DNA from: Oligoflexia bacterium
Lineage (GTDB): Bacteria > Bdellovibrionota > UBA1018 > CAIPTA01 > JAALKR01
DNA: 56,231 nucleotides
NCBI GenBank assembly: GCA_011087955.1
Contig: JAALKR010000011.1
Coordinates: 1 to 56,231 of the forward strand
Direction of reading: 5' to 3'
The notes beneath the pieces are model-generated. The model had not been told where the DNA came from. It searched no databases and worked only from the letters and a program-made list of their open reading frames with translations. The first letter of the stretch is position 1; the number at the start of each line of letters is the position of its first letter. A program made the position numbers and the translations under genes. This document shows positions 1 to 56,231 of the stretch, piece by piece.

Positions 1-20
1 TCGTAATTCGTAATTCGTAA
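1..20. repeat. Short 7-bp tandem repeat at window edge
   Basis: Nearly three copies of a 7-bp unit (cgtaatt) lie in tandem at the left edge, just downstream of the TonB-like stop codon. The array may continue beyond the window. No function can be assigned; it is a simple repeat of the kind that can vary in copy number. Confidence 0.5.
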
Positions 21-31
21 ACAGATTTAAT

Positions 32-898
32 TCAAGACTGAAGAACAAAATCCCACCGAATTTTGATAAGTCCATCTTTTTCAATCAGTCCAGATGGTGG
101 ATTTGGAAATGGACCTGCGCGATTGAACGCTTCCACTGCCGCTTCGTCAAGCTCTTCCGCACCTGAGTCATCTAAAACCTGAATCCTAGTAATTTTTCCA
201 TTTTTATTCAGAACTACTACCAGACGAGTTACGTATTTAGACTCCTTTGCAAGTTTTCTACCCTGCCGGTAATAAGAAAGAAACACAGAACGAAGCTCCG
301 AATTCCAAGACTGTTCGAGTTTTTGACGAATACGGTGATAATAGCCGTAATAAACAAACTCCTTAGTATTGAGTAATGTTCGACTGCCTTCTTTTACATC
401 TTCCAGATAATCATTATTCGCCGGTTGCATACTGCCACGCTCACCCACATTTCTGGGCCGCTTCTTTGGGGGCTTTCTGAAGGCAAAATCACCTGGATCC
501 AGTGGCTGAAACTCCTGTTTTGGTGCAAGTTGCTTCAAGCTAAGCTTTTGACCTGATTTCAACTGCCCTTTACGAAAGATATCGACACGTGCGACTTTTG
601 TTTCCTTTTCCACTGCCTGCGTCTTCTTACCTAGAAGCTTCGCGTCTGGGGACTCCTTCGCCTCTTGCACTTCTTCCGTTTGCACAATTTGCTGCAGCTG
701 TTTCTCATCAATCATATCGAGTAAAGCAGGATCGATATCAATAGTTGTCTCTTCTTTGTTGAATAAACCGGAGCTGTGATGAGAGAAATCAATATGTGGA
801 TAGATAAGGAAGACGAAAAGATGCAACAAGATAGATGCTGTTAGAAATATAGTAGGAAAACGACGTTTGCTTCCTTGCTTTTCGCGCCTATTGGTCAC
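32..898 (-). CDS. TonB-like protein with C-terminal TonB domain
   Basis: A 288-residue protein with one N-terminal membrane helix (about residues 14-33). The helix contains Ser22 and His26, the SxxxH spacing that TonB uses to couple to ExbB/ExbD. A charged, Pro/Lys-rich middle follows (about 45-165). The C-terminal domain (about 185-288) has the TonB-family pattern of a central strand (RLVVVLNKNGKI) followed by a helix starting ELDEAAVEAF. Members of this family span the periplasm and pass proton-motive energy to outer-membrane transporters, or act as related envelope proteins. It starts with GTG. It lies 83 bases downstream of mrcA on the same strand and could be the last gene of that operon. 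No exbB or exbD is in the window, so its energising partner is unknown. Confidence 0.8.
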   Translation of the reverse strand: MTNRREKQGSKRRFPTIFLTASILLHLFVFLIYPHIDFSHHSSGLFNKEETTIDIDPALLDMIDEKQLQQIVQTEEVQEAKESPDAKLLGKKTQAVEKETKVARVDIFRKGQLKSGQKLSLKQLAPKQEFQPLDPGDFAFRKPPKKRPRNVGERGSMQPANNDYLEDVKEGSRTLLNTKEFVYYGYYHRIRQKLEQSWNSELRSVFLSYYRQGRKLAKESKYVTRLVVVLNKNGKITRIQVLDDSGAEELDEAAVEAFNRAGPFPNPPSGLIEKDGLIKIRWDFVLQS

Positions 899-981
899 GA
901 ACCGACCTCCTACCTATTCATCGTCAAACAAGCCGTCATCATTAACGATAATCACCACTAATGGTACATGTGAAATTTAGG

Positions 982-3687
982 TTAAAAGTCTTCCTTAAAA
1001 AAATCGCTTGAATCAGGTACTTGAGAGCTTTTCATTTTCACGCTTGGTTCGGTTCCTTCTACAAAAGCGACCTTTACCGCTCGAGAATCACCAGCCGAGG
1101 CTAAAGAGCCATCCTTCGGGTTTATTCGAACAAATACAATGCCTTTTGGCACAGAGTACTCGTCGCGACTATAGGCTTTGGTGGCCTCCTGCATGAATTC
1201 TGTCCAAGATGGAAGCGAAGCTTTCGACCCAGTTTCACCTGGCCCCAAAGTTTTTGGGGTGTCATATCCAGTCCAAACGCCTGTAACTAACTCAGGCGAA
1301 AACCCTACAAACCAAGCATCCACAAAGTCATTGGTCGTGCCCGTTTTACCGCCTACCCGCTTTTTGATCGTGGCCGCACGGCGGCCAGTCCCACCTGGAT
1401 CATGAACGACCTGCTGTAATAAGTCAGTCATAATATATGCAGTCTTTTCGTCCATTGCACGCATTGGATTTTCAAATGTTTGAGCTTTGATGTGCTTCTT
1501 GCGCACACCCCTCACACCTTTCTTTGCTATAGCTGCTGCCCCTGGCTTCGCAAGCTTTTTTTCCTGATTAGTAATACCTTTAGCCGCCTCTAAGCGCTCC
1601 TTTTCTCTCTGAGCCTCTCTTAGTGCCAACCACTTCGCTGCCACCGCAGCTTCCATATCTCCCTGCTTATGCTCAAAAAGGATTTGGCCCTCACGATTTT
1701 TTACAGAGAGAATGTAAATTGGCTCAATTCGTAACCCATTACGTGGAAAAATTGCATAGGTCTTCGTCAAATCAATCAACGAAATCGCATTCGAACCTAG
1801 TGCTAAAGAAAGGTCTCGGTTAAGGCCTTCCGTAATCCCGATATTCTTAGAGTAGTCAATCAAGTATGGAATCTGAATATCTTGCAGTAATTTAACTGTA
1901 GGGACGTTCCTAGATTTAATAAAGGCCATCCTCAAAGTCGTATCACCGTAATAGCGTCCACCATGGTTTTCGGGGATCCATTTCAAGTCTTGTTTACCTT
2001 GGTTCTCGAAGATGATGGGCGAATCAATAATGATCGATCCAGGAGTATAGCCTTTATCGAGGGCTGCGGCATACAAGAAAGGCTTAAATGCAGACCCGGG
2101 CTGCCGCGCCCCTTGTAAGACACGATTATATTCACTCTCTTCAAAATCACGGCCACCGACCATAGCGACTACTTTGCCAGTATCCACCTCCATACTGATA
2201 AGCGCACTTTGTGCTGTCCATTTTTGGTCCAGAGTAACACGAACTAGTTCTGCTTCTTGTTGCTTCTTTGTTTTCTGTTTACCTGCCGCAAGTTCTTTCA
2301 CTACTGGAATGCGCAATACTTTTACGTTGATCACATCACCAACTCTAATTGCTTCCGTGATATTTTTGATCTTCTGACGATATGCAAACTCACCATCTCG
2401 AACGCGCTTCGCCCAACGCATGGGCTCTACAGAAATTCTTGTCTGAATCGGGCCAACCAATACTCGGGCAGATTTTTTATTTTTCTCTATCTTTGTGACA
2501 ATACCCTTATACACTTCGCCGATTTGTAGGAGTTCGCGATCATCTTTAAAAAGCCCTAACTTTTTTGAGCGCTCATAGGTATGCTGTTTCCAATCCTCGC
2601 CGCGGTAATGCTCGTCTGCAGTTCTTGGTAGATATACAAATTCGAATTTCTTCTTAAACAGGTTAAGCCGAACTTCCCTCAAAAGTTCAAGCATCTTTTC
2701 TTTATCTCTAACCTTAATCTGCTCAATCGGGCCCTTATAGCCTTGACGCTTACTTAAATCATAAAGACCGTCACGAACCGACTTACGAGCCTTAATCGAT
2801 AGATTGTAGTCAGCAGCAACCGTAACCTTTAAGCCACCACGATATAATTGCTCTTGCCCGTATTTAGCAATCAGTTCTTGACGGACTGTCTCTACGTAAT
2901 AAGGAGCAATATCTAGATTCATATCTTTCCGCTGGAAAAGTTTAATCTCTTCTATTTTTGCTTTTTCAAACTGCTCTCGGTTAATTTTCCCTGTCTGTAG
3001 CATTCGATTCAATACATATATCTGGCGCTTCTTCGCCGCAGGCGAGTTATTCAAAGGAGAATACTTGGATGGTGCTTGCGCAAGACCAGCTAATAGAGCA
3101 CATTCTGCAACTGTCAACTCTCGCACCTCCTTGCGAAAATAATTTTGAGCAGCCGCAGCAACGCCGTAAGCACCGTGCCCCAGATAAATTTGGCTCAGAT
3201 AAAGGAAGAGGATATCTTCCTTCTTGAGATATTGCTCCATTCGGCTGGCTAAAATTGCTTCCTTGAACTTACGCTCAAAGGATCGTTCTGAGCTAAGGAG
3301 AATTGACTTCGCAACCTGTTGGGTAATAGTTGAGCCCCCTTGCACCACGCGACCAGCTTTAATATTTGCAATAGCCGCACGTAAAACACCTTGGAAGTCA
3401 ATGCCAATATGTTCAAAAAAACGATCGTCCTCGGCTGAGATAAATGCGTCTTTGACTAGCTGGGAAAGCTCTGTAGACGGCTTAATATAGCGCCTTTCCT
3501 TAAAAAACTCACCAATCTTTCGGCCATCGTTCGCATAGATCTCAGTTACGAGTGCAGGATTATAGTCTTCTAGGGTTTTAAGTTCGGGAAGATCCTTAGT
3601 CATAATGAACAGGAGAAAGGCCATACTAAGCGTACCCACAATACCTGTGACGACAAGTCCTAAAAAAATACTTTTTAAGATTCTCAT
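982..3687 (-). CDS. mrcA: Penicillin-binding protein 1A (transglycosylase/transpeptidase)
   Basis: A 901-residue bifunctional class A PBP that polymerises and cross-links peptidoglycan on the outer face of the inner membrane. One membrane anchor lies at about residues 7-30. The GT51 glycosyltransferase domain (about 45-235) has the catalytic Glu86 in AEDDRFFEH and the QGGSTITQQ motif. An inserted OB-like region (about 385-460) is typical of the PBP1A branch. The transpeptidase domain has SxxK at Ser532-Lys535, SRN as the SxN motif, and KTGTT at Lys781. A Lys/Ala-rich insert separates SxN from KTG. The gene ends a run with xseB, tlyA and the patatin-like lipoprotein, 22 bases after the latter. 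Confidence 0.95.
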   Translation of the reverse strand: MRILKSIFLGLVVTGIVGTLSMAFLLFIMTKDLPELKTLEDYNPALVTEIYANDGRKIGEFFKERRYIKPSTELSQLVKDAFISAEDDRFFEHIGIDFQGVLRAAIANIKAGRVVQGGSTITQQVAKSILLSSERSFERKFKEAILASRMEQYLKKEDILFLYLSQIYLGHGAYGVAAAAQNYFRKEVRELTVAECALLAGLAQAPSKYSPLNNSPAAKKRQIYVLNRMLQTGKINREQFEKAKIEEIKLFQRKDMNLDIAPYYVETVRQELIAKYGQEQLYRGGLKVTVAADYNLSIKARKSVRDGLYDLSKRQGYKGPIEQIKVRDKEKMLELLREVRLNLFKKKFEFVYLPRTADEHYRGEDWKQHTYERSKKLGLFKDDRELLQIGEVYKGIVTKIEKNKKSARVLVGPIQTRISVEPMRWAKRVRDGEFAYRQKIKNITEAIRVGDVINVKVLRIPVVKELAAGKQKTKKQQEAELVRVTLDQKWTAQSALISMEVDTGKVVAMVGGRDFEESEYNRVLQGARQPGSAFKPFLYAAALDKGYTPGSIIIDSPIIFENQGKQDLKWIPENHGGRYYGDTTLRMAFIKSRNVPTVKLLQDIQIPYLIDYSKNIGITEGLNRDLSLALGSNAISLIDLTKTYAIFPRNGLRIEPIYILSVKNREGQILFEHKQGDMEAAVAAKWLALREAQREKERLEAAKGITNQEKKLAKPGAAAIAKKGVRGVRKKHIKAQTFENPMRAMDEKTAYIMTDLLQQVVHDPGGTGRRAATIKKRVGGKTGTTNDFVDAWFVGFSPELVTGVWTGYDTPKTLGPGETGSKASLPSWTEFMQEATKAYSRDEYSVPKGIVFVRINPKDGSLASAGDSRAVKVAFVEGTEPSVKMKSSQVPDSSDFFKEDF

Positions 3688-3709
3688 AAAATTCTAAACC
3701 TTTTACTAC

Positions 3710-4711
3710 CTAAAGCGCTTCTCCATACGAGAGATCATCTCGCATGCGGTTAATCAATTCCTGCATCGCCAACTTACCCTGCTCTATTATCTCTACACGA
3801 CGATTAAAATCAGTGAATCGAAAATTTTTTAGCTTAGGACGCAGAACATAACTCGCATTCTGCAGTTGATAGCGACCAATATTTTTCGCCAGCAAGAACT
3901 GCTTCCAAATAGCTGCATCTCGCTCCTCTAGTCCCTTGCTTGAAAACGAATCGGATAAGAGGTCAACCACTAAGACATGGGTCGCGCCAAGTTCAAAGGC
4001 CTTGCGCACTGGGTAAGGCGTCGACGCTATCCCACTGAGAAACTCCCCAGTATTTTCAATTTTCTGGCTCTCAAACACCTCTGGCAAAGCAATCGATGCT
4101 AAAATCGTGTCCACCCCGGGGCCGTTTTGTAAGACCTCTGGGCTACCTCCCGGCAGAGATGTCACACCAATCGCAACTGGAATCTGATAATCATCCAAAT
4201 GTGTGTAGCCTAAGTATTCTTTTAATACTGACCTCAATTTTTTTGTGCGCGCTTTAGAGGAGCGAATCGCTGAAAAGAGTGGGTAGTCTAAATAAACATT
4301 TTTCTTAATTTTAAAGACCTGCCACTGCACTTTGTTTAAATTGCGGTTCATGGAATAGAGTACACCCACTAACGCTCCCACCTCCACACCAATAATACAA
4401 TGAATCGGCAGCTTTTCTTTTTCAATAATTTCTAAAACGCCAACGTGAGCCATTCCCCGCGCCATACCCGGACCTAGCACCAAACACAGTCGCAAGTCAT
4501 CTGACCATTCTTTCGAGGCATCTTCATCGTCCGAGGCACCTTCATCAAATTCGATTTCTTCGATATTAACAACTGGATCTTCGATGGCTGGGAAGGGTCC
4601 CTTACCTGGCTTACCTGGCTTAGCTCGCTTGCTTGCACAAGCGCTCAGCCCGAGACTTGCAGTTATTGAAACTATTGCAATTATTATTGAGGCGAAAATT
4701 TTATTACTCAT
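3710..4711 (-). CDS. Patatin-like lipoprotein lacking the Ser/Asp dyad
   Basis: The fold resembles RssA/patatin phospholipases: an oxyanion-type loop (GPGMARGMAHVGVL), then the nucleophile elbow, then a C-terminal ELGATHVLVVDL strand. In active patatins the elbow is GxSxG; here it is GVEVG, with Glu110 in the Ser position. The DGG/A motif that holds the catalytic Asp reads SGI (Ser226). Both catalytic residues are therefore absent. The N-terminus is a lipoprotein signal with LSAC and Cys25; Ala at +2 favours outer-membrane sorting. I chose the ATG at 4711, which overlaps the tlyA stop by 8 bases and puts the signal peptide at the N-terminus; an ATG at 4765 would add 18 residues before the signal. 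It is probably a binding or scaffold protein of the envelope, encoded just before mrcA. Confidence 0.8.
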   Translation of the reverse strand: MSNKIFASIIIAIVSITASLGLSACASKRAKPGKPGKGPFPAIEDPVVNIEEIEFDEGASDDEDASKEWSDDLRLCLVLGPGMARGMAHVGVLEIIEKEKLPIHCIIGVEVGALVGVLYSMNRNLNKVQWQVFKIKKNVYLDYPLFSAIRSSKARTKKLRSVLKEYLGYTHLDDYQIPVAIGVTSLPGGSPEVLQNGPGVDTILASIALPEVFESQKIENTGEFLSGIASTPYPVRKAFELGATHVLVVDLLSDSFSSKGLEERDAAIWKQFLLAKNIGRYQLQNASYVLRPKLKNFRFTDFNRRVEIIEQGKLAMQELINRMRDDLSYGEAL

Positions 4712-5432
4712 GCTGTGCATACAATAAAAATTCTTGGTTTCCGTCTCCGCCGCTAATTTTGGCAAGTGCGCTTCCTTTTACACAGAAACCATATTCTCTC
4801 ATACGTTTGGACACCTCATTAAGGTGTTTTTCTATTGGTGCGCCTCTCTTAACTATTCCGTGCTTGCCGACATACTCTTTTCCAACTTCAAATTGCGGCT
4901 TAAATAATGCAATTAATTGTGTCCCATCAACGGCAAAGCCCTTGATATATTTTATAATTTTCATCAAAGAAATAAAGGAAAGATCTATAACAATGATATC
5001 AATTTTGTCACTAATTTCCGCCGGTGAGAAATCCTTTATATGACAGTTTTCACGAAACGTAACCCTTGGATCATTTCGCAATCTTTCATGAAGTTGCCCT
5101 GAGCCTACGTCTACACAATAAATTTGTTTTGCTCCATTTTGTAGAAGGCAATCTGTAAACCCTCCAGTACCCGCGCCGACATCCAACGCTACGCAACCGT
5201 GTACATCAACAGAGAACTCCTCGAGTGCGCCTTCCAGCTTTAGCCCGCCACGTGAAACATATGGATGTAAAGCGCCAGAACTGATAACTTCATTTTTTGT
5301 AGAAACCTTGAAACTTGGCTTTAGACAAACTTTCCTCTCGACCTGAATACGACCACTCGTAATTAGCTCTTGCGCCTGGGTTCGGCTTTCTGCCAACCCC
5401 TCTCTCACAAGATAGAGATCTAAACGTATCAT
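4704..5432 (-). CDS. tlyA: TlyA-family S4-domain RNA methyltransferase
   Basis: A 242-residue cytoplasmic protein. The N-terminal S4 RNA-binding domain (about 1-60) starts MIRLDLYLVREGLAESR. A Rossmann FtsJ-like methyltransferase domain follows, with the SAM-binding loop LDVGAGTGGFTDCLL (about 80-95) and a DIIVIDLSF strand. Family members 2'-O-methylate rRNA; many are annotated as haemolysin A. The ATG overlaps the xseB stop in an ATGA, so the two are likely co-translated, and its own stop overlaps the lipoprotein start. The family assignment is firm. The exact rRNA target in this organism is inferred. Confidence 0.9.
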   Translation of the reverse strand: MIRLDLYLVREGLAESRTQAQELITSGRIQVERKVCLKPSFKVSTKNEVISSGALHPYVSRGGLKLEGALEEFSVDVHGCVALDVGAGTGGFTDCLLQNGAKQIYCVDVGSGQLHERLRNDPRVTFRENCHIKDFSPAEISDKIDIIVIDLSFISLMKIIKYIKGFAVDGTQLIALFKPQFEVGKEYVGKHGIVKRGAPIEKHLNEVSKRMREYGFCVKGSALAKISGGDGNQEFLLYAQHE

Positions 5433-5683
5433 TCCTCGATGAAGGGTTTAGTTTTTACGCCATTATCGTCGACGGTTATTAACTCTTCAATTTTCTGCTC
5501 CGCAGATTGAAGTCGATCCTGACAAGTCTTTGCAAGCTTTACTCCCTCTTCAAACAGCGTAATTGATTCTTCGAGCAAGACCTCATCGGACTCAAGACTC
5601 TTTACAATAAATTTCAGCCGATCTAGCTGCTCCTCGAATTTAGGTTCTGTCTTCGATTTCATCGATTCCTTTTCTTTTGCCAT
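5429..5683 (-). CDS. xseB: Exodeoxyribonuclease VII small subunit
   Basis: An 84-residue XseB, within the usual 70-85 residues. It has the two-helix pattern FEEQLDRLKFIVKSLES...LEESITLFEEGVKLAKTC. The small subunit binds the XseA helical arm to form the nuclease that degrades single-stranded DNA. XseA is not in the window. A second ATG at 5662 has a better ribosome site (AAGGA, 4 bases upstream) and would give 77 residues, so the start is uncertain. It is the first gene of the xseB-tlyA-lipoprotein-mrcA run. Confidence 0.92.
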   Translation of the reverse strand: MAKEKESMKSKTEPKFEEQLDRLKFIVKSLESDEVLLEESITLFEEGVKLAKTCQDRLQSAEQKIEELITVDDNGVKTKPFIEE

Positions 5684-5844
5684 AGTGAAGAGGCATTAGC
5701 ATATTTATCATCTAAGGCCGACTGATTTCAGATCAGCAGTTATTTCAAATACTTAATTGAGCATTTTTTGTTGCATCATTTATTCAGTTCAATTAACATA
5801 TAAATACAGTCAGATATTACGAATGAAAATCCCAGGGGGCGTGA

Positions 5845-6330
5845 GTGTCGCATCTGAGGTACATCTGGGCAGCTCTCTTATTCGTTATCGGGGTTTTGTA
5901 CTGTCCGCAAAGTCTCCGAGCAGGGGAGCGCGTACAGGCTCCGACCGACAACGCCCGCGCTGCAGCCAGTAATCATCCTAAAACCAGGCGCTTTATCGAT
6001 TTGCAGCCCTACCGTGGAATAAAATCAGTGAACAATGTAAGAGCTCCAAGCTCCCATGATCAATCTCGACATACTTTTTTAATTACACATTTGGGTATGA
6101 CTAATTTAGAAGCGAACGCCTTCGAATACGTAAATCGCCGGTACTCAAACAGAATTTCTGAAATAGTTATGGACCACGATCCTGCCGGGCTCGATTCAAA
6201 ATCACTTGAAAAAATTGTCAAAATAAATGACCAACGCGACGACTGGCTTAAAAAAAGACTAGGCGAATCCCAATACCAGTTATTTTTGGAGTTTGAAGAA
6301 CGCGAGTTCTTCCGAAATGGGAATTTTTAG
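5845..6330 (+). CDS. Small exported protein of unknown function
   Basis: 161 residues, GTG start preceded by an AGGGGG ribosome site. Residues 1-26 form a signal peptide ending in a good cleavage site (SLRA before GE). The mature part is charged. From about residue 75 it seems helical, with many acidic and basic residues (SLEKIVKINDQRDDWLKKR), and ends EEREFFRNGNF. No Cys remains after the signal. I do not recognise the family. It reads toward the radical SAM gene 62 bases downstream, so co-transcription is possible but not shown. Confidence 0.6.
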   Translation: MSHLRYIWAALLFVIGVLYCPQSLRAGERVQAPTDNARAAASNHPKTRRFIDLQPYRGIKSVNNVRAPSSHDQSRHTFLITHLGMTNLEANAFEYVNRRYSNRISEIVMDHDPAGLDSKSLEKIVKINDQRDDWLKKRLGESQYQLFLEFEEREFFRNGNF

Positions 6331-6392
6331 CATTGAACCCTTAAACCTGTTTTGCTACCCTTTTCACAGAGTATGAACATCTGTTTCAAGAT

Positions 6393-7532
6393 ATGAACAG
6401 TCCATTTCACCAGACTTATAACTGGCACTTTGAAATTTCCTCAAAATGCGCCCTTCGTTGCCCACGTTGCGTGCGAGAAGAAGAGCCTGGCTCCTTCACA
6501 CAGAAGGAACTATCCCTAGCATTCTTCCAAAGAAATTTTACGCCTGAATTTTTGCGCGACAACGTTTTACGAATTACTTTTTCTGGCGGTCTCGGGGACT
6601 CAATTTACAACTCTCAGCTAATTGAGATCGTGGACTATTTGAAAACTGCCCACCCCGATTTCCAGCTGGTTATTGTCACCAACGGTTCCTATAAATCTCG
6701 CGATTGGTGGACAAAGCTCGCCGCTAAAATGAACCATTTGGATGAAGTCATCTTTTCAATCGACGGCTGGAACCATGAATCAAATATCCAATATCGAATT
6801 AATTCGGACTGGGAGAGCATCATGACTGGAATGGATGTCATGACAAATAGCCTTGCTTTTATTCGTTGGAGCACGCTTGTCTTTCGTTTCAATCAAGACC
6901 ATCTGGCTAAAATTCGAGACCTTGCAAAAGTAAAAGGTGTTGATCAATTTCATACTGTTCTTTCCGAGCGATTTGGATCAAAGTTCTATAGATACGGCAA
7001 TGAAGACCCTCTTGCACCTTCCAAAGAACTCCAATCACCGATATCAAGAACGCTTCGTCTGAAAGAAGAGTTTGACCAAGGAAAGGGCAAGAAGAAAAAG
7101 AGCCGCATTATTTACCAAAAAATTGACGCAGCTCTAGAGAAGCACACTAAAGATACTGAAACTCGGTATGGGCAGAATGCTATTCTGCCAACTTGCAAGT
7201 TTGGCTATCGAGGTGCTTTTGTCGATGTCGAAGGGTTCTATTATCCTTGCTCCTGGGTGGCCCACCCCTTTAAGGAAAAACACTCTGAGTATGTTGCAGG
7301 CAAGATAGAAAATTATGACGAATGTTTTGGGCAATACAAACCTCGCCTCTCCCTGCATACGCGCAGTCTTGCGGATATTTTAATGGACCCAATCTGGAAG
7401 GAGATTGAGCTGCGCTGGGCTGACTTAGATACTGCACCAATCGTTTGTGAGCGAAAATGTCTAAATAAGCCCATCTATAAGGATACTATCCACACAAAAT
7501 CTATTATGCTCAAAGGAGAAGTGTTGATTTAG
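6393..7532 (+). CDS. Radical SAM protein with C-terminal twitch-like Cys region
   Basis: 379 residues. The radical SAM cluster motif is at Cys19-Cys23-Cys26 (KCALRCPRC), with a glycine strand FSGGLGD soon after. The C-terminal part has further Cys in LPTCKFGYRG, YYPCSW and VCERKC, as in twitch/SPASM auxiliary-cluster domains. It resembles the protein encoded at 53033-54127 in layout: the EISSKC/EITTKC start, the CP.C motif, NGSxxxxxWW, SIDG/AIDG, and a VFRFNQD/VFRHNED segment. Such enzymes use SAM to make a radical that modifies a peptide or other substrate. The substrate is not evident. The stop codon overlaps the convergent typA stop by 4 bases. Confidence 0.82.
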   Translation: MNSPFHQTYNWHFEISSKCALRCPRCVREEEPGSFTQKELSLAFFQRNFTPEFLRDNVLRITFSGGLGDSIYNSQLIEIVDYLKTAHPDFQLVIVTNGSYKSRDWWTKLAAKMNHLDEVIFSIDGWNHESNIQYRINSDWESIMTGMDVMTNSLAFIRWSTLVFRFNQDHLAKIRDLAKVKGVDQFHTVLSERFGSKFYRYGNEDPLAPSKELQSPISRTLRLKEEFDQGKGKKKKSRIIYQKIDAALEKHTKDTETRYGQNAILPTCKFGYRGAFVDVEGFYYPCSWVAHPFKEKHSEYVAGKIENYDECFGQYKPRLSLHTRSLADILMDPIWKEIELRWADLDTAPIVCERKCLNKPIYKDTIHTKSIMLKGEVLI

Positions 7533-9334
7533 CGTCCAGGCACTTTCAAAGATTTCTTCCGAATTCGCAAATGCTTCGGGGTCACTTCCACAATTTCATC
7601 GGTATCGATCCACTCCAACGCCCGCTCAAGAGATAAGTTTGTGTACGTAGATAACTGAATCATCTCATCTTTTCCGGAGGCACGAATATTGGTAAGTTTC
7701 TTTTCTTTCAACACGTTCACCGGCAAATCATTATCACGATGGTGCTCCCCAATCACCATGCCCTCATACACATCTATTCCGGCTGGTACGAACAAACGTC
7801 CGCGAGCTTGCAAATGAAACAAGGCATAGGCAACCGACTTCCCCGGGCGGTCTGCCACAAGCGCGCCATTCACTCGCATAGGAATCTCTCCCGCATATGG
7901 ACGAAATTCTAAGAAGCGAGCATTTAAAATGCCCATGCCTCGAGTCTCCGTCATAAAATAACCACGAAAACCAATTAGCCCACGCGATGGAATTTCGAAA
8001 GTAATTCGATTTCGGCCATCATCCCGCGTTTCCATTCCTTGCATTACGCCTTTCCGTTGCAGCATATATTCAGAAATGGCACCGACGTAATCTGAAGGCG
8101 TATCGATCAATACCTCTTCAAAGGGCTCATGCTGGATGCCATTGACCTCGCGCATAATCACCTGTGGCTTGCCAACAGCGAGCTCAAAACCTTCGCGACG
8201 AATTTTTTCAATAATCACAGAAAGCTGCAACTCTCCCCTGCCCACAACTTCGAAAGAGTCCGAAGTCTCACCTTCCTCCACACGAATGGCAACGTTGCGA
8301 AGTGCTTCCTTACACAAACGATCCCCAAGCTCTCTAGATAAGAGTGGTTTTCCATCTTTGGAAGCTAGAGGAGAAGTATTCACAAAAAAAGTCATGCGTA
8401 CAGTCGGGGGCTCCACTTCTAATCGCTTTTGAATTACCGAGGCATCTATCGTGGAAATCGTGTCGCCAATGGTAAACTCCGGTACGCCTGTAAGAATAAC
8501 AATGTCACCGGCAAAGGCTTCTTCCACTGGCTTTTGCTCCAGCCCTACATATTGTAAGACCTGCTGCACACGGAAGCCTCTTCCTTTGCCATCCTTACCA
8601 AAAAGGCCAACAAAGTCGCCTTTATTAATTTTGCCTTGTGCGATTCTACCTACCGCCATTCGTCCCAAATAATCGGAGTAGGCGATATTAGAAATTAGAA
8701 TGGAGAGCGTGGAGTCCACTGACATTTCCCCCTTTGGCACGGTTTTATACAGCAATTCAAACAGCGGCTTCAGACTTGGTTCTACTGAATCTGCTCGCAC
8801 AGTGGCATCGGGCCTATCGAGTGTTGCATAGCCTGAACGTGCAATTGCATAAATTGTTGGGTACTCCATTTGCATCTCGTCTGCTCCCAAATCAATGAAA
8901 AGATCAAAAATTTCGTTTTCCACTTCTTGGACGCGTGCATCGGAGCGATCAATCTTATTGATGATCACGAGCAATTTTAAATTCTTCTCAATTGCTTTCT
9001 GTAAAACAAAACGAGTTTGCGGCAGCGGCCCCTCGGCGGCATCCACCAGCAGGCAGGCCGCATCGACCATGCCAAGTATCCGCTCCACTTCCCCACCAAA
9101 ATCAGCATGGCCAGGAGTATCGACAATATTAAATTTTGAATCGCGATAGGTGAAGGAGGTATTTTTAGCCTCAATCGTGATACCACGCTCTTTTTCCTGA
9201 TCAATACTATCCATTACCCGCTCTTCAACCACTTCGTTTTCCCGAAAGATTCCACTTTGTTTCAATATAGCGTCCACAAGAGTAGTCTTGCCGTGGTCGA
9301 CGTGAGCAATAATTGCAATATTTCTGAAATCCAT
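7529..9334 (-). CDS. typA: Translational GTPase TypA/BipA
   Basis: A 601-residue ribosome-associated GTPase, full length for BipA. The N-terminus has P-loop AHVDHGKTT (about 10-18), then switch II DTPGHADF and NKID. Domain II, the EF-G-like domains III and V, and the BipA C-terminal domain follow (GLIGFRGYFMTETRG, then a basic end KHLRIRKKS). TypA helps 50S assembly and growth under stress or cold. It stands alone on the minus strand, with tRNA-Val on the opposite strand upstream. Confidence 0.96.
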   Translation of the reverse strand: MDFRNIAIIAHVDHGKTTLVDAILKQSGIFRENEVVEERVMDSIDQEKERGITIEAKNTSFTYRDSKFNIVDTPGHADFGGEVERILGMVDAACLLVDAAEGPLPQTRFVLQKAIEKNLKLLVIINKIDRSDARVQEVENEIFDLFIDLGADEMQMEYPTIYAIARSGYATLDRPDATVRADSVEPSLKPLFELLYKTVPKGEMSVDSTLSILISNIAYSDYLGRMAVGRIAQGKINKGDFVGLFGKDGKGRGFRVQQVLQYVGLEQKPVEEAFAGDIVILTGVPEFTIGDTISTIDASVIQKRLEVEPPTVRMTFFVNTSPLASKDGKPLLSRELGDRLCKEALRNVAIRVEEGETSDSFEVVGRGELQLSVIIEKIRREGFELAVGKPQVIMREVNGIQHEPFEEVLIDTPSDYVGAISEYMLQRKGVMQGMETRDDGRNRITFEIPSRGLIGFRGYFMTETRGMGILNARFLEFRPYAGEIPMRVNGALVADRPGKSVAYALFHLQARGRLFVPAGIDVYEGMVIGEHHRDNDLPVNVLKEKKLTNIRASGKDEMIQLSTYTNLSLERALEWIDTDEIVEVTPKHLRIRKKSLKVPGR

Positions 9335-9466
9335 ACTTTCTTACTTATGAGGCACTACCCAAAAAGATGCAAGATGATTGACCTTTTCCTTGAACAGGTT
9401 TAGAAAGAGGTCCCATTTTGGAAGGAGCGCCTGTTTAGGGTAACTCTAAATTGTTTTCTAACTGTC

Positions 9467-9542
9467 GGGCAGTTAGCTCAGTCGGTAGAGCGCCTCCCTT
9501 ACAAGGAGGATGCCGGGGGTTCGAATCCCTCACTGCCCACCA
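9467..9542 (+). tRNA. tRNA-Val (anticodon UAC)
   Basis: A 76-base cloverleaf. The acceptor stem GGGCAGT pairs with ACTGCCC (9532-9538), followed by discriminator A and an encoded CCA. The D arm is of normal form. The anticodon stem is CCTCC/GGAGG with loop CTTACAA, so the anticodon is TAC, reading GUA and other Val codons. The T arm is GGGGG-TTCGAAT-CCCTC with one G-U pair. It lies alone between divergent typA and the lon 3' end. Confidence 0.97.
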
Positions 9543-9579
9543 TTTAACCGTGAAGAGCCCAAAAACCCCTGAAGAACCC

Positions 9580-12135
9580 TTAGTGTGCGACGTCCGGGAC
9601 GCCTCCCCCTTTATGCTTCTTTCGACCTTTTGGCGGGATCGTAGCTTTTTGAGTGGCTGCGACTGGTTTACGGCCTTTTTTCTCGTTCACCATAAAGCGT
9701 TCGGGGCTCTCAATATCAAGAGCAATTCGTAAAACCTCATCGGCGTGCTCCACTGGGTGAAGCGTAAGTCCTTTAAGAATCTCGGCAGAAATTTTTTGCA
9801 ATTCCTTTTCGTTTTCTTTCGGGAAGATCACATTGTCGGTACCGCCCATTTTAGCTGCAATGAGCTTCTCTTTGAGCCCACCAATAGCAAGGACTCGACC
9901 ACGGAGAGTAATCTCACCGGTCATAGCAACATTGCGCTTCACTGGAACTTCTAAGAATGCCGAAGCAAGTGCTGCAGCCATTGTGACACCCGCCGATGGA
10001 CCGTCCTTAGGAACAGCACCTTCCGGAACATGGATATGCACGTCTATCTTGTCATAAAAGCCTGGCTTCAGCCCCATAGACTCGGCGCGAGAGCGCACGT
10101 AGCTCATTGCTGCTTGCGCTGACTCTTGCATTACATCACCAAGTTTTCCGGTAACCTTTAGGTTTCCTTTTCCTGGTAATACGGCAACTTCAATCTGCAG
10201 CATGTCGCCACCGACTTCCGTCCATGCAAGACCATTGGAAAGCCCAATGATTGACTTCTCATCAGTCTTAGAGAGAGTGTATTTCACTGGCCCCAAGTAC
10301 TTCTCGATCAGTTTTGGTGAGACCGAAATTGTTTCTGCAAGTACTTCTTGCAGCTTTGCTGTATAAGTCGCGTCTTTCTTAATCTTACCTTTGGAATTTT
10401 TGGCAATTACATCGGAAAGCTTCGTCACCACTTGATGAGCTGCTTTACGGCAGATACCACCAACTTCTCTTTCAAGGTTACGCACACCAGCTTCACGAGT
10501 ATAGCCGTGAATTAAATGACGAACTGATTTCTCATTCCAGCTCATGGATTCTTCTTTAAGGCCATGCTGTTTGATTTGCTTCGGAATCAAGTGTTTCGAA
10601 GCGATATGAATTTTCTCATTAATGGTGTATCCAGGAATACAAATCACTTCCATACGATCAAGGAGTGGCTTCGGAATCGTATGCAACGAGTTTGCCGTCA
10701 GAACGAATAAGACTTTCGAAAGATCGAACTCGACTTCTAGGTAGTGATCCATAAATGAAGTATTTTGTTCCGGGTCCAACACTTCTAGAAGTGCTGACGC
10801 TGGATCGCCGCGGAAGTCAGAACTCATTTTGTCAATTTCATCCAGAAGAAAAACTGGATTTTGCGTTCCGGCTTTCTTTAGTGACTGGATGATTTTGCCT
10901 GGCAGAGCTCCAACGTATGTTCTCCGGTGCCCGCGAATCTCAGCTTCGTCTCTTACACCGCCTAGAGAAGCACGCACAAATTCTTTTCCAACTGCTTTTG
11001 AAATGGAGCGCGCTAGAGAGGTCTTCCCAACTCCCGGGGGGCCAACCAAGCAAAGGATTGAACCCTTTCTATCTTCTGTAAGAGTGCGAACCGATAGAAA
11101 TTCGGTGATTCGCTCCCGAACTTCTTCTAGCCCATAGTGGTCAGACTTTAGCGTTTCGTCAGCATGATTTAAGTCCCAATTGTCTTCAGAGAATTTTGCC
11201 CACGGTAGCGTAAGGACCCAATCAATATAGTTACGGACTACAGTCGCTTCAGCTGACATTGGCGACATTGACTTAAGTTTTCTAAACTCTTTCTCCACCT
11301 TTTCTTTAGCTTCTTTAGAAAGCTTCGTCTTCTTAATTTTCTTTTCGATTTCTTTGAGCTCTACTTTGAATTCATCCTTCTCGCCAAGCTCTTTCTGAAT
11401 CGCGTTCATCTGCTCATTAAGATAGTATTCTTTCTGATTTCGCTCCATTTGTTTTTTGACACGCGAACGAATTTTTCGTTCCACCTGCAGGATTTCAATT
11501 TCACCTTGCATGAGCGAAAGAATTTTTTCTAATCGAAGTGATGGATCGACTAGTTCAAGCACCATCTGTTTGTCTTCTAGCTTAAGTGTTAAATGAGCAA
11601 CAATCACATCCGCTAGCCTTGAAGGCTCATCGATAGATGAGATATTCATCACCACTTCCGGTGGGATGCGCTTATTGAATTTCACGTAACTCTCAAAGAC
11701 GGCTTTCGTTCCACGAATGAGTGCTTCTTGTTTCACCGTATCTGGATCTGGTTCTATAAGTTCATTCACTTCCACTTGCATAAACTGGTCATTTGGAATG
11801 ATCTCTTTAGTGCGAGCACGGCGCTTGCCTTCCACTAGCACCTTAACTGTATTGTCTGGAAGTTTTACCAATTGAACGATCGTGCCGAGCGTTCCAATTT
11901 GATAGATATCCTCCTGCCTCGGACTAACAACTGAGGCATCCTTTTGTGCACATAAAAATAAATCAAGTTTATTTTGAATAGCAGCCTCAAGTGCGGCTAT
12001 CGACTTTTCTCGACCCACAAAAAGTGGGACTACCATGTGTGGAAAAATAATAACCTCTCGAAGTGGGAGTAGAGGTACAACTAGCACTTCACCGGGCAAC
12101 TCCTTTACCTGATCGCTCTTATTCTCTTCAGACAT
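9580..12135 (-). CDS. lon: ATP-dependent protease Lon
   Basis: An 851-residue Lon, somewhat longer than the usual 780-820. The N-terminal substrate domain begins [16 protein letters not shown] (about 19-34), followed by a coiled region to about 300. The AAA+ module has GPPGVGKTS (about 365) and FLLDEIDKM. The serine protease domain has catalytic Ser714 in PKDGPSAGV and Lys757 in GGLKEKL. Lon degrades misfolded and regulatory proteins in the cytoplasm. The extra length is a basic C-terminal tail of about 35 residues with KKGRKP and [10 protein letters not shown], which could bind nucleic acid (inference). The start is fixed by an AAGGAGG ribosome site at 12141-12147. Confidence 0.97.
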
Positions 12136-12360
12136 ATGATCCTCCTTGAACCTAAATTTTACTATTTTTTGGGAGGACCTAGCTATAGGGAATTAAGAGT
12201 AAAGTTAAACAATCGTACCGGGTGCTCCAACTTGTAAGAGGTAAATTTTTGTGTCCTGAGATAATTTTTAGAAATGATTTGCCTTGTCTTTACCAAGCAC
12301 GGTCGACTGAGATAAAATTCACCCCGTCTTAGAAGCGTACTGCCCACCGTGTATGGACCT

Positions 12361-13677
12361 TCACGGTTGCTCATCAAACTTAGTACGCGTGACTTCTTTC
12401 AGCTTTGGTAGCTTTTCGAGTTCACTGCTCCACTCATCTGGCGTGCCTAACACTAACAAATATAAATCATCAAAATTCAGGTGTCTTTCGATTGCTTTCA
12501 GCATGCCCTTATAAGTGACTTTCTTGAGTCGAGCTTGGTAGTCATCAAAAAAGCCTTTCTTTAGGTCGAGAAGGTCTTCAGAGACTTTATTTCCAAGACG
12601 TTTTTTGATCGTGTCTTGAAGGAATGCACTTTGGTTTACGAGACTTTTCTTGGCAAAATCGAACTCAGATTTGGAAATTTTACCTTTGGAAAATTTCTTC
12701 AGCAGCTTCAAAATTAGTTCTACCGCTCCGACGGTGTCCTTATTAGAAGGAGTTGTGGAAGCCATAAAATAGAGTGGGTTTTTGGCGTTTCGGTAAAAAG
12801 AGTAAGCCCCGTAAGACCAACCGCGTTTTTCTCTGACTTCTTTCATTAACCAAGCGGAAAAAGAGGACCCACCCAGAATGTGATTTGCCATGATGATTTC
12901 GTGATAATTCGGGTTTTCGTAGCCAATGCCTTGCGCACCGATCACGATTTGGCTTTGGGTGCGGTTGGGCTTCTCTATGATATGCAGTTGCCTTCCTTTA
13001 GGAAACTTAGGCGCTTCGACAGAATCAATTTCTTGCACGTCATTATTAAACGCTTTGCTTAGACGGTCGAGCTTCAATTCCAAATTTTTTTTACTGAGGC
13101 CACCGGTGGCCGAGAAAATAGTGTTGGCCGAGCCGTAGAATTTGTCGTAATAGCTCTTAAGATCGTCTGGAGAAATGTTCTCTACTGACTCAAGGCTTCC
13201 ACCTGTTAAGCGCCCATATTTATGGCCGGCTAACGAATATTCTTGAAAACGGCGGTCAGCGATTGCATCATCATCGGAGAGCTCATCCTTTAGGCGAGAA
13301 AGTGATTGATTCTTTAGTTTTTTAAATTCACTTTCCTCAAAACTCGGTTCGGCAAGAACTTGCTCGATTAGATCAAAAAATTTATCTGCATTTTCCGCAA
13401 GGCATTCACCGACCAAGCGAGTACTCTCCATATAGCGGCCAAGGAACAATTCACCACCGATATCATCTAGTTTCTCGTGGAATTTTTCTGCCGTTAAATT
13501 TTTTGTCCCTCGGAGCAACATGGATGCAGTAAGGGAAGAAACACCTTCTTTTCCTTCTGGATCCATAGTGGATCCGGCTTTCAGCGCAATGTCCACAAAT
13601 ACTAATGGGGAACTTGGGTCAGAAATAACAATTTTCTTAACCTTCTTTGCCCTGAGTTTGCCTTTTTTCTTAGTCAT
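12361..13677 (-). CDS. M16 peptidase, probably non-catalytic partner
   Basis: 438 residues of M16 fold. The segment that holds the zinc motif HxxEH in active members reads GVSSLTASML here, with no His, so it should not bind zinc. It keeps the Arg/Tyr-containing GWSYGAYSFYR region used by the partner subunit to hold substrate. In the M16B subfamily such an inactive subunit pairs with an active one. That one is encoded 11 bases upstream (13689-15008). The first 16 residues are very basic (KKKGKLRAKKVKK). A 225-base gap separates its stop from the lon start. In that gap I see only the lon leader. Confidence 0.88.
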   Translation of the reverse strand: MTKKKGKLRAKKVKKIVISDPSSPLVFVDIALKAGSTMDPEGKEGVSSLTASMLLRGTKNLTAEKFHEKLDDIGGELFLGRYMESTRLVGECLAENADKFFDLIEQVLAEPSFEESEFKKLKNQSLSRLKDELSDDDAIADRRFQEYSLAGHKYGRLTGGSLESVENISPDDLKSYYDKFYGSANTIFSATGGLSKKNLELKLDRLSKAFNNDVQEIDSVEAPKFPKGRQLHIIEKPNRTQSQIVIGAQGIGYENPNYHEIIMANHILGGSSFSAWLMKEVREKRGWSYGAYSFYRNAKNPLYFMASTTPSNKDTVGAVELILKLLKKFSKGKISKSEFDFAKKSLVNQSAFLQDTIKKRLGNKVSEDLLDLKKGFFDDYQARLKKVTYKGMLKAIERHLNFDDLYLLVLGTPDEWSSELEKLPKLKEVTRTKFDEQP

Positions 13678-13688
13678 TAAAATTCCAC

Positions 13689-15008
13689 CTACGCAGAGAC
13701 TGCTTGTTCTTTTGGATTACCCACAACGATGTTGCGATTGGTTTTTCGAATATATTTCCTGGCGCAGTTTAATAATTCCTTACCGGTTATTGAATCGATT
13801 TCAGCAAACTCCCTAATCTCTTGCTGATAGTCTTTATAAAGAATCTCGCTATGACCAATGAAGTTTGCGATCGAGGAATTCGTCTTGAACGCCTGATAAA
13901 AATCGACTTTCGTTTTATTTTTAGCTCGGTTGAGTTCTTCTTGATTAATGCCATCCTTTTCAACTCTTTCCAAAGTTGCATCGATTGCATCAATTAATTC
14001 ATCGGAAGTTTTTCCCATTTGCGCTGTCGCTGTCAAATACAGAAGCGCTGTGTCTTTGGATTCTCCAGTCACGGCGCCCGCATCCACAGAAATACCTTCA
14101 TCCACGAGTGCCCTGTACAATTTGGAGGATCGACCGGAACTCAATAGCGAGCAAAAAAGCCCGAGTCGCAAAACATCCGGGTGGCCGGCGGGAGGAATTT
14201 TATAACCTATATAAACTTTCGGCACCATTAGGTCGAGAGTTAAGTCTTCGCGGCGCTCCTCGGTTTGGTCTGGCTCCTGTTCTATCTTTGGGAAAATAAT
14301 CTCTGATGCTGGAATTTTTCCATATTTCTGATGAATGACTTTTAGAACCCCTTCTTCCTTAAGGTCGCCAACAATTACAATCACAGCGTTATTTGGGGCG
14401 TAGTATTGCTTATAAAATTTCAGGAGATCCTTCATCTTCATACGGTCAAGATCCTCCCTGTAGCCAATGACAGGCCAGCGATAGGGGTGCTTCTTAAATG
14501 CAATGGCCAATAGTTTATCGAAGATAACACCTTCCGGGCTATTCTCTGAACGCTCCTTGCGTTCGTTGTGCACTACTTCTCTCTCGGAGTCGACTTCACT
14601 CTTCGAAAGCATAAGCTTCGTCATCCTTTCCGACTCCAGATGCGCCACGGTTGAAAAAGCTTCGATAGGTAGACTTTGAACGTAAGCAGTGTAGTCAGAA
14701 CTCGTGAAAGCATTTAAATCACGAGCGCCACTCGACTCCATAATCTGATCAAACTCACCAGCTTTCCGCCCCTTGATGCGTTTAAACATCAGGTGTTCAA
14801 AAAAATGGGCCATCCCGGTATGGTTGATTTCTTCGTCGCGGGCACCCACGTTGTACCAAGTCTGGTAGGAGAAAACCGGAGCCACTTTCCGCGGCACAAA
14901 AGTAAGCGTCAACCCATTTTTAAATTTATACTTATTGACCTTCAGGCCATCCATAATTTTGCCGGTCTCTTTCGATACAACCCCATATTTGGTAAGTTTT
15001 TTAGTCAC
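13689..15008 (-). CDS. M16 family zinc metallopeptidase, catalytic subunit
   Basis: 439 residues with the inverted zinc motif HFFEH (His68, Glu71, His72) and a downstream NER (Glu149) as third ligand. The substrate-binding second half has VYIGYKIPPAG. M16B peptidases cut peptides or exported proteins. This one has no signal peptide, so it seems cytoplasmic. It forms a two-gene unit with the inactive partner. The start is GTG at 15008; the sequence upstream holds two copies of the 9-base unit TTGGTCCTT (15015 and 15034) that provide AAGGA-type ribosome sites on the coding strand. An ATG at 14954 would be an alternative start. Confidence 0.92.
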   Translation of the reverse strand: MTKKLTKYGVVSKETGKIMDGLKVNKYKFKNGLTLTFVPRKVAPVFSYQTWYNVGARDEEINHTGMAHFFEHLMFKRIKGRKAGEFDQIMESSGARDLNAFTSSDYTAYVQSLPIEAFSTVAHLESERMTKLMLSKSEVDSEREVVHNERKERSENSPEGVIFDKLLAIAFKKHPYRWPVIGYREDLDRMKMKDLLKFYKQYYAPNNAVIVIVGDLKEEGVLKVIHQKYGKIPASEIIFPKIEQEPDQTEERREDLTLDLMVPKVYIGYKIPPAGHPDVLRLGLFCSLLSSGRSSKLYRALVDEGISVDAGAVTGESKDTALLYLTATAQMGKTSDELIDAIDATLERVEKDGINQEELNRAKNKTKVDFYQAFKTNSSIANFIGHSEILYKDYQQEIREFAEIDSITGKELLNCARKYIRKTNRNIVVGNPKEQAVSA

Positions 15009-15150
15009 GTCCCATTGGTCCTTTCATACCCTGTTGGTCCTTCCGATCGGTTTAGCAACCCTACCACCATCCCAATATGTGGACTAGAATTTTAGGAAAT
15101 AACGACGAAATTCAAAGCAACGCTGGCACTTTGATTGCAGTTGAGTCGGC

Positions 15151-16167
15151 ATGACAAACACTCTATTGCTCTCCGCTCTGCTCCTTTTTATCCCTAAGGT
15201 TAGAAACAAAGTTGACCAATATATTCTCGAGGTAGCCCAAAAATTAAAAACCCTAAGAAACCAGCAGGAAACCGAGGAAGAAGCCAATGTCCGGTGGGTT
15301 AATTTTTTAATCAGTAGAATTCGTTCTGGTTACGCTGCCCAAGACGCTCTACTTCAGTCTATCGAATCGATTAAATTGACTACCCGGCAAACAGCGACCA
15401 TAAAAGCTATTATAGACAAACAGAGCACAGAGTGCGCTATCGGCATAATCTTAAGGAATGGGATAGTCTCGGGTGGAAAATGCCTCAATCCTCTACGAAG
15501 AACTAAAAAAAACATCCAACAAAGAATCCATGCCGAGAGAAAAGCTAAGGCGGCTTCTTTGCAATGCAGAGCCCAAGCTGTAACAATGTGCCTCCTGCCA
15601 TGGGCTCTTCTAATCGCTCAATCTCTAGCCTCTCCAGTTCTTTTTGCCAAATCAATCGAATCACCAATCATGCTAGCTTCCATTGCACTTGCTCTTACAC
15701 TCACGATTTTAGGCTTTAGCTGGATGCAAAAAATTATCAAATCAGTCATCCACGGTAGGCCAAAAGGCACACAAACATTTGAGAAAAAACTTCACTACAC
15801 TCTCTTTAGAATTCAAAGCGAACTTTCCGCCGGAGAGGTGCCAAATAGCTCGTCCAATGAACCAAGCTACAAGGAGTTAATGCAATCTCGTAGGCTCACA
15901 AAGAAGCTACCGAACCAGCTCGTTTCCATATTTGATGAGCTTCAACAGGCAATTAACTCATCCCAACAACTGGGTGCTCCAATTGGCGAGCATATTGATG
16001 AGCTAATACTAGAGTTTAACGAGTATCTAGAGAATAAATTATTGGAGCGCGTACAACTTCTACCGCTCAAATTACTATTACCCATATCAACTACAATACT
16101 TCCTGCTGCGATCCTCACAATTATCGCTCCTATAATCCCACTCGCGTTAAAGGCAATGGACTTTTGA
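15151..16167 (+). CDS. Tad pilus/secretion inner-membrane protein, TadB/TadC-like in one chain
   Basis: 338 residues. A short N-terminal helix (about 3-14) is followed by a cytoplasmic segment (about 25-140) that looks like a worn T2SF domain, with RIRSGYAAQDALLQSIE like the LraGlslpqAl pattern. Two membrane helices follow (about 145-162 and 173-196), with RAQAVTMCLLPW...GFSWMQKIIK as in TadB. A second cytoplasmic part (about 205-300) and a last helix (about 307-334) resemble TadC: LGAPIGEHIDEL, then LLPLKLLLPISTTILPA. Two T2SF units in one chain is the GspF/PilC layout, whereas Tad systems normally split them into TadB and TadC. It is likely the platform protein for the CpaF ATPase encoded nearby. 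Assignment is by pattern only. Confidence 0.6.
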   Translation: MTNTLLLSALLLFIPKVRNKVDQYILEVAQKLKTLRNQQETEEEANVRWVNFLISRIRSGYAAQDALLQSIESIKLTTRQTATIKAIIDKQSTECAIGIILRNGIVSGGKCLNPLRRTKKNIQQRIHAERKAKAASLQCRAQAVTMCLLPWALLIAQSLASPVLFAKSIESPIMLASIALALTLTILGFSWMQKIIKSVIHGRPKGTQTFEKKLHYTLFRIQSELSAGEVPNSSSNEPSYKELMQSRRLTKKLPNQLVSIFDELQQAINSSQQLGAPIGEHIDELILEFNEYLENKLLERVQLLPLKLLLPISTTILPAAILTIIAPIIPLALKAMDF

Positions 16168-16168
16168 A

Positions 16169-16780
16169 ATGGAAAATGAAGAAACCACAATTGAAATCGA
16201 TACCGATAAAAACCATAATGATGCTAATGAATTCCCACTTATAAAAATGGCTCTTCTTGCAACGCTTGTAGCAGCTATCTACGTTGGGACGCCGGTAATC
16301 CCTGGAAAGTCAAGTTCCTCGCTGAAAATGCTACCGCCTTCAGCATCAAGCCCATCAAATCTGCCAGTCTCGTCAAACACCATAGCTGCAGAGAGCATTA
16401 CCAACAGGACTAGAAAGAAAACTAAACCCTTCACCTCTCCTCAGAAATTAGTTAATCCAATCATTAAATCTCAAGCACTCACTTGTTTACGCGAACTCAA
16501 TAAGAAAACAATAAACGAAATAAAAAACCCTTTTCCTCGATGCAAGGGGATTTTCTCCAAGCACCCAACCTGTGATGAGATTCAATATCGTTATGCATAC
16601 CGGTTGTTTTTGCTATCCTATGCTCTGCAGCAGTCATTCCCAAAAATTTCGCTTTTGAACGCAAAAGAGTCGATAGGAATCTGTAACTCATGTCACTCCA
16701 AAAAATTCAAACAACTCAGAATGCAAACAAAATCAATCATCAAAGGTGCTCTCAAAAGAGTCCAGGAACTCCGAAACTGA
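16169..16780 (+). CDS. Single-pass membrane protein with CXXCH motif, unknown function
   Basis: 203 residues, beginning one base after the stop of the TadB/TadC-like gene, so probably co-translated with it. An acidic N-terminus (1-22) precedes one membrane helix (about 23-43). The rest would be periplasmic: a Ser/Pro-rich stretch, a basic segment, and a Cys-containing domain with five Cys. Cys172-Asn-Ser-Cys175-His176 is a CXXCH, the attachment motif of c-type haem. One CXXCH alone is weak evidence for a cytochrome, and the Cys could form disulfides instead. The last 48 bases overlap the convergent kinase-like gene. I do not recognise the family. Confidence 0.6.
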   Translation: MENEETTIEIDTDKNHNDANEFPLIKMALLATLVAAIYVGTPVIPGKSSSSLKMLPPSASSPSNLPVSSNTIAAESITNRTRKKTKPFTSPQKLVNPIIKSQALTCLRELNKKTINEIKNPFPRCKGIFSKHPTCDEIQYRYAYRLFLLSYALQQSFPKISLLNAKESIGICNSCHSKKFKQLRMQTKSIIKGALKRVQELRN

Positions 16781-17410
16781 GTGAAAGCTATCCGTTTCTT
16801 CCATAAATAATGAGCGGCGAAGCAGATCATGAACCCAAGTCGGTGCAATTGCAATTTTCCGCTTGAGAAAACTTGAGGAACTAAGAAGAGCTAGACTGGC
16901 TGCCTCATGCCCTAAGAGTGGTTGCCCCGTTACCCACTCAAATAGAATCGAACCTAGTGCATAGATCTCATCATCCACTGTATTTACCCCAGAATTAGCG
17001 CGTCGAGGTGAAAGATACGAGGGTTTAGCTCTAAACCGTTTCCGTCTCTTCAGATATTTTTCATACCCTTCAATTGAATACTCTGACCAATCAATCAATC
17101 GATAATGAACCCTATTAGACTCACCATAACTTCTGATAAGGTTTCCTGGAGAAATATCTCCATGTAGAATTGTTGGGTTATGGTTATGAATCCTACTTAC
17201 TGCACGCAAAACCTCTGCAAATTCATGCCTTAGCTGATTTCTCAACGAAGGATTATCAAGAATTTCACGTAATGAAATACCACACACCCAATTATGGCTT
17301 ACTCTATTGTCCGTTCTACAAAATAGATCGACGGACACTTTGACGTCTGCAACCACAGAAATATGCTGAGAGAAGGTCAGCCTAACAATATCATCGATTA
17401 GTCTTTGCAT
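16733..17410 (-). CDS. Serine/threonine kinase-like protein with short N-lobe
   Basis: 225 residues. The C-lobe of a protein kinase is clear: catalytic loop HGDISPGN (His83, Asp85, Asn90), metal-binding LIDW (Asp108, in place of DFG), an APE-like SYLSPRR (131-137) and a DDEIYALGSILFEWVTG helix. The hinge-like WVCGISL lies at residues 41-47. Only about 40 residues precede it, so the usual glycine loop and Lys of the N-lobe are not recognisable. It may be a minimal kinase, a pseudokinase or a truncated one. It overlaps the 3' end of the FHA-CpaF gene by 20 bases, which points to a joint job with that FHA domain. Confidence 0.7.
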   Translation of the reverse strand: MQRLIDDIVRLTFSQHISVVADVKVSVDLFCRTDNRVSHNWVCGISLREILDNPSLRNQLRHEFAEVLRAVSRIHNHNPTILHGDISPGNLIRSYGESNRVHYRLIDWSEYSIEGYEKYLKRRKRFRAKPSYLSPRRANSGVNTVDDEIYALGSILFEWVTGQPLLGHEAASLALLSSSSFLKRKIAIAPTWVHDLLRRSLFMEETDSFHSVSEFLDSFESTFDD

Positions 17411-18845
17411 CGTACACCGTATTTAGTAAAATTTGTCCTTCTTCTACTCCAGAAACTTTTGCAATCGTCTGTAGCCTACGAACCCCATTTATTCTTCCCA
17501 TATGAACAATGTAATTCAGTGAATTTGATATAAACTTTCTTGCCACTACTGGATCCATCCGCTCTTTGGCCATCAAGCAAAGTAGTTCGAGTCTATCGAT
17601 CGCTTCTCTCGTAGAGTTTGAATGTACCGTACTCATAGATCCGTCATGCCCAGTGTTCAATGCCTGCAATAAGTCAATAGTCTCTTCTCCCCGACACTCA
17701 CCAAGCACTAGTCTATCCGGCCGCATTCTCAACGATTGTCGAACTAAATCTCTAATTCCTACAGACCCAATGCCTTCTGAATTCTCCATGCGCGCCTCAC
17801 ATCGCAAAAAATTCCTGCGATCTACGAAAATTTCTGAAGTATCTTCGATACAAATTATTCTCTGATTTTTTGGAACCTCGCATAGCAAAGCATTGATTAG
17901 AGTAGTTTTCCCTGAGCCGGTGCCGCCACATACAATAATGTTTTTTCGTTCGTGGACGATTTGTCTTAGCTCTTTCTCCACTTCAACTCCAAAACTTCCC
18001 ATACAAACAAGATGATGAAGCGTACGCAGGTGGGAGTTAAATTTTCTGATGCTTACATGCATGCCAGCATGAACAATTGATCCAGACATGACAGTAATTC
18101 TCGAACCATCTTTAATCCGTGCGCAAACGTAGGGATTTAAGCGATCAATTTTTCTACCTATAGGCCTTAATTTTTCTTCAACAAAAAATCTAAGGCCCTC
18201 ATCCGTATAGAATTTGGATTTCTCCAGAAAAAGGCTTCCTGAGCGCTCAGTCCAAATTTCGGTAGGTCCATTAAAAAGAATTTCGCTTACACTAAGATCG
18301 CCAAGTAATTTTTCGACGTGAGCAAATTTCACGAATTCATTTATGACTTTATCTCGGTACCCAAAAATTGCTGAGTTTTCTTCAATAACCTTTTCTATGG
18401 CCAAACCAAGATCTAAGTCTACATTGCTAAGCATTAGGTCCTTTGCAATACTCAACGCCAAAAGACAGATTTTTCGAATTTCCTCTGAATCCGCTTCGCT
18501 CTCTTCATTATTTTCGCTACTATCACTTTTATTTAAATACCCCTGGGCATCTTCGCATTTATGCAGCTCAATACTTTCCTTTCCCGCTATAATTAGTGTC
18601 GACGTGGCCTTAACAACATAGTCCTTATACGACACCATTTTTTCCCCGTTTAGAACTGATCCATTTTTTGAACCTAAGTCGCTGGCGATTAGCAAATCAC
18701 CATCTACCTTAAATTGGATATGTTCACGAGAAACGGCAGGATTATCGATTAGCAGCCCATCTATACATTTTTTCCCCAAGATCAATGGCTTACTTTGCTC
18801 AACATCCAAGATCTTGTTCTGATAATGAACCTGCCAAAAAATCAT
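17391..18845 (-). CDS. cpaF: Tad secretion ATPase CpaF/TadA with N-terminal FHA domain
   Basis: 484 residues. An FHA domain fills about residues 15-90, with LILGKK, the phosphothreonine-site pattern SREH (39-42), and SKNGS (59-63). An acidic Ser/Glu-rich linker (about 105-122) leads to the CpaF T2SSE ATPase: an N-terminal domain (about 125-280), Walker A GGTGSGKT (307-314), an Asp box around EDTSEIF, Walker B-type RLVLGECRGEE (378-388) and the His box GSMSTVHSN. It powers assembly of a Tad pilus or secretion fibre from the cytoplasm. The 4-base overlap with cpaC upstream and the 20-base overlap with the kinase-like gene downstream make a three-gene unit. Confidence 0.92.
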   Translation of the reverse strand: MIFWQVHYQNKILDVEQSKPLILGKKCIDGLLIDNPAVSREHIQFKVDGDLLIASDLGSKNGSVLNGEKMVSYKDYVVKATSTLIIAGKESIELHKCEDAQGYLNKSDSSENNEESEADSEEIRKICLLALSIAKDLMLSNVDLDLGLAIEKVIEENSAIFGYRDKVINEFVKFAHVEKLLGDLSVSEILFNGPTEIWTERSGSLFLEKSKFYTDEGLRFFVEEKLRPIGRKIDRLNPYVCARIKDGSRITVMSGSIVHAGMHVSIRKFNSHLRTLHHLVCMGSFGVEVEKELRQIVHERKNIIVCGGTGSGKTTLINALLCEVPKNQRIICIEDTSEIFVDRRNFLRCEARMENSEGIGSVGIRDLVRQSLRMRPDRLVLGECRGEETIDLLQALNTGHDGSMSTVHSNSTREAIDRLELLCLMAKERMDPVVARKFISNSLNYIVHMGRINGVRRLQTIAKVSGVEEGQILLNTVYDAKTNR

Positions 18846-20182
18846 CTTGCGCCTCCAGGCACTGCTGCAACAGCTATCAAGAGTTCTGACTTTCGCTCCA
18901 AGAACGAACGAGATTTAAAAAGCTCCCCCAAGATAGGAATATCCTTAAGCAAGGCTATACCCTGCTCATTCTTTTGCTTTTGCGTTTGCAATAGCCCGGA
19001 CAGAAACACTGTCTTTCCATCACTTAAATCTACTTCCGTTTCCATTTTATTCACTCGCAGACCTGGCAGACCATCAATTGCGTTTGAAAAATCTAAATCA
19101 GAAATTTCGATTTTTATTTTTGCCCTGGTTAAACCGTTAGCATGTCCAGGCACCTGAATCTGCAGCAGCAGTCCATAGGACTTCCAAGAAATATTTTGCC
19201 GATATCGAGTTTGAATTTTTAATGGAATCTCTCCACCAACTCTGAGCTCTGCCTTGCCACGTTCATTTACATAAATCATTGGCTTTGAGAGAACCTTTAC
19301 TAACCCCTTATTTGCGAGAATATCGAGACTTGAATCGAGTGAGAAATTTCCTTTTGTGAAGTGTTTATGAATCTGGAAAATTTTGGGAATGTTTGTAGAC
19401 CAGCTAAATCCCACTCGATCTTTATCGGCTCTTAGAGCCTCTAACATCTTTATTTCAAAGCGTAGAACTTCTCCCGACTCAAACGCAACTTCGATATGAG
19501 AATCAATGCTTGGATAGACTGAGCGCGCAATTGTTTCTGCAACTGTTTTGTCTCGTTTACTCGTTACTTTTCCTTCCAGCCAAATTGCCTTTCCAACAGT
19601 TCGAACACTGACCCCCTCGATACCTGCATCTTCAAATAGTTCCTGTAGTTTGTGGAAAACTACATTTTTTGCAGACGAAGACAAACCGCCCAGAAATTTT
19701 ATTTTCTTTGGGGCGTTCGCACTAAGTGTCTGAATTTTCTCAAAGTCCTCAACACTATGAGCCTCCCCGCTAATGATCCAGTTATTTCCATTTTGCTCAA
19801 CCCTAACTCCCGGCATACCCCTCAGAAGCCCTTGAACGTCCTTGGCAAACGCAGCAGATCTCTTTGCAAAGACTCGAAATTTATAAATTTTTTCATTTTT
19901 CCCGGAGAAGACCACAAGATCCGAAAACCCCAAGCTCCTCCCTTGCACAAGAAGCATCGAGCGGCCGTTAGCGCCGGTCGTCGGCTTAACTCTTATGACC
20001 TCTGGGTTGCCGATAGAAAATCGACTCCCTTGAGCTACTGGTAGTTTGTACTGCTCTCCCTTTGCTAGCTGCACCTGCTTAGAGTTTGTCCCCTTAAAGC
20101 TCGTCTCTGCGGATATTGGAAAAGCCATCAGACATGGAAAGACTATCAGGCAACCGATGGAAAATATGGATTTTTTCATCAT
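18842..20182 (-). CDS. cpaC: Tad-type outer-membrane secretin CpaC/RcpA
   Basis: 446 residues. The signal peptide is 1-25 (cleavage after ISA). The pilus-assembly secretin N-domain follows, with VQLAKGEQYKLPV and GRSLGFSDLVVF, then two BON-like repeats (about 105-235). The C-terminal secretin domain (about 265-440) has GLVKVLSKPMIYVNERGKAELRVGGEIPL and ends ELLIAVAAVPGGA. It forms the outer-membrane ring of a Tad system. Length is typical. It is the first gene of the minus-strand trio with cpaF and the kinase-like gene. Confidence 0.9.
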   Translation of the reverse strand: MMKKSIFSIGCLIVFPCLMAFPISAETSFKGTNSKQVQLAKGEQYKLPVAQGSRFSIGNPEVIRVKPTTGANGRSMLLVQGRSLGFSDLVVFSGKNEKIYKFRVFAKRSAAFAKDVQGLLRGMPGVRVEQNGNNWIISGEAHSVEDFEKIQTLSANAPKKIKFLGGLSSSAKNVVFHKLQELFEDAGIEGVSVRTVGKAIWLEGKVTSKRDKTVAETIARSVYPSIDSHIEVAFESGEVLRFEIKMLEALRADKDRVGFSWSTNIPKIFQIHKHFTKGNFSLDSSLDILANKGLVKVLSKPMIYVNERGKAELRVGGEIPLKIQTRYRQNISWKSYGLLLQIQVPGHANGLTRAKIKIEISDLDFSNAIDGLPGLRVNKMETEVDLSDGKTVFLSGLLQTQKQKNEQGIALLKDIPILGELFKSRSFLERKSELLIAVAAVPGGAR

Positions 20183-20321
20183 ATGAACTCCTCAATCAGC
20201 TGCACATGGAGCAAGTCTTGCGCCAAGCAGTGCCCACTCTCGCATTCATCCCCCATCTCTCGTATGCATTACCTGCTCCTCATGTTCACGGTGAAATAAC
20301 CGGTAATTTCCCCCTTTCACG

Positions 20322-20350
20322 TTGATTTTTCCTGCTCTGTTCGATATACG
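20322..20350 (+). promoter_or_regulatory. Probable sigma-70 promoter for the 41-residue protein gene
   Basis: TTGATT at 20322-20327 and TATACG at 20345-20350 are separated by exactly 17 bases, a fair match to -35 and -10 boxes. Transcription would start near 20357, about 27 bases before the ATG at 20384. The rest of the 200-base region between cpaC and this gene shows no other feature I can name. Confidence 0.45.
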
Positions 20351-20383
20351 TAAGTCCTTGATAATGTGCGGAAAGAGGCAACT

Positions 20384-20509
20384 ATGGCATCAATTACTGG
20401 CGTTACAAAAGTTCGAAGAAAGATCCGTAAGGGAAAGGCGGGCAAGAAGCGTAAAGCGCAAAACCGCACAAAAGGGACTACTCCCAAGTTTGCTATCCAC
20501 AAACAGTAA
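20384..20509 (+). CDS. 41-residue highly basic protein
   Basis: A short gene with ATG, a GAAAGAGG ribosome site seven bases or fewer upstream, its own probable promoter and a terminator-like hairpin after it. The product has about 13 Lys/Arg in 41 residues, in blocks such as KVRRKIRKGKAGKKRKAQ, and a less basic end (GTTPKFAIHKQ). The composition is like small ribosomal proteins or RNA-binding peptides, but I do not recognise the exact family. The even codon use and clean flanking signals argue for a real gene. It lies between the divergent cpaC and metK. Confidence 0.7.
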   Translation: MASITGVTKVRRKIRKGKAGKKRKAQNRTKGTTPKFAIHKQ

Positions 20510-20530
20510 GAATTTATTCGACATACTATT

Positions 20531-20554
20531 GGTTCCACTCTTGAACCGTTTTTT
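20531..20554 (+). terminator. Possible intrinsic terminator after the 41-residue gene
   Basis: GGTTC (20531-20535) and GAACC (20543-20547) can pair around a 7-base loop, followed by G and six T. The stem is only five pairs, so it is weak, but the T run and its place 21 bases after the stop codon fit a rho-independent terminator. Confidence 0.5.
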
Positions 20555-20625
20555 ACAGCTTGTACAATTTCTTAGTCTCAATTTTTTATTTATTTTATTT
20601 AATTTAACTGAAAGGTGGGGTTGAA

Positions 20626-21786
20626 ATGCTTAAGAACTATCTATTTACCTCGGAGTCAGTCACAGAGGGTCATCCAGACAAAATGTGTGACCAGATATCT
20701 GACGCTGTTTTGGATGCAATGCTTGCGCAAGACCCAAGCTCCCGCGTTGCATGTGAAACAATGCTGACTACCGGTGTTGCTGTGATTGCTGGTGAGGTTA
20801 CTAGTAAGGCTGTTGTAGATATTCAACACGTCGCTCGCGACACAATCAAAAAAATCGGCTACGACGATTCATCAAAGGGTTTCTGCCACGATACATGTGC
20901 AGTCCTGGTTTCTCTTGACAAGCAATCCCCAGACATCGCCCAAGGCGTTGACTCTGATTCTTCGAAAGAGCAAGGCGCCGGTGACCAAGGTATCATGTTT
21001 GGCTACGCTATCGATGAGGGCCCTGAGCTCATGCCATGGTCAATCGCTCTATCTCACCGTATAGCAGAGCGCTTAACAGAAGCTCGCAATAACGGGTCTC
21101 TCGAGTTCCTTCGCCCAGACGGCAAGACTCAAGTGACTATGGAATATCGCGATGGCAAGGCGGCTCGCGTGGACGCGGTGGTCGTCTCTTCTCAACATTC
21201 TGAAGAAGTAACTACTTCCACTCTCGAAGAAGGTATCCGCGAAGAAGTGGTCAAAAAGATCATCGACCCAAGCTTAATCGACAGCAACACAAAATTTCAC
21301 ATCAACCCAACTGGACGCTTTGTAATCGGCGGACCGCAAGGCGACTGTGGTCTAACTGGTCGTAAAATCATCGTAGATACATACGGCGGACATGGAGCCC
21401 ACGGTGGTGGCGCCTTCTCCGGCAAAGATCCATCAAAAGTAGACCGCTCAGCTTGCTATATGGCTCGCTATGCTGCAAAAAACGTCGTGGCCGCTGGCCT
21501 GGCCCAACGCTGCCTTGTACAAGTTGGGTATGCCATCGGCGTTGCTGAGCCAGTTAGCTTGCTCGTAGACACTTACGGCACAGAAACCGTAGACCCAGAA
21601 AAAATTTCAGCTGCTGTTCGGGAAGTCTTCCCATTCAAGCCGGCCGACCTGATCAAAAAATTAGACCTACTTCGTCCAATTTTCTCTCCAACCGCCGCCT
21701 ACGGCCACTTTGGTCGCCCAGCTGGTGAAAGCTTCACTTGGGAAAAGACTGACATGCTCGACGAGTTAAAGAATCTTGGCAAATAA
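20626..21786 (+). CDS. metK: S-adenosylmethionine synthetase
   Basis: 386 residues, normal length. It has [20 protein letters not shown] at the N-terminus, the ATP-binding [12 protein letters not shown], and the [16 protein letters not shown] loop. It makes SAM from methionine and ATP in the cytoplasm and so supplies the radical SAM and TlyA enzymes of this window. A ribosome site (AAAGGTGGGG) precedes the ATG. The leader is very A/T-rich, and I see no SAM riboswitch in it. Confidence 0.97.
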
Positions 21787-22010
21787 TGGAAGACAAAATG
21801 TACTACCTAGCCAGCTCCCTCCCTTTTTGGGCTATCCCCCTTGCCCTTACTTTCATCGAAATCGGCAATCGTAGTCGCGTGCGTAGAGAGACGACCAAAG
21901 CCAGTGCCGCCTTTTTCGTCTCTTTTTGTTTGCTTACCCTGACCGGTACATTTTTGTACTTCGGCGGGTATAAGAATTCATTAGCGCTTCTTAAATTATT
22001 CACAGAGTAA
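21786..22010 (+). CDS. Small two-helix membrane protein, unknown function
   Basis: 74 residues. The ATG shares its A with the metK stop (TAATG), so translation is probably coupled. Two hydrophobic helices lie at about 8-25 and 42-61, with a basic loop between them (NRSRVRRETTK). No family recognised. It sits between metK and valS, 41 bases before the latter. Confidence 0.6.
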   Translation: MEDKMYYLASSLPFWAIPLALTFIEIGNRSRVRRETTKASAAFFVSFCLLTLTGTFLYFGGYKNSLALLKLFTE

Positions 22011-22051
22011 GCTAAACAGCTTAAACTGAGCCTCAAACTCCAGGAGCCTTT

Positions 22052-24793
22052 GTGGAAAAAACGTATAACCCTAATAGCTTTGAAAATAAAATTTACCAAA
22101 ACTGGGAATCTAAGGGATATTTCAACCCCGACAACTCCCAAGCCGCAACCGATAACCCCAACAAAGATAAACCCTTTCTTATCACGATGCCGCCGCCAAA
22201 CGTCACCGGAGTGCTCCACCAAGGTCACGCCCTTTTCGCATCCATTGAAGACGCCTACGCTCGCTGGAAGCGAATGCTCGGATTTAAAGTGCTCTGGCTC
22301 CCCGGTACCGACCACGCTGGGATCGCCACTCAACTCATGGTCGAGCGCCTTCTCGAAAGTGAGGGCACTTCCCGAGTCAAAGTCGGACGCGAAGAATTCC
22401 TCAAGCGCACTTGGCAATGGAAAGAAGAGCACGGCGGAATCATCCAAAAACAACTCCGCGCTCTTGGCTCCAGCTGCGACTGGTCCCGCGAACGCTTCAC
22501 CATGGACGACGAGTCCAATATTGCCGTGAAAGAATCCTTCCTGCGCTTCTACCATAAAGGACTTATCTACCGCGGCGAGCGACTCGTAAACTGGTCTACC
22601 GGATTAGACACCGCTGTCTCCGACCTAGAAGTCGTAAAAAAAACCGTAAACAGTAATCTCTACCATATTCGCTACGACCTAGAAGACTACTCCGGCTCCC
22701 TGACTGTCGCCACCACTCGTCCAGAAACTCTATTTGCCGATACCGCCGTCGCCATCAACCCAAAGGACGATCGCTACAAAGACTACGAGGGCAAAAAAAT
22801 TAAACTACCGCTCACCGATCGTACCATTCCTATTATTGCCGACGAATACGTCGATACAGAATTTGGAACAGGTGCACTAAAAGTAACCCCAGGCCACGAC
22901 CATAATGACTGGAAAATCGGGCAACGCCATAATCTCGAATCCCTTTCCACCATCGATCGCAATGGCCTCATGATGAAACCAGCCGGCGAATTCAAAGGCA
23001 TGAAAGTTAAAGACGCACGAAAAGCCACTATTGCAAAACTTGAAGAACAGGGCCTGCTGCTTAAAAAAGAACCTCACACCCACGAGGTCGGCCACTGCGA
23101 CCGCTCCGGCGTAGCTATCGAACCTCTAATCTCCACTCAATGGTTCATGAAAATGGATAGCATGGCGAAAAATGCTCTCGCTGCAGCCAAAACCTCGAAT
23201 CAAGAAAAGCGTGCCCTTCGCTACTTTCCAGAGTTCTGGGATAAAACCTATTTCGAATGGCTTGAGAATATCCAAGACTGGTGCATCTCACGTCAACTCT
23301 GGTGGGGACACCAAATCCCAGCCTGGCACTGCTCCGACTGCCTACAAATTACCGTTCCAAAAACAATGAGTGACGGTGAGCCTACAAAATGCATCCACTG
23401 TGGATCCGAAAAAATTACCCAAGAAACTGATGTCTTAGACACTTGGTATAGCTCTGGCTTATGGCCCATCACCACCCTCGGCTGGCCCAATGATTCTGCT
23501 GACCTCAATTTCTACTACCCAAAAACGAAATACTCCGACGAGCGAGAGCCTAAAGAGCTCTACTCTCTTATGGAAACAGGCTCTGATATCATCTTCTTCT
23601 GGGTATCGCGTATGCTAATGATGTGTACCGAACTCATGGATGGACGTATCCCATTCGAAGACGTCTACTTGCACGCCATGGTCCGCGACGAAAAAGGGCA
23701 GAAAATGTCCAAAACCAAAGGCAACGTCGTCGACCCAATGGACATTATTAATGAACACGGCGCTGACGCTCTCCGCTTAACCTTGCTCGTGCTATCCGGC
23801 GGTGGACGTAATGTAAACTTCAACATTAAACGACTCGAAGGCTATAAAGCCTTCTTGAATAAACTATGGAATGCCGTTCGCTTCACAATGCCGAATTTAA
23901 GCGACAGTGAAGTCAATGGTGAATCTGGTGGTGGTAAATCTATCCCTTACAAACTCCCAAGCGAAGCTGAGCTAAGAGAGTCAAATTTTGTAAACCGTTG
24001 GATCCTCAGCCGACTCAACGAAACAATTCAAGAAGTAAACAAGTACTTCCAAGACTACCGCTTCGATATGGCCTTCAATACAACTTATCAGTTCGTCTGG
24101 TACGAATTCTGCGATTGGTACCTTGAATGCTTTAAAAGCTCAGATAAATCAAAAACAGACAAGCAAACCCTTGCTTTCTGTATCAACCAAATCCTACACC
24201 TGTTACACCCAATCGCACCGTTCATTACGGAAGAAATTTACCGCGCACTACCGGGCAACGCAGATAAAGCCCTGATGATGCAACCCTATCCAGAAGAATA
24301 TGACTCAAGTACCCTCGGCAATGTTGACGATATGAAAACCTTCAGCAACCTGAAGGAGCTAGTTGAAGGACTTAGAAATTTCCGCACGGAGAACACCATT
24401 TCTCCGAAAAAAGAAATCTTCGCTTGTCTACTCAAACGAGACGAAGCCACATGGCCAATGATTGCAAAATTTGTCGAACCCCTCGCCAGACTGAAACTGA
24501 GCCTGAATGAGAGCGATCTCGAAGGCAAATCCACCGGTAAGGTCTCCACAGCAAACTTCGATATTGCAATTCCACTCGATGGACTTGTCGACTTTGAAGC
24601 TGAGTCAAAGCGCCTCAATACGCAAATTAATAAAATCTCCAAAGAACTCGAAGGCTTAAATAAAAGGCTTTCCAATCGCAGCTTCCTCGAACGCGCCAAC
24701 CCAGCTGTTGTAGAAAAAACAGAGAAGGAACAATCCAAGCTTTCAACAAAATTGAAATCCCTCGAAGAATCCTTGGCTGCATTAAAGGCTTAG
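22052..24793 (+). CDS. valS: Valyl-tRNA synthetase
   Basis: 913 residues. The class I HIGH motif reads HQGH in PPPNVTGVLHQGHA (usually HMGH), and KMSKT is present in QKMSKTKGNVVDP. The editing domain lies around 190-340. An anticodon-binding helical domain follows, and a C-terminal coiled coil (about 845-913) is the tRNA arm. It charges tRNA-Val, one copy of which is at 9467. GTG start with AGGAG seven bases upstream. An identical-strand gap of 41 bases follows the small membrane protein. Confidence 0.96.
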   Translation: MEKTYNPNSFENKIYQNWESKGYFNPDNSQAATDNPNKDKPFLITMPPPNVTGVLHQGHALFASIEDAYARWKRMLGFKVLWLPGTDHAGIATQLMVERLLESEGTSRVKVGREEFLKRTWQWKEEHGGIIQKQLRALGSSCDWSRERFTMDDESNIAVKESFLRFYHKGLIYRGERLVNWSTGLDTAVSDLEVVKKTVNSNLYHIRYDLEDYSGSLTVATTRPETLFADTAVAINPKDDRYKDYEGKKIKLPLTDRTIPIIADEYVDTEFGTGALKVTPGHDHNDWKIGQRHNLESLSTIDRNGLMMKPAGEFKGMKVKDARKATIAKLEEQGLLLKKEPHTHEVGHCDRSGVAIEPLISTQWFMKMDSMAKNALAAAKTSNQEKRALRYFPEFWDKTYFEWLENIQDWCISRQLWWGHQIPAWHCSDCLQITVPKTMSDGEPTKCIHCGSEKITQETDVLDTWYSSGLWPITTLGWPNDSADLNFYYPKTKYSDEREPKELYSLMETGSDIIFFWVSRMLMMCTELMDGRIPFEDVYLHAMVRDEKGQKMSKTKGNVVDPMDIINEHGADALRLTLLVLSGGGRNVNFNIKRLEGYKAFLNKLWNAVRFTMPNLSDSEVNGESGGGKSIPYKLPSEAELRESNFVNRWILSRLNETIQEVNKYFQDYRFDMAFNTTYQFVWYEFCDWYLECFKSSDKSKTDKQTLAFCINQILHLLHPIAPFITEEIYRALPGNADKALMMQPYPEEYDSSTLGNVDDMKTFSNLKELVEGLRNFRTENTISPKKEIFACLLKRDEATWPMIAKFVEPLARLKLSLNESDLEGKSTGKVSTANFDIAIPLDGLVDFEAESKRLNTQINKISKELEGLNKRLSNRSFLERANPAVVEKTEKEQSKLSTKLKSLEESLAALKA

Positions 24794-24815
24794 CTCGAAA
24801 AGCTTGCGCCGCGAA

Positions 24816-26288
24816 TTAATCGCTCTTGATTTCTAGAGCTTCGCGCAATGTATCCTTCGGATGCTTTTCTAAAGGCAACGGTTTCAGAGACGAATCAAAT
24901 GGAGTAATCCAATCATTATTGGCAAATGGTGAGTAATAAACTGCTGCCATGTTCACATCCGGATTCACTAGATGTCGAAATGGACGAAAATTAAGTGATG
25001 CTAAAACCTCCGCTTTAATCACTGGATATCGAATATGCAAGCGCTTACGAATATCATTGGCCACATATTGAACATACTCATACAACATATGCGGCCGCCC
25101 CCCCATCTTGCGCACCTGTCGCGGCATCAAATGCTCATCTATCGGCACCGGCCACGTCAATCCCGTATTCGGATCAATCACCGTTAACTTCACAAAAGCT
25201 TTCTTATCTCGAAGCTTCATATGCCAAGAGAAATTATGTGCCTCTTCCGACCAAGATACATAATTGTCATAAAAGTGATGCCGAAAGGGCAGTAACACCT
25301 GTAAGGCCACGTAAATGGCCACAAAATATCCTATTCCCCTCAACTGCCAGGACTTATAGTTATGGCTACGGCTAGACTCAATCGAACTCACTGCTTCGAC
25401 TAAACCTTGTTCTAAACCTCGCTCTAAATCATAGCGAGAGATTTTTCGAATTGCCCACACAACCGTCTCTCGCTCCAAAAACAAAACCGTCGTACAAATC
25501 ATCAAAACTGGAAACACACCTATCGAATACATAAAATGATTCGAACCATGGAAGAATAATACTACTGGTATCGCCAATAAACGTGTCTTGCGATACCAAA
25601 GCATAAACGGAATCACTAGATCAAAAATCAACCCGCCATAGGAGAAAAAATAAACTCCAACTTCTGTTTTATAAAATTCCCCCAGTAACGGTGTATTGCT
25701 TCGGCGATATAACCAGTTGCGCAATGGCTCCCCTTGCAGCCAATCCCAGTTAAGTTTGGCTATACCTCCATAGAAATAAACAATCGCGATTTGAAATTTT
25801 AACACCCAATGATTCCAACGTGGCACCACTGGGCTCCGCCTCACCCAACCCAAATAGGAATCTACCGAGAAGTGTCGGTGCGGACTCATAAATACCCACA
25901 CCCCACACACGATCGACATTAAATAATAGTGATTATTATAATCCGTCTTATCGACAAGGAATTGCCATGTATAGGTAATGAAAAGTACGATCGCCGAAAT
26001 ACGATAGGCAAAACCAATCATAAAACAAAACGCCGCTATCGCCATTACCCCAAAAAGGTAATACATCCCATCTCCAGGCAAGGGCTCTACCCAATCAAAT
26101 AGATAATAGTGAAAATGAAAAGTACGCTTGATAAAATAATGAAAAATTTTATCGTAATAGAAGTAGCGGCAAGCTTCCCAAACAAAGACAGCTCCCCAAA
26201 GCACGCGAAATACGGAAACATGTGCACCCGAAACGGGTGTGAAGAGCCAAGATAAAAGGCGGTCTTCCCAAATTTTAAAAAATCGCAT
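24816..26288 (-). CDS. HTTM / vitamin K-dependent gamma-carboxylase-like membrane protein
   Basis: 490 residues with several membrane helices in the first 300. It keeps the marks of the VKGC family: DKTDYNNHYYL (113-123), which corresponds to the DKT.WNNHSYL segment of the human enzyme with its functional His; GIAKLNWDWL with Lys178 in the place of the human catalytic base Lys218; and, after the membrane part, SWSEEAHNFSWHMKLRDK (about 350-367), like the human WTEEGYRFSWR segment. In animals this enzyme oxidises reduced vitamin K and carboxylates Glu. The role of bacterial homologues is mostly unknown. The gene begins 3 bases after hpt, so they are probably co-transcribed. Substrate and true activity here are not known. 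Confidence 0.82.
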   Translation of the reverse strand: MRFFKIWEDRLLSWLFTPVSGAHVSVFRVLWGAVFVWEACRYFYYDKIFHYFIKRTFHFHYYLFDWVEPLPGDGMYYLFGVMAIAAFCFMIGFAYRISAIVLFITYTWQFLVDKTDYNNHYYLMSIVCGVWVFMSPHRHFSVDSYLGWVRRSPVVPRWNHWVLKFQIAIVYFYGGIAKLNWDWLQGEPLRNWLYRRSNTPLLGEFYKTEVGVYFFSYGGLIFDLVIPFMLWYRKTRLLAIPVVLFFHGSNHFMYSIGVFPVLMICTTVLFLERETVVWAIRKISRYDLERGLEQGLVEAVSSIESSRSHNYKSWQLRGIGYFVAIYVALQVLLPFRHHFYDNYVSWSEEAHNFSWHMKLRDKKAFVKLTVIDPNTGLTWPVPIDEHLMPRQVRKMGGRPHMLYEYVQYVANDIRKRLHIRYPVIKAEVLASLNFRPFRHLVNPDVNMAAVYYSPFANNDWITPFDSSLKPLPLEKHPKDTLREALEIKSD

Positions 26289-26291
26289 CTC

Positions 26292-26831
26292 CTAGTTAGG
26301 ATAGCGTAGGGCATGGATTCCTGGCAAGTTACGATAGGTTTCTTCTAAGTCTAATCCGTAACCAATCAGGAATTGCTCATCCACAATCTTGCCCACATAA
26401 TCGACATGCACGTCAACCAAGCGTCGTGAACGCTTATCCAATAAAGTAGCAATTCTGAGGGAAAGTGGGCCTGCCGCCTGCAGGCGATCGTACAAAAACT
26501 TTAATGCGCGACCAGAGTCAATGATCTCTTCCACAATGATTATGTGCTTGTCACGAATATCCATGGAAATGTCTTGAAGCAACGTTACTGTTCCCACCGT
26601 ACTCAGGCTTTTGCCATAGTTTTTCGTGCGCACAAAATCAACGCGTACATCTGAGTGCAACTCACGCACAAGATCTGCCATCACCATAAAGGCGCCCTTC
26701 AGCACCCCGACCAGAACAATCTTGTCATTCATTTCGTAATCTTTGTTGATCTGCTCGGCGATAGAGAGGATCGTCTCACGAACTTCTCCCGGAGACAGGA
26801 AGCTGCGGAATTGTCGCTCATCTACAAACAT
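26292..26831 (-). CDS. hpt: Hypoxanthine phosphoribosyltransferase
   Basis: 179 residues, typical length. The PRPP loop is IIIVEEIIDSGRALKFL; the usual VEDIID.G is slightly altered with Glu for Asp. There is a hood/flexible-loop region KNYGKSLSTVGT and a C-terminal DEQFLIGYGLDLEETYRNLP. It salvages hypoxanthine or guanine with PRPP to IMP or GMP. It is divergent from the AMP nucleosidase gene, another purine-salvage step, across 133 bases. Confidence 0.94.
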   Translation of the reverse strand: MFVDERQFRSFLSPGEVRETILSIAEQINKDYEMNDKIVLVGVLKGAFMVMADLVRELHSDVRVDFVRTKNYGKSLSTVGTVTLLQDISMDIRDKHIIIVEEIIDSGRALKFLYDRLQAAGPLSLRIATLLDKRSRRLVDVHVDYVGKIVDEQFLIGYGLDLEETYRNLPGIHALRYPN

Positions 26832-26890
26832 CGAGCGTCATTCTCGCATTCGAACTCAATCCATGCAAGGGCTTCTTAACCAGCGGTGAT

Positions 26891-26906
26891 TCTAAAAATT
26901 TTTAGA
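26891..26906. promoter_or_regulatory. 16-bp perfect palindrome in the hpt/amn divergent region
   Basis: TCTAAAAATTTTTAGA is a perfect palindrome about midway between the divergent hpt and amn starts. Its place would suit an operator that controls both genes, but such an A/T-rich palindrome can also arise by chance or act as a weak hairpin. No regulator is known. Confidence 0.3.
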
Positions 26907-26964
26907 TTTTCCTTTGCGTTTCCATAGTTACTTAGCTTAAATTTGCGTCAAAAGGGATATTACT

Positions 26965-27774
26965 ATGCAGAAGACTCCAGGGTTTAACCCAAATCGAATT
27001 TTTTCCAATAAGGAAAAACGAGACATTGCTTGGGCCATCCTTGAGCGATACACCGGCTCCAAACACGAGGAGTTCTACCCAAGAATATTGCTGACTAATT
27101 TTGATTATTATTTAGACCAATTCACTAAATTAGGTGATGCTAAGCACTCTAGAGGCTCTGCCATGGCCGCCGCCCATTCCAAGAAATACGGCGTCTCCCT
27201 CATAAACTTCAATATCGGTGCACCAACTGCAGCGCTTATTATCGAAACCCTTTCTGTCGTGCACCCGCATGCTGTCTTACTACTCGGCATGTGTGGCGGC
27301 CTCCACCGCTCTCTAATGGTCGGAGATTTTATTATTCCCACGGCAGCTATTCGAGGAGAGGGCGTTTCCCCACATTTCATGCCGCCTGAAGTGCCGGCGC
27401 TTCCAACCTTTAAAATTCAGAAATACGTCTCACAAAAGCTCGTCGAAAAAGGCTTGGAGTATCGGACGGGAGTTATCCACACAACTGACTATCGTTTTTG
27501 GGAGTTCTCCGAAAATTTTAAACAGAAGTTGCACACGCAGCGCGTAATTGGAATTGAAATGGAGACCGCCGCCGTCTTCACCGTCGGTTTTGTTTCCAAG
27601 GTTCCTGTCGGAGCGTTATTGCTAGTTAGTGACCTTCCACTGAGAAAAGATGGTATAAAAAAATCTGGTAAGTCAGTATTTCAGAAATACACTGACCTGC
27701 ACTTGAATATCGGCATCCAGGCGATATCTGAGGTGGACGATAAAGGTGATCCAATCCGTCACTATAAATGGTAA
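26965..27774 (+). CDS. amn: AMP nucleosidase
   Basis: 269 residues, the short type found for example in Bacteroidetes, not the longer E. coli Amn. Nucleosidase-phosphorylase family motifs are present: LLLGMCGGL, the GDFIIPTAAIRGEG segment, PPEVPALP, and GIEMETAAVF with the ribose-binding Glu. TNFDYY near the N-terminus matches the family. It splits AMP into adenine and ribose-5-phosphate. The ATG has an AGGG ribosome site. Paired with divergent hpt for purine turnover. Confidence 0.9.
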   Translation: MQKTPGFNPNRIFSNKEKRDIAWAILERYTGSKHEEFYPRILLTNFDYYLDQFTKLGDAKHSRGSAMAAAHSKKYGVSLINFNIGAPTAALIIETLSVVHPHAVLLLGMCGGLHRSLMVGDFIIPTAAIRGEGVSPHFMPPEVPALPTFKIQKYVSQKLVEKGLEYRTGVIHTTDYRFWEFSENFKQKLHTQRVIGIEMETAAVFTVGFVSKVPVGALLLVSDLPLRKDGIKKSGKSVFQKYTDLHLNIGIQAISEVDDKGDPIRHYKW

Positions 27775-27832
27775 AAACGATAGAATAAAAATGGTAGAAT
27801 AAGAATGCTCAAAAGCATGGGGCTCTAGATTT

Positions 27833-28864
27833 ATGTTCAAAAAATTTTTTAACCTATTCTCAAACGACCTTGCAATCGACCTAGGCACGGCCAACACGCT
27901 TGTTGTGGCTCGAGACCGAGGTATTGTAATCAACGAGCCTTCCGTTGTAGCCGTTCAAAAAAACTCGCGCGGACAGACCAAAGTTTTAGCCGTTGGAAAA
28001 GAAGCAAAAGAGATGCTTGGACGCACGCCGGGCTCCATCACAGCGATTCGCCCAATGCGCGACGGTGTTATTGCCGATTTTGAAGTAACTCAAGAAATGC
28101 TTCGTCACTTCATCAAGAAAGCCAATCGCGAGCATTCTATTTTCCGCCCACGAATTATTATCTGCATTCCTTTCGGCATCACACAGGTGGAAAAGCGTGC
28201 GGTTAAAGAGTCTGCTCAAATGGCGGGCGCAAGAGAAGTGCATCTCATCGAAGAGCCAATGGCCGCAGCTATCGGCGCTGGACTTCCGATTATGGAGCCC
28301 ATCGGCAATATGATTGTCGATATTGGTGGGGGCACTACAGAAGTCGCGGTCATTTCTCTTGGTGGTATCGTGTTCTCGAAGTCAGTTCGAGTTGCAGGTG
28401 ATAAATTTGATGAAGCGATTTTGAATTATATTAAACGAAAATACTCTCTTCTCATTGGTGAGCGCACAGCAGAAGAAATAAAAGTTGCAATCGGTAATGC
28501 ATACCCGTTCGAAGAAGAACGTGTTTACGAAGTGAAAGGTCGTGACCTCATTGCAGGCGCACCCAAAACAATCGAAGTCAATTCGGAAGAAATTCGCGAC
28601 GCCCTTGCCGATCCAGTCTCTGCGGTTGCGGACGCCATTAAGATTGCGCTCGAAAGAACTCCACCAGAACTTGCCGCAGATATTGTAGACAACGGGGTTA
28701 TCTTAACTGGCGGTGGTTCACTATTAGCAAACCTAGACATCCTTATTAAAGAGAAAACAGGCCTGCCCGTCGCACTTGCAGAAGATCCGTTAACTTGTGT
28801 AGTGCGCGGCTCTGGCACAGTCGTACAGGACCCAGAACTAATTCGCCAGGTCACCATTAACTAG
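27833..28864 (+). CDS. mreB: Rod-shape cytoskeletal protein MreB
   Basis: 343 residues, full length. Actin-fold motifs are present: [12 protein letters not shown] (phosphate 1), [19 protein letters not shown] (phosphate 2) and [15 protein letters not shown] (adenosine). MreB filaments under the inner membrane direct lateral wall growth, working with PBPs and MreC/MreD. No mreC or mreD follows here, as the next gene is convergent. Two TAGAAT sequences 16 bases apart (27781 and 27797) lie upstream and could be -10 boxes, without clear -35 partners. Confidence 0.97.
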
Positions 28865-28880
28865 AGTGATTTATTTTTAT

Positions 28881-29525
28881 CTAGAACTTAGGATCTAGCG
28901 TATAAATATGAGTCACAGCTATATGAGGGTAGCGAAGGTGTTTCATTTTCATCTGATTAAGCTTCAAAAGAAGCTGGTTACGCTGCTCCAAATCTTGGTA
29001 GCGAATTTTTTTAATTTGGCTGTCTATGAACTTCACCGACTCTCGTGGGTGAAAACAAAATCCAGAAACAAAACAATAGGCATTTTTCCCCACTGGAATA
29101 ACCCGTGCTTCAAATACATCGCCTTTGGAAAATCCGTAGCTATAGCGTGAATCCTCAACTTCCATTTTTTTTCGGGTACAATATTCACGCAATGTCAACC
29201 TATCACCCCTTTGCTTCAATACTTCAAAAATGGAATGAATGGTTTCAGTGAGAGCCGAGAATTTCGAAAATTGTTCCTCACTCATATTTTCGCGGTTGCG
29301 GCGAAAGTAGAGCTTCACTGGTGAAAGATCATGGCTTGAAAGTGGGCGATCAAATAGATACCAACCCATAAAAATATCCATCTGATTTTCAAAATCGGGA
29401 TCGTCCTCACTCACCACACCAGACTCTAAAAAGTACTCTTGCTTAGCTTCGAATAATTCGCGGTAAAATTCACCAGTAGAAAATTCTTCAGTTAGGAGCT
29501 CGAGACATTCTTGGTACTCGTTCAT
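28881..29525 (-). CDS. Conserved-looking cytoplasmic protein of unknown function
   Basis: 214 residues, soluble, rich in Phe, Tyr, Glu and Arg. Segments such as IFMGWYLFDRPLSSHDLSPVK and SYGFSKGDVFEARVIPVG suggest a helical N-terminal half and a small beta domain near 130-165, followed by a helix with many Gln/Lys. No signal peptide, membrane helix or known catalytic motif is seen. It begins 35 bases after carA and may be the last gene of the lepA-to-carA run. I do not recognise the family. Confidence 0.7.
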   Translation of the reverse strand: MNEYQECLELLTEEFSTGEFYRELFEAKQEYFLESGVVSEDDPDFENQMDIFMGWYLFDRPLSSHDLSPVKLYFRRNRENMSEEQFSKFSALTETIHSIFEVLKQRGDRLTLREYCTRKKMEVEDSRYSYGFSKGDVFEARVIPVGKNAYCFVSGFCFHPRESVKFIDSQIKKIRYQDLEQRNQLLLKLNQMKMKHLRYPHIAVTHIYTLDPKF

Positions 29526-29560
29526 CGCACATATTATTGTCGAACGAGACGTAGCTCAGG

Positions 29561-30751
29561 TCAATTAAAGAAGCTCTTAACAAGCGACAAAAACTCTTCA
29601 AAGTGTATTTCTGCATCTCGCGGACCCGGATTTGCTTCTGGGTGATACTGAGTCGAAAATGCTTGATATTTAGGGATAGCCATACCTGCAACTGTATTAT
29701 CATTAAGATGCACCTGGGTAATTTCGGCACCTTCCGGTAGTGACTCCGGATCCACCGCATAGCCGTGGTTCTGGGAAGTTATCATTACGCGTCCCGATTT
29801 TTTATCTAGAACTGGTTGGTTCGCACCATGATGGCCAAATTTCATTTTAAATGTTCGAGCACCGACTGCTTCGGCAAGAATCTGGTGGCCCATGCAAATT
29901 CCAAAGATCGGTACTTTACCAAGTAATTGCTTCACAGTATCCACCGCATGCTCTACCTGATCAGGGTCGCCTGGGCCATTACTCAAAAATACCCCTTTAG
30001 GTCTCGCTGCCAAAATTTCTTCCGACTTCGCTGTCACAGAAAAGACCTTTAAGCGACAGCCGCGCGCACGGAAATTTCGTAAAATATTATGCTTAACTCC
30101 TAAATCAAGCACAGCAACTAACGGATTCGATGGATCCTCAATCAATGCATCCTTTCTCCATTGGCCATGGAACTCGGTAAACTTCTCGTCCCATTCATAA
30201 TTATCACTAGTGGAAACTTGGCCAACTAAATTAGCCAAGCCAAACGGAGGCATCTTCTTTAGCTTTGCCGTCATATCTTTCAATGAAGGTTCGGGGGGCG
30301 CTGGACTAAAGATCATTGCGTTCATCACACCTTTAGAGCGAATATGACGAGTCAAAGACCGTGTATCAATCCCGCATAGTCCAGGAATATTGTGCTCTTT
30401 CAAATAGTCGCCAAGACTTTTTTTCGCCCGAAAATTGGAGTGGTCTTTCACATATTCATGCACAACAAAACCGGAGACAGCGACTGATTTTGACTCCCAG
30501 TCTCCATCGTTAATTCCATAATTACCAATCATCGGATATGTCATTGCTACAATCTGACCAGTGTAGGATGGATCCGTAAGTACCTCTTGATAGCCTGACA
30601 TCGCTGTATTAAAAATTACTTCACCCAGTATACCGTCGTGATAATTCTCGGGCTCAGCACCAAATGAGTAACCGTAAAAAACTGCCCCATCTTCAAGAAG
30701 CAAAGCCGCTGTTTTTCGCTTTGGACTCAGAAAACTATTAGCTTTCATCAT
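29561..30751 (-). CDS. carA: Carbamoyl-phosphate synthase small subunit
   Basis: 396 residues. The N-terminal CarA domain has GEVIFNTAMSGYQEVLTDPSY. The C-terminal class I glutamine amidotransferase has the nucleophile Cys in FGICMGHQ and a His/Glu pair in QYHPEANPGP. It supplies ammonia to CarB, making carbamoyl phosphate for pyrimidines and arginine. CarB is not in the window. The start overlaps the pyrC-like gene by 14 bases, placing it in one operon with pyrB. Confidence 0.95.
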   Translation of the reverse strand: MMKANSFLSPKRKTAALLLEDGAVFYGYSFGAEPENYHDGILGEVIFNTAMSGYQEVLTDPSYTGQIVAMTYPMIGNYGINDGDWESKSVAVSGFVVHEYVKDHSNFRAKKSLGDYLKEHNIPGLCGIDTRSLTRHIRSKGVMNAMIFSPAPPEPSLKDMTAKLKKMPPFGLANLVGQVSTSDNYEWDEKFTEFHGQWRKDALIEDPSNPLVAVLDLGVKHNILRNFRARGCRLKVFSVTAKSEEILAARPKGVFLSNGPGDPDQVEHAVDTVKQLLGKVPIFGICMGHQILAEAVGARTFKMKFGHHGANQPVLDKKSGRVMITSQNHGYAVDPESLPEGAEITQVHLNDNTVAGMAIPKYQAFSTQYHPEANPGPRDAEIHFEEFLSLVKSFFN

Positions 30752-32081
30752 TTCCAGTTCCTTTATTTACAATCTCCCCGCCGACAATCGTCATTAGCAC
30801 TACACCCTGCAAGGTCTTACCAATAAATGGGCTATTCTTCGCCGAGCTACAGACTCGATCACTTGTATATTTGTACTGTTTGTCTGTGTCAAATATGACA
30901 ATATCCGCAGGCGCTCCAACTTTCAGCGAGCCCAAACCTTTTTCATGAAGGCCAATGACCTTTGCTGGGCCAGTGCTAAGTAGATAAACCATTCGCTCTA
31001 AGGAAATTCTCTCCTTACGAACCAATTCTAAGACTAGAGGCAGTACGGTTTCAAATGCAATCATACCAGCTGCTGCATCTTCAAAAACTAGATCTTTTGC
31101 CGATGGGCTTTGTGGCATGTGCATCGATGCGATCGCATCTAATGTGCCATCGCCAAGCGCTGTAGTGATTGCCTCCACATGATCTTCACCACGAAGTGGC
31201 GGAAAACACTTAAAATTAGAATCATAAGTGCGAATCATATCGGAAGTTAATGAGAAATACTGAGGGTTAGTTTCCGCTGTAATCTGAACCCCTTCTGATT
31301 TCGCCGTACGAATTAACTCTAACGACCCCTTTGTCGAAATTGAGGAAAAATGTAACCGCCCACAAGCATGTTGCGTAAGGGTAATATCTCTAGCGACTAT
31401 GACTTCCTCAGCAGCCGCAGGTATTCCCCGCAATCCCAGCCGACAAGAATTTAAACCTTCATCCATTACACCGCGACCAACAAGAGCTGGGTCCTGCGGA
31501 AAAGAAAAAACTGGAACATTGAAGGCTTTCGTATACTCGATCGCTTTTCGCATTAAATAGGAATTTTTAATACAAGTCGAGTCATCACCAACAGCCACCA
31601 CTCCAGTATGAACCATCGTACCGATCTCAGCCAAATACTCACCCTTACCCTTGGTGGTCAGGGAGCCGATTGGGAAAACTCGCACGCAGGATTCTTCATG
31701 TGCTTGGCGAGAAATAAAATCTGTGACAAAAGCATTATCGTTATATTCTGAAAAACTCGGCATACAGGCAATCGATGTAAACCCACCAGCAGCAGCCGAC
31801 TTCGCTCCCCTATTCAACGCTTCCCGCGGATCGGCTCCAGGCTCCCCCATTCTGGCGTTCAAATCAATAAAGCCCGGAGCAATATATGCCCCTTTTATAT
31901 CGATCTTTTCCGCCTTAAGTCTGCTTGCTTTTGTGTCCAACTCGCCTGGCTTAGCAACCGCAAAGACCTTGCCATCTTCCAATAAAAGATCGCTAGGCTC
32001 ATTCCGCCCATGCAACGGGTCGATCAGGTGACCTCCTTTCAAGAGTTTACTCGAGGAAGTGCCTTGCACTACTCGCTTCAT
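30738..32081 (-). CDS. Dihydroorotase homologue without metal ligands (PyrC'-like)
   Basis: 447 residues of amidohydrolase/dihydroorotase fold that keep the family frame, but every metal-ligand motif is changed. The HxH of PGFIDLHxHxREPG is Asn75-Ala-Arg77 (PGFIDLNARMGEPG). The NPQYF segment replaces the PHH motif. FPQDPAL replaces the HCED type. IASMHMPQS replaces the IATDHAPH type, losing Asp. It is thus probably inactive. Known parallels are the inactive PyrC' of Pseudomonas, which serves as a structural partner of aspartate carbamoyltransferase. Its place directly after pyrB, with a 4-base overlap, fits that role. An active dihydroorotase must lie elsewhere in the genome. Confidence 0.85.
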   Translation of the reverse strand: MKRVVQGTSSSKLLKGGHLIDPLHGRNEPSDLLLEDGKVFAVAKPGELDTKASRLKAEKIDIKGAYIAPGFIDLNARMGEPGADPREALNRGAKSAAAGGFTSIACMPSFSEYNDNAFVTDFISRQAHEESCVRVFPIGSLTTKGKGEYLAEIGTMVHTGVVAVGDDSTCIKNSYLMRKAIEYTKAFNVPVFSFPQDPALVGRGVMDEGLNSCRLGLRGIPAAAEEVIVARDITLTQHACGRLHFSSISTKGSLELIRTAKSEGVQITAETNPQYFSLTSDMIRTYDSNFKCFPPLRGEDHVEAITTALGDGTLDAIASMHMPQSPSAKDLVFEDAAAGMIAFETVLPLVLELVRKERISLERMVYLLSTGPAKVIGLHEKGLGSLKVGAPADIVIFDTDKQYKYTSDRVCSSAKNSPFIGKTLQGVVLMTIVGGEIVNKGTGNDES

Positions 32082-33022
32082 ACTCTACCTCGATTTCGGT
32101 CTTCTTCTAAACAAGCAAGGATCGCCATTCGAATGGCCACACCATTAGTTACTTGGTTTAAGATTACTGAATTCGATCCATCCGCAACCTGAGGGGAAAT
32201 CTCCACTCCACGATTCATCGGTCCTGGGTGCATAATGATTGCGCCCCCTTTTAACTGCCGAGCTGTATTGTTGTTCAAACCGTAGAGGCGGTAATATTCA
32301 GCATTACTTGGAATCTGCTTTGTGTTCTGACGCTCAAATTGGATTCGTAATATCATGACAACATCTGCATCCTCAATTGCTTCCTGCACAGAATACGTTT
32401 CCCGCACCTTGAGGCGCCCTACATGTGGAGGAAGCAATGTCGGCGGTCCACAGACCGTTACTGTAGCCCCCATTTTGTTCAGCAAATAAATATTTGATCG
32501 TGCTACCCGCGAGTGGGCAATATCGCCGATTATGGCCACTTTGAGACCTTCAATAGATCCTTTGGTGGTCTCGATTGTCAATGCATCCAGTAACGCTTGA
32601 GACGGATGCTCATGGAATCCATCGCCCGCATTGATCACTGGAATTTCTAATTTCTTTGACAAAAGCTGAGGTGCGCCCGCAGACCCGTGGCGTAGCACTA
32701 GAAAGTCCGGGCTCATAGCTTCCAGGATCTTCGCTGTATCGATAAGGGTCTCCCCTTTTACAACGGAAGTCGAACTATCTGCCATAAAGTTGATGTTGTC
32801 AGCATCCAAGCGCTTTGCAGCCATTTCAAAAGAGCTGCGAGTTCGAGAAGACGGCTCAAAAAATAAATTTACCACTGTGCGCTCACGCAAATGAATAAAT
32901 TTCTTCTTGCCCTTTTCCAAGTCGGATTTGAATTTTTTGCCTCGATCTAACAGGCGACGAATCGAGGAAACTTCTAAATCCTCAATTCCGAGAAGATGCT
33001 CTAGTTTCTGTGCGTCCGCCAT
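32078..33022 (-). CDS. pyrB: Aspartate carbamoyltransferase catalytic subunit
   Basis: 314 residues. The carbamoyl-phosphate site is FFEPSSRTRSSFE; further motifs are HPSQALLDALT and HPGPMNRGVE. It joins carbamoyl phosphate and aspartate, the first committed step of pyrimidine synthesis. No regulatory pyrI is seen. The neighbouring PyrC'-like protein may take the structural role. It begins 6 bases after the signal-peptidase-like gene. Confidence 0.96.
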   Translation of the reverse strand: MADAQKLEHLLGIEDLEVSSIRRLLDRGKKFKSDLEKGKKKFIHLRERTVVNLFFEPSSRTRSSFEMAAKRLDADNINFMADSSTSVVKGETLIDTAKILEAMSPDFLVLRHGSAGAPQLLSKKLEIPVINAGDGFHEHPSQALLDALTIETTKGSIEGLKVAIIGDIAHSRVARSNIYLLNKMGATVTVCGPPTLLPPHVGRLKVRETYSVQEAIEDADVVMILRIQFERQNTKQIPSNAEYYRLYGLNNNTARQLKGGAIIMHPGPMNRGVEISPQVADGSNSVILNQVTNGVAIRMAILACLEEDRNRGRV

Positions 33023-33028
33023 AGTTAC

Positions 33029-33736
33029 CTAGAGTCGGCCAAAATAATTACGCTCTAATGCTGAGGCCTTAACAGACTCATTTACCTCAATTTTGGGAAA
33101 ATCCCTAACAGGAATCCACAATCTGGAAACTTTTCCGACAATTTTATTGATATGCACAGGGCCAAAGTGACGAGAATCTGGGCCGTCCCAACGATCGTCG
33201 GCTACAACATAGACAAATTCGGACTCCAACGTACTTCTGCCTATGTCTGTGTCATTATTCTCCTTTTGCTTCAAAGGACGCACGAGGAAAGATACTCCGT
33301 CGATAGTTTGCCGACAATGGGGAGTCGTGCTGTCTTCGATTGGACATGGAATATCCACTTCTCCCGCATCTTTGGCGCCTAGGCTGGCTTTTTTTACAGC
33401 CAAATCAATAATTTTTACTTCCTCCCCGTTGACTGTAATTTCTCGTTTCTTTTCATTACCAATCGCAACTACCCGCCGCAAAAGGATCATAGGCGGTTCG
33501 CCTACTCCGTTCAACACGACGAGGTCACCAGGTTTAACATCGCTCCACTGCACCAGCAGTGCGCCAGAGCCTGGCACTCGCAAACCATAAGAAACCTTCG
33601 AGGCAATTACCGTATCCCCCGGAAATACAGCCGGAACCATCGCTGTACCACTCACAGAAAAAGTCTCAAACACACAGGCTCGCAATCCGAGCGCAAGTAT
33701 GAATGCAAAAAGAATTTTCTTCAAAATTAACGACAC
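33029..33736 (-). CDS. Signal peptidase I homologue lacking the Ser/Lys dyad
   Basis: 235 residues with a single N-terminal membrane helix (about 4-20) and the S26 fold. Aligned without gaps to E. coli LepB (FQIPSGSMMPTLLIGD), this protein reads FSVSGTAMVPAVFPGD, so the nucleophile Ser position is Ala32 (codon GCG). The general-base Lys in YIKRAVG corresponds to Arg87 in LLRRVVA. The late motif is kept well (VVADDRWDGPDSRHFGPV). It should therefore not cut signal peptides, unless Thr31 or another residue substitutes. It lies where lepB is commonly found, 15 bases after lepA, but does not look like a working LepB. Confidence 0.82.
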   Translation of the reverse strand: MSLILKKILFAFILALGLRACVFETFSVSGTAMVPAVFPGDTVIASKVSYGLRVPGSGALLVQWSDVKPGDLVVLNGVGEPPMILLRRVVAIGNEKKREITVNGEEVKIIDLAVKKASLGAKDAGEVDIPCPIEDSTTPHCRQTIDGVSFLVRPLKQKENNDTDIGRSTLESEFVYVVADDRWDGPDSRHFGPVHINKIVGKVSRLWIPVRDFPKIEVNESVKASALERNYFGRL

Positions 33737-33751
33737 TTATTCTGCCCTCAA

Positions 33752-35560
33752 CTATTCCACTTTCAACACAGCGAGAAACGCTTCTTGTGGAACCTCTACA
33801 GAGCCCACTTGCTTCATACGTTTCTTACCCTCTTTCTGCTTTTCCAAAAGCTTTCGTTTTCGGGTGATATCCCCACCGTAACATTTGGCAGTTACGTTCT
33901 TTCGGAGCGCTTTAAGACTTTCCCGCGCTACAATACGGGAACCGATCGCCGCCTGAATCGCAACTTCATACATTTGCCGGGGAATGATTTCCCGAAGCTT
34001 TTTTGCCAGTTCCCGCCCTCGGTACTGTGCGTTTGACCGATGGGTGATCACTGACAACGCATCAACGGCGTCTCCGTTTAGCATCATGTCTAGCTTCACT
34101 AAGTCACCTGCACGATATTCCATTGGCTCATAGTCCATCGAAGCATAGCCACGAGTCGCGCTCTTCAGCTTGTCGTAGAAATCAAAAACCATTTCGCAAA
34201 GTGGAAGTTCATAGGTGATCGACACGCGATCACTCGTAATATAATCCATGCCCTGCTGAATTCCTCGTCGATCCTGAAAGAGACCGAATACCTGGCCAAC
34301 ATAATCACTTGGCACATGTACCGTGCATTTAATATATGGCTCTTCGATTTGCTCAATCTCGCCCGCATCCGGAAGTTTGCTTGGATTATCAACCATGACG
34401 ATATCTCCGTCATTTTTGATAACTTTATAAATCACAGAAGGTGCTGTCGTGATGAGGCTCATCTTGTATTCACGCTCTAGGCGCTCTTGAACCACGTCCA
34501 TATGCAGCAGACCAAGAAATCCGCAACGGAACCCAAAGCCAAGCGCCGTCGAAGTTTCTGGCTCAAAGGAAAAAGCTGAGTCATTCAACTGAAGCTTTTC
34601 TAACGCCTCTCGAAGTGCGGTGTAATCATCGGAAACCACCGGATAGATACCACTAAAAACCATTGGTTTTACTTCTTGGAATCCAGAAAGGGGCTCAGTG
34701 GCAGCATTGTCGGCGCCAGTGATAGTGTCGCCAACCTGCATTTCCTTAAGACTCTTTAGCCCAGTGATGACCGCACCCACTTCTCCTGGCCCTAAGGCTT
34801 GAGCCTGCACCATGGACGGCGTGAAATAGACGACCTTAAGAATGTCGGCTTCGGCCGACGTGTTCATCATTTTGATCTTTTTACCTTTTTTCAACTCTCC
34901 ACTTACGACCCTCACCAAGGCCACCACACCTAGATAGGAGTCAAACCAAGAGTCAAAAATTAAAGCGCGAGTCGGAAACTCTTTAGAATAATCCACATCA
35001 TGCTTGGGCTCAGGGACATTTTTTACGATGACTTCCAAGACGTCCGAAATATTCAAACCAGTCTTGGCAGAAACTTTCGGACAATCTGTTGCATCTAAAC
35101 CAATGATTTCTTCAATCTCTTCTGCACGCCGCTCTGGCTCCGCACTAGGTAAATCAATTTTATTTAAAATCGGAAAGACTTCGAGGTCATTTTCCAAAGC
35201 TAAGTAGACATTCGCAACCGTTTGGGCCTCTACACCCTGAGCCGCATCCACCACTAAAAGTGCTCCCTCACAGGCAGAAAGCGAACGAGAAACCTCGTAG
35301 GAGAAGTCCACATGTCCCGGAGTATCGATCATGTTGAGAATATATTCTTCACCGTCTTTTGCTTTGTAGACCATGCGTACGGTTTGCGCCTTAATCGTAA
35401 TCCCCCGCTCCCTCTCTAAATCCATAGAATCGAGGAGCTGATCAGCCATTTCGCGCCCACTCACTGAGCCAGTCAGCTCAATCAATCGATCGGCCAAGGT
35501 CGATTTGCCGTGATCAATATGCGCGATTATCGAGAAATTTCGGATCTTTTTTGGGTCCAT
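33752..35560 (-). CDS. lepA: Elongation factor 4 (LepA)
   Basis: 602 residues, normal length. G motifs are [30 protein letters not shown] and NKIDLP. The LepA-specific C-terminal domain is present, with [23 protein letters not shown]. This ribosomal GTPase acts on stalled or back-tracked ribosomes and in 30S biogenesis. It is the first gene of the packed minus-strand run reaching carA. I see no strong ribosome site in front of its ATG. Confidence 0.97.
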
Positions 35561-35716
35561 AGTATAGTACTGGCGCTGAGTATCATATGGTGCGAGATTT
35601 CCTCAAGTTTTTAACTTTTCGGTGACAAATAAAATGCGCCATGCCAGACTAGGCACGATGTCCGCCGGTACCGTAAAAACACGCCCGCAGCTACTAACCT
35701 CGGTTTGTTTCCCGTG

Positions 35717-36499
35717 ATGCTCGCCCCTGTTATTCGCTATTTACGATTTTGGGGTGAGCTTGCCAGCTTCCTCTGGCAGACACTTACGGGGCTAAAGATG
35801 GTCTACCGTCGTTTCCCCCTCATTGTTCAACAAATTGATTTTATTGGAATTCAATCACTCACTATTCTCACTTTTAGTGGAATTTTTATCGGCGCTGTAA
35901 TGTCCTTTCAGACCTATGTCGCGCTCGATTTATTTGGGATGGAATCTTTTTTAGGTGCTTCCGTAGGGCTCGCACTTTCTAGAGAATTAGCTCCAGTGTT
36001 TGCCGGAATCATGGTGGCCGGACGCGCGGGAGCTGCCATTGCCGCCGAAATTGCAACCATGCGAGTGACTGAACAAATCGATGCACTCGATGCTTTAGGG
36101 ACAGACCCTTATGATTATTTAATCACGCCGCGGTTAATTGCCGGCGTATTTTCCCTGCCGCTTCTTTATGGCTATTTTCTTTTGGTCGGATGCTTGGCTG
36201 GGTATTTTGTGGGAGTCGTCATCTTAGATGCAGATGGTAGTATTTTTTGGTACCGTCTCGCTTGGGCCGTTGACATTAATGATATTTTCCAAGGCTCAAT
36301 TAAGGCTGCGATTTTTGGTTTCTTCTTAAGTCTGATGGGATGTTTTTATGGCTTCAATGCCAATAATAATGCGCAAGGTGTGGGGATTGCTACGAATCGT
36401 GCGGTTGTAATCACAAGCCTACTAATCCTATTTAGCGATTATGTACTAACGGCTTATTTACCCTATGACCCGAGTAATTTAATTTATAATGGCGACTAA
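35717..36499 (+). CDS. mlaE: MlaE-type ABC transporter permease (lipid asymmetry)
   Basis: About 260 residues with five or six membrane helices and the MlaE family core (ALSRELAPVFAGIMVAGRAGAAIAAEIATMRVTEQIDAL). It is the inner-membrane channel of a phospholipid transporter that works with MlaF and an MCE protein, both encoded next. The start is unsure: ATG at 35717 is preceded by in-frame GTG (35714) and TTG (35705), and none has a strong ribosome site. Overlaps mlaF by 11 bases. Divergent from lepA across about 150 bases, where I can name no clear promoter. Confidence 0.93.
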   Translation: MLAPVIRYLRFWGELASFLWQTLTGLKMVYRRFPLIVQQIDFIGIQSLTILTFSGIFIGAVMSFQTYVALDLFGMESFLGASVGLALSRELAPVFAGIMVAGRAGAAIAAEIATMRVTEQIDALDALGTDPYDYLITPRLIAGVFSLPLLYGYFLLVGCLAGYFVGVVILDADGSIFWYRLAWAVDINDIFQGSIKAAIFGFFLSLMGCFYGFNANNNAQGVGIATNRAVVITSLLILFSDYVLTAYLPYDPSNLIYNGD

Positions 36500-37289
36500 A
36501 GCGGGCAGCTCGGACAACGTAGGCGAACGATTCAACGGCGAATATGCCGTTGAAATTAATGGTTTACAAAAGAGCTTTGGTCCATTTCATGTGCATCAAG
36601 GCATTAACTTAAAGGTTCGCAAGGGAACAATCACTTATATCATGGGTGGATCCGGAGTTGGTAAGTCCGTCCTGTTAAAGCAGATTATGGGGTTTATTCG
36701 TCCGGACGCTGGAAAAGTGATTGTGAATGGGGAAAGTATTCACGAAGCGAGTATGCGCGATACAAAACGAATCCGCCATAGCATGGGAGTTTTATTCCAA
36801 AATGGAGCTCTTTTTGACTCCTTAAGCGTCTATGACAACGTCTCATTCACTTTAAAAGAGCAGCTACATTTGCCTAAATCTGAGCTAGATGCCCGCGTTA
36901 AGTCCCTCCTCGAATCTGTGGGGCTTACCTTCGAACATTCGAAGAAAATGCCTGCTCAGCTCTCCGGTGGGCAAAGAAAGCGAATCGCTTTAGCCCGAGC
37001 GATCGCTATGAAACCATCGATAATGATGTACGACGAGCCCACTACGGGCCTTGATCCACTGACGACAGACATGGTAACAAAACTAATTAGAGAGACTAAC
37101 GATCAATACAATTTGACGAGTATCGTGATCTCTCACGATACGAATGTGGCTTTGGATGTAGCCGAGGAGCTGGCGTTCCTGAAAGATGGGATCGTTCAAT
37201 ATGTCGGTGAACCCAAAGGGGTATTTTCGGATCAGAATCCGGACGTACGAGAGTTCTTCGCTTCAGGAAGAAAGCGCTTAAAACTGTAG
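36489..37289 (+). CDS. mlaF: MlaF-type ABC transporter ATPase
   Basis: 266 residues. Walker A GGSGVGKSVLLKQ, Q-loop GVLFQNGALFDSLSV, signature LSGGQRKRIALARA, Walker B IMMYDEPTTGLDP and switch His in VISHD. The extended signature and FQNGALFDSL are typical of Mla/Mkl ATPases. It drives lipid movement between inner and outer membranes with MlaE and the MCE protein. An extra stretch of about 15 residues precedes the first strand. Confidence 0.95.
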   Translation: MATKAGSSDNVGERFNGEYAVEINGLQKSFGPFHVHQGINLKVRKGTITYIMGGSGVGKSVLLKQIMGFIRPDAGKVIVNGESIHEASMRDTKRIRHSMGVLFQNGALFDSLSVYDNVSFTLKEQLHLPKSELDARVKSLLESVGLTFEHSKKMPAQLSGGQRKRIALARAIAMKPSIMMYDEPTTGLDPLTTDMVTKLIRETNDQYNLTSIVISHDTNVALDVAEELAFLKDGIVQYVGEPKGVFSDQNPDVREFFASGRKRLKL

Positions 37290-37300
37290 GGAGCACTGTT

Positions 37301-38827
37301 GTGGAAAATACAATGGAACAGTATCTAATTCGCCTTGGAATTTTCACTGCGATTGGTGTTGCTATAATCGTTGGATTTAGTTTTTATGTGAACGACCAAC
37401 CGTTTTGGTACCGCACCTGTAATGACATAGACATCGCAGTGAATGACGCAACAGGTCTGCGCCGTAAATCTCCAGTGAAAACGCTCGGCCTCGATATCGG
37501 CTACATTAAGCACGTAAGTCTGGCTGGGGAACACGTAGTAGTTTCTGCTTGCATTACAGCTCCTGTTCGTTTGCGCGATGATACCCGCGCATACGTACGA
37601 ACAATTGGTTTTTTGGGTGATCGTTTCTTAGAGCTCAAGCCTGTAAAGATTATAGGCGAAAGCCCGCACGCGAAAAAAGTCCCCGGCGCTCAGAAGCCAA
37701 TCCAAAAGCCAATCCAAAAGCCAATCCAAAAGCCAATCCAGAAGCCAACCCAGAAGCCAACCCAGAAGCCAACCCAGAAGCCAATCCAGAAGCCAGTTCA
37801 GAAGATAATTCAATCTGTAATGAATATACTGACTCCTTCAGCTAATGCAGCCGAAGCGCATGCATCCTCGGTCATTAGCTCTGCAAACGCGAACTCTGCA
37901 TATGCGCAAACACCAAAGACTCTTACTGCGTCGAGGGAAGCAGAGCTCTCGGACACAATGAAAAAAATTGGTAAGCTCGTCGATCAACTTACTCTGCTCG
38001 TTAAGGACTTCCATAAAACAACTGCCAAGGCTGAATTCGAAGAGTTAATTTCTAACATCAATAGTGCATTTAAAAATATGTCTGATCTTTTGGCGCCAGA
38101 GAGTCAGCTCACTCGCGACCTGCGTCAGTCCATGGCGAAATTAAAAGATACTCTCTCTCACGCGGAAGAAGTAATGGACAAGGTCCGCCGTGGAGAAGGC
38201 TCCATTGGAAAACTAGTTAATGACGACGATCTTTATGAACAAGCAAAGGCTGCTCTTCACGGCATCAACCTTCTTTTGGGTAAGGCAGGAAAACTACAGA
38301 TCTATATCGACTTGAACGCCTATCAAGTGCCTGCCTACAACGGTACAAAATCACATTTCCTGTTGCATATTGAACCGAATCCTTCCCGCTACTACTTGAT
38401 CGGTGTCTCAACGGATCCACGAGGTACGCAAGAGCGCACGACTACAGAGACCATTGTGGGTGGAAACTCCACGGTCGTGGAAAAGATCGAAACGAAAGAA
38501 AAAGGTTTAAAGTTCACGGTTGCTTTGGGTAAATATTTTGGCCCACTTGACTTAAAAATTGGTTTAATTGACAACGCTGGAACCCTAGGTATCGGCTTCT
38601 GGTTCAATCCAGAACACCGTATTGGCATTCACTCCGAAATTTATAAAGCATCGAAACTCGACCCAATTCGTTACCGCATCTTTGCTAGAGCCCATGTCTA
38701 CTCTGGTCTTTACCTTAAGGCCGGAATGGATGACGTTAAGGAGTCCAACGGAGAAACCCCTTATTTCTTTGGCGCTGGACTCTTCTTCAACGACCAAGAT
38801 ATCAAATATCTGCTTGCCTTCCGCTAA
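37301..38827 (+). CDS. MCE-domain (MlaD-like) protein with repeat linker and beta-rich C-terminus
   Basis: 508 residues, much longer than a plain MlaD (about 180). An N-terminal membrane helix (about 9-28) anchors an MCE domain (about 35-115: [28 protein letters not shown]). About ten PxQK-type four-residue repeats (131-170) and a Ser/Ala-rich stretch follow, then helices typical of MCE proteins (about 210-320: [27 protein letters not shown]). The last 170 residues are strand-like and could be a small barrel or a sheet at the outer membrane. It is the periplasmic lipid-carrying part of the MlaEF transporter. GTG start with AGGGAG upstream; an ATG four codons in is the alternative. Confidence 0.87.
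37691..37810 (+). repeat. Ten 12-bp tandem repeats inside the MCE gene
   Basis: The unit cagaagccaatc (or caaaag / caaccc variants) is repeated ten times in frame, the last copy degenerate, coding for Q-K-P-[ITV] units. As 12 is a multiple of 3, gain or loss of units changes linker length without breaking the frame. Sub-blocks of identical units (CAAAAG copies first, then CAACCC copies) suggest recent copying within the array. Confidence 0.9.
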
Positions 38828-38855
38828 TTTGAATTTGTTAGGAATAGGAACCGAA

Positions 38856-39419
38856 ATGATTATTACTATTATTGCAGGAACGAATCGTAAGAATTCTAAC
38901 TCTGGAAAAATTGCTCGCATCATTAAAGAAAAAGTCGAGAACTCTGGCGATGAAGTTAAGCTACTCGATTTAGTCGATATGCCTTCAGAGCTATTTGGAC
39001 CTGAGAGCTATGGCGACACTCCGACTTCTTTTGCTCCATTCCAAGATGCGATTACTCATACAGACGGAATCCTTACCGTCGTTCCGGAATATAATGGTTC
39101 CTATCCCGGCGCCTTAAAATTCTTTATCGATTTATTGAAGTTCCCAGAAAGCTTGCAAGGCAAACCGTCTTGTTTCGTTGGCATTTCTGCCGGTGTGTTT
39201 GGTTCTTTGCGTTCGGTAGAGCAGCTACAGATGGTCTTCCAATATCGAAATGCCATTCAATTCAATCAATACGTGATTCTCCCGAAGGTGAATGAAAAGC
39301 TAGCGGCGGACGGACTATCTTTTTTGGATGACGCATCTGACACACGAATCGATAATTTGATTCGCAGCTTTCAATCCTTCTGTTGTTATAGCGCCAAGGC
39401 CGAAATCATTTACCAATAG
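38856..39419 (+). CDS. NADPH-dependent FMN reductase family protein
   Basis: 187 residues of flavodoxin-like fold. The FMN phosphate loop is IIAGTNRKNSNSGKIA near the N-terminus, and PEYNGSYPGALKFFID is the conserved flavin/dimer motif. It reduces quinones, flavins or chromate-like compounds with NADPH. I chose the ATG at 38856, preceded by AGGA, which puts the first strand at the N-terminus; reading further upstream would overlap the MCE gene out of frame. It follows the mla set by 28 bases. Confidence 0.88.
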   Translation: MIITIIAGTNRKNSNSGKIARIIKEKVENSGDEVKLLDLVDMPSELFGPESYGDTPTSFAPFQDAITHTDGILTVVPEYNGSYPGALKFFIDLLKFPESLQGKPSCFVGISAGVFGSLRSVEQLQMVFQYRNAIQFNQYVILPKVNEKLAADGLSFLDDASDTRIDNLIRSFQSFCCYSAKAEIIYQ

Positions 39420-39473
39420 GACGCGTCTACTTCTTGCTATTTCCTTCAGCTATGTTAGTGGTTCGCCTGTAGA

Positions 39474-39695
39474 TTGAAGTTCTGGAAAGAATTGAGGGTC
39501 TCTGAAGTTATCATTGAGTACGGCAAACACAGTGGAACAAACCTGCTTAAGCACTGGGTGGGCACAGTTCATCTGAAAAAAGTTGCTCCAGGAGTTATAG
39601 CATTTGCGGTACGCAACGAATTCGACAGCTCACGCCTCAAGCGTAGAGAAGTTGAGTCAGCCGCACGTCAACTTTTTGACAAGCTAAAGGACTAA
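39474..39695 (+). CDS. Small protein of unknown function
   Basis: 73 residues from a TTG start; a better start is not seen. The pattern of strands then a helix (IAFAVRNEFDSSRLKRREVESAARQLFDKL) looks like a small folded protein. It is soluble and basic. No family recognised. It ends 14 bases before the convergent membrane protein gene, over a short palindrome (39708-39722). Confidence 0.45.
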   Translation: MKFWKELRVSEVIIEYGKHSGTNLLKHWVGTVHLKKVAPGVIAFAVRNEFDSSRLKRREVESAARQLFDKLKD

Positions 39696-39709
39696 AAGAA
39701 AGACTGAGT

Positions 39710-41122
39710 CTAAGACTTAGACAACTTACGTCGACGATAGACCCAAAATGCAGCTAATCCATAAAGCGCCAGGCATAGAGTGAAGCGCCCCCAGTTGGAG
39801 AGCTTCTCTTGCTCTGCAATTTGCACCCAATGATATTGCCAAAGCGGAGCCCTTGGTGCCATTGGATTGACCGCAAAAACCATGGCTCGGAAAAATAGTG
39901 CTGACCCTAACGCCAGCCAAGTCGTCCATTGCAACCAATTCGGAAATTTATCAAGCAAGAAGGCGATCGAAAATGCGCAAGGAATGAATATACTGGAAAG
40001 GTATCTTGGTCCGGCTGTGTTTCCAGCAAACCAACCACCATAGGCAGAGTTCAATAACAATAATAGGAGAAAGCCAAAGAGCGCGATTGATAGAATTTGC
40101 ACTTGATCGGTCGAAAGCCGGTTGCACAGCCACAAATAAATCCCAACTGGAAACCCTACAAGTACCCAGGCCTGTGTAAATAAAACGCCTCGCTCCGCTC
40201 CAAATAAGAGCTTCCAAACAATGGATGGAGTCGGAAAGGAACGAAATATACCCAGATAATTTCCCTGTTCCTTTACGTCCACATATATTGGATTCTGATA
40301 TTTATTAGCGACTGTAAAAATACCGCCGAAGGCGACGTAGTGGTACCAACACCAAAGAATAGCCGGGACCAATGCGCCCAATAATATCTGTCCGAATACT
40401 TTGAATGTTTGCCCAGATCCTTTGAAGCTAATAAAGCTAAAGCCCTCCCGCCAAAAGAACACGACAAAAAAAAGAGGAAAAAGCACGGCGACCACATAGT
40501 CGCAGAGCAACCCACAACCCAGGGCAAAACCGAATATTACCCAATGCCTTTGTAGCAATGCGAAAAATGCGGCGAATACAAAGCAGGCCGTAAACCCATG
40601 GCCCGACCAATTATTCATGAAAATTGAAGAGGTATTTCCCCAAAGCGCAGCAAGCGCAAAAAAATGTATGGCTAGTGCTGATGCTCCATGGGTGAGCAAC
40701 CAAAGTGAGGCAACCCAAACAAGAAAGCAGAGCGGCAACACCTGTAAAAAGAAGGACAAGCTGGAGCGCAACTCGCGACCAGGCCAAGACCTTCGTCCAT
40801 GTACATCAACTTTTCCACCTTCGGTCCACTTTAAGATTTTATCGACGGACCAGAACAGTGGAAAAGGCAACAATACCGGGCCAGGAGCGCGGTTATTATA
40901 GTAGCGACCGTCAGGAGTCTTCGCCCATTCGTCGGTCCAATCCAGATAACGGCCGATTTGAAAGGTTTGGTGCTCTGACATCGCCCGCATCGTCAACATT
41001 CGCGGTAACTCCAATTGGCCACCGTTCTGTGGAACAGCCAAACAACCTATGACAAATGTCAGTAGCCAGGGAAATACCATTGCTCGATAAGCAAGTAAAA
41101 AAATCTCTCTTAGTCGATTCAA
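39710..41122 (-). CDS. Polytopic membrane protein, possible GT-C type glycosyltransferase
   Basis: Up to 470 residues with ten or more hydrophobic helices. The first periplasmic loop has an acidic/aromatic patch followed by YYNNRAPGPVL, which resembles the loop of GT-C (family 39-like) lipid-linked sugar transferases. The placing of charged residues elsewhere does not decide it. TTG start with AAGGG upstream; ATG at 41080 would give 456 residues. It is divergent from the CDP-sugar cluster, so a role in surface glycan assembly is plausible. Confidence 0.6.
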   Translation of the reverse strand: MNRLREIFLLAYRAMVFPWLLTFVIGCLAVPQNGGQLELPRMLTMRAMSEHQTFQIGRYLDWTDEWAKTPDGRYYNNRAPGPVLLPFPLFWSVDKILKWTEGGKVDVHGRRSWPGRELRSSLSFFLQVLPLCFLVWVASLWLLTHGASALAIHFFALAALWGNTSSIFMNNWSGHGFTACFVFAAFFALLQRHWVIFGFALGCGLLCDYVVAVLFPLFFVVFFWREGFSFISFKGSGQTFKVFGQILLGALVPAILWCWYHYVAFGGIFTVANKYQNPIYVDVKEQGNYLGIFRSFPTPSIVWKLLFGAERGVLFTQAWVLVGFPVGIYLWLCNRLSTDQVQILSIALFGFLLLLLLNSAYGGWFAGNTAGPRYLSSIFIPCAFSIAFLLDKFPNWLQWTTWLALGSALFFRAMVFAVNPMAPRAPLWQYHWVQIAEQEKLSNWGRFTLCLALYGLAAFWVYRRRKLSKS

Positions 41123-41256
41123 CGCTCGCCCTTTGTAATGAACTCGTCTTATAAAAATAGCATGGCTTGACTAATTTACAGCACTCCAATACACCTAAAT
41201 AAGCCAATAAATTCTTCAAGCCTCGTCGATAATTCGGGGCACAAAAAGAGGTTGTA

Positions 41257-42033
41257 ATGCCAAAGGCAATTCTACTCGCTGGCGGACTAGGCACACGACT
41301 TGCGGAAGAAACTTCCGTGAAGCCCAAACCAATGATTGAAATTGGTGGCAAACCTATTCTTTGGCATATCATGAATATTTATGCTTCCCACGGATTCAAA
41401 GAATTTATTGTAGCACTCGGCTATAGAGGCGAAGTCATTAAGGCTTATTTTGAAAACTTCTACCGCTTAAATCACAACCTCTCTATAGACCTTGCTACCG
41501 GCAAAACTACCGTTCACGAAGGTGAGCATAAAGTAGACTGGGCCGTGGACCTTGTAGATACAGGTGAGCTAACGCAAACCGGTGGACGTCTCGGGCGCTT
41601 GCGCGATTGGGTGAATAATGAAACTTTTTTTATGACTTATGGGGATGGCGTTTCCGACATTAATATTAAAAAAGCGTACAAGTTTCATAAGAGCCACGGA
41701 AAACTAGCAACGATTGCAGCGGTGCGACCGTCAGCTCGCTTTGGTGAGCTGGGAATTGAAGACGGGCAAGTAAAAGAATTTAAAGAAAAGCCACAAACGG
41801 AGCAGGGCTGGATTAACGGCGGTTTCTTTGTACTCGAACCAAAAATTTTTGACCTTATTACTGATGATGATTGCATTTGGGAGCGTGAGCCTCTTGAGCA
41901 GCTTGTTAAGGACGGACAGTTAATGTCTTACCAACATAACGGCTTCTGGCAGTGCATGGACACACTCCGAGAAAAGCGCATGCTCGAAGATCTATGGAGC
42001 TCTGGGAAAGCTCCTTGGAAGCTTTGGGATTAA
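41257..42033 (+). CDS. rfbF: Glucose-1-phosphate cytidylyltransferase
   Basis: 258 residues. The nucleotidyltransferase signature is AILLAGGLGTRLAEETSVKPKPM; GKPILWHIM and the MTYGDGVSD metal site fit RfbF. It makes CDP-glucose from CTP and glucose-1-phosphate, starting the CDP-deoxyhexose route. An AGAGG ribosome site precedes the ATG. First gene of rfbF-rfbG-epimerase-rfbH-glycosyltransferase. Confidence 0.95.
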   Translation: MPKAILLAGGLGTRLAEETSVKPKPMIEIGGKPILWHIMNIYASHGFKEFIVALGYRGEVIKAYFENFYRLNHNLSIDLATGKTTVHEGEHKVDWAVDLVDTGELTQTGGRLGRLRDWVNNETFFMTYGDGVSDINIKKAYKFHKSHGKLATIAAVRPSARFGELGIEDGQVKEFKEKPQTEQGWINGGFFVLEPKIFDLITDDDCIWEREPLEQLVKDGQLMSYQHNGFWQCMDTLREKRMLEDLWSSGKAPWKLWD

Positions 42034-42061
42034 CAGCAGTCGATAATAATCGAAGGATTAT

Positions 42062-43054
42062 ATGAATTTTTGGAAAGATAAAAGAGTTTTTATTACTGGA
42101 GCTACCGGCCTCGTCGGCTCGAGCCTAGTAAAGAAATTGATCCATCAAAAGGCTTTTGTTGTCGCGCTAGTGAGTGATGTAAATCCAAACTCAGAGATGT
42201 ATCGCAATGGCACTGCTAATAAGATCACTGTAGTAAACGGTCGCTTGGAAGACTACGTTTGCCTAGAGCGCGCTATCTCTGAGTATGAAATCGACACTGT
42301 TTTTCATTTGGGCGCGCAAGCAATCGTTACAGTTGCGTATCGCAGCCCGCTTTTGACTTTTGAATCCAATATTCGCGGCACTTATAATTTATTGGAGGCT
42401 TGCCGCGTCCACCAGCCATTCGTAAAGCGCATTGTAGTTGCTTCTTCAGATAAGGCTTACGGTGATGTAGACGCATTGCCGTACACAGAAAAAATGCCTC
42501 CAATGGGTCGCTTCCCATATGATGTTTCAAAATCCTGCACAGATTTATTGAGTCGCTCCTATTACGAAACATATGAGTTGCCTACAGTCGTCGCTCGTTG
42601 CGGAAATATTTACGGTGAAGGTGATATTAACTGGAGCCGTATTATTCCGGGTACAATTCGTAGCCTTTGCAATAATGAACAACCGATTATTCGCTCCGAT
42701 GGGAAATTTACGCGCGATTATATCTACGTAAAAGACGTCATAAGCTCCTACATGATGCTTGCCGAACAATTAGAAAACCCGAAGGTAGTGGGAAAGGCAT
42801 TTAATTTTGGGCCAAACAACCCGTACTCCGTAATTGAAGTGGTCGATGGAATTCGCAAAGCAATGAATAAGATGGATATCGGACCAAAAATTCTAGACTC
42901 TGCACAAGCAGAAATTCGCGACCAGCACTTGGATTCAAAAATGGCTACAGAGACTCTAGGTTGGAAACCAAAATATTCTTTGGATGACGGCATTAAATCA
43001 ACGATCCCTTGGTATGAAAAATTTTTGAAAAATTTGAAAGAGACGAAAGTATGA
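42062..43054 (+). CDS. rfbG: CDP-glucose 4,6-dehydratase-like SDR enzyme
   Basis: 330 residues of extended short-chain dehydrogenase type. NAD loop GATGLVGSSLV, a VVASSDKAYGD strand, and the YxxxK pair in FPYDVSKSCTD. The substrate segment RCGNIYGEGDINWSRIIPG matches CDP-glucose dehydratases. It makes CDP-4-keto-6-deoxyglucose from the rfbF product. Its stop overlaps the next gene by 4 bases. Confidence 0.88.
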   Translation: MNFWKDKRVFITGATGLVGSSLVKKLIHQKAFVVALVSDVNPNSEMYRNGTANKITVVNGRLEDYVCLERAISEYEIDTVFHLGAQAIVTVAYRSPLLTFESNIRGTYNLLEACRVHQPFVKRIVVASSDKAYGDVDALPYTEKMPPMGRFPYDVSKSCTDLLSRSYYETYELPTVVARCGNIYGEGDINWSRIIPGTIRSLCNNEQPIIRSDGKFTRDYIYVKDVISSYMMLAEQLENPKVVGKAFNFGPNNPYSVIEVVDGIRKAMNKMDIGPKILDSAQAEIRDQHLDSKMATETLGWKPKYSLDDGIKSTIPWYEKFLKNLKETKV

Positions 43055-43518
43055 TTGATAGTGTAGCAATTCGTCCGCTCAAGGTCATCAAGGATGACCG
43101 CGGACAAATCATGCACATGCTCCGCAATGACGTGGATCATTTCTCCAAATTTGGTGAAATATATTTTTCCCAGGTTTTCCCCGGCCGTATTAAAGCTTGG
43201 CATATCCATAAAGAGATGACCCTCAATTACGCAGTGCCCGTTGGTCGCATTACTATGGTTCTCTATGATAGTCGTAATGACTCCCCTACTAAAGGAGAGT
43301 TAATGGAGATTGATCTTGGAGATGAAAACTATTCCTTAGTGACCGTACCACCGGGAGTCTGGAATGGGTTTGTGTGCAAAGGTAACATGCCCGCACTCAT
43401 TGCCAATTGCGCAGATTTGCCTCACGACCCTGAAGAAATTTCTCGAATGGACGCTTTCGATAAATCCATCCCGTATAAATGGAAGACAGACTATATCAGC
43501 GCAACCTCCCACGGTTAG
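43051..43518 (+). CDS. dTDP-4-dehydrorhamnose 3,5-epimerase-like protein
   Basis: 155 residues of RmlC-like cupin type, with FSQVFPGRIKAWHIHKEMTLNYAVPVG containing the catalytic-type His, and a VTVPPGVWNGFVCKG strand. In this context it likely epimerises the CDP-keto-deoxyhexose, for example at C5 as in the ascarylose route, not a dTDP sugar. That reading comes from its place between rfbG and rfbH. Confidence 0.8.
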   Translation: MIDSVAIRPLKVIKDDRGQIMHMLRNDVDHFSKFGEIYFSQVFPGRIKAWHIHKEMTLNYAVPVGRITMVLYDSRNDSPTKGELMEIDLGDENYSLVTVPPGVWNGFVCKGNMPALIANCADLPHDPEEISRMDAFDKSIPYKWKTDYISATSHG

Positions 43519-43527
43519 GAATATTCT

Positions 43528-44856
43528 ATGAGCGCAAGCGAAAATGCCAACGCCAATACGATACGCAATGAAATTAAAGCCCTTGCTGAAAAATATTTTG
43601 CAGCGAAGTGGCCAGAAAAAGAATTTGAGCCTGGCAAAACGCATGTCCAGGTCAGTGGAAAGGTCTTTGACGAAAAAGATCTCTGCTCCTTAATCGACTC
43701 ATCTTTAGATTTTTGGCTGACTGCTGGACGATTTGCCAATAAATTTGAAAGGCGATTTGCAAAATATATGGACCGCAAGCATTGCCTGCTAGCAAATTCT
43801 GGCTCTTCTGCAAATTTACTAGCCATATCTGCATTAACGTCGGAAAGCCTAGGTGATCGACAATTAAAGCCCGGTGATGAAGTAATCACCGCAGCGGCTG
43901 GATTCCCAACAACAGTGAACCCTCTATATCAAAACCAATTACAACCTGTGTTCGTAGACATGGACATTCCAACGTATAACGTGAATGTCGAGCAACTCAA
44001 AAAGGCTGTCTCCCCTAAAACGAAGGCGATTATTCTTGCTCACACCTTGGGAAACCCATTTAACCTCGACGAGGTTACACAAGTCGCCAAGAAAAATAAT
44101 CTTTGGTTGATTGAAGACTGCTGTGATGCCGTCGGCTCCATCTATGATGAAAAGCTAGCCGGTTCCTTTGGGGATATTGCAACGGTTTCTTTCTACCCTG
44201 CCCACCATATAACAATGGGCGAAGGTGGGGCTGTTCTATGCAATGACGATAAGCTCAAAGTCCTATTGGAAAGCTTTCGAGACTGGGGGCGCGACTGTTG
44301 GTGCGCTCCGGGAGTATCCAACACCTGCCAGAAACGCTATGAGTGGCAACTGGGTGATCTACCTTGTGGCTATGACCACAAATATACCTACGGACATATC
44401 GGCTATAATTTGAAAGCTACGGACATGCAGGCTGCAGTCGGCGTTTCGCAGCTAGAAAAGTTACCTGCGCTTGTAAAAAAGCGGAAAGAAAATTTCAAAT
44501 TCCTTAGGTCTTGCTTGCAAGACTTTAAGAACGACTTAATTTTGCCAGAGGCAACGGAAAAAGCAGATCCATCCTGGTTTGGCTTCCCAATCACAATGAA
44601 AGAGTTTTCTAAGGTAACTCGCAACGATATGGTGCAGTCCTTGGAGCGACAAAAAATTGCTACACGCCTCTTGTTTGCAGGCAATTTGGTACGGCAGCCT
44701 GCTTATAATAAAATGAATCATAAAATTATCGGCGATTTAACAAATGCAGATAGAATTATGAACCACACATTCTGGGTGGGGGTTTTCCCTGGCCTAGGCG
44801 AGGCTGAGCTCACATATATTGCAGAAAATATAGGGAAGATTTTGAATGGAAATTGA
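43528..44856 (+). CDS. rfbH: CDP-6-deoxy-4-hexulose 3-dehydrase (E1, RfbH)
   Basis: 442 residues of DegT/aminotransferase fold. The PLP-Lys position is His226 ([11 protein letters not shown]), as in E1, which uses PMP and a radical C3 deoxygenation. The [2Fe-2S] cluster spacing of E1, CX57CX1CX7C, is met exactly by Cys199, Cys257, Cys259 and Cys267. It removes the C3 hydroxyl of CDP-4-keto-6-deoxyglucose. Its reductase partner E3 (RfbI/AscD type) is not in the window and must be elsewhere. The product would be a 3,6-dideoxyhexose for surface polysaccharide. Confidence 0.94.
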
Positions 44857-45670
44857 TCCGCATGACGCCGAAAAAACAGCTAATCATAAGCGCCTAGCAA
44901 TTTTTATTCCTGCGTTTAATGCAGCAAAAACGATCTCTACTGTTTTGGATCGGATTCCGAATAACCTGTGCGAAAGTGTCGTAGAAATTTTTGTGATCGA
45001 CAATGATTCCACAGACGACACCTCGATAGTGGCGGTCAACTACAAAAAAACTCGCGGCATCCACAACCTGGAGGTCATTAAAAACCCAAAGAACATGGGT
45101 TATGGTGGCAGTCAAAAAATTGCTTACCTACGCTGTATTGATAAAGGCTACGACGCGGTCGCCATGCTTCATGGAGATGCTCAGTACGCCCCAGAGCTGT
45201 TGAGTACGCTTATTCGCCCAGTTATGGATGGTGAGGCGGATATGGTTTTTGGTTCGCGCATGGATGGGAATCCACTTAAGGGTGGAATGCCGATTATTCG
45301 CTATCTAGGAAATAGGGTTTTAACGACGCTACAAAATATCTTCCTCAGCACTAACCTTAGTGAGTTTCACTCCGGCTATCGAATTTTTTCGGTCGACGCA
45401 TTGAAGAAAATACCGTTTGAGAGATTTTCTTCTGACTACCACTTTGATACAGAAATTATTATTTTGTTTGTTGACCAGAAGCTCAAGATCAAAGAAATGC
45501 CGATCCCTACTCATTACGGGGATGAAGAGAACTATGTGAATATATGGGACTATGGAATGAAGGTTTTGATTTCCACATTCTCTTATTTCCTACATCGCAA
45601 AGGAATCCGCCACTCTCGCAATTGGTCTAAAATCATGGATGGCACTTCGCAGCTATCAACTAAAAAATAA
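44846..45670 (+). CDS. Family 2 glycosyltransferase (DPM1-like)
   Basis: 274 residues. GT-A start [20 protein letters not shown], nucleotide-binding IDNDSTDDT and [12 protein letters not shown] with the DxD-like HGDAQ motif. No membrane helices in the C-terminal region, so it is soluble or peripheral. It overlaps rfbH by 11 bases and may transfer the CDP-derived deoxyhexose or make a lipid-linked sugar. Confidence 0.86.
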
Positions 45671-45701
45671 TCCGAAGCAGTAGCGGCCGCCAAAGTCGCA
45701 G

Positions 45702-46733
45702 TTATAAAAACTCTGCCTTATCCTTCACAAGTTTTGTGTAGGTTTTTTCATCAATTTTATAAACCCATGTTCCACGCATTAGGTTAAATCTTTGCGCTCT
45801 ATCTTGAGCTTTGGCCATGGCCTCAATCTTCTCTAAGTCTTCTTTGCTGTCATCTCGTTTAACCACTACTCGACGTGGCATTGAGTCTGCCAGAGCACTA
45901 ACTTTTAAAAAATGCTTGTCTTTCCTTTTTGCCAGGGAAAGTTGATAGCGAATCTGATTTTCTAAATTAACTTTGATTTCATCAGAAAAGTTCAGCCCTG
46001 CCACTTCCGGGTCGGCTGATGAAAAATAGTCTTGAAATCGAATTACACGGAAAGAATGGAAGTATTGTTTCACTTTCTCTTCTTTATATTTCTTTACTTT
46101 AGGGGTAGCTATGATATATTTTTCGCCCTCTTTTTCAAATTCAATATCTGACCTACCCTTAACCGTGATTTTCTCTATTTTCTTTTCATTGACCTTAAGC
46201 AGAACTGTATCAATAAAATCCTTATAAGATGAATTCAACAATAACGAATCGCCAGAAAGGTACACGGCCTTTCCGTCTTCCTTGTACAAATAGTTCCCAC
46301 GCCCCCCCTTACTTGCATTGCCAACTGTAAAAGCCACCGTTCGTTTGTCTTCACCATCAAACACCTCGACAAAAAATTTTCTGCTTGATTTGTTAAGTCC
46401 AAACTTTTCCTTTGCTACCTCACTGGGCCCTCCTGAAACTTTTTCTTTCACTTGAATGCTGGCAATTTTATAAATTAAATTATTCACTTTTTCCGTCGCA
46501 GCCGGATATGACTTGTGGTTTTCAAGTACAAAATGTTCGGAATCACGCACCAAAACAATGTTCTTGTCGCCACTAAAAGACAGGGAGATTTTATGGATTT
46601 TTTCAGCATCCATCCCTTTTATAAAATCACTCCCAGCCACAAGATCCGTGCCTCTTCTGTTTTCAAACACAAAAACAGTGAGCGCGATAATAAACAAGAC
46701 ACCAGTGCTGATGCTAAGTGTTTTTATATTCAT
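45702..46733 (-). CDS. DUF4340-type protein linked to Gld-like ABC transporter
   Basis: 343 residues. One N-terminal membrane helix (about 6-23), the rest probably periplasmic with repeated beta units (IHKISLSFSGDKNIVLVRDSEHFVLEN; KIEKITVKGRSDIEFEKEG), as in DUF4340 proteins. These follow GldG-like genes in many bacteria. The exact function is unknown. Overlaps the GldG-like gene by 4 bases and is the last gene of the ABC operon. Confidence 0.82.
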   Translation of the reverse strand: MNIKTLSISTGVLFIIALTVFVFENRRGTDLVAGSDFIKGMDAEKIHKISLSFSGDKNIVLVRDSEHFVLENHKSYPAATEKVNNLIYKIASIQVKEKVSGGPSEVAKEKFGLNKSSRKFFVEVFDGEDKRTVAFTVGNASKGGRGNYLYKEDGKAVYLSGDSLLLNSSYKDFIDTVLLKVNEKKIEKITVKGRSDIEFEKEGEKYIIATPKVKKYKEEKVKQYFHSFRVIRFQDYFSSADPEVAGLNFSDEIKVNLENQIRYQLSLAKRKDKHFLKVSALADSMPRRVVVKRDDSKEDLEKIEAMAKAQDRAQRFNLMRGTWVYKIDEKTYTKLVKDKAEFL

Positions 46734-48715
46734 ACTTCACCCCCTACACTTTTTAGTACCTTATTCTCTACTGGCTTTTCTTCCTGAGGAGCGCCAAACT
46801 GGCTCATTCTCCACTTCCGACGGTTGGAATACCATATGCCCAGAATAATAACGATTATGGGTATAAAAACTGTATTTAAGAGTTGGAAAAACTTACCTAT
46901 GCCCTCAATGCGCTCTCGGCCAGATCGCTTCACCTCACGCAGCTCCCTCTTTAGTCCAGCGATCTGCTTTGCCAATTGTTTCTTCTTTTTCAGGCCAACA
47001 TTCTGCAAAATAGCAATATTTCCCTCATTCGCTTTTCTTCCCAATTGACTTAACTCCGCCTGAACCTTGGCAATGCTAGCGTTAATTTCTCGAACTTTAT
47101 CTTTTGTCCCTTTTTCTGCTTCAAGTTCAATCGCAGTAATTGCATTAAATGGTCTAGACACCATCCCCTTTGTTCGAACTGAAAGAAGATCAACACTACC
47201 GATTAGCGCTTCCACTGCATTCAAGAACAGCGTAGAATTCTGATTAGCGATTGCTGGCCCCAGGAAACTCCGCTTAAACGCAAACTGATCATTGATAATA
47301 TCTACATCAGCAACTATCACTACCGCTGACTCCTTCTTTGATTCCATTAGGTGCTCTGCTTTCTTCTTTTGCGCTTTAGCTGCCTTAGCTTTTTTCCCTT
47401 TCTTTTCTTTCTTCCCGTCAGGAGGAATCCCGTCAGGATATGCCGTTTTAAATTTACCCACTGATTTATAGGCCATCACAACTGGCTCAGTGCCCTCAGA
47501 AAACTTGCGCCAAAGTATTTGTGGGCGATTAAGCTGAAACCCGCTTGCTGTATAGGAGTTGCCGCGATCTGTTGTTGCAAGCAGCGCGCTATGTTTTATG
47601 CCTTCAACATCTTTTTTGACCAGAGCCCCTGGAAACACCATGGTGAGATTGTTCAACCCCCCCGTAATCGGACTATCATTTCCCTGAGTGCAAGCTTGAT
47701 TACAACGCATAATCGCCAGCAGGCGACCAGGGGGCTGATTGGGATCAAACCTACCCGAGGCACTCAAGTGCTTGTCGCCAGCAAACGTCTTTGGCTTCAA
47801 TTCAATCCCCCATTTTTCCATCAACTTTGCAAACCCTGGATCCGGGGAACTAGAAACTCCACCTGCTGTCGCAACAGACGGATCAGAGATGGCCGCAGGA
47901 TCAACGAATACTAGAAGCTTACCACCTCCTAGCAAGTACTGATCAATAGCGTAATTAAGTCTCTCGGAAAACCCTTTGGGATGAATAACTACTAATACAT
48001 CGGTTCCTGAGATTTGCTCCGAATCAAGAGCTATTTTCTTTACCTCATGAAACTCACGGGCAAGGTTCGTCACAAGCCACGAGTCTTGTACACTTTTTCC
48101 TTGCATCCGCATAATTTGCGCAACGTAAGGACTTACTTCTTCATTAATCACGTCCAACGAAGACAAAACGCCGATTATTTTTTTCTTCGGATTCAAAGCA
48201 GAATATATGAGCTTTGTTAACTCATACTCCGTGTTACCCTTTTGAGCAGGATCAAAGAATTCAATAATTTTTTCAGTCCCCGACTCATTCTCAGCGACTA
48301 TTCCAAAGAAATAAGTCTCTGTCTCTGTGAGATGAAATTTCCGTAGACCATAGGCTAGAGCGTCTTCCTCCTCCGGAGTATCCGGACGAGGGTCGATTAC
48401 CTCAAGCTCAATATTATTCCGTGAATTTGCTACGTAGTCACGCAGCAACTCCCGAATATAGGTAAAGTGATTATTAAAAACCCTTAACCCCTCTGTACCC
48501 TTTTGTGCTGCAGTCTTTGAATAGTAAAGCTTTAACTTAATCGGGGAGTCTAACTTTGCAAGAATAGACTTTGTACCATCGGATAGCGCATACAACCGCT
48601 CTTCAGTAAAGTCTATCTTCACCCTCTTTAATAAAGTCGTACCACTATAGAGCAAGAACACCATAGAAAAGAGACTCAATATTGCACGGAGATAGTTTTC
48701 TTGTTTCTTAGTCAT
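46730..48715 (-). CDS. GldG-like ABC transporter auxiliary protein
   Basis: 661 residues. N-terminal helix (about 9-25), a large extracytoplasmic domain of the ABC_transp_aux type (IKLKLYYSKTA, a DVLVVIHPKGFSERLNYAIDQYLLGGGKLLVFVDP core), a Lys-rich insert (about 435-460), a coiled coil (about 545-605) and a C-terminal helix (about 612-630, NTVFIPIIVIILGIW). In gliding bacteria GldG joins GldF and GldA. Here it may serve gliding, polysaccharide or another envelope process. Ends in a 4-base overlap with the DUF4340 gene. Confidence 0.87.
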   Translation of the reverse strand: MTKKQENYLRAILSLFSMVFLLYSGTTLLKRVKIDFTEERLYALSDGTKSILAKLDSPIKLKLYYSKTAAQKGTEGLRVFNNHFTYIRELLRDYVANSRNNIELEVIDPRPDTPEEEDALAYGLRKFHLTETETYFFGIVAENESGTEKIIEFFDPAQKGNTEYELTKLIYSALNPKKKIIGVLSSLDVINEEVSPYVAQIMRMQGKSVQDSWLVTNLAREFHEVKKIALDSEQISGTDVLVVIHPKGFSERLNYAIDQYLLGGGKLLVFVDPAAISDPSVATAGGVSSSPDPGFAKLMEKWGIELKPKTFAGDKHLSASGRFDPNQPPGRLLAIMRCNQACTQGNDSPITGGLNNLTMVFPGALVKKDVEGIKHSALLATTDRGNSYTASGFQLNRPQILWRKFSEGTEPVVMAYKSVGKFKTAYPDGIPPDGKKEKKGKKAKAAKAQKKKAEHLMESKKESAVVIVADVDIINDQFAFKRSFLGPAIANQNSTLFLNAVEALIGSVDLLSVRTKGMVSRPFNAITAIELEAEKGTKDKVREINASIAKVQAELSQLGRKANEGNIAILQNVGLKKKKQLAKQIAGLKRELREVKRSGRERIEGIGKFFQLLNTVFIPIIVIILGIWYSNRRKWRMSQFGAPQEEKPVENKVLKSVGGEV

Positions 48716-48731
48716 CGCTCAGCTCTCCCTT

Positions 48732-49478
48732 CTAGCTCGCCCGATTCTCTTTTAAAAGAATCATGTTACCATACAGCCAGCAACCAATAGTGACCGCGAA
48801 AAACCATATGTTGCTCATTTGCAAAACACCCCTTTGCATCAACTCAAAGTGATTCAAGACACTCAACGACTCAAATACGTCCACCACAAACTTAGGCGAA
48901 AACGTAGAAATAAAATCCAAAACTGGTGGCGAAGCCGCCATCAGTATCACTGAGCAAGCAACAATAGATAAAATAAAACTAATCACTTGGTTCTTAGATA
49001 ACGCAGAAAAAAAGCATCCAACAGCAAGAAAGCTGCCGGCTACAAGGAATGACCCAAGGTAGCCAAGAAAAATCACTCCCCAATCAGGATCTCCCAGATA
49101 AGCCACAGTGAAGAGAATCGGGAAAGTGCCCAATATAGCGACCGAAATAAAGGCCCAAGAAGCAAAAAACTTCGTCAGCACTGCTTGCCGAATCGTGATA
49201 GGGAGAGTGAACATCAACTCAATAGTCCCGCTCTTGCGCTCTTCTGCCCAGAGGCGCATACCAACGGCAGGAACCAACAATAGAAGCATCCATGGAATAT
49301 AGGCAAAAAAAGACGTTAGAGACGCTTCACGCATAATAAAAAAGCTACCCCGTCCAGGCTCAAACGTAAGATACCCCGTGCCAAACAGGAAAATTACTAA
49401 AAAAACATAGCCAAGAGGAGTCTTAAAATAGGAAGAAAACTCCTTCCAAAACAATTCTTTACACACACGATTAATCAT
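48732..49478 (-). CDS. ABC-2 type permease (GldF-like)
   Basis: 248 residues, six membrane helices. It starts with a short cytoplasmic helix (KELFWKEFSSYFKTPLGYVFLVIFLF) typical of the GldF/CcmB-like group, and has RLWAEERKSGTIELMFTLPIT, a strong family motif. It is the channel partner of the ATPase encoded upstream, with 4 bases of overlap. Confidence 0.92.
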   Translation of the reverse strand: MINRVCKELFWKEFSSYFKTPLGYVFLVIFLFGTGYLTFEPGRGSFFIMREASLTSFFAYIPWMLLLLVPAVGMRLWAEERKSGTIELMFTLPITIRQAVLTKFFASWAFISVAILGTFPILFTVAYLGDPDWGVIFLGYLGSFLVAGSFLAVGCFFSALSKNQVISFILSIVACSVILMAASPPVLDFISTFSPKFVVDVFESLSVLNHFELMQRGVLQMSNIWFFAVTIGCWLYGNMILLKENRAS

Positions 49479-50212
49479 ATCGCCACCCCCTCTATAGGAC
49501 GCCCTGTTGTGATCACACGAAACACATCGTCAATCCTTTGTTTGTCTGACTTTGCCTTCAGCTCACTAGGAGTCCCCTCAAAAAGCTTCTTACCCTCACC
49601 GATAATGATACAACGATCACAGATAGCCTCAACCTCTTCCAATATGTGGGTTGAAACGAGAACCAATTTCTCCCTCGCCAGCTCTTTGATCATTGAGCGA
49701 ACTTCCGCCTTTTGATTAGGGTCCAAACCATCGGTTGGCTCATCGAGGATCAGAACTTTTGGATCATGAATTAAAGCCTGCGCAAGAGAGACTCGTCGCT
49801 TATATCCCTTTGATAAGGTATCAATAATCTGGCCCTGCACAGATTCGAGAGCACACTTCTTAATAATTTCAGCCACTCGATTTTTAATCTCCTCTTGCGG
49901 AACCTCTCTAAAACTTGCAATTTGAGTCAAAAACTCGACGACATACATTTCTTCGTATAAGGGCGCATTTTCTGGCACATAGCCAATTATTTTTTGGGCT
50001 TCAAGCGTATCTGAAACAATAGAGTGCCCACAAACTGACACGTCCCCCATCGTTGGCTCGACAAAGCCAGTAACGATTTTCATTGTAGTTGATTTACCAG
50101 CACCATTCGGACCTAAGAAGCCAAGAACCTCGCCCTGATTGGCTTTAAAACTAATATCCGACACCGCTTTAATATCGTCAAATGACTTTGAAATACTCTT
50201 TACTTCAATCAC
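49475..50212 (-). CDS. ABC transporter ATPase (GldA-like)
   Basis: 245 residues. Walker A LGPNGAGKST, Q-loop YVPENAPLYEEM, signature LSKGYKRRVSLAQAL, Walker B VLILDEPTDGLDPNQ and His switch STHILEE. GTG start with AGGTAGG upstream. First gene of the four-gene GldA-GldF-GldG-DUF4340 operon, about 46 bases after a strong -10 box. Confidence 0.94.
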   Translation of the reverse strand: MIEVKSISKSFDDIKAVSDISFKANQGEVLGFLGPNGAGKSTTMKIVTGFVEPTMGDVSVCGHSIVSDTLEAQKIIGYVPENAPLYEEMYVVEFLTQIASFREVPQEEIKNRVAEIIKKCALESVQGQIIDTLSKGYKRRVSLAQALIHDPKVLILDEPTDGLDPNQKAEVRSMIKELAREKLVLVSTHILEEVEAICDRCIIIGEGKKLFEGTPSELKAKSDKQRIDDVFRVITTGRPIEGVAI

Positions 50213-50257
50213 AACCTACCTCATAAAAAATTAATGGCCGCCACCTTCGTCAACTAA

Positions 50258-50285
50258 ATTATAGGCAGAGCCGATTAGAAGTCAA
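50258..50285 (-). promoter_or_regulatory. Strong sigma-70 promoter of the Gld-like ABC operon
   Basis: On the minus strand TTGACT (50280-50285) and a perfect TATAAT (50258-50263) are 16 bases apart. Transcription would begin near 50251, giving a leader of about 39 bases before the GTG at 50212. This is the best promoter match I find in the window. Confidence 0.7.
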
Positions 50286-50327
50286 CATGGCCTACAATAA
50301 ATAAGTTCAGGTAGTTTTTGTGAAGCG

Positions 50328-50347
50328 AAGTTGCTGAGCTGCAACTT
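50328..50347. other. Seven-pair hairpin after the radical SAM gene
   Basis: AAGTTGC (50328-50334) pairs with GCAACTT (50341-50347) around a six-base loop. It lies 42 bases past the stop of the minus-strand radical SAM gene, so it may help terminate that transcript, but neither strand has a long T run after it. Confidence 0.4.
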
Positions 50348-50388
50348 TCCCAAGTTATTCATAATTAAATAGGCTTTGTCACGTATGG

Positions 50389-51741
50389 TTAAGAGCTTTC
50401 ATCCATATGAGGATACAATATTTCATAGAATTCAGGGAATGTTTCTTCTAGTGAAGTGCCGCGAGTTTTATCTAAGAGAGCGATATACTCTTGAAATTCA
50501 CAAAATCGCTTGGACCAATCCTCGCTATACATGAACTTAACCATACTTCGTAAGCGTTTGATCCCGTAATCATGCTCAAGAAATTCTTGATTGCCAGCAA
50601 ATCGCTCCTCTAGCCAAACAATAAGTTTCTCCACTTTGTCATGAATCGCATTCTTGACTGGCGTCGGCAGTGTTTTCACATTCAAGTAAGCCGGATTGTG
50701 CACAAAGTGAAAGTTAATTAAACCAGCGCCAAGAGGGTAAGCATTAATTTTTTTGAAATCCTGACTAAGCTTCCATTGGATGAATTCGGGCAAATAATAC
50801 ATATTGAGCGCCTGAACTGAGCACTCCATGGCTACTTCAATATTGCTGGGCGTATTATCTAATGTTCGCAAATTTTCCCCGATATCAGCCCACTTCGAAG
50901 GGTAACGAATATAAGAGTTCATAGCCCCAAAGCTATCCAAACTAAACCCAAAGCGGACGTACTTAAATTTTTGCCAAAGCGTAAGCACCTTTTCCGGAAT
51001 ATAAGTACCATTCGAGTTATAGCGAAGCATAATGTTTTTTGCGTATCCTTGGCGAATGCACTCTTCCAAGAATTCAAAATGTTCTTTTAAGATCAGAGGC
51101 TCTCCGCCGGCAATATGCAGTCGCTGCATATGAGGGATTCGTGACAACAGATCCGACCAGACCTCGGGATTTTTGTACCACTCGTAGGAAGCGCCACCTA
51201 CTCGACCTTCATTATGCCAGCCCATAGTTTCGCGCAAGCGGTCGTCCTTGATTTGAGGATTAATAATTTTCCAATCCTTAATCCATGAACTTGAGTCGTG
51301 GGAGTTACACATCACGCACCTCAAATTACATAAATGACCAAAGCGTAAATCCATATATTGAATTTTCTCCGGCACTGCACCATTTTCTTTAGTGTTAGCG
51401 ACTAGCTCATCGATGCTCACTCGACGAGACCAGAATGCAGTTTCCCAAATTCGTTTTGAATTAACTCCGCTAGTTTCTTCCTTAAAGCATTTTTGGCAAG
51501 AAGGAGGCATTTCTCCTTTCAGCATTTGGACTCGTACGGTCTTTATGTAGTCCGAGTTCCAAAATTTACGTAATCCTGATTCTGTGGAAGCAAGACTCAA
51601 AGACTCCCTGTGCTGGGGGGGGGGATGAGGAGCAACGCAACAAAGCTTCATTTCACCGTTGGTTTTTGTGGAGACGTGGATCCATGGCAAAATACAAAAG
51701 GTCTTACTAACTTTATTGTTTACAATTTCTTTTTTGCTCAT
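50389..51741 (-). CDS. Twitch-domain radical SAM protein, copy 1 (with C10 tract)
   Basis: 450 residues from the ATG at 51741, which matches the start of its near-identical copy at 54124 (an ATG six bases earlier is less likely). The Cys-rich segments typical of a twitch domain come first: Cys16 in FCILPWIHVSTKTNG, Cys34-Cys35 and CQKC (82-85). The radical SAM motif CNLRCVMC follows (138-145), then an AGGEPL strand. Residues 40-42 (three Pro) are coded by part of a run of ten C. It faces away from the other three radical SAM genes. The substrate is unknown. Members of this family often occur in several copies near surface-glycan or peptide-modification genes. Confidence 0.85.
   Translation of the reverse strand: MSKKEIVNNKVSKTFCILPWIHVSTKTNGEMKLCCVAPHPPPQHRESLSLASTESGLRKFWNSDYIKTVRVQMLKGEMPPSCQKCFKEETSGVNSKRIWETAFWSRRVSIDELVANTKENGAVPEKIQYMDLRFGHLCNLRCVMCNSHDSSSWIKDWKIINPQIKDDRLRETMGWHNEGRVGGASYEWYKNPEVWSDLLSRIPHMQRLHIAGGEPLILKEHFEFLEECIRQGYAKNIMLRYNSNGTYIPEKVLTLWQKFKYVRFGFSLDSFGAMNSYIRYPSKWADIGENLRTLDNTPSNIEVAMECSVQALNMYYLPEFIQWKLSQDFKKINAYPLGAGLINFHFVHNPAYLNVKTLPTPVKNAIHDKVEKLIVWLEERFAGNQEFLEHDYGIKRLRSMVKFMYSEDWSKRFCEFQEYIALLDKTRGTSLEETFPEFYEILYPHMDESS
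50912..51009 (-). repeat. 98-bp identical tract, copy A (inverted pair)
   Basis: These 98 bases on the minus strand equal 54901-54998 on the plus strand without a mismatch by my reading, inside a longer stretch of high identity between the two radical SAM genes. The two copies form a long inverted repeat around the segment from about 51.0 to 54.9 kb. Confidence 0.85.
51615..51624 (-). repeat. Run of ten C in the coding strand of the radical SAM gene
   Basis: A G10 run on the plus strand is a C10 run in the coding strand at codons 40-42, near the start of a 450-codon gene. Such tracts slip during replication; a change of one base would shift the frame and end the protein early. The paralogue at 54124 has no such run in the matching region. 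Confidence 0.85.
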
Positions 51742-51951
51742 TGGCATTCCTTCTTGAAGAGGTCAAAATCATGTTACAAGCCGCACTATGCGCACGCAAG
51801 CGCCAAATGAAAAAGTAACAAGTGAAGCGCTAGTCACCATTGGTTTCTTACACTCCAATCACGGCGCAGCTCGCTATAGTCAACCTTTAGCGCTGTAAGC
51901 CTCGACATGCTCTCCAGAGTTTGGCTATGATTGCCTATTGCTAGGGCTTCA

Positions 51952-53046
51952 ATGAGTGATGATTTAAATTTTTCAGACTACGATTTTACCAAAATTCCAT
52001 TCGATCGATTGGTTCGAGTGGGGCAACGATCGCTTTTAGGCAAAGATCTTTTTTGCGTGTCTTGGCTGCTTGGGAGGTTTTGTAATTACCGTTGCACCTA
52101 CTGCTGGCCTTATGGAAGATCGGACAAAAAGGACCATCGGCCCACAGAACTTGTTCTAAGTACTTTGGATGAAATAAAACGCCAGGCGAGAGATCGTGGA
52201 TTCAACTCTTTTCACTTTTCTTTTTCCGGAGGAGAGCCCACGCTTCACCCAGGTTACTTAAAAATTTTGCACCATTATAATGACGATATTAAAAATTGTA
52301 ATTACCAGAGCGTTCATATGACAACAAACCTCTCTGCCGGCATTGGTTGGTTTAAAAAATACGTTGTCGCAACAAAGGATCTGCATAGAGTTAGCATTAC
52401 AGCAAGCTTCCATAAAGAGTTCGCCAACCAGGAGCAATTCCGCGATAAGTTAATATTTCTCCAAGAGAACAAAGTGCAGACTACAATCAATATGGTCATG
52501 GTGCCGGAGCGCTTCGAGTTGCTCTGGGAGGACGCATTGTTTTTTCATGAAGCCGGTTTAAACGTAACTCTTAAACCACAATCTAACAAAACGGCCACAA
52601 AAATTGTTGAGGGCTACACCGAAGGTCAACTAGACCGTTTACAACAAGGAATGCCTCAACGTGACTACACCACTGCGAGACTAAAGAAAAAAAAGCAAGC
52701 CCCTCCACTCATGCAAGTGGAATTTATCGATGACAAGGGTAATCCTTGGTATATGGACCAAGCGGAGCGATTCAACTGTTATGATTTCAATAATTTTAAA
52801 GGCTGGGAATGTAGCGCTGGGTATAGGAGTATTATCATTCGCGAGCCAGACGGTTCAATCAAGCGCTCGTACTCCTGTAATGACGAACCTTTAGGCAATA
52901 TTGAAACTGGCTTCAATCTTTTTCCGACTCCGAAGCTATGCATGACTCCTCATTGCGTAAGTTCTGCGGATTCAAAGATCCCAAAGCGAAAACTAGGCAC
53001 AAAGCTTCCGCTCTGGCCTGGCGATAAAACTTTTGAGGCTCGATAG
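51952..53046 (+). CDS. Radical SAM protein with C-terminal Cys domain
   Basis: 364 residues from the ATG at 51952 (AGGG five bases upstream; a TTG at 51931 would add seven). The radical SAM motif is at Cys44-Cys48-Cys51 (FCNYRCTYCW), with FSFSGGEPTLHP as the SAM-binding glycine motif. The C-terminal part has Cys in ERFNCYDF, GWECSAGY, SYSCND and KLCMTPHC, as in SPASM/twitch auxiliary-cluster domains. It is the first gene of a plus-strand run of three radical SAM genes, overlapping the next by 14 bases if that one starts at 53033. The 204 bases upstream, shared with the divergent copy 1, hold no clear promoter. Confidence 0.85.
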   Translation: MSDDLNFSDYDFTKIPFDRLVRVGQRSLLGKDLFCVSWLLGRFCNYRCTYCWPYGRSDKKDHRPTELVLSTLDEIKRQARDRGFNSFHFSFSGGEPTLHPGYLKILHHYNDDIKNCNYQSVHMTTNLSAGIGWFKKYVVATKDLHRVSITASFHKEFANQEQFRDKLIFLQENKVQTTINMVMVPERFELLWEDALFFHEAGLNVTLKPQSNKTATKIVEGYTEGQLDRLQQGMPQRDYTTARLKKKKQAPPLMQVEFIDDKGNPWYMDQAERFNCYDFNNFKGWECSAGYRSIIIREPDGSIKRSYSCNDEPLGNIETGFNLFPTPKLCMTPHCVSSADSKIPKRKLGTKLPLWPGDKTFEAR

Positions 53047-54127
53047 TTTGTACAAGTCTAGTGAAATTAAGACCGTACATTTGGAGATTACAACGAAGTG
53101 TAATGCAGCTTGCCCGATGTGTTTGAGAACGGTGCAGGGAGGGAAAGTTAACCCTAAAATGCCCCTTACTGAGCTTCATCTTTCAGACATCAAGAAAATT
53201 TTTCCGCTTGCGTTTATAAAACAACTAAATCGAATTTATATGTGCGGAAACTACGGTGACCCGGCTGCTGCTCAAGACACACTGGAGATCTTTGAATATT
53301 TTCGTAACTCCAACCCCAATATTAAGCTAGATATTTTTTCTAATGGATCGATACGCACTCCAGAGTGGTGGGGCAAGCTAGCTAAAATTGTGAATCATGC
53401 CCGCTTTGCCATTGATGGACTGGCCGAAACAAACCACCTATACCGCCGAGGCACTTCATGGAATCGCATTATTGAAAATCTAAAATCCTTTATTGATCAG
53501 GGAGGACATGCAGAATGGGATTTTATTGTTTTTCGGCACAATGAAGATGAACTAGAAAAGGCCCAAGAGCTTGCTAAGAAGCTCAGGGTTACAAAATTCC
53601 ACATCAAGAAAACAGGGCGATTTTTTTCAAATATAAAATCCACAGGAAAAGAGCAGCAAGAAGTTTTTAATAAGGACGGAGAAGTTGAGTATTGTATAGA
53701 AAAGCCCATTAACCCTAAATTCCAAAACAATGCGCTAGAAAAAGAACAAAAATTAATCGAAAAATTTGATGACATGAAATCTTATTTTGATTCCACTCCT
53801 GTAAATTGCAAAGTGGCAAAAGAGAAAAGTCTTTTTATAAGTGCCGAAGGCTTGGTCTTTCCATGTTGTTGGACAGGAAATCAAATGTATCCTTGGTATT
53901 TCAAGGATCGTGGTGGTGAAATTTGGAGTCACATGAAGCATTACGATTTCGATAAAGAAAAAATTTCTGCTATCGATAACCCAATTGCAAAAATTATTGA
54001 CGGCCCATGGATTCAATTTTCCTTTCCCAACTCATGGAAGAAGCCATGCTTGGAAGACGGGAAACTTCGAACCTGTGCGAAGACCTGTGGCACAGATTTT
54101 GACCCCTTTAAGGACCAATTCCAATGA
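53033..54127 (+). CDS. Twitch-type radical SAM protein
   Basis: 364 residues. Radical SAM motif Cys23-Cys27-Cys30 (KCNAACPMC). A C-terminal Cys region has VNCKVAKEK, PCCWTG, KPCLEDG and TCAKTC, fit for one or two further clusters. It is related to the protein at 6393-7532. Only TTG starts are available before the motif: 53033, or 53048 with TGAGG nine bases upstream and one base after the previous stop. The second is slightly better supported. The stop overlaps the next gene by 4 bases (ATGA), so translation is coupled. Confidence 0.83.
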   Translation: MRLDSLYKSSEIKTVHLEITTKCNAACPMCLRTVQGGKVNPKMPLTELHLSDIKKIFPLAFIKQLNRIYMCGNYGDPAAAQDTLEIFEYFRNSNPNIKLDIFSNGSIRTPEWWGKLAKIVNHARFAIDGLAETNHLYRRGTSWNRIIENLKSFIDQGGHAEWDFIVFRHNEDELEKAQELAKKLRVTKFHIKKTGRFFSNIKSTGKEQQEVFNKDGEVEYCIEKPINPKFQNNALEKEQKLIEKFDDMKSYFDSTPVNCKVAKEKSLFISAEGLVFPCCWTGNQMYPWYFKDRGGEIWSHMKHYDFDKEKISAIDNPIAKIIDGPWIQFSFPNSWKKPCLEDGKLRTCAKTCGTDFDPFKDQFQ

Positions 54128-55548
54128 GTGAAAAAGAAGTTGTAAATAATAAAATTAGTAAGACTTTTTGCATTTTGCCATGGATCCACGTCTCCACAAA
54201 AACCAACGGTGAAATGAGGCTTTGTTGCACTACTTCTGCATCCAGTGCAGGAAAATCAAACGATAAGAAATTTGGTGGTAAGCTGGGGGTTTTTCGAAGT
54301 GACACAGGAAGCCCATTAAACCTTGCGTCTGCAGGATTACTGAAGTCCTGGAACTCAGATTACATGAAGACCGTGCGGAGCCAAATGCTTAAGGGAGAGA
54401 TCCCCTCCTCTTGCCAAAAATGCTTTAAGGAAGAAGCTAGCGGAGTTAATTCAAAACGAATTTGGGAAACTGAATATTGGTCTCGTCAAGTAAGCATCAA
54501 TGACCTAGTCGCTAACACTAAAGAAGATGGTGCAGTGCCAGAGAAAATTCAATATATGGATTTACGCTTTGGTCATTTATGTAATTTAAAATGCACAATG
54601 TGTAGCCCCCACGACTCAAGCTCATGGATTAAGGATTGGAAAACTATTAATCCTCAAATCAAAAATGATCACTTGCAGGGGATTATGAGCTGGGACAATG
54701 AAGGGCGAGCAGATGGTGCTTCCTATGAGTGGTACAAGAACCCTGAATTTTGGTCGGACCTATTGTCGCAAATCCCTCATATGCAGCAACTATATTTTGC
54801 CGGTGGAGAGCCTCTGATCTTAAAAGAACATTTTGAACTCTTGGAAGAGTGCATTCGCCAAGGATACGCAAAAAACATTACGCTTCGCTATAACTCGAAC
54901 GGTACTTATATTCCGGAAAAGGTGCTTACGCTTTGGCAAAAATTTAAGTACGTCCGCTTTGGGTTTAGTTTGGATAGCTTTGGGGCTATGAACTCTTACA
55001 TTCGTTACCCTTCGAAGTGGGCTGACATCGAAAAAAATTTGCGAGCATTAGACAATACGCCCAGCAATATTGAAGTAACCATGGCCTGTGCAGTGCAGGC
55101 CCTCAATATGTACTATCTGCCTGAATTCATCCAATGGAAGCTTAGTCAGGATTTTAAAAAGATTAATGCTTACCCCCATGGCGCTGGCTTAATTAATTTC
55201 CACTTCGTGTACCATCCGGCAAACTTAAATGTAAAAATGCTGCCGACGCCAGTCAAGGATGCGATCCATGACAAAATGGAGAAGTTTATTGTTTGGCTAG
55301 AGGAACGATTTGCCGGCAACAAAGAATTCCTCAAGAACAATTACGGAGTCAAACGCTTACGAAGTATGGTTAAGTTCATGTATAGCGAGGATTGGTCCAA
55401 TCGATTTTGTGAATTTCAAGAGTATATTGCTCTCTTAGATAAAACTCGCGGCACTTCACTAGAAGAAACGTTCCCTGAGTTTTATGAAGTATTGCGTCCG
55501 CATATGGATAAAGCCTATTTCAGCGTAAGAGGCGATACAGAAATTTAA
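54124..55548 (+). CDS. Twitch-domain radical SAM protein, copy 2
   Basis: 474 residues, about 80 % identical by eye to the product of 50389-51741 after the first 75 residues and at the N-terminus. It has Cys16, Cys34-Cys35, CQKC (97-100), the radical SAM motif CNLKCTMC (153-160) and FAGGEPL. A region of about 30 residues (about 37-70) differs from copy 1 and lacks the poly-Pro codons; the C-terminal end is also longer. It ends with 4 bases of convergent overlap with the oxygenase gene. Confidence 0.87.
   Translation: MSEKEVVNNKISKTFCILPWIHVSTKTNGEMRLCCTTSASSAGKSNDKKFGGKLGVFRSDTGSPLNLASAGLLKSWNSDYMKTVRSQMLKGEIPSSCQKCFKEEASGVNSKRIWETEYWSRQVSINDLVANTKEDGAVPEKIQYMDLRFGHLCNLKCTMCSPHDSSSWIKDWKTINPQIKNDHLQGIMSWDNEGRADGASYEWYKNPEFWSDLLSQIPHMQQLYFAGGEPLILKEHFELLEECIRQGYAKNITLRYNSNGTYIPEKVLTLWQKFKYVRFGFSLDSFGAMNSYIRYPSKWADIEKNLRALDNTPSNIEVTMACAVQALNMYYLPEFIQWKLSQDFKKINAYPHGAGLINFHFVYHPANLNVKMLPTPVKDAIHDKMEKFIVWLEERFAGNKEFLKNNYGVKRLRSMVKFMYSEDWSNRFCEFQEYIALLDKTRGTSLEETFPEFYEVLRPHMDKAYFSVRGDTEI
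54901..54998 (+). repeat. 98-bp identical tract, copy B (inverted pair)
   Basis: Partner of 50912-51009 in inverted orientation. Flanking bases differ only by scattered transitions (for example gaac/gaat just before, ttaca/ttata just after). This points to recent duplication or gene conversion between the two genes. Confidence 0.85.
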
Positions 55549-56075
55549 TCGTAGTATTTGGCCTCAACCCATTTCTCAGGCAACTTCATTGACCGTGAAA
55601 GGTGTAATGCCTCGCTCGCAATGAGTTTATGTTCACCAAATTCAGATAGAGGGCCTCGCCAAGGTGATCCAATACAAATAGTCATTTTTTCCTCAGGGGA
55701 CGACTCAACTGCATGCGCATGACCACCATCTAATACGTAGACTCGATATTTATTCAGGACATAAACCTTTTCAAAATGCTCATCAAAAAAATACAAGCCG
55801 TCAATTTTGCCGCTCAATGCCACTCGCAACTTCTCTTGCATTGAACCCATTTCATCAGGACTTGTATCTATGTGCGGAGCGAGTGATTTTCCCGGCTCGG
55901 TTCGTAAGATAAACACTCTTGCCTCAGACGGCAGCAGTGGGAATATTTCTTTTTCTAAGTAACGTTGAAGCCTTGGAGTATTTTTCCCAGCCTCGCTCCA
56001 AACAAATGGTTCAGCATGGCTCATTGTATCCGTACCCATGCGGCCACCGAGATACGCCCAAAAGTTGTGGATCAT
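55545..56075 (-). CDS. Aspartyl/asparaginyl beta-hydroxylase-like oxygenase
   Basis: 176 residues of cupin type. Iron ligands are visible as His68-x-Asp70 (LAPHIDTSP) and a later His in GGHAHAVES (119 or 121). RVFILRTEPGKSLAPH is the family entry strand, and the arginine near SPWRG may hold 2-oxoglutarate. Such proteins hydroxylate Asp/Asn side chains or related substrates. It converges with the radical SAM genes and overlaps the last by 4 bases; a gene upstream on its own strand ends 3 bases before its ATG, so it is probably part of an operon that continues to the right. Confidence 0.78.
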   Translation of the reverse strand: MIHNFWAYLGGRMGTDTMSHAEPFVWSEAGKNTPRLQRYLEKEIFPLLPSEARVFILRTEPGKSLAPHIDTSPDEMGSMQEKLRVALSGKIDGLYFFDEHFEKVYVLNKYRVYVLDGGHAHAVESSPEEKMTICIGSPWRGPLSEFGEHKLIASEALHLSRSMKLPEKWVEAKYYD

Positions 56076-56078
56076 AGC

Positions 56079-56231
56079 CTAGGCAACTCCCTCTTGGTTG
56101 GATGAACTTTCTACTAAAACTCCGTCCTTGTAAAGGGCCCCTGATAAAAGTTTATCAATATCTTGGTAGCCTCTTATTAAATGCCATCACTTCTGCTGCA
56201 GTGACACTGCCTGCTCCTCTACTTGCTGCCG
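56079..56231 (-). other. End of an upstream gene, apparently interrupted by in-frame TGA
   Basis: On the minus strand a reading frame ends at 56079-56081 (TAG), 3 bases before the oxygenase ATG, which is normal operon spacing. Its last 34 codons (ending QEGVA) look coding and lack any ATG, GTG or TTG start. The same frame to the window edge has one TGA, after which it stays open. It may be a gene that ends at this TGA plus chance sequence, a gene with a nonsense change or a base error, or one that is frameshifted. The window edge prevents a decision. Confidence 0.35.

Follow-up and report, generated by a model that had tools for sequence, protein, structure and literature searches.

The DNA analysed here (the window) is a whole contig, C10, of 56,231 nucleotides from a 1.8-Mb assembly that is 88% complete, and its last 5.8 kb, up to the contig end at 56231, carries five open reading frames, P1 to P5. 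A preliminary description made from the sequence had reported four clustered radical SAM genes with an oxygenase-like gene, and the five frames were recovered at the same coordinates, with intact genes and Pfam Radical_SAM matches for the first four and an oxygenase-type predicted fold for the fifth. P1 (50389..51747, minus strand) and P4 (54124..55548, plus strand) encode N-twitch radical SAM proteins of family NF033640, P2 (51952..53046, plus) a radical SAM protein whose C-terminal Cys region is SPASM-like and which is the best-conserved member of the P2-P3-P4 trio, P3 (53048..54127, plus) a radical SAM protein whose C-terminal Cys region is twitch-like, and P5 (55545..56075, minus) a protein of predicted 2OG/Fe(II)-oxygenase fold. 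The frames of P2 and P3 were listed as 51931-53046(+), from a TTG codon at 51931, and 53033-54127(+), from a TTG codon at 53033; judged by their relatives, the likely starts are ATG 51952 and TTG 53048, respectively. Because of these likely starts, P2 and P3 abut without overlapping, and the overlapping ends described for three radical SAM genes are thus retained for P3 and P4 (4 nt) but not for P2 and P3.

Membership of P1 to P4 in the radical SAM superfamily is indicated by PF04055 scores of 35, 49, 42 and 38 bits, respectively, against a gathering score of 29.5, together with the CxxxCxxC motif. The additional cysteine clusters noticed before were also found, as alignments showed CxxxCxxC and further Cys residues to be kept in relatives of the radical SAM proteins, including C-terminal ones in P2 and P3. 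The SPASM profile PF13186 gave P3 16.4 bits, under its cut-off of 21.5, and did not match P2, while NF033640 (N_Twi_rSAM) gave P1 410 and P4 428 bits against a cut-off of 170, covering model positions 1-397 of 398. In a PDB sequence search, the P4 family had no match, and P2 and P3 matched generic radical SAM enzymes alone. A scan of genome contigs with P4 as the query gave a single, weak locus.

The count of four genes was right but concealed a duplication, the four representing three families plus one copy. P1 and P4 share 80% identity, and their genes make up an inverted repeat of 1.19 kb (88% complementary) enclosing P2 and P3, with arms of 1,188 nt at 50391..51578 (P1 copy) and 54332..55519 (P4 copy), and a second stretch of 143 nt at 51628..51770 and 54095..54237 extends the repeat upstream of both start codons. 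P1 lacks about 20 conserved residues near its N terminus and retains the cluster cysteines. The dN/dS ratio between the two copies was about 0.22 (0.090/0.417, NG86), and both have therefore been kept by selection after duplication; P1 arose later as a copy of the N-twitch enzyme and remains under purifying selection. N-twitch radical SAM proteins scored above the cut-off in 115 of 340 genomes of the phylum, and single genomes have as many as about 50 candidate places, a striking family expansion. Four more such genes lie as two divergent pairs on another contig of the same assembly (C21; L011 8449-14032), where they adjoin a second Gld-type ABC transporter operon, as P1 adjoins a Gld-type ABC operon in the window.

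P5 has no match in Pfam, NCBIfam or PHROG, and so none to PF05118, the Asp/Asn beta-hydroxylase family. Its AlphaFold model, built on an alignment including 33 viral homologues, is a double-stranded beta-helix (mean pLDDT 78). Its top-ranking PDB matches are proline hydroxylases and other 2OG oxygenases, led by L-proline cis-4-hydroxylase (E 3.5e-5), and the HxD motif and the distal His are invariant in the family. By beta-helix and HxD...H, P5 is predicted to have the 2OG/Fe(II) oxygenase fold with its N terminus missing; the Asp/Asn-hydroxylase-like oxygenase first proposed thus keeps its fold and motif but not a PF05118 match. Relatives carry about 50 additional N-terminal residues, among them a nearly invariant Arg, and no upstream frame in the window supplies them, so that P5 looks like a shortened copy that is possibly inactive and may not work. 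Homologues of P5 exist in seven other genomes of the phylum and lie within about 6 kb of P2 or P4 in one alone (L090), making P5 a loose member of the set in which it had been placed.

Neighborhood comparison had been named as the way to refute a common role of these genes, and the comparison did not refute it. When loci around the closest phylum relatives of P4 were gathered (n=18) and their genes clustered into families, P4 and P3 families were present in 18 loci each and P2 in 16, while the next-commonest family reached 8; because of a fusion protein, the P3 cluster also absorbs glycosyltransferase (GT)-like proteins, and close orthologues of P3 occur in 14 of the 18. A separate search with the P2 alignment found P2 in 20 of 330 phylum genomes, and a hand count of the 17 readable P2 loci, which span several families, placed P4 nearby in 16, P3 in 14 and both in 13. 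Identity to phylum relatives was 60-74% for P2, 53-59% for P4 (P1 left out) and 46-57% for P3. The recurrence of the P2-P3-P4 linkage in many genomes therefore puts the island beyond chance.

The same genome holds eight matches to P4 altogether and a second, diverged set on contig C27, consisting of a P3-like, an N-twitch, a P2-like and a methyltransferase-like gene and a P3-GT fusion. The fusion (L010 10387-12294) joins a P3-type radical SAM domain to a GT-A-like domain and lies beside a menaquinone operon and uvrA. A further radical SAM gene of the P3 superfamily, P6 (6393..7532, plus), stands alone in the window, 44 kb from the island, and encodes a protein 27% identical to P3. Homologues of P6 at 53% identity have an N-twitch and a P3-like gene as neighbours in genome G184 and are located 2.6 kb from P2 in genome G234. 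The suggestion that this gene belongs to the same set is supported insofar as it draws on the same gene pool, but it occupies a separate locus and its membership is uncertain.

What the preliminary description had missed is that the entire island block is common to large tailed phages, T4-like ones from metagenomes. Scans of IMG/VR recovered 308 stretches with P2, at least 560 with P4 and 76 with P5, and tail, neck or terminase homologues were present within about 10 kb in 58 of 118 P2 loci. One locus (L137) is unambiguous: a tail sheath gene is followed by an N-twitch, an aminotransferase-like, another N-twitch and a reductase-like gene, then by P2 and the genes for tail tube and terminase. 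Among 80 viral loci recruited with P4, P3 was found in 75, a GT-like gene in 71 and a methyltransferase-like gene in 68. Many IMG/VR loci have no tail genes in reach. Identities were taken from loci with tail genes, and the best values to the window proteins there were 62% for P2, 54% for P4, 50% for P1, 46% for P3 and 24% for P5; P5 reaches 41% in L304, where we read one frame as tail-fibre-like. We rejected the assumption that every IMG/VR contig is viral: L127, filed as viral, is flanked by genes of bacterial appearance (a lipoprotein and exported proteins) and is probably mis-binned, and L201 is perhaps bacterial too. Among 50,697 deposited phage records, no homologue of P2 or of the GT-like partner was found, and deposited phage records gave none for P5 either.

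In the window, the phage-shared block begins exactly at P1, and P1 to P5 all have viral homologues. Genes to its left (44846-50212) had no homologue in the viral loci compared, and no prophage is recognizable on that side; on the right, the contig ends at 56231. The homologues are carried among the tail genes of T4-like phages; the window copy is chromosomal. In a tree of P2, bacterial and viral rows interleave with three to four changes between bacterium and phage, at least two of them forced, counted without direction. In a relative (G179), pheS/pheT adjoin the cassette, and the genes that come after it are of kinds usual in the variable regions of phages; after pheS/pheT, nearly all genes of this stretch (L107 9060-20000) have phage homologues, one a weak structural-like match, and the block looks like an insertion from phage into chromosome. 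Two large phage islands (L226 and L304), with a carbamoyltransferase, several GT-like, many 2OG-oxygenase-like, desaturase-like and sugar-aminotransferase-like genes, resemble entire small-molecule pathways.

Two further proteins recur beside the trio. The first, of 230-310 aa, has no Pfam model and is predicted to adopt a GT-A fold (pLDDT 92.6), with WrtF, PcManGT and SunS among its fold matches at low TM-scores of about 0.3-0.46; the second is a methyltransferase-like protein (family c3) assigned from motifs alone. Reductase-like, aminotransferase-like, carbamoyltransferase and 2OG-hydroxylase genes are variable extras. Pfam Glycos_transf_2 was found in 11 of 123 neighbours from 17 loci. Among 123 control genes, which came from other stretches of same-phylum genomes, mostly the same ones, it occurs in one at most, the bound reflecting absence of this profile among the control families listed (Fisher p 0.005 at the bound of 1/123). 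The island in the window has neither a GT-like nor a methyltransferase-like partner gene, and those on C27 could act in trans. By our reading, a surface-polysaccharide region with apparent CDP-sugar genes and a GT2 gene (41257-45670) lies 5 kb from the island. The glycan link comes from neighbouring genes, and these may share variable islands for reasons unrelated to glycans.

We propose that the island represents, in chromosomal copy, a tailoring cassette that is exchanged with phages and has a glycan or a protein of the surface as its target, a reading to which we give an even chance. It builds on the co-conservation, phage sharing, enzyme families and folds of P5 and the GT-like partner observed here, and both the neighbours and the location in tail regions agree with a target that is a glycan or a surface protein. 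The cassette would move between the host's phylum and large T4-like tailed phages, with P2, P3 and the N-twitch P4 as its core and a GT-A-fold glycosyltransferase-like and a methyltransferase-like protein as usual partners. As to its chemistry, we infer that the three radical SAM enzymes would work in sequence on one substrate by hydrogen abstraction to give an unusual unit (rearranged, deoxygenated, cross-linked or methylated), which the glycosyltransferase would install on a surface structure; in bacteria, this may be lipopolysaccharide, capsule, a pilus or an adhesin, and in phages the host surface or the tail fibre. More tentatively, and on balance doubtful in its full form, the trio may be a dedicated assembly line, equipped with a GT-A-type transferase and a methyltransferase of its own, residing in tail operons of large T4-like phages and repeatedly exchanged with bacteria, that makes a novel surface or tail decoration possibly deciding adsorption.

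Alternatively, the trio could directly modify a normal-sized surface or virion protein encoded elsewhere, such as a pilin-like protein, an adhesin or a phage tail protein, with the hydroxylase and the glycosyltransferase finishing the decoration. Twitch/SPASM enzymes often modify peptides, SunS among the fold matches of the GT-like partner is a peptide S-glycosyltransferase, and phage P2 directly adjoins tail tube or tail-fibre-assembly genes. Proteins that we read from sequence as prepilin-like also adjoin the trio in three loci (L099, L100 and L106), the N_methyl match in L106 being weak (E 0.035). Such pilin-like neighbours, however, occur in just these 3 of 18 loci, and in marine T4-like phages many genes of the variable region have nothing to do with tail proteins (PMC7029224), leaving direct protein modification rather unlikely.

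An improbable third reading has a modified nucleotide or a small nucleoside-like compound as the product of the cassette, for instance in phage DNA hypermodification. It would account for phage neighbours such as the carbamoyltransferase, PP-loop ATPases and aminotransferases and for a nucleoside-antibiotic hydroxylase among the fold matches of P5, but the bacterial trio is chromosomal and lies beside glycosyltransferases, and none of the bacterial loci contributes a member to the carbamoyltransferase cluster.

A RiPP pathway, with a small precursor peptide as the substrate of the radical SAM enzymes, has its support in matches of P1 to P4 to several RiPP maturase profiles, all weak and far under cut-off. 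Conserved small frames had been suggested as neighbours to look for; among 260 small intergenic ORFs in the 18 loci, however, no group was common to different loci, and the island stretch in the window has just five, of 24-36 codons. Because no conserved small ORF, and hence no conserved precursor gene beside a maturase, was found, a cis-encoded RiPP is unlikely, and we regard a RiPP pathway in general as quite improbable. Of the earlier idea of a modification system, the conserved radical SAM set and the lack of a visible substrate gene are supported, but not a RiPP with a nearby precursor. Finally, the genes might serve unrelated pathways, brought together by chance or by collecting in variable islands, as differing gene order and orientation among loci and the mostly separate location of P5 might suggest. 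This is very improbable, given that P4 is near P2 in 16/17 readable loci of bacteria belonging to several families and that 75/80 viral loci have P3 near P4.

Returning to the phage-exchanged tailoring cassette, we found no description of the P2-P3-P4 trio in the literature, and the fixed trio, its partners and its bacterial copies are new. Radical SAM genes are plentiful, unexplained cargo of aquatic phages, and a co-conserved trio that is also chromosomal provides a defined minimal set for expression and assay, along with bacterial hosts permitting deletion. If surfaces or tail proteins are indeed decorated, unusual radical chemistry would be tied to phage-host recognition.

Among known groupings, P1 and P4 are members of NCBIfam NF033640 well over its cut-off, a sequence family without assigned function whose definition does not include the linked P2 and P3 partners. 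Marine T4-like pelagimyophages carry radical SAM cassettes inserted in a host recognition cluster, a variable region that also holds tail fibres and glycosyltransferases, and an Asp/Asn beta-hydroxylase was reported as one of their core genes (Zaragoza-Solas et al. 2020, PMC7029224). In the isolate Mosig EXVC030M, we found that the tail fibres are accompanied by two Asp_Arg_Hydrox genes, by several genes of MoaA-like type, and by aminotransferases and a carbamoyltransferase. The likeness thus lies in radical SAM cassettes of T4-like phages accompanied by tail genes and glycosyltransferases, whereas a fixed trio and bacterial chromosomal copies were not described there (PMC7029224). Campylobacter phages CP220 and CPt10 have an interchangeable block of five radical SAM genes whose function was not given (PMC2853527). 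Homology to their records is limited to P3 (25%), with no match for P2 or P4, but the module resembles the cassette described here in being a swappable radical SAM block with sugar-transferase-fold proteins.
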